Below, in pieces: positions 1 through 20,609 of a stretch of DNA of 20,609 nt. Location of the stretch: IMG/VR virus record IMGVR_UViG_3300036766_000535, positions 1 to 20,609 of that record. One strand, written 5' to 3'. How positions within the stretch are numbered: position 1 is the first letter of the stretch; every line of letters starts with the position of its first letter. A model generated the notes under the pieces. The model was not told the origin of the DNA. It made no database searches and saw only the letters and a list, made by a program, of their open reading frames with translations. Position numbers and translations under genes: made by a program. Source of the stretch: a virus.

Positions 1-802
1 ATTTCATCGAGCAGAACTTTTTGACGTCAGGACGATTGCACGGATATTCCTTAAATTCCGTCGCGCACTGATCGCAACAAAAGGTCGTCTTTCCACCTCT
101 CCATGAGTGATTGTTCTCGCCAATCATGCCGTTCCTGATATTGAAAACAGGTTCGGCATCGCGCGACAACTTGCATTGCTCGATTACTTTGGCAACGCAT
201 CCATCAGGGTCGGCGTTAATCTGCGTACCGTTGAACCGAAACACTTTGAAGCCAGCTTGCGCAAGCTCTTGGTCTCGTTTCGCGTCTCTTGCCATTGGCT
301 CTGGCAAGCGATGACGCGCTCCGTCAGCTTCGACAATAACCGCAGATTGGGTAATCTCGATATCAACGCAATACTTGCTCAATTTCAATTGCTGCGTCGA
401 AAACGAAATACCGGCTCGTTGTAATGCCAAGTGAAGCAGTCTTTCAAGCGGAGAATTGGCGGACGGGCCAGACATCGAAGGCAATCTCCTCAACAGATTT
501 TGCCTCATCTTCTCTCTCGTCTCTGGGCGTGCCAAAGCCGCACGATGAGTAGCGCGACGTTTATCGCCCCAGACGTAGCCTTTTGGAAGGCCCCTCTGTT
601 TGCGAACTACATCACGCAATTTCATCTCGTTATGCACTTTGTGCCCACTGCAATCGAACGCTCGCGCGACTTCCGCAATTGTTCCCAATTCATCATAGAT
701 AGCTTGAAGGTTGCTCCAGTCCAACAAGATGCTCCCCGTATAGTCTCTACGGAGTCCCAGTCCATTCTGGGTTCCCTCGGCGTTGTCCACATGTCCTGAC
801 AT
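1..802 (-). CDS. Intron-encoded Vsr/DUF559-like homing endonuclease, partial (3' end off the window)
   Basis: An open frame of 267 codons from ATG at 802 runs without a stop to the left edge. Residues about 38-60 look like a helix-turn-helix (TIAEVARAF...SGHKVHNEMK). Residues 117-192 match the Vsr/DUF559 fold of PD-(D/E)XK nucleases: E120 in SPLERLL, Q137/Q138, D147 in YCVDIEI, EADGARH at 158-164, RDQEL at 176-180 and GFKVFRF at 184-190. This resembles the EDxHD homing nucleases related to Vsr that live in phage group I introns. Residues 231-267 hold NHSWRGG, then C243-x2-C246 and C264, a zinc-finger-like module often attached to homing endonucleases; its last ligand should lie beyond the edge. 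The predicted role is to cut intron-less capsid alleles and so spread the intron. ATG 802 lies inside the folded intron core (P5 region) and has a weak ribosome site. TTG codons at 727 and 724 follow a GGGGAG and are possible alternative starts. The family is fairly sure; the exact subclass is inference. Confidence 0.8.
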   Translation of the reverse strand, partial: MSGHVDNAEGTQNGLGLRRDYTGSILLDWSNLQAIYDELGTIAEVARAFDCSGHKVHNEMKLRDVVRKQRGLPKGYVWGDKRRATHRAALARPETREKMRQNLLRRLPSMSGPSANSPLERLLHLALQRAGISFSTQQLKLSKYCVDIEITQSAVIVEADGARHRLPEPMARDAKRDQELAQAGFKVFRFNGTQINADPDGCVAKVIEQCKLSRDAEPVFNIRNGMIGENNHSWRGGKTTFCCDQCATEFKEYPCNRPDVKKFCSMK

Positions 803-881
803 AATTAGCTCAGCGAAGGATGTTCACCGATACAGGGGAGTGTTCATCATTGCGTCACCGCAATGAGGCCCGCGTTTGTCC
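1..881 (-). ncRNA. Group I self-splicing intron in the major capsid gene (5' part; 3' splice site off the window)
   Basis: The capsid frame stops resembling capsid after codon 48, at T882. From there a group I core can be folded. P1: exon GAGG and CCU (890-882, with CG bulged) pair with CCUC and GGG (865-871), placing a U-G wobble at the splice site. P2: a 7-bp hairpin CATTGCG/CGCAATG with a GUGA tetraloop (865-848; C865 is shared with P1, so one of the two loses a pair). P3: CTCCCC-T-GTA (840-831) pairs with TACGGGGAG (740-732). P4: TCGGTG (830-825) pairs with CGCCGA (782-777). P6a: CCCAG/CTGGG (771-767, 760-756). P7 5' strand: AGACTA (746-741), directly before the P3 3' strand, as in the conserved R element. 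The matching TAGTC of P7 3' is absent from 1-720, so P8/P7'/P9 and the 3' splice site should lie beyond the left edge, with the endonuclease frame in between. The helices were drawn by eye, not scored. Confidence 0.82.
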
Positions 882-1025
882 AGGCGCCTCAAGGTCATAC
901 GCCGTCAGGCCCGTAGTTGCGGTTCCCGACTGCGTGTACGCCTTGCCCAGGATCGAGGGGTCGGCGTTGGCCTGAGCCTCTTTCATGAGCCTCCGCGTTT
1001 CCGCGGACGTTTCGTTTGCGTTCAT
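882..1025 (-). CDS. HK97-like major capsid protein, first exon (interrupted)
   Basis: ATG at 1025 follows a GAGGAG ribosome site (1035-1040). The first 48 codons hold ATTGLTAYDLEAP (residues 36-48) after KEAQANADPSILGKAYTQ, which I recognise as the N-terminal stretch of a common phage HK97-fold capsid family. Members of this family normally continue AKxLYPVLTPLRN. Here the frame instead goes GQTRASLR and stops at 857-855. The capsid would otherwise be only 56 residues, and its normal place, right after the prohead protease, is occupied by this gene. The break falls exactly after CCT (882), which fits a group I 5' splice site. Unspliced message would give the 56-residue dead-end product, with its stop codon inside the P2 tetraloop. 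The second exon should lie left of the window. Recognition of the family is from memory of the motif, not a search. Confidence 0.8.
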
Positions 1026-1124
1026 GGTTCTATTCTCCTCATGTTGCTTTGCTGCGCCGGCTGTCCTCCGAAAGTGGGGCTCGGCCGGGTTAGAGTTGAT
1101 CGGAAAATCTCTCGTGTTGGTTGA

Positions 1125-3050
1125 TCACTTGGAGAGCCGTGGAAACAATGGCTCGCCGCCCGTTTGGTGAATGCCCTTGATCAGCGTCGCGGCCTTCGAC
1201 TCCTCGCCGCGAGCGTCTTTTACCGGCTCGACCTTGGCGACTATTTCGCCGCCCACGTCTTCGCCCTTGCCTATTGCGCGTAGCCGTACCTTGTTCGGCA
1301 ACGGCTGCGCCTTAATGATGTCCATGTCCTTCTTGAGCTGCTCGGTCAGCGCGTTCAGGTCGCTGATCGACTTCCTGAGCGTCTCGTTTTCCGTCGCCAT
1401 CTTCGCGAGGTCACCGCCACCATCCACCTTGTCGTTTGGCGAGGCCGCGACAGACTTCAGATCATTGTCGCCGACATTGACCGTTCCCGCAGCCGCAGCG
1501 ACCGCGACCGGTTCGTCGTCAGCGAACAGGTACGCCTTGCGGCACTTCGCCCCGGCGGTGCAGAGCGCGTCGTGCGCTTGCTGTAGGGCGCCCTGGTCGG
1601 TCTTGCTGTTGCGCGCGCCGTACTTCTTGAGGTTCTCGGACGCCCGCTTCTGCAACTCGCCGACGGCCTCGGCCATCGCCATGACCGGCGTCCCCGGTTC
1701 ATTATTCGCCTCTTTGTCCTCGGCCTGCTCGACGACTTCTTCCTTCACCATATCGGCCAGGACGTTGCCGAGATCGACCAAGCAGTTCATCATGCGGGCC
1801 GGCAAGTCGGTATCGTCGTTCTCCAGTTCCTCCTCGTACTCGACGCGCTCCTGTAGCGCGCACAGCGAGTGGAGCAGGTAGGAGAACTCGCCGCACAGCG
1901 CGAGGTTCTTGCGCAGCACCGCCTTGCCGAGATCGCCGTCGTCGACCTTTGCCGCGCTCGGCGGGCCATCCTTGTCGATCTTGTCCTTCCACGCCGAGAC
2001 GATATGGCCTTTGATCGTAGCGGCGTCCTCGGTCGAATACTTGCCCGAGTTCTTCGCCTTGTTGATGTAGTTCCACGCGGCGCGAATATGTTCTTCGGTG
2101 TCGATCGGGTACTTCTTGTTGGCGGCATCGGCGAACTTCATGCTGCCGTACTTCTGCTTGCCTTCCTTTGGGTTCACGTCATCGCGGGCGGCGACCTTGC
2201 CTAGCGTCTTCATGTCGTCGAGCAGCTTCGCCATCGTGATGTTTGACGACGCGAGCAGCTTGCAGAACTCGTCGACCTGCTCCGGCGTCGCCTCGATGTC
2301 GAACTCGTCCTCTTTAGGCGTATCGAGCGCGGCGGCAGGCTCGACCTTCTTACCCTCGCACTTCTGCCAGTCGGTGCCGTCGTGTTCGTACTCGGTCCCG
2401 GTGGCTTTGTCCGTCGCCTTGTCGCCCTTCTTGCCGTCCTTCGGCGGGGTGAATGCCTTCTCGACGACAGCGGCGGCAGGATCATCAGCAGTAGGGAATT
2501 CAGTGGCCAGGTCTGCGGGCTTTACGAAGTCGCGCTTCTCCAACGTGCCGTCGGCCTTCTGGATCTCGAAAAAGGTCGCGGTGCCGATGCACGGACGATC
2601 CACGAGGCTGATCTCGCTCGGGTCGGCGGTGTAGCGCGTCTTCTTGAGGTCCAGGTCCTCCCACTTCTTCGCGTAGCGGCCGCCGATTGAAAAGCCGGTA
2701 AATGTTCCCGAAAGCACCTTCTGCCAGGAACCCTCATCGACGATACGCGCTGTAAGGTCGATTGCCTTTTCATCATCATTGAAAGTGAGTCCGCCTGGTA
2801 TGACGATGCCCGCCGCTACGTCCTTGTGCATTTCGCGCACGTTGCCGTTCGACTTGCCGTTGCTGGCCTCGAACTGCGACGCCGACCACGCCTTGAAGAA
2901 TGGGACCGAAGTCTCGTAGTCGAATATCTCGCCGACGCGGTCAGGCACCTCCTGCACGGCTCTGCCATGCACAAGTCGTTGCGCTTCGTCGATCTTGTTG
3001 AGCTGGAAAAAAACTAGCGGTTGTGCGCCGACGTTCTGAGTTGCTGACAT
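1125..3050 (-). CDS. Prohead protease with fused scaffold-like C-terminal region (XkdF/HK97 protease-like)
   Basis: A 641-residue protein. Residues about 20-165 fit the phage prohead serine protease fold: VHGRAVQEVPDRVGEIFDY, probable catalytic H75 in VREMHKDVAAG, S121 in GTFTGFSIGGRY, and the conserved EISLVDRPC at 146-154. The rest is long and acidic or Lys-rich. Residues about 292-365 form a short helical module with YPIDTEEHIRAAWNYI, resembling the small domain now called DUF6582 (memory only). Residues 384-510 are helical with a HDALCTAGAKC segment, and 547-580 look like a coiled coil. A protease N-terminus joined to a scaffolding region, placed directly before the capsid gene, suggests one protein that first scaffolds the capsid and then cleaves itself and the capsid. 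No separate scaffold gene is visible. The protease assignment is good; the roles of the C-terminal parts are inferred from position. Confidence 0.8.
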   Translation of the reverse strand: MSATQNVGAQPLVFFQLNKIDEAQRLVHGRAVQEVPDRVGEIFDYETSVPFFKAWSASQFEASNGKSNGNVREMHKDVAAGIVIPGGLTFNDDEKAIDLTARIVDEGSWQKVLSGTFTGFSIGGRYAKKWEDLDLKKTRYTADPSEISLVDRPCIGTATFFEIQKADGTLEKRDFVKPADLATEFPTADDPAAAVVEKAFTPPKDGKKGDKATDKATGTEYEHDGTDWQKCEGKKVEPAAALDTPKEDEFDIEATPEQVDEFCKLLASSNITMAKLLDDMKTLGKVAARDDVNPKEGKQKYGSMKFADAANKKYPIDTEEHIRAAWNYINKAKNSGKYSTEDAATIKGHIVSAWKDKIDKDGPPSAAKVDDGDLGKAVLRKNLALCGEFSYLLHSLCALQERVEYEEELENDDTDLPARMMNCLVDLGNVLADMVKEEVVEQAEDKEANNEPGTPVMAMAEAVGELQKRASENLKKYGARNSKTDQGALQQAHDALCTAGAKCRKAYLFADDEPVAVAAAAGTVNVGDNDLKSVAASPNDKVDGGGDLAKMATENETLRKSISDLNALTEQLKKDMDIIKAQPLPNKVRLRAIGKGEDVGGEIVAKVEPVKDARGEESKAATLIKGIHQTGGEPLFPRLSK

Positions 3051-3211
3051 GATGTCTCCTCGGTATTGCGCCGGGAGGCATCATGCGTGCCGGTGTCGTC
3101 GATTGTCGGGGGCTGGTGGCCGCTATCTGCGGCGAGCAATTCCTCCAACGCTCCTATCATACCCCTTGCGTGCCGCAAGAGAGTTTCGTGTAGCTTGCGC
3201 TGGTCGGTCAC
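3014..3211 (-). CDS. Small protein of unknown function (65 aa)
   Basis: The ATG at 3211 shares ATGA with the stop of the upstream gene (3208), and the last 37 bases overlap the start of the prohead protease. Residues 1-30 (MTDQRKLHETLLRHARG.. then MIGALEELLAA) form a likely amphipathic helix; the tail is polar and low in structure. No family is recognised. The tight coupling at its start supports expression, but the long overlap with the next gene leaves some doubt. Confidence 0.5.
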   Translation of the reverse strand: MTDQRKLHETLLRHARGMIGALEELLAADSGHQPPTIDDTGTHDASRRNTEETSCQQLRTSAHNR

Positions 3212-3369
3212 GCCAGCGCCTTTCTGAGTAACTCGGATAGCCTCTTCTCGATTTTCTCGGCTTCATCAGGATCTTCGGAAGTTTCTGGAACATCACGCCA
3301 ATCACGCGGCGTCTTGTCGTAACGATGCGTCGCAAAAAATTCATCCATCAATTGCTGATCGGTTTTCAT
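3208..3369 (-). CDS. Small acidic helical protein of unknown function (53 aa)
   Basis: The chosen start is ATG 3369, which overlaps the topoisomerase stop as ATGA; an upstream in-frame ATG at 3393 would overlap more and has no clear advantage. The product MKTDQQLMDEFFATHRYDKT... is mainly charged, with a C-terminal helix rich in Glu and Lys (DEAEKIEKRLSELLRKALA). No family is recognised. The ATGA junctions on both sides place it in the translationally coupled head operon. Confidence 0.55.
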   Translation of the reverse strand: MKTDQQLMDEFFATHRYDKTPRDWRDVPETSEDPDEAEKIEKRLSELLRKALA

Positions 3370-4931
3370 GTCCCATGACCCTGTGGATGCCACGAACTGA
3401 ACACGGCCGGATTGATATAGGAGGCCAGCGCCACGGATGCAGTATTGCCAAGAAAACGAGCTACCGTTTTTCCAACGGCTAACCGTTGACTCTTAAATTG
3501 CCGCTCAGTTTTTGGAGGCGGTGGTTTCGCTACTTCACGCAACGCCAATGCGGTCGCGTGCCACGTGCGGAAATCTTTGACCTTGAAATCATCGCCCGCC
3601 TTGCTGTGAAAATAGTCTCGTACTGCTGCGTCGGTGGTCTTGAATAAGGCACCGTCACCATTCGCCGCCTGCCGCTCGCTGATGTACGCCGCAAGTGCTG
3701 GATGATCTAACTCTTTGGTGATCTCCACACCTTTTTTTCCGGTAAATTCAAACCGCAGATTATTACCATCGACCACGACATGCGAACCGAGTAGCGTCGT
3801 CGCCCCGTAGGCTTGTTTGTCTGCGCCAGTGTCCGCCGTGCCGCCGATCCTGAAGCCCGTCTCGGCAATCAGCGCAGTGGCGGCGGCAGTATCGCGTTGG
3901 CCTTGATTTAAGTCTGTGTTCTGCATATCTTTAAGCGCGATATCACGCACAGCCGGGGCCACCTTGTTAAATTCTTGCAGGCGTGCGAATTTCTCAGCCG
4001 CCGCACGCTCTGAGTGCTCTGCGCTGTAAAGATATTGGTCACGTCCTTTTGAATCTTTACCAACGACTTGCAAATCGCCTTTGGCATCTGGATTTAGTTC
4101 TACATTCGTCCAAGCAGGCGGAACTCCGAGCGCCTTCATGCGGGACTGATCTTCAGCACTTAGCGATTTCCCATCGCGCATCCATACACTATCTTTATTG
4201 GAAATGCCGCCGCTACCTTCGCCGAACCGTCCGTAGTCATCGCGAGGATGGTCTTCTTCATTCCACTCGATCTTCGTTAGCAGCAACGCAAATAGTCCAC
4301 GCCTCAGTGGCTTCGTGGTGTCACCTTCCGCGAGCCACGCCTTGAAATCCGCCATCGGTAGCGAGACCATCGAGCCGAGCCCGGTCCATCCGCGCTCGTA
4401 GTTCTCCAGGTACGCGGCGCGGGCATCATCGGTGCGCTCCCATCCGAGCATAACCTTGTATTCATCGAACTTGCCGCCGACGTTTTGATTCACCACGTGC
4501 ACCGGCCCCGCGTAGTCATCCGGCGTGCCCACGCGCACGAAACAATCGACGTGGTCCCCGTCGGCTCCCATCGTGAGACGGATATACCCGTAGTGGGATT
4601 TAAGTGTCGGCCATTCCGGTCGACGATGGGAGCCAGCGGGGTTTTCGATGCTCACGTCCAGACCGCCGATACGCAGGTGGCCTTTCGGATAGTTGCCAGC
4701 GGTCTTCTGATCTTCCGTCGGCTGCGGCTTCAGGTTAAGCGGGCTGGTCGCGGCGGCGTGCGCGGCGCGGTCGGTGGTCACGTCACCCTTCACCACGCAT
4801 AGCCTCATCCTCAGCGCAGCCGCAAGCCGGCGACGCTTCGCGCGGCGCTGCCCCTCCAGCGAGTATCCGGCAAGGCCGGATGTCGCCGTCGATGGCGCTG
4901 CGTATTCCTTCAGAAGAGCGGAAAGCTGCAT
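3366..4931 (-). CDS. Fusion of pyrophosphatase-like domain and type IB DNA topoisomerase
   Basis: A 521-residue protein with two recognisable parts. Residues about 74-200 (YPKGHLRIGGLDVSIENPAG, SHYGYI, GADGDHVDCFV, GGKFDEYKVMLG) match the inorganic-pyrophosphatase-like domain known from large phage polyvalent proteins. A short linker at 222-242 has HPRDDYGRFG, a motif common in phage head proteins. Residues about 262-510 match poxvirus/bacterial-type topoisomerase IB: ALGVPPAW, DLQVVGKDSKGRDQYLY, FARLQEFNKVAPAVRD, TGFRIGG, YGATTLLGSHV, FTGKKGVE, DFRTWHAT, LGNTASVALASYINPAV. The expected catalytic residues are all present: R361, K399, R455, N496 and Y505, the last two nine residues apart as in bacterial TopIB. 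Such enzymes nick one strand through a 3'-phosphotyrosine and relax supercoils. The gene sits among head genes, not replication genes, so the protein may be packaged or act during packaging or ejection; that is inference. The start follows the previous stop by 3 bases and its ribosome site is weak. Confidence 0.85.
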   Translation of the reverse strand: MQLSALLKEYAAPSTATSGLAGYSLEGQRRAKRRRLAAALRMRLCVVKGDVTTDRAAHAAATSPLNLKPQPTEDQKTAGNYPKGHLRIGGLDVSIENPAGSHRRPEWPTLKSHYGYIRLTMGADGDHVDCFVRVGTPDDYAGPVHVVNQNVGGKFDEYKVMLGWERTDDARAAYLENYERGWTGLGSMVSLPMADFKAWLAEGDTTKPLRRGLFALLLTKIEWNEEDHPRDDYGRFGEGSGGISNKDSVWMRDGKSLSAEDQSRMKALGVPPAWTNVELNPDAKGDLQVVGKDSKGRDQYLYSAEHSERAAAEKFARLQEFNKVAPAVRDIALKDMQNTDLNQGQRDTAAATALIAETGFRIGGTADTGADKQAYGATTLLGSHVVVDGNNLRFEFTGKKGVEITKELDHPALAAYISERQAANGDGALFKTTDAAVRDYFHSKAGDDFKVKDFRTWHATALALREVAKPPPPKTERQFKSQRLAVGKTVARFLGNTASVALASYINPAVFSSWHPQGHGT

Positions 4932-4934
4932 GGC

Positions 4935-5216
4935 CTACGTATTCGCGATCACCGAAACCTTGCCGCCCGGCGTTACCTTGACATACTCGGTCGAGTTCGC
5001 CGCCATGCGCGGATGGTTCGCCGTCGCATCACCGACGACGGTGTACGAACAGACTACGTCCGTGTGCAACCTCACCGCATGGGTCAGGTCGTTGAACGCG
5101 ACCGACGAGTTCGCCGCCGAGCCGATGGTCACCGGCGTCTGGTTAGCGACCGGCGGGCCAGACGGGAGTCCTGAAATATCGACGCCGCCGAACTCTTGAA
5201 TGTACAGTTTGCTCAT
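4935..5216 (-). CDS. Small beta-rich virion-type protein (93 aa), function unknown
   Basis: ATG 5216 is preceded by a good ribosome site (TGAGGAGCGAAT). The product has no signal peptide and alternates short hydrophobic and polar stretches (TPVTIGSAANSSVAFNDLTH, YVKVTPGGKVSVIAN), typical of a small all-beta sheet. Similar small proteins occur among phage head decoration and completion genes, but no specific family is claimed. It lies between the lipoprotein/58-aa pair and the topoisomerase fusion. Confidence 0.65.
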   Translation of the reverse strand: MSKLYIQEFGGVDISGLPSGPPVANQTPVTIGSAANSSVAFNDLTHAVRLHTDVVCSYTVVGDATANHPRMAANSTEYVKVTPGGKVSVIANT

Positions 5217-5225
5217 ATTCGCTCC

Positions 5226-5402
5226 TCAGACTTGAATGTGCATAATCGGTTCGTCGCTCGTCGGTACGGATGCTTGCTCGTGTGCCTGGCGCGCGGCGTA
5301 TATCGCGGCACCGACCTGCGTATCGGTCGCGCCGTACTCTAGCCCGAGCGCGAGCAATACGCGGTGCCAAGTAGTTGCAAAAATGTTTTCCGTGGAATCC
5401 AT
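5226..5402 (-). CDS. Small protein of unknown function (58 aa)
   Basis: The frame ATG 5402 to TGA 5226 encodes MDSTENIFATTWHRVLLALG and then LEYGATDTQVGAAIYAARQA, ending HIQV. It has a very strong purine-rich ribosome site, AGAGGAAGAGGAA, directly before ATG. It fills the otherwise empty gap between the lipoprotein gene (ends 5418) and the 93-aa gene (starts 5216). It is likely helical and has no recognised family. Confidence 0.65.
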   Translation of the reverse strand: MDSTENIFATTWHRVLLALGLEYGATDTQVGAAIYAARQAHEQASVPTSDEPIMHIQV

Positions 5403-5417
5403 TTCCTCTTCCTCTCG

Positions 5418-5771
5418 TTATCCGACCGCAAAAAACGGTCCCGCCCCGACCCGGCATATCTCCTGCCCGCGAATCCACGGTGTCTTTCCGGCCTGTATCA
5501 CGATGGCGCAGGACTTGACGCCATCCCACACCCAGGCACCATGAGCGAGTCCGCGAACGTGCTCGTGCTCATATCGCCGCCCGATCTCATCCCACGCCGG
5601 ACTGAACCAGATCGCGCGGCGGGACTTGTCATAGCAGCCGCCTGTGTGTTCGATCGCGGGACAGGCGACGCCGGGAAATTCGAGGTACTGTTCGCCGTCA
5701 ATGGTCACCACGCGCGGCGAGGGGACCACGGCGCACCCGGCGAGCAATAGAAGGATCAGCACGTACTTCAT
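5418..5771 (-). CDS. Small secreted lipoprotein (117 aa)
   Basis: The N-terminus MKYVLILLLLAGCAVV is a lipoprotein signal: one Lys, a Leu-rich core and the lipobox LAGC, which would be lipidated on Cys13. The mature part has four further cysteines, in ACPAIEHTGGCYD, VKSCAIV and EICRVGAG, suggesting disulfides outside the cytoplasm. A segment EHEHVRGLAHG at about 67-77 recalls metal-ligand clusters but lacks a proper HExxH, so no protease call is made. It shares ATGA with the stop of the LamG-like gene. Phage lipoproteins can act in lysis (outer spanin) or superinfection exclusion; neither is shown here. It is odd to find it inside a virion-structure cluster. Confidence 0.7.
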   Translation of the reverse strand: MKYVLILLLLAGCAVVPSPRVVTIDGEQYLEFPGVACPAIEHTGGCYDKSRRAIWFSPAWDEIGRRYEHEHVRGLAHGAWVWDGVKSCAIVIQAGKTPWIRGQEICRVGAGPFFAVG

Positions 5772-6820
5772 GAACTCACCGCCGCATTACTCGCCGCCGA
5801 CGCTGCGCTGGTGTTGACGCTGTTCGTGGACGTAACCGTGAACGTGTAGGTGCCCGGGACGCAAGTCACGACGACCGGGCTGGACGTGGCGTAACCGACG
5901 AAGCCGCCGTGGTCGCTAGTAGCGATGTAGGTCTCCGCCGGATCTCCGACGCTCGCGCCGGGCGTGAATGCGACCGAGACGCTGCCGGAGCCGCCGGTCG
6001 CAGTGCCGATGGTCGGCACGTTCGGCGTGGGGACGCAGGCTTGGAGGAAAGTGGCGATGCGGTTGTAGAGGGCGAGTTGTTCGGTGGCGTCAAGCGCCCC
6101 CCCAAGACCAGCATCAACTATATTGCCTGGGTAAAAATTAGTAGCATCAGTAGAATTTTTAAACAATTTAACATTGCCATTGCTAAGTGAATTCGCAACA
6201 GCCGAACCAGAAACGATATAAACCCCATTCAAATAAATATCAAGGTTGTCAGACGCCGTTCTACTTCCTAGGTATAAGGCCCCAGCAGAAGGGGGAGACG
6301 GAAACACAGCGTCTTGCCCATTGTTAATAGTCACGGACCCTTGATTACCTCCCCAGTCAGGATATATATAATCATAGGCACCAATACCTATAATCGATGC
6401 ATTACTACTCTGATTGCTAATCCCCTGTGCAAATAGTGAAGCACTATTTTGAGTCCACAGACCACCGGCTGTTGAAGGATTGAAATTTGTGTCTACATAA
6501 GAATCCGAACTAGTCGTTGTGAAACCTCCATCCTTCGTGAACCCTGGTGTCCCAACCATCGTAGCCTTAAACGCTGCCTGCACTAGATTGGTCAGCGCGG
6601 TGTCGGTGTCCGCGTTGTCCTCGCTGACATAGAGGTAGAGCGTGTCGAGCTTCGACCACACTCCATCCGCCACCAGCCCGTCGATCAGGGTGACGTATAA
6701 CGCCGTGCGCGTGGGCGAGGGCGGCGTCGACAGGCGGGCGAGGAACTGGGTGACTTCGGGGGAGTCGCCGCCGCCACTAGATGGCTGCACACCGAACAGC
6801 AGTTGCGCGATGCGGTTCAT
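5768..6820 (-). CDS. LamG-like and FnIII-like virion appendage protein (350 aa)
   Basis: The start ATG 6820 overlaps the previous stop by one base (TAATG); an in-frame ATG at 6850 would overlap the upstream gene more. Residues about 40-260 resemble concanavalin/LamG-like phage appendage domains: DGVWSKLDTLYLYVSEDN at 52-69, FTKDGGFTT, YVDTNFNPS, ALYLGSRTAS at 181-190, DIYLNGVY at 194-201 and the closing LALYNRIATFLQ at 249-260. Residues about 267-350 are a fibronectin-III/Ig-like beta domain (PNVPTIGTATGGSGSVSVAF, YTFTVTSTNS). Such modules bind carbohydrates on host surfaces or decorate the head. The stretch coding residues about 87-237 (6110-6560) is clearly AT-richer than both flanks, a sign of recent exchange of the binding domain. 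Function is inferred from fold resemblance. Confidence 0.72.
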   Translation of the reverse strand: MNRIAQLLFGVQPSSGGGDSPEVTQFLARLSTPPSPTRTALYVTLIDGLVADGVWSKLDTLYLYVSEDNADTDTALTNLVQAAFKATMVGTPGFTKDGGFTTTSSDSYVDTNFNPSTAGGLWTQNSASLFAQGISNQSSNASIIGIGAYDYIYPDWGGNQGSVTINNGQDAVFPSPPSAGALYLGSRTASDNLDIYLNGVYIVSGSAVANSLSNGNVKLFKNSTDATNFYPGNIVDAGLGGALDATEQLALYNRIATFLQACVPTPNVPTIGTATGGSGSVSVAFTPGASVGDPAETYIATSDHGGFVGYATSSPVVVTCVPGTYTFTVTSTNSVNTSAASAASNAAVSS

Positions 6821-7548
6821 TAGGCCAGCCCCGTGCCAGAGATGATCCAACTCGTCGCACTCTTCTTCAGCGCGACCGCGATGCCCGACGCGGCGAGAGT
6901 CCGCGGCCCGTTCGACCCGGCGCCGGCGAGGATCAGCTCATCCGAATCGATGTCAACCGTCACCGTGTTGATCTCGTTGACGAAGGTCAGCGCCTGACCA
7001 ATCGGAACCGCGACATTCGCATTCGCGGCGATGATGTAGGTCCGATTGTTCGCGTCCGCCGTCGGGTGCAGGATGAAGTTCGCGGTATCGCCGAGGTTCG
7101 TCGTGTAGTTCCCGGCCTGGCTGTTGACGGTCAGCGAGACCGTAGCGAACTCCGACGCGTTGTGCGTCGCTGCCGTGCCTAATCCGAGGTTTGTACGCGC
7201 ATTACCAGCGTTCCCAAGATCGGATAAATTCGACGCCTTTGCTAGCGCGGCATCGGCCGTATTGCCTTGCGTCGAAGTCGCGAATGACGATGCCGCCGCA
7301 GTCGCGGCAGTACCGAGGCCGAGATTCGATCGCGCCGTCGTCGTGCTCAGCAGGTCGGCCAGGTTCAGCGTCTTCAGCAGCGCCAGCGGGTCCGCCTCCG
7401 CAGACGATGGCGGCAGTACCACCCAGCCGTTCGCCGCGAGTATCTCGCCATCGAAGTCGGGAACCTCCTGCGCGACGTTCACAACCCCTGTATAGGTACG
7501 CCCGTTGATCGTCACGATCAAGCGCACTGGGTTCGGCATCATTCTCAT
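6820..7548 (-). CDS. Fibre/appendage protein with NLGLGTAAT repeats (242 aa)
   Basis: ATG 7548 is chosen because it shares ATGA with the MuF gene stop and is preceded by GAGGAGGAA; a further upstream in-frame ATG (7593) would lie deep in the MuF gene. Residues 1-45 (PNPVRLIVTINGRTYTGVVN..., FDGEILAANGWVVL) form a small N-terminal attachment domain. Two copies of a classic tail-fibre repeat follow: TARSNLGLGTAAT with ASSFATSTQGN, and NARTNLGLGTAAT with ASEFAT. The C-terminal about 100 residues (NFILHPTADANNRTYIIAAN, ILAGAGSNGPRTL) are beta-rich and probably trimeric. It is likely a virion fibre or head-decoration fibre; the receptor is unknown. Confidence 0.72.
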   Translation of the reverse strand: MRMMPNPVRLIVTINGRTYTGVVNVAQEVPDFDGEILAANGWVVLPPSSAEADPLALLKTLNLADLLSTTTARSNLGLGTAATAAASSFATSTQGNTADAALAKASNLSDLGNAGNARTNLGLGTAATHNASEFATVSLTVNSQAGNYTTNLGDTANFILHPTADANNRTYIIAANANVAVPIGQALTFVNEINTVTVDIDSDELILAGAGSNGPRTLAASGIAVALKKSATSWIISGTGLA

Positions 7549-8366
7549 GCTGGTTCCTCCTCGGGTTCGGCGAGCACAGGCTCGATATCGCAAATGCAGT
7601 TCGGGTGCGCAGGAGGTGCGAAATCTCCCGTGCCAAAATCGTCCTCAAAGTCGATCACACCTTCGTCCGCGGCATCATCGCATTCGTCGGGAACGTCGTG
7701 AAGGTCTCCGAGAATCCACCGCTTACCCGTCACCTCGCCAGACTGTCGCCAGCCCGCGACGTTGCCCTCGACGTGCGCCATCGCGAGTTCCGTCCGCGCG
7801 ATCATCATCGCCCGCTCCTCGCTAAACGCACCAGACTCCTCGATGGCGTCCCTTAATCGCGCCGGGCTCCAGCCTTCCTCGACCGCCTGCGTGGTGCTTA
7901 ACCGCAAGTAGTCGCGCGTGGTCTCGTCGATACTCCACTTCGCGTTCGGGTTGTCAACCAGCTCGCCAGCAACTATCTTCTTGCCAACCAGTTCCGCCCC
8001 GCGTTCCTCGACGTAGGCTCGCGCCTGTTCGTCCAGGTGGTTCACGATCTCGTCGGTCGGCTCCATCTTCACCTGCGCCAGTCCTGCGGTCGCCGCCCGT
8101 TCGTATATCGCTAACAGCTCGGCGCTGATCTCGTCCACCACGTCCGCGCCGAACGCATCGAGATCAAGCTGGGCGAGAATCTCTTTAACCAGGTCTTCCG
8201 TGGACTGCGCCTTCGCGACCTTGCCGACCTTTTCCGACAACAGCCGCGCGACCTTCTTCCCGAGCGATCGCGCCCATTCCGCGAACAGCGCCCTGAGCGA
8301 CGCCGCGACCTTATCCTGCCGGTCTTCGACGGCCTGGGCCAGCTTCGTATGCTGGTGCTTAGCCAT
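7545..8366 (-). CDS. MuF-like head morphogenesis protein (SPP1 gp7 family)
   Basis: A 273-residue protein. The C-terminal half has the hallmarks of the phage Mu gpF / SPP1 gp7 domain: STTQAVEEGWSPARLRDAI at about 157-175, ARTELAMAHVEGNVAGW at 190-206, KRWILGDLHDVPDECDDAA at 215-233 and the final HPNCICDIEPV at 254-264, with C229, C257 and C259 likely holding a metal. The N-terminal half is helical. These minor head proteins sit inside or at the portal and help capsid assembly or DNA ejection. In related phages the gene usually follows the portal directly; here about 3.9 kb of fibre-like genes lie between them. The start ATG 8366 overlaps the previous gene by 8 bases. Confidence 0.88.
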   Translation of the reverse strand: MAKHQHTKLAQAVEDRQDKVAASLRALFAEWARSLGKKVARLLSEKVGKVAKAQSTEDLVKEILAQLDLDAFGADVVDEISAELLAIYERAATAGLAQVKMEPTDEIVNHLDEQARAYVEERGAELVGKKIVAGELVDNPNAKWSIDETTRDYLRLSTTQAVEEGWSPARLRDAIEESGAFSEERAMMIARTELAMAHVEGNVAGWRQSGEVTGKRWILGDLHDVPDECDDAADEGVIDFEDDFGTGDFAPPAHPNCICDIEPVLAEPEEEPA

Positions 8367-10155
8367 GCCTCAACATCCTGACGGGTGACCGAATGATAGT
8401 CGGCAGCGGCGGGATTGGGGCGGGCGGGTACGCGATCGCGCTGGCCGACGCCGACTGCGCGCCGCTCGCATAGTCCAAGTTGTAGCCGACCATCAAGATC
8501 GCCGATGCCATCTCGTGGACCAGCAATGCGGCGGCGTTCGTGATCACGGTCCCGGCGGCAGATGCCGATTCTGCTACAAAAATCGCGACCAGGTTATCGG
8601 TGACCTCTACCACCGCAGCGGCAGCCTCGATACCGTCCCCGGTAGTTGACGCCGAACCGGCAACGCCGATACCAGACGCCGCCTCGCCGCCCGCGACCGA
8701 AATAAAGTTCGTCTCTACTACGGGCTCCGCAGAACCAACGGCATCACCAGCAGCCGGCGTCAGATTGCTCGATACCTCTGCCAGAACCGTCGCGTCTTCG
8801 GATACGGCGACGGCTACGCTATTGCCAGAAACTACGCCGACCTCTGACGCCGACTCGCCCCCGGCGCCATCGACTACGTTGGTCGGGACCCGAGTCGCCG
8901 CCGACGCCGATTCAGTAACCCCGACCGGCTGTAAGTTGGCCGAGACCGTAACCGACGCTGACCCGGACTCGGTAACGCTCGCCGATTGCAGGTTTGTGAG
9001 TACGGTTCCGACGGCCGCAGCAGCTTCAGTCACGCTGACGGCCTTTAGGTTCATCGGAACCGCCCCGGTCGCCGCGACCGACTCCGTGACGGTTACGCCC
9101 TTAACGTTGGTCGGTACCGATGGCGTAGCCGATGCGGCCTCCGTCACCGTCACGCCTTTCACGGAACTCGCTACGCCCGCCGCCGCTGCCGATTCGGTGA
9201 CGGTGACAGCCGTTAAGTTCGTCGCTACCTTCGGCGACGCCGATCCGGATTCGGTGACCGTGACCGTTTTCAAGTTCGTGAGAACTGCTCCGATCGCGGC
9301 ACCGGATTCCGTGACCGTGACGCCTTTTACGTTGGTCGCAACTTTCGCTGATACGGTTGCGGCCTCGGTCGCGGACTGCGTTCGCGCGCCGGTCGGGTAG
9401 ATTGAGCTTGCCACCTTCGTCGCCGAAGCAGCCTCGGTTTCCGTTACCGACTTGAGGTTGGTCAGGACTTTGTCGCTCTGCGAGCCGCCCGCCGTACCGC
9501 CCGCGGCGATCGTCCACTGCTGTACCAGTTCGATGATGTCCGCACAGTACGCCACGCCGTTGCCCTTAGTCATGGTCAGCGTAATATTGCCCGGCGCAGT
9601 AGCGACCTCGTGCGAGCCGAGACTGATCGCCATGTCGTTAGCCGTACCCGCGATATTCGACGCCACGCTGCGCTCGACGGCCGTAACGTTCGTGCTCGCC
9701 ACCGGCACCGTGGCGCTTACGATTAGCGAGACGACCAGCGTCTGCCAACTGTTGTTATACGTGTTGTTGATCGTGAGCGGCGCCGTAGTGCCAGAAGCGC
9801 CGGTCCCGCCGGTCCCGCCATTCACGCCCGACGCCCCGGAGAATGCTTCAATTGCCAGCACGCCATTGGTTACCGTCGCGCTCGCGGTCGCCGTGATCGT
9901 CACCGTCCCGGTCGTCGTAACCGAGCAGTATCCAAGCGTAAGACCTTGCACGCCGGTCGTGAGCTTCGTCCGGTTGGTGACCGTGCCAATCTCGCCCGTG
10001 CCGGCGGACTTCGTGAACGTAACGTTGATCGCCGCCGGATCGAAAGCGGCGGACATGACAATGATATCCCCCGCCGTCACCGACATGGACGCCGAGACGA
10101 TGGTCAGCCCGGTAGTCCAGGCGACTGCCGAGCCGGTGCGGAGGGCGATTGCCAC
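8359..10155 (-). CDS. Repeat-containing virion protein with an array of 19-residue units (598 aa)
   Basis: The start is GTG 10155 after GGTGAGGTAGCCC. Residues 1-215 form a Thr/Ala/Val-rich beta domain (DIIVMSAAFDPAAINVTF, LGYCSVTTTGTVTITATAS, NSWQTLVVSLIVSATVP, VAYCADIIELVQQW), a type seen in phage and surface adhesins. Residues about 230-575 are an array of near-19-residue units with pattern VxTNLKxVTVTESxxAxxx, strongest at 272-420 and degrading toward the C-terminus. A Pro-rich tail ends the protein (YPPAPIPPLPTIIRSPVRM). The repeats suggest a rod, beta-solenoid or spacer that could lengthen a fibre. It is unlike a tape measure, because it is beta-type and not helical. The exact role is unknown. 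Confidence 0.7.
   Translation of the reverse strand: MAIALRTGSAVAWTTGLTIVSASMSVTAGDIIVMSAAFDPAAINVTFTKSAGTGEIGTVTNRTKLTTGVQGLTLGYCSVTTTGTVTITATASATVTNGVLAIEAFSGASGVNGGTGGTGASGTTAPLTINNTYNNSWQTLVVSLIVSATVPVASTNVTAVERSVASNIAGTANDMAISLGSHEVATAPGNITLTMTKGNGVAYCADIIELVQQWTIAAGGTAGGSQSDKVLTNLKSVTETEAASATKVASSIYPTGARTQSATEAATVSAKVATNVKGVTVTESGAAIGAVLTNLKTVTVTESGSASPKVATNLTAVTVTESAAAAGVASSVKGVTVTEAASATPSVPTNVKGVTVTESVAATGAVPMNLKAVSVTEAAAAVGTVLTNLQSASVTESGSASVTVSANLQPVGVTESASAATRVPTNVVDGAGGESASEVGVVSGNSVAVAVSEDATVLAEVSSNLTPAAGDAVGSAEPVVETNFISVAGGEAASGIGVAGSASTTGDGIEAAAAVVEVTDNLVAIFVAESASAAGTVITNAAALLVHEMASAILMVGYNLDYASGAQSASASAIAYPPAPIPPLPTIIRSPVRMLRHG
8431..9468 (-). repeat. Coding tandem repeat, about 57 bp period, about 18 units
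   Basis: Within the 598-residue protein, units begin near residues 230, 248, 272, 291, 310, 328, 347, 366, 385, 404, 423, 442, 461, 480, 499, 518, 537 and 556, almost all 19 residues (57 bases) apart. The core word is GTVTES with a preceding TNL or TNV. Central units are similar and outer ones diverged, as expected for growth by unequal exchange from the middle. Unit number may vary between relatives. Confidence 0.85.
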
Positions 10156-10163
10156 GGGCTACC

Positions 10164-10364
10164 TCACCCCACGACCTTAGTGCCGTCCGCGGCCTGCGAG
10201 AGAATCTCAAGCTGTCCCGGCTTGAAGTGAACGCACTCGCGCCCCTCGTCCGCGACCTCGACGATCACCTCGCCACCCTTCGACACGCCGATAACGCGAC
10301 CGGCCAGCCCGGAGAATGGGCTGCTCTTGTCGCTGACTTTTACGCGCTGATTGGAAAAGTTCAT
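10164..10364 (-). CDS. KOW/SH3-like small protein (66 aa)
   Basis: ATG 10364 has a strong ribosome site (AAGGAG, 7 bases before). The product NQRVKVSDKSSPFSGLAGRV and then IGVSKGGEVIVEVADEGREC has the spacing of a KOW-type SH3-like barrel: a basic VxV strand, GLAGRVIGV turn, EVIVEV strand and a final QLEIL strand. KOW modules bind nucleic acid or proteins. Its place among virion genes suggests a small structural or assembly factor. The fold call rests on pattern only. Confidence 0.6.
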   Translation of the reverse strand: MNFSNQRVKVSDKSSPFSGLAGRVIGVSKGGEVIVEVADEGRECVHFKPGQLEILSQAADGTKVVG

Positions 10365-10373
10365 GGCTGCTCC

Positions 10374-10964
10374 TTAGCTATTAGTGAAGGTATACGTACA
10401 GGCCAAAGTCCCCGTGTTTGAAACGTTCAAGGCGGCAAAGACATCGTGGCACAGCAAGAACGTCCACGTCTCCTTGACGATGGTTAGCCCGACCTCGGTA
10501 TAGACCCGGTCGGCGCCCGCCGTGATGGTGTACGTGACCGTGAACGTGCCGGAAGTGGTTCCCGTCGTCGGGTTCGCGTTGACCGTCACCGATGCCTGCG
10601 TCTCCGTTTCCGTGCCGAGTACGAAGTCCGTCACCGCTGCGGCCGATGCGTTGGTACCCGCGCGCCCGGTCAGCGCCGAGGTCGCGGTGCCGGTCGACGT
10701 ATTCCGCTGCGTGCCGGTAGTATCCTTCGGGTTGTTGGTGGCGTCGGTGTTCAGCATCTGCTGCTGGACGAACGCCGCGAACTGATTGGTCAGCAGGTTC
10801 GCCGGCCCGTCGCGATAGCCGGTCAGGTTACCGTCGGGGTCGAACGCCTCGACCTTGAGTGAAACGCGAAAATGGTTCTGGTCGATCTGCGGCTCGCTGA
10901 TGCCTTCGATCCACTCGCCGGTCGCCGTGTTCCTGAATCCGATCCGTACCCGTCCGTCTTGCAT
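10374..10964 (-). CDS. Virion structural protein of unknown role (196 aa)
   Basis: ATG 10964 is preferred because it follows CAGGAGACTCAC; an in-frame ATG at 10988 overlaps the upstream stop and has a poorer site. The N-terminal 60 residues (GRVRIGFRNTATGEWIEGIS, FRVSLKVEAFDPDGNLTGYR) look like a small beta domain. A Thr/Ala/Asn-rich middle (TQRNTSTGTATSAL) follows, and then a beta C-terminus (ASVTVNANPTTG, TYTITAGADRVYTEVGLTIV). The look is that of a phage appendage or tail-fibre assembly protein. No named family is claimed. Confidence 0.6.
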   Translation of the reverse strand: MQDGRVRIGFRNTATGEWIEGISEPQIDQNHFRVSLKVEAFDPDGNLTGYRDGPANLLTNQFAAFVQQQMLNTDATNNPKDTTGTQRNTSTGTATSALTGRAGTNASAAAVTDFVLGTETETQASVTVNANPTTGTTSGTFTVTYTITAGADRVYTEVGLTIVKETWTFLLCHDVFAALNVSNTGTLACTYTFTNS

Positions 10965-10984
10965 GTGAGTCTCCTGTGTGATGT

Positions 10985-12298
10985 TCATGTGACCAGCGCC
11001 AGCTTATAGAGCGTGCCGCCAATGTCGAGCTGGATATAGTTCGCGGTGTCGAGTGCGAACGGCCCGCCGTTCACCAGAATGCCGAGCTTCCAGACGCCGG
11101 CGGTTCCGGTATTCGGTGCGGCTGTTTTGATTGCGTCGGAAAAAGTCCAGGTCAGCGATGAGAGAGTCCACTCCGCGCCTGTGTCTCCAAGACCATCTGA
11201 CAGAATGATGTGGTTGTTTATCCCGTTGGTGCCAGAAGCGCCACCGATGATGGTATTGTAGTTCCCGGCCTTGATGTTATACCCAGCCTGCGGGCCAACG
11301 GCGGTGTTGCCAACGTTACGGCTGCTCGCCGTGCCAGTGCCTATACCGACGCCGGTCGCGGTAAAGATCGTTCCCGGATTGCTGTTCGCCGCCCCGATGA
11401 GGGTAAAGTTCGTCGAACCAGTGCTGCGAATGGTGTAGGCAGCGCCAACCACAAAAGAGCCGGCAGTTACGACGGCACCCATGGCCTGAAGCGCATTCAT
11501 GCCGACTGCAACGCTATAACCACCCTCTCGGTTGGCGTTGAGCGCGAAATTGCCGAGCACCGCGTTTGTGTCAATCCCAGTCCCGCCGCCGCCAGCGCCT
11601 CCAGCGCCGACCGTGATGCTCCCGCTCACTGTGATATCCGTCGCGAACACCGGATCGGTGTCCATCACGAACGTGCTCCCGTTTCCGGTCTGCGATGCGA
11701 CTACAGTAGCGACGCCGGTCGACGTGATCGGGCCAGTCAGGTCGCCGGGGATGCCGGGCGGAACGGTAAAACTCCCATCGTCGGCAAGGTAAGTCGTGCC
11801 CCCGCTGCCGCCGCTCGCCGGAACTAGGCCGTCAGTTACAGAGGTAAAGACCGTGAGCGGGACGGGTAGCACCACCCGCTTATCGACGATCATCGCGGTC
11901 GTGATCGCGGAAGTCCCCGCCGCAACGTAGACTGCTGCGAGTGCAATGCTCCCACCAGGCACCGGCGAAAATACCGGCGAGTCCTGCGCCGGGCCGTCAA
12001 CCATTGATAGGTTGTCAGCGCCGTCTACCACTACCAGGTCAAAGCGGGGATACGTCGCATTAGCAGCGGTGACGCTTACGTTCGCCGCGGACACTACCGA
12101 ATAGGTCGTGTTGCCATCAGCCACCGCTACCGACATGTCCGGAGATCCCTGCGCGGTTACGTCGCAGCCATCGAGCACGCCGACGCCATCAAACGCCGAA
12201 ATCAGGATATCGAAGTCAACCTTGTCCGGCTCGGCTTGCGGAAACTTGCCGGTCGGGTCCTCGATCGACTGCGCCGCGTTCGGGATGGTAAAGCTCAT
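10985..12298 (-). CDS. Tail-fibre-like protein with an inserted GTGTA module (437 aa)
   Basis: ATG 12298 shares ATGA with the portal stop and has an AGAGGAAGG site. Residues 1-150 (KVDFDILISAFDGVGVLDGC, YPRFDLVVVDG, IALAAVYVAAGTSAI) resemble the N-terminal part of structural fibres. Residues 158-190 carry the common fibre joint GLVPASGGSGGTTYLADDGS. From 262 the protein has the Val-Gly repeat of fibre stalks, AVGMNALQAM and later NTAVGPQAGYNIKAGNYNTI. Between them, residues 277-324 hold a different unit (see the separate entry). The C-terminus (WKLGILVNGGPFALDTANYI) is a head-like cap. Probably a trimeric host-contact fibre. Confidence 0.68.
   Translation of the reverse strand: MSFTIPNAAQSIEDPTGKFPQAEPDKVDFDILISAFDGVGVLDGCDVTAQGSPDMSVAVADGNTTYSVVSAANVSVTAANATYPRFDLVVVDGADNLSMVDGPAQDSPVFSPVPGGSIALAAVYVAAGTSAITTAMIVDKRVVLPVPLTVFTSVTDGLVPASGGSGGTTYLADDGSFTVPPGIPGDLTGPITSTGVATVVASQTGNGSTFVMDTDPVFATDITVSGSITVGAGGAGGGGTGIDTNAVLGNFALNANREGGYSVAVGMNALQAMGAVVTAGSFVVGAAYTIRSTGSTNFTLIGAANSNPGTIFTATGVGIGTGTASSRNVGNTAVGPQAGYNIKAGNYNTIIGGASGTNGINNHIILSDGLGDTGAEWTLSSLTWTFSDAIKTAAPNTGTAGVWKLGILVNGGPFALDTANYIQLDIGGTLYKLALVT
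11327..11470 (-). other. Mobile fibre module (about 48 residues) inside the fibre gene
   Basis: Codes residues 277-324 of the fibre: VTAGSFVVGAAYTI, then STNFTLIGAANSNPGT and IFTATGVGIGTGTAS. I recognise this pattern from many environmental phage fibres, where it occurs singly or in tandem. Here it splits an AVG repeat pair that would otherwise be adjacent, which suggests insertion. Boundaries are estimates from the protein pattern. Confidence 0.5.
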
Positions 12299-13929
12299 GC
12301 TGCCTTCCTCTTTTCAAGGGTGTCAGGCGTAATGCGGATGAAGTTGTCGCCGAGGTACACGTTCGGCGGATGGACTTCGACCTTGATCGCTGGCTCGGGC
12401 TTTTCAATCGGTGGCTTCGACGCGGCACCCGCGATCGGCTGCCCAGTGATCGGGTTATGCGCGGTCTGCCCTGCGCCCAGGATCATCGGACCCGGCTCCG
12501 GCGCGGGCGGCGATAGCTCAGACCTCTGATCCTCGGTGAGCGGCGCCTTGCCGAGATCATCCTGCCGGCACTCGTCGGGCGTGATGACCTTCGCATCAAG
12601 ATAGACCTTCGACGCCTGCGCCTTCTTCAGCGGGTCCATCGCCGCGTCGGTCTCCCACGAGAACTTGACGCCCGGCCGCTTCAGGTATTTCGCGATGAGG
12701 AAATCAAGCTGCGAAGCGATAAAGCGCATGCGCGGCATCTGCCCCTCTTCCTTCGCGGTCTCCGCGACCTGCTCCGAGGTAGCCCGGTTATTCTGTTTGA
12801 TCAGCGCCGTCGGCGCGATCGAAAACGCAAAGCAGATGATCCGCGCGAGCCACTCGTCATATTCGTCCTTGAGCTGCGCTTCCTTCGGGAAGATGATCTT
12901 GCCGTTGCCGAGGTTCGGCACGAACTTCATGCGCCGCTTCTCGGCGGTGTTGCCGACCATCATCGAGTCCCACCAGGTCTGGAAGTCCTTGACCATCTCG
13001 GCGCTCCACGTGTCCGGCGTCGAGACCAGGGCCTCCGGTACATTTCCTTCCGTGAAATACTGAAGCTGACTGATCTGCCGACGCATCGCGACGTTGACGG
13101 TCATGATGACCTGCTCCACCGGCGAGAGACCATAGAGCTTCCACGTTCGCGGATTTCGTACGATGTAGACGAGGTCGTCGCGCGTGTAGTCGACCGCCGG
13201 GATGCCGTGCAGTACCTGTTGGTACGCCGGGCTGGGCGGCAGCGGTGAGCGCCCGTACTCGTCGATCACCCGTTTCACAGTGCCGCCGTCAACGAGATCA
13301 AACGAGTACAGCCCGCCATCCCGGCTCTGTTGCGGGAAGATACACACCGCGTCGATCACTAGCATGTCCTCGACGACCATGCGTAGCCATTGGCTCCAGT
13401 TGTGCTCGCGATCCGGGTACGTGAAAAAGTCGCTGACGAATTTAATATCGTCCTTGAACTTGTCCGGGTCGGCACCCTCATCCCTCGGCACGATCTGCCA
13501 CTCGAAAGATTCGATCTGGTCTTTGCACGTCTCGACCGCGAGGCGCAGCAGGTCGTAGGACTCTGCCATCCCGCGCAGGGTGTCGAAGGTAATCGACTCG
13601 CCGGCGCGCGGCGGGATGCGCAGGTTCTGCCCGACACTGTAGTCGAACTGGCGGCCGATGACGCCCTGCTCCGGCTTGTCGGCGAGCGGCCGCAGCGGCT
13701 GCCAGGGGCCGAACCAGTTCTGCGGTCCGACGCCGGAGACAAGGTAACTCAGCGAGGTCTTGAGGCGCGCATAAACGCTATCCTTCACGCCAGTAGCGGG
13801 CGGTGCTGCCGCGACCATACCGCTGAGCCGGGCGACCGTTGCGGCGTCGATGTCGACGCCCATTGTCTCGCGCGCAGCCTTGAGCACCGCGAGCGCGAGT
13901 GCGTCCTGTTGGGATTGGGCGCTATTCAT
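12295..13929 (-). CDS. Portal protein (HK97/SPP1-type)
   Basis: A 544-residue protein. Portal signatures include YSVGQNLRIPPRAGESITFD, MAESYDLLRLAVETCKDQIE, EWQIVPRD, LVIDAVCIFPQQ, FDLVDGGTVKRVIDEYGR, LVYIVRNPRTWKLYGLSPVE, YFTEGNVPEALVSTPDTW and IICFAFSIAPTALIKQNNRA. It forms the dodecameric ring through which the terminase pumps DNA. The C-terminal about 60 residues (from LSPPAPEPGPM) are Pro-rich and probably flexible. It shares ATGA with the small gene upstream and with the fibre gene downstream. Length fits the family. Confidence 0.92.
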   Translation of the reverse strand: MNSAQSQQDALALAVLKAARETMGVDIDAATVARLSGMVAAAPPATGVKDSVYARLKTSLSYLVSGVGPQNWFGPWQPLRPLADKPEQGVIGRQFDYSVGQNLRIPPRAGESITFDTLRGMAESYDLLRLAVETCKDQIESFEWQIVPRDEGADPDKFKDDIKFVSDFFTYPDREHNWSQWLRMVVEDMLVIDAVCIFPQQSRDGGLYSFDLVDGGTVKRVIDEYGRSPLPPSPAYQQVLHGIPAVDYTRDDLVYIVRNPRTWKLYGLSPVEQVIMTVNVAMRRQISQLQYFTEGNVPEALVSTPDTWSAEMVKDFQTWWDSMMVGNTAEKRRMKFVPNLGNGKIIFPKEAQLKDEYDEWLARIICFAFSIAPTALIKQNNRATSEQVAETAKEEGQMPRMRFIASQLDFLIAKYLKRPGVKFSWETDAAMDPLKKAQASKVYLDAKVITPDECRQDDLGKAPLTEDQRSELSPPAPEPGPMILGAGQTAHNPITGQPIAGAASKPPIEKPEPAIKVEVHPPNVYLGDNFIRITPDTLEKRKAA

Positions 13930-14099
13930 TCCGTCTCGACCCTCTTTTGATCGTCCTGTTTCAAGGGGGTATCGCCCTTCCTCAGCAGCGCCGCCGGTGC
14001 TAGTTCCTCGCCACTACCCGCGAGCGCAGCCTTCATCGCCTTGCGCAAGTTCGCCGCTACCAAAGCGTTATTCACCGCGATCAGGTCAATGTCGCTCAT
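13926..14099 (-). CDS. Small protein between terminase and portal (57 aa), function unknown
   Basis: ATG 14099 shares ATGA with the stop of the 69-aa gene, and its own stop shares ATGA with the portal start. MSDIDLIAVNNALVAANLRK and then AMKAALAGSGEELAPAALLR form mostly helices; the tail is charged (KQDDQKRVETE). A longer frame exists upstream in the same phase (to 14396), but it lies within the terminase gene and is read as a shadow. No family recognised. Confidence 0.6.
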   Translation of the reverse strand: MSDIDLIAVNNALVAANLRKAMKAALAGSGEELAPAALLRKGDTPLKQDDQKRVETE

Positions 14100-14305
14100 G
14101 TTGCGCACCTCCGCATATGGTACAGCGCGACCTGGCAGATCGCCGCCGCTTCCTCGTGGAATCCAAGCCCCGGCGCATCCTCGCGCATCGGGTGCCCGGT
14201 GTTGTAATACTCGATCGCGGCAACGTGGCGCGCGAGGTGTTGCCCGACAACCATCGGCGTTACCAGCGCGCACGGATACGTCGTTGAGATAGCGACCGCG
14301 CTCAT
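14096..14305 (-). CDS. Small protein following the large terminase (69 aa), function unknown
   Basis: ATG 14305 overlaps the terminase stop as ATGA. The product ends HEEAAAICQVALYHMRRCAT and has a likely helix near its centre (HLARHVAAIEYYN). Two cysteines (C56, C67) and several histidines might bind metal, but no motif is clear. The coupled position between terminase and portal suggests a head-assembly role or a simple spacer gene. It was accepted because both junctions are tight. Confidence 0.55.
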   Translation of the reverse strand: MSAVAISTTYPCALVTPMVVGQHLARHVAAIEYYNTGHPMREDAPGLGFHEEAAAICQVALYHMRRCAT

Positions 14306-15894
14306 CGGATCGCCTCCATGATCGCGCGGCCGGATTGATCCGGCGCGGGAATAGCACTGCCATTCCCTTTTTTCGCGGCCGCGAGCGCCTCAGCACCCTG
14401 ACGCATGAAATCGTACAAGCCCATACCCCTGCGCATCCGGAACCAGTTGACGGCCTGCGTCATGGCGTCCGTCTCGTCGTCGTGCTTAGTGCCGAGTCCG
14501 TCGAATCCGCTCACTTCGGTCAGGAAAATCTCAACGCCGGGCATCGCCTTTGGATCCGGCAGGTAAAGGTTGCCGGCCTCGTGCTCAGGCTGCATCGCAT
14601 AGGCTCGCGCCGCTTTCCCGCCCTCGGGCTGGATCGCCACCACGCCCGGAATCTCCCGGCTGAGGGTCTCGATTACCGCAGACCCGTTGGCTTTGTCCTC
14701 GATGAGTACCGCGATCGCCTGCGGGAATAGCGCCTTGACCGCGCGCACCGCAATTACCGTTGCGGCGAATCCGAGGTGTTCCCGAACCCGGTGCAGCAGG
14801 TATTTATCCGCACCCTTGCGTCCCCAGGCCTGGATCGCAACGTAATCGCTAGTCGCCGCATCCTTGAAGGTACAGTCCACGCTGATGACGACCTCTTGAA
14901 AGGCCGGAGCGTCGAGGTAGAATTTCCAATCCTTGCGCGCGAAGATGATCCCGCCCCGGCTGGCCGGGTCCTGATTCAACTGTGCTGCGGTATGATAGGC
15001 GCCGAGGGAGCCTTCGAGCACCGTAACCGCAGCCTCGTCCACCCGCTCCGCGTGTAGGAGCTCACCCTTGACCTTGCGCGGATCGACGAACCCTAGCGAG
15101 GTCGTCATACTCTTTTCCGGGTCGTACCGCATCGGCAGGACTAGGTGATCCCAGCCGGTTTCTTCGGCCAGCAAGTGACCCGTCAGGTCGCGCTCATTGA
15201 CCCGCTGGTGGACCACCACTACCGCATCGCTCGCCGGATCGTTGCCCCGCGTCGCCATCGTGCCTTTCCAGAATTCGATGGAGGCGTTGATCGCAACCGC
15301 TGAGTCCGCTTCCTTCGCACTGATCGGGTCGTCGATGATCCGCCGGTCCCCGCCGAATCCGGTAGCGCCGGCATCGGTGCTAGTCACTACACGCATGCCC
15401 CGCTTGTCGTTTTCGTATCGAGTCTTGACGTTCTGGTCGCCGGTCATGCGGAACCGATCTCCGAACGCCGCCTGATACCTCGGGGATTCGATTATTCGCC
15501 TACTATCGACCGCGTCGCGCATCGCCAAGTCCTTAGCATAGGACGCGGTCAGATAAGCGAGCCACGGCTTTGAAATCCATTCCCAGGCCGGCCAGGTCTG
15601 GGAAACGAGCGTCGACTTGAGACTGCGGAACGGCATGCTAATGATGAGCCGCTGAATCTTGCCATCCGTCACCGCCTGCAAATGATCGCAGATCGCGTGG
15701 ATGTGCCAGTTATCCATAAACGGCGTTCCCGGCCATAGCACCGGCCATGCAAACTCGCGTAGGAAAACATGAAGATCGGCCTCGGCGACCTTAGCGAGCC
15801 TACGCCCGTACTCTGCTGCCGCCGCTGCGCGCAAGGCCACTAAGTCGCCGCTACGCGCCATGATCATCTCGACGACGTTATCCTCACGCCTCAT
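14302..15894 (-). CDS. terL: Terminase large subunit (packaging ATPase and nuclease)
   Basis: A 530-residue protein. The ATPase half has QRLIISMPFRSLKSTLVSQT at 81-100, where the Walker A keeps P, R, K93 and S94 but has Leu where many terminases have Gly, followed by LAYLTASYAKDLA, TSTDAGATGFGGDRRIIDDP (Walker B near 184-190, D188/D189) and VVVVHQRVNERDLTGHLL. The nuclease half has D340 in VVISVDCTFKDAATSDYVAI, E399-D400 in LIEDKANGSAVI and the acidic cluster KHDDETDAMTQAVNW at 470-484, the three acidic groups of the RNase H-like nuclease. It motors DNA into the prohead and cuts concatemers. It shares ATGA with the small subunit gene. Confidence 0.93.
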   Translation of the reverse strand: MRREDNVVEMIMARSGDLVALRAAAAAEYGRRLAKVAEADLHVFLREFAWPVLWPGTPFMDNWHIHAICDHLQAVTDGKIQRLIISMPFRSLKSTLVSQTWPAWEWISKPWLAYLTASYAKDLAMRDAVDSRRIIESPRYQAAFGDRFRMTGDQNVKTRYENDKRGMRVVTSTDAGATGFGGDRRIIDDPISAKEADSAVAINASIEFWKGTMATRGNDPASDAVVVVHQRVNERDLTGHLLAEETGWDHLVLPMRYDPEKSMTTSLGFVDPRKVKGELLHAERVDEAAVTVLEGSLGAYHTAAQLNQDPASRGGIIFARKDWKFYLDAPAFQEVVISVDCTFKDAATSDYVAIQAWGRKGADKYLLHRVREHLGFAATVIAVRAVKALFPQAIAVLIEDKANGSAVIETLSREIPGVVAIQPEGGKAARAYAMQPEHEAGNLYLPDPKAMPGVEIFLTEVSGFDGLGTKHDDETDAMTQAVNWFRMRRGMGLYDFMRQGAEALAAAKKGNGSAIPAPDQSGRAIMEAIR

Positions 15895-16349
15895 CGCATC
15901 GGCACCAGGTCGTCGAGCTTCTTGAGTAGCGCCTTCAAATCCTCTGCGGACATGGCAAGGAGCTTGCCTTTATCCACAAAGTCAATCGGCGTACCATCGG
16001 GATTCTGCAGCGCCAGATTATTCGTCTCGCGCCAGCGCGCCCGCGTTTTCAGCCAGAAAAAGATTGAGGCCGGATGCCCCTTGCGGATCAACTCAAACAG
16101 CTTTCCGGCGACGAAGCTATTCGCCCTGAGCAGCCCTTCGTCGAGTTCAGTGCGGAAGTGCTTCTCAAACGCCTTGTGCCCGATAGGCGCATTCGTCCGC
16201 GAGTTGATCACCAGCTTGCACATTTCCTCTTGAGGAATGCCGAATGCGGCGAACATCATGACCTGTTTCCGCTGTTCGGCGGTCGGCTTGAATACCGGCA
16301 TGCCGGGTTTCTTTGCGCCGGTCTTGGCGATTGTCTTAGCGGCTTTCAC
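15891..16349 (-). CDS. Probable terminase small subunit (152 aa)
   Basis: The start is GTG 16349, which shares GTGA with the methyltransferase stop. The basic N-terminus is followed by a helix-turn-helix-like stretch: FKPTAEQRKQVMMFAAFGIP, QEEMCKLVI, PIGHKAFEKHF (residues 20-66), then helices with LLRANSFVAGKLFELIRKG and a WLKTRARWRET segment. Proteins of this kind often stand directly before the large terminase in environmental phages and are taken as the DNA-recognising small subunit. The family is not certain from sequence alone; the call leans on position. The C-terminal helix (LSAEDLKALLKKLDDL type) may form the oligomer or contact the large subunit. Confidence 0.7.
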   Translation of the reverse strand: MKAAKTIAKTGAKKPGMPVFKPTAEQRKQVMMFAAFGIPQEEMCKLVINSRTNAPIGHKAFEKHFRTELDEGLLRANSFVAGKLFELIRKGHPASIFFWLKTRARWRETNNLALQNPDGTPIDFVDKGKLLAMSAEDLKALLKKLDDLVPMR

Positions 16350-17959
16350 GCGGCTATCCTCTGCAATTCGAGGCGCTCAGTCCGGACCTCGGCGAATGTC
16401 TCTCCGCTTGATTCCAGCGTCGCCTGCTTGCCAGTGAATTGTTGCCAGCGCAGGACAGATACGTCGCAGTATGCCTGGCTCAGTTCCATGCCGAACCCGG
16501 CTCGGCCAGTGCGCTCGCACGCCATCAGCGTCGAACCCGAACCGAGGAACGGATCGAATACCGAGTCGCCTTCGTCGGTGTAGGCCTTAATGAAAAATTC
16601 AGGCAGGCCGACAGGGAAAGCTGCGGCGTGCCCGAGTGCTGTATGCGACGAATTGAACGTCGGCAGGCGGTTGCCTGGATAGGCTAAGCCGGGGCCGATG
16701 TATTCGCCGGGTGCAGCGTTCGTGCCTTGCGCCGTAGCTGCAAATGACGATTGCGACGTGCCGTTGCGTCTCGGTTTCTTTTTCGCCGCGCCAAACATTG
16801 CGCTATTGCCACCTTGCGCGGAGGCCCATGATGTGTTCCCAACACCCGGCCCACCAGCTATCGGCACATCGTCGGACTCGTGGCGCACCACCTCCGGGTT
16901 CATCTTCCACCGGCCGCGCGTGAACTGGTAGACCGGCTCGAATTGATTCTTGAACCGCTGCGTGACCGACTTCGGCACGCCGTTGCGCTCCCAGCAGAAC
17001 TCAGTTGCAAAGTGCCAGCCCCAACTGCGGACGTGCGCGATCACCAGATCGAACACGTACAGATCGGTGTCGAGGCCCGCGCCCGGCGGCTTGATGTTGA
17101 CAAACCACGAACCGTCCGGCTCGATTGCCGCAGCAATGTTCGCCGCAACCGGTGCGAACCATTCGACATATTCGCGCGGCGGTATCGGCCTGAACCCACT
17201 CGACTCGTCGTAGTCGCGCTGCTCGGCATACGGCGGCGAGGTGAATGCCAGATTCAGCGCGCGGCCATCGAGCAGCTGCGCTACTTGCGCCGGATCGCGG
17301 CAGTCACCCACCATGATCCGGTGCGCGCCCAGCACCCACAGGTCACCAGCCCGCGACACCGGCACCACCGGCGCAGGCGGAACATCGTCCGGATCAGTAA
17401 GTCCGCTCGACGTTCCGAGAATACTGTCCAGATCGCCGACCTCGAAACCTAGTACCGACAGATCAAATCCATCAAGCCTCAAATCGCCTAGTTCCAAGGA
17501 CAACAGGGCTTCATCCCAGCCGGCACGCAACGCCAATTGGTTGTCGGCGATCACATAGGCCCGCTTCTGCGCTGCGGTGAGACCGGTCAGGTCGATGCAG
17601 GGGACCAGGCCATGCTGCGCCCGCGATATCTCGCGCCCGGCGTCCCACAGCTTCTGTGCGGCCTGGATTCGGCCATGACCGGCAATGATGCCCTTCGTGC
17701 CGTCAAGCAGAACCGGATTCGTCCAGCCGAACTCGATCAGCGACTGGCAGATTGCCTCGATTTGCTCCGGACTGTGGGTGCGCGCGTTCTTGGGATAGGC
17801 GACGAGGTCCCCGATGGGACGGTACAGAATTTCAAGGCGGAGAGGATTGCTGGGCGCGGTCGGCGATGGCGCGCGGCTTTCCTTGCGCCGGTTTATAAAC
17901 GCTCTTTTCTTGACCTTTTTCGGAGGCGCCTTTGCCGTCCCGACCCCGACCTTCGACAT
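16346..17959 (-). CDS. ParB-like domain fused to DNA methyltransferase (N4-cytosine/N6-adenine, beta-type order)
   Basis: The start chosen is ATG 17959 (537 residues); the TTG at 18001 lies against a promoter -10 and is rejected. The N-terminal 30 residues are basic. Residues 46-142 are a ParB/Srx-like nucleotide-binding domain: YRPIGDLVAYPKNARTHSPE, GHGR at 94-97 and QKRAYVIADNQLALRAGWDE. Residues 205-510 are the methyltransferase: motif IV TSPPY at 240-244, then the target region, with motif I FDPFLGSGST at 468-477 after it, the beta-class order. SPPY is common in N4-cytosine and some N6-adenine enzymes, so the modified base is open. Such ParB-methyltransferase fusions are frequent in phages and may modify phage DNA against host restriction. 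No partner nuclease is seen. Confidence 0.9.
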   Translation of the reverse strand: MSKVGVGTAKAPPKKVKKRAFINRRKESRAPSPTAPSNPLRLEILYRPIGDLVAYPKNARTHSPEQIEAICQSLIEFGWTNPVLLDGTKGIIAGHGRIQAAQKLWDAGREISRAQHGLVPCIDLTGLTAAQKRAYVIADNQLALRAGWDEALLSLELGDLRLDGFDLSVLGFEVGDLDSILGTSSGLTDPDDVPPAPVVPVSRAGDLWVLGAHRIMVGDCRDPAQVAQLLDGRALNLAFTSPPYAEQRDYDESSGFRPIPPREYVEWFAPVAANIAAAIEPDGSWFVNIKPPGAGLDTDLYVFDLVIAHVRSWGWHFATEFCWERNGVPKSVTQRFKNQFEPVYQFTRGRWKMNPEVVRHESDDVPIAGGPGVGNTSWASAQGGNSAMFGAAKKKPRRNGTSQSSFAATAQGTNAAPGEYIGPGLAYPGNRLPTFNSSHTALGHAAAFPVGLPEFFIKAYTDEGDSVFDPFLGSGSTLMACERTGRAGFGMELSQAYCDVSVLRWQQFTGKQATLESSGETFAEVRTERLELQRIAA

Positions 17960-17988
17960 ATCTGAGAGGCCCGTTGCAGATTTCGCGC

Positions 17989-18016
17989 ATTTTATCCGCA
18001 AAGTTGGGGATGTAAA
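17989..18016 (-). promoter_or_regulatory. Predicted sigma70-type promoter before the ParB-methyltransferase and late genes
   Basis: On the minus strand TTTACA (18016-18011), a 16-base gap and TAAAAT (17994-17989) form a good -35/-10 pair. Transcription would start about 30 bases before the chosen ATG 17959 and could read through terminase, portal and head genes. The -35 sits in TCCTTTACATC, the same 11-base word found at the other promoter-like site (18469-18497). Confidence 0.5.
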
Positions 18017-18075
18017 GGAAAATCTAGGGTTTTATGGGCTTTTCTATAGAATTCAGATATTTACCAATTCCGACT

Positions 18076-18147
18076 TGGTAGCGGGCAACCGAATCGAACG
18101 GTTCCATCCGAGGTTATGGGCCTCGGCGACTCCCAGCGACGCCCGCG
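18076..18147 (-). tRNA. tRNA with CAT anticodon (Met or Ile2), encoded CCA, reduced D-arm
   Basis: Reading the minus strand: acceptor CGCGGGC (18147-18141) pairs with GCCCGCT (18086-18080) in six pairs, with C1 opposite T72. Anticodon stem CGAGG/CCTCG (18125-18121, 18113-18109) closes a 7-base loop CCCATAA with anticodon CAT (18118-18116). The T-arm AACCG/CGGTT closes TTCGATT. Discriminator A (18079) and CCA (18078-18076) are encoded. The segment between acceptor and anticodon stems is only 15 bases and forms at most a 2-3 pair D-stem, and position 33 is C. An unpaired C1:72 is a hallmark of bacterial initiator tRNA, but the GGG/CCC anticodon-stem signature is incomplete. It could be a functional odd tRNA or a decaying one. 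The region around (18525-18002) has no convincing protein gene. Confidence 0.65.
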
Positions 18148-18329
18148 AATTTTTCCATAGCTCCGGCCCTTTCCCTCTTCTGAACCGGAAAGGATTCAGG
18201 TAGCGCAGGTACTCGTTACCCCTCATTGAGGACCAAGTTGACGGCCGGTGGGTCAGCGCCTGGATTTTTCCCCGCATGTGACGTAGCTGCGAGCAACGAC
18301 CTGTGTCGCCGGTCTGCGGCTCAGACGTG

Positions 18330-18412
18330 AAAAACCCTTTGCAGGACGAGCTACGGGTAGCAATCGGGGATGACGTAGGGCAAACCGAACCGCAACCCGC
18401 CCTGCAAAGGGT
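18330..18412 (-). terminator. 12-bp inverted repeat with T run: structured RNA end or terminator
   Basis: ACCCTTTGCAGG (18412-18401) and CCTGCAAAGGGT (18345-18334) are perfectly complementary, separated by 55 bases, and the second arm runs into TTTTT (18334-18330). The enclosed part itself contains pairable pieces (GGGC/GCCC, and GCTAC-CC-GTAGC). This is longer than a simple terminator loop and may be the 3' end of a small structured RNA. Confidence 0.45.
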
Positions 18413-18468
18413 GCTACATCAACCTTTCTCGCTGCTACACGAGGCTCGCGCATATCCGAGCGGGAATC

Positions 18469-18497
18469 ATTTTCCCCCTATTCCGTTCCGATGTAAA
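18469..18497 (-). promoter_or_regulatory. Promoter-like site upstream of the structured RNA and tRNA
   Basis: TTTACA (18497-18492), a 17-base gap and GAAAAT (18474-18469; four of six consensus -10 bases). The -35 lies in TCCTTTACATC, exactly repeated at the promoter near 18011. Start of transcription would be near 18462, before the hairpin at 18412-18330. There is no protein gene directly after it. Confidence 0.4.
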
Positions 18498-18525
18498 GGA
18501 CTTTTTGAAACTTAGGCGGTTGAGG

Positions 18526-18864
18526 CTACTTGCGGCTAAGGTATTCCGCGACCAGCTTGATCGTCCAGGCCAGGAGCTTCACGTCCGAGAGCTTGTGGGC
18601 CAGGTAAAACGCGCGCCGCCGATCGCGGTGCAGCCCATTATGGCAGGCTTTGCAAAGCGGGATGCTGGCGAAGTCGCTGTGACCGCCGCGCACGAATTCG
18701 AGGTGGTGCGCTTCGTCGGCCCGAACCCGTCGGCCATAGCAGTTTAGGCAGACGACGCATGGAAGCTGATGGAGCAGCGCGAGGTATTCGGGGCCGGTCA
18801 GAATGGCTCCGCGGTACGCTCGGCAAACGACCGCGACCGCTTGATCCCGCGCTCGGCCATCCAT
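18526..18864 (-). CDS. HNH / Ref-like phage nuclease (112 aa)
   Basis: Residues 36-79 hold a Cys/His metal and HNH core: C36-x2-C39 in LPCVVCLNC, HH at 53-54 in DEAHHLEF, the SIPLCKACHNGLH segment with C71, C74, H75 and H79. Such small HNH proteins of the Ref/DUF968 type occur beside recombination genes in phages; P1 Ref is a RecA-dependent nuclease. The C-terminal helices (LLAWTIKLVAEYL) are typical. ATG 18864 makes a 67-base overlap with the NinB-like gene, so a later start is possible, but it should be before Cys36. It probably acts in DNA recombination or repair together with its neighbour. Confidence 0.7.
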   Translation of the reverse strand: MDGRARDQAVAVVCRAYRGAILTGPEYLALLHQLPCVVCLNCYGRRVRADEAHHLEFVRGGHSDFASIPLCKACHNGLHRDRRRAFYLAHKLSDVKLLAWTIKLVAEYLSRK

Positions 18865-19178
18865 GCGTCGGTAAAAGCGAGAATCTCGGATGCCTCCGGC
18901 TTGGAGAGGCGGCTATCGCGCCGATAGACCACGTCGAAGCCGTCGCCGTCGATCGCGGGCAGGATTTCGGCGTCGCGTTCGTGATACCGCTCCCAGGCGA
19001 GTATAATGAGCTGCTTCCACTTCTTCGCGCCGATGCGGTGCCCGGAGCCTTCGGGCCAGTCGCGCCCTCGGTCAATATCGAGGCACATAAGCTGAAAGGC
19101 GACCTTCTGCGGCTCGGTAATGACCTCGATAAGCTGGTGGCAATGCGGGCAGCGCGAGGTGAAAAAGGATTCGCTCAC
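18798..19178 (-). CDS. NinB-like phage recombination protein (126 aa)
   Basis: GTG 19178 shares GTGA with the methyltransferase stop. The C-terminal two thirds fit lambda NinB: KKWKQLIILAWERYHERDAE at 52-71, LPAIDGDGFDVVYR at 73-86 and the SRLSKPEASEILAFTDAWMA then ERGI segment at 89-112. NinB binds single-stranded DNA and promotes recombination through RecF-like pathways. The N-terminus carries an extra CPHC (10-13) and C32, a possible zinc knuckle that lambda NinB lacks. The gene neighbours a Ref-like nuclease, as in a recombination pair. Resemblance is by memory of the lambda protein. Confidence 0.68.
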   Translation of the reverse strand: MSESFFTSRCPHCHQLIEVITEPQKVAFQLMCLDIDRGRDWPEGSGHRIGAKKWKQLIILAWERYHERDAEILPAIDGDGFDVVYRRDSRLSKPEASEILAFTDAWMAERGIKRSRSFAERTAEPF

Positions 19179-20609
19179 AGGGAATCTTGATGCGTAAATT
19201 CCGCGCGCTGGACCTCGTCCTGGCCGTCACTGAACAGTTCCATGCCGACTTGCTGGGTTCGGTCTGCGACCAACTTTTCATAGTCGCCGTTCAGTTCAAT
19301 CAGCAGCCATTTCCTGCCTAGCGCCTCGGCTACCTGCCCGGTTGTGCCGCTGCCTCCGAACGGGTCAAGCACGGTGTCGCCCGGCTTGCTACCGGCTAGG
19401 ATGCAGGGTTCGATCAGCGCGGGCGGGAAGGTGGCGAAATGCGCCTCGCTGTATGGCTGCGTGGTCACTGTCCACACGCTGCGCTTGTTGCGGGTTTCGG
19501 TGCCTGTTACATATCCGCCCGATGGATGCCGGTTTCCGTCATTCCTGCCGCTATCTTCGCTATACGTGCCGCTAGGCTTGAACACCGCTTTCATGTTGCC
19601 GTTGGTCTTGCCGGGCACGCGATCACTGCCGGCCTGATTTTCTAAGTTAGGCTGCGACAGCCTCTCGACCGACGAATACGATAACGGTTCCGCAATCGCC
19701 GCAGCATCGAAGTAATACCGCTCGCTCTTGCTCAGCAGGAAAATGTATTCATGCGACTTTGTGCAACGGTCAGTCACGCTCTCAGGCATCGGGTTCGGCT
19801 TCGAGTTGTGCGTCAGCACGCCGGATGCGAGCGCGAACAGGTGTGGCTCGTCGGCAACGCCAACGTCGTAGACCCATCGGCAACGGCCCTTCTCGACACG
19901 CACTACGTCATCGCGCGAGCGTTCATTGTGATGGCCGCTGCGCGTCATCCTCAACTCGCCTTTGAATGATGGCCGTTCGCCATTTTGGAATTTTGAAATG
20001 GTAGGATTGAGCGTCAGCGTCCAATCAAGCCTCGCGCACGCAGTTCGTAGGTCTTGCTCCAGCGCGTAGTTGCGACAGAATCCAAGCCGCCAGCGTTGGT
20101 TCTTTTCCTCCCAATGTCCATCGCCGTCGAGATACCCGCGCAGGTACTCGGCAAGAAAGCGGTCGCTGTATCGCCACACCATTGGGGAAATATGCTTGTT
20201 GATCGCCGTCTTGCCTGAAACGAACTCGCGTACCAAACCAACCAGCAGCTTGCCGTACAGTCTGACATTCATGCAGTTGCCGCTGACTGTGCGCGTTGCG
20301 CTGCCGCCATAGGCCGCAGCGATCCGTTGCAATCTCTCCCATCGCACCGATTCCTTGGCGTGACCGGCGATCTGTATCGTGTCGGCCGCCATACTGCCTT
20401 CGGCCAAATACAGACCGGCGAACCACGCTGCGTCATCGCTTACGTGCGCGGGTGACTTCGGCGCATCCGGTTCTGGCAATCTGGAGCGCACCAGCCGGTC
20501 CCCAGGCTTTATCTCGGACGCTTCGAGTAGTCCGCGCGCCGTTGGAAACTTGTGCGTCGGTGTGCAGGAGACACGCTCACCGCTGCGCAATACCAGCGTC
20601 AACTCGGTA
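19175..20609 (-). CDS. DNA methyltransferase interrupted by an intein, C-terminal part (5' end off the window)
   Basis: The frame is open across the right edge; TTG 20602 is not a true start. The first about 268 residues in the window are intein (separate entry). The extein resumes at S (19804) with SKPNPMPESVTDRCTKSHEY, then IFLLSKSERYYFDAAAI, the conserved region of beta-class phage and bacterial methyltransferases that follows the DPPY motif. At the C-terminus, VWTVTTQPYSEAHFATFPPA, LIEPCILAGSKPGDTVLDPF and GGSGTTGQVAEALGRKWLLI hold motifs X and I. The missing N-terminal extein should carry motif IV. The target base is N6-adenine or N4-cytosine. The intein must splice out before the enzyme is active. 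The gene stop overlaps the NinB-like start as GTGA. Confidence 0.88.
   Translation of the reverse strand, partial: TELTLVLRSGERVSCTPTHKFPTARGLLEASEIKPGDRLVRSRLPEPDAPKSPAHVSDDAAWFAGLYLAEGSMAADTIQIAGHAKESVRWERLQRIAAAYGGSATRTVSGNCMNVRLYGKLLVGLVREFVSGKTAINKHISPMVWRYSDRFLAEYLRGYLDGDGHWEEKNQRWRLGFCRNYALEQDLRTACARLDWTLTLNPTISKFQNGERPSFKGELRMTRSGHHNERSRDDVVRVEKGRCRWVYDVGVADEPHLFALASGVLTHNSKPNPMPESVTDRCTKSHEYIFLLSKSERYYFDAAAIAEPLSYSSVERLSQPNLENQAGSDRVPGKTNGNMKAVFKPSGTYSEDSGRNDGNRHPSGGYVTGTETRNKRSVWTVTTQPYSEAHFATFPPALIEPCILAGSKPGDTVLDPFGGSGTTGQVAEALGRKWLLIELNGDYEKLVADRTQQVGMELFSDGQDEVQRAEFTHQDSL
19805..20609 (-). mobile_element. LAGLIDADG intein, C-terminal part
   Basis: Residue numbers count from the TTG at 20602. 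Block B: CTPTHKF at 13-19 (T14, H17). Homing endonuclease blocks: WFAGLYLAEGS at 60-70 and LAEYLRGYLDGDGHW at 150-164 are the two LAGLIDADG helices with acidic residues E68 and D159/D161. Block F: RWVYDVGVADEPHLFALASG at 242-261; block G: GVLTHN at 261-266, with the penultimate His and terminal Asn, followed by Ser+1. All splicing residues at the C-terminus are intact. Block A with the first Cys or Ser is off the edge. It is inserted directly before KPNPMPES, a highly conserved motif, as inteins prefer. Confidence 0.92.

Follow-up and report, generated by a model that had tools for sequence, protein, structure and literature searches.

The window, a linear viral contig of 20,609 nt taken whole, ends on its left side in a major capsid gene that breaks off after codon 48. 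We are highly confident that a mobile, probably self-splicing group I intron carrying a Vsr-like homing endonuclease separates codon 48 of this gene from codon 49. The earlier note had proposed a capsid gene split by such an intron, and both the match of the core to covariance models and the complete copies found in related phages support it. The contig edge falls inside the intron, and the contig extends no further left. The ribozyme core, the insertion site, the continuity of the exons and the nuclease family are established by sequence comparison with relatives; splicing and homing, as well as the cut site and where translation begins, we infer from comparative evidence.

Capsid exon 1 (48 codons, MNANETSAE...GLTAYDLEAP) occupies 882-1025 on the minus strand, from an ATG at 1025 to the U at 882 that forms the 5' splice site, and was delimited by translation, by alignment to intact capsid homologues and by an annotated homologue. 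Past ...GLTAYDLEAP the window frame reads GQTRASLR and runs into a TGA stop at 857-855, confirming the abrupt end noticed earlier, whereas intact relatives read on in the alignment as ...YDLxAPAKxLYPV.TPLRN. All nine intact capsid genes examined in intronless relatives run uninterrupted through the site. In phages of Arthrobacter and Alicyclobacillus the homologue bears the annotation major capsid or head protein (tblastn, E down to 2e-14), and a 641-aa head-maturation-protease-like gene lies upstream of exon 1 on the minus strand. By homology to annotated capsids and by its place after the head maturation protease, the split gene is a phage major capsid gene. As regards an HK97 fold, the PHROG family of the capsid carries no name, a PDB profile search with the capsid gave no match, and the AlphaFold model of the capsid homologue (pLDDT 32) was too poor to use. 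We also observed, in the head gene cluster, a single ORF (3366-4931, minus strand) with matches to an inorganic-pyrophosphatase-like domain (PF18823) as well as to a bacterial-type topoisomerase IB (PF01028, PF21338).

The 5' part of the intron covers positions 1-881 on the minus strand, its 3' half lying beyond the contig, and was assigned with two covariance models, R1 and R3, and with the complete homologues in three related contigs, L002, L027 and L032. All of its elements given here are on the minus strand. P1 (868-885) pairs GCCU^G (885-881) with CGGGC (872-868), placing U882.G871 at the splice site, and an equivalent hairpin is also present in folded L002, L027 and L028. The P2 hairpin, CAUUGCG-GUGA-CGCAAUG (848-865), read like P1 from the sequence, holds the in-frame capsid stop within its loop; in L002 and L027 its stem sequence is changed, with pairing and the GUGA tetraloop retained. 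The P3 5' strand, CUCCCC-U-GUA (831-840; R1/R3 alignments and two-sided changes), forms nine pairs, with one bulged U, with the 3' strand UACGGGGAG (732-740; R1 alignment), which includes a putative ribosome-binding site, GGGGAG (737-732). The R1 alignment places P4 (777-830; 830-825 with 782-777), also on pair counts and enclosing P5 and its extension, and, together with the sequence, P6 (776-774/753-751) and P6a (771-767/760-756), which span 751-776. The P7 5' strand GACUA (741-745), recognized from the sequence and from partners in relatives, directly precedes the P3 3' strand, and its own partner UAGUC would lie beyond the contig. The P8 5' strand (approximately 725-731, from alignment with L002, L027 and L029) likewise has its partner past the ORF and off the contig. 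Every RNA part claimed in the earlier note (P1 with its U-G, the GNRA loop of P2, a nine-pair P3, P4, P6a and GACUA before the P3 3' strand) was present in the sequence. The contig ends before the P7 3' strand, P9 and exon 2, and the endonuclease frame is open at the left edge, so that its end and the 3' splice site are indeed out of view, as had been stated.

Covariance searches gave the core strong support. Model R3, for which five ORF-less introns of L022/L023 were the sole input, matched the P3-P8 core of the window at 843-728 on the minus strand (66.5 bits, E~4e-18), and R1, which also includes L002, matched with 73.7 bits (E~1e-20); the resemblance goes beyond chance. R3 also matched L002, L027, L029 and L032, and R1 gave no match on L003-L021. 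Model R2, trained only on L022/L023 and covering the 3' domain (P7 3' strand, P9, P9.1 and tail), matched L002 (E~1e-14), L027 (1e-13), L029 (1.5e-15) and L032 (4e-16). In a ten-sequence alignment that was fitted to the model, and is biased towards it by construction, paired cells amounted to 93%, two-sided changes occurred at seven pairs of P3, P4 and P6 (reached by 2 of 500 shuffles), and the covariation score was 0.256, against 0.155 after shuffling and no more than 0.106 when partners were slid. P2, P7 and P8 lie outside the model yet vary with pairing retained: CAUUGCG/CGCAAUG, CAUACUG/CAGUAUG and CUGCGCA/UGCGCAG for P2, GACUA/UAGUC versus GACUG/CAGUC for P7, and GGUCUUG/CAAGAUC (L002), CACCUG/CAGGUG (L027) and CAUCUGG/CCAGAUG (L029) for P8.

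Rfam cmscan (RF00028) of the window, of its positions 1-1200 and of L002 returned no group I match, just weak chance ones, likely because of the long P8 insert; group I matches of this kind are documented to break up where an intron has a long endonuclease loop (PMC11878797). By contrast, the ORF-less cousins in L022/L023, which share the core (R1, R3) and the 3' domain (R2) with the nuclease-bearing family, do match RF00028 (Intron_gpI), with up to 86 bits. Minimum-energy folding alone did not yield the canonical fold (z -1.9), and the 155-nt 5' core had no blastn match among phage records.

The missing half of the intron could be examined in relatives interrupted at the same capsid site. In L002, exon 1 (4747-4884) is followed by an intron of 1071 nt (4885-5955) ending in ACTG and by exon 2, which starts at 5956 and reads AKMLYPVLCPLRN; splicing in silico gives a capsid of 507 aa. 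At the same codon boundary, introns of 1055 and 1060 nt, ending in CTG, interrupt the capsid genes of L027 (a 127-kb contig) and L032, and the spliced capsids of these two are 84% identical. In these complete introns P8 closes the ORF and is followed by the P7 3' strand, P9, the terminal G and then capsid sequence beginning AKxL.... For the P7 3' strand, L002 has CAGUC, which pairs with its GACUG, and L027, L029 and L032 have UAGUC. The relatives therefore contain what the earlier note had predicted beyond the edge, namely a TAGTC-type P7 3' strand (UAGUC or CAGUC), a terminal G before the second exon (L002, L027 and L032) and a capsid continuing AKxLYPV..., and L002, L027 and L032 provide complete, testable intron copies. 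L028 is a fifth copy at the site, beside the window and these three, and is cut off by its contig; L029 carries the intron family at a different place in the capsid gene. All six nuclease-bearing copies found thus interrupt capsid genes, and between them they occupy two sites. In L027 (about 4802-4810) and L032 (about 6491-6499, minus strand) we further observed that the TAG which terminates the endonuclease frame also belongs to the P7 3' strand (GCAUAGUCC), so that the coding sequence overlaps the ribozyme core precisely where the ORF ends.

The endonuclease ORF of the window (2-724, minus strand) is truncated at its 3' end and was assigned from Pfam, from its conserved start and from the fold of the L002 homologue. 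It matches DUF559 (PF04480, E 4.1e-15) and MTES_1575, and the DUF559 match extends to all six family members. Translation likely starts at TTG 724, seven bases past the GGGGAG inside P3; this start is preferred because the ORFs of the family (6/6) begin with GTG, TTG or ATG immediately before DWSNL and the DNA upstream is ribozyme. ATG 802 was considered and judged less likely, since the DNA upstream of DWSNL belongs to the ribozyme. The L002 homologue was modelled (mean pLDDT 66) with a three-helix unit at its N-terminus, together with a core of restriction-nuclease type and a hairpin resembling a zinc ribbon. Its core matched 3hrl (TM by target 0.77), which was also matched by sequence, and the I-Bth0305I catalytic domain 3r3p (TM by target 0.71), with weak Foldseek E-values of 0.04 and 0.07, respectively. 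Invariant residues that may include an EDxHD active site are, in L002 numbering, D121, E132-x-D134-G...H138, D145 and R148-D149. The nuclease had been described earlier as having an HTH, a PD-(D/E)XK core and a zinc finger: the core stands on the DUF559 match, while the other two parts are weaker, the HTH showing only as the three-helix unit of the L002 model and, for a single member of the six, as a Pfam match, and the putative zinc finger having its last Cys beyond the contig. In L029 (3863-4600), where the intron sits elsewhere in the capsid gene, the endonuclease has a duplicated DWSxLQ/HTH module, which suggests that repeats of this module may alter target specificity. A tblastn search of the endonuclease against phage records found only a weak match to a Corynebacterium phage helicase, and alignment of the endonuclease against genome contigs found no match.

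Taken together, these features suggest the following mechanism. The intron would fold within the transcript, an external guanosine bound at P7 would attack after U882, and the exons would be joined past the terminal G of the intron, restoring ...DLEAP|AKxL...; an unspliced mRNA would give just a 56-aa dead-end peptide. The putatively EDxHD-type endonuclease in the P8 loop would have a start of its own at TTG 724, served by the putative ribosome-binding site embedded in P3, and would cut intronless capsid alleles at the site, repair then copying the intron in. As this putative ribosome-binding site lies inside P3, translation of the nuclease would need P3 to be open and would compete with folding for splicing, so that the splicing fold and nuclease translation may be mutually competitive.

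Similarities between the phages support mobility, the endonuclease being more conserved than the flanking genes. Between the window and L002 the endonucleases are 62% identical and the proteases 37%, and intronless L003 has a protease more similar to the one in the window (54%); between L002 and L027 the endonucleases are 48% identical and the capsids and proteases 30%. At least four phages besides that of the window, some of them distant, have the element at this one capsid codon boundary, a recurrent occupation in phages with a capsid identity of only about 30%. The sequence before the site is GAGGCGCCT in all five intron-bearing alleles and in none of the nine intronless ones. This pattern of similarity, together with GAGGCGCCT at the site, agrees with an intron that moves, accompanied by co-conversion or a target preference; stronger selection on the nuclease could add to its higher conservation.

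A decayed intron, or a free-standing homing endonuclease gene splitting the capsid gene, would not splice and would leave a dead allele or a two-piece capsid. The window copy is incomplete, which leaves this reading some room. However, the core pairs are preserved by compensating changes, L002, L027 and L032 each have an intact ORF, two intact exons and an intact 3' domain, and, as the capsid is essential, a non-splicing copy should not last in several lineages. We consider this reading very unlikely. It is much harder still to sustain an assembly chimera in which the capsid gene is fused to foreign DNA at the contig end: the contig is a linear fragment ending inside the element, but the same junction of capsid codon and intron occurs in four other contigs (L002, L027, L028 and L032), and we rejected this reading on that recurrence.

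An intein or another in-frame protein insertion has a negligible probability. Inteins do occur in this phage, as the same contig holds an intein-bearing methylase, but here the capsid frame stops within nine codons, and the endonuclease has its own frame, its own start and no intein domain; the in-frame stop already refutes an intein. A mobile group I intron remains the best explanation. Two inteins were observed elsewhere: a DNA methylase gene of the window (19175-20608, minus strand; N-terminal part off the contig) carries one with a LAGLIDADG-like endonuclease domain, and the portal gene of L002 opens (1 to about 260) with an apparent intein C-terminal half (...GKPCWSGN^S).

The ORF-less cousins were observed in L022 (1663-4062, minus strand) and L023 (about 5663-7919, minus strand), where the single major capsid gene of each contig carries five group I introns of about 266-300 nt. 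Nine of these ten introns match RF00028 at E<=2e-5, and the tenth was recognized with R1/R2. Splicing all five in silico in L022, where each exon ends in T and each intron in G, gives a 381-aa capsid that aligns end to end with that of Streptomyces phage GiJojo; the full splice is claimed for L022 only, the automatic L023 splice sites for introns 1-2 being visibly wrong. A survey of Bastillevirinae reported at most three introns per gene (PMC11878797), and five in one capsid gene are possibly more surprising than the intron of the window. All six nuclease-bearing copies and all ten of these cousins lie in capsid genes, and they were found by searching with the endonuclease and the intron core, not with the capsid. 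Speculatively, and with a low probability, this may be a group I intron lineage specialized in phage major capsid genes, whose Vsr-like nuclease may cut a rival's capsid gene and whose splicing may gate late capsid output. If the bias is real, capsid genes would be hotspots of intron homing, and competition among co-infecting phages could be decided by the endonucleases of introns, as has been reported for PhiPA3 (PMC11620839).

Among known systems, the nuclease resembles I-Bth0305I, the EDxHD (Vsr-like) endonuclease of a phage group I intron, through the fold match to its catalytic domain (3r3p), although the structural match is only 18% identical. The host gene of I-Bth0305I is recA, as against the capsid gene for the window intron. 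I-Bth0305I has an extended multi-domain DNA-binding layout (PMC3943268). The earlier note was right that capsid introns are uncommon, but they are not unprecedented: splicing of the major capsid intron of LittleE, a Cluster J mycobacteriophage, was proven by RT-PCR and N-terminal sequencing (PMC3706429), and the same article cites a capsid-gene intron in Tuc2009. By description, the LittleE element is a putative group I intron of about 0.8 kb in the major capsid gene, with a U before it, a G at its end and an endonuclease ORF (PMC3706429), but its LAGLIDADG-like ORF runs on the opposite strand, whereas the ORF of the window is DUF559/Vsr-like, on the same strand and in P8. A Vsr-like endonuclease in a capsid intron recurring at one site was not found in the literature searched, of which coverage was partial; capsid-gene introns and Vsr-type intron nucleases are each already published, and only their recurrent combination at one site lacks a precedent in that literature. 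The terminase introns of Bastillevirinae carry endonucleases of the VSR superfamily (PMC11878797) and are, by description, similar as phage group I introns with a Vsr-type nuclease in a virion-assembly gene (PMC11878797), differing in that the host gene is the terminase rather than the capsid. The intron described here thus adds a Vsr-type mobile family to the short list of capsid-gene introns.
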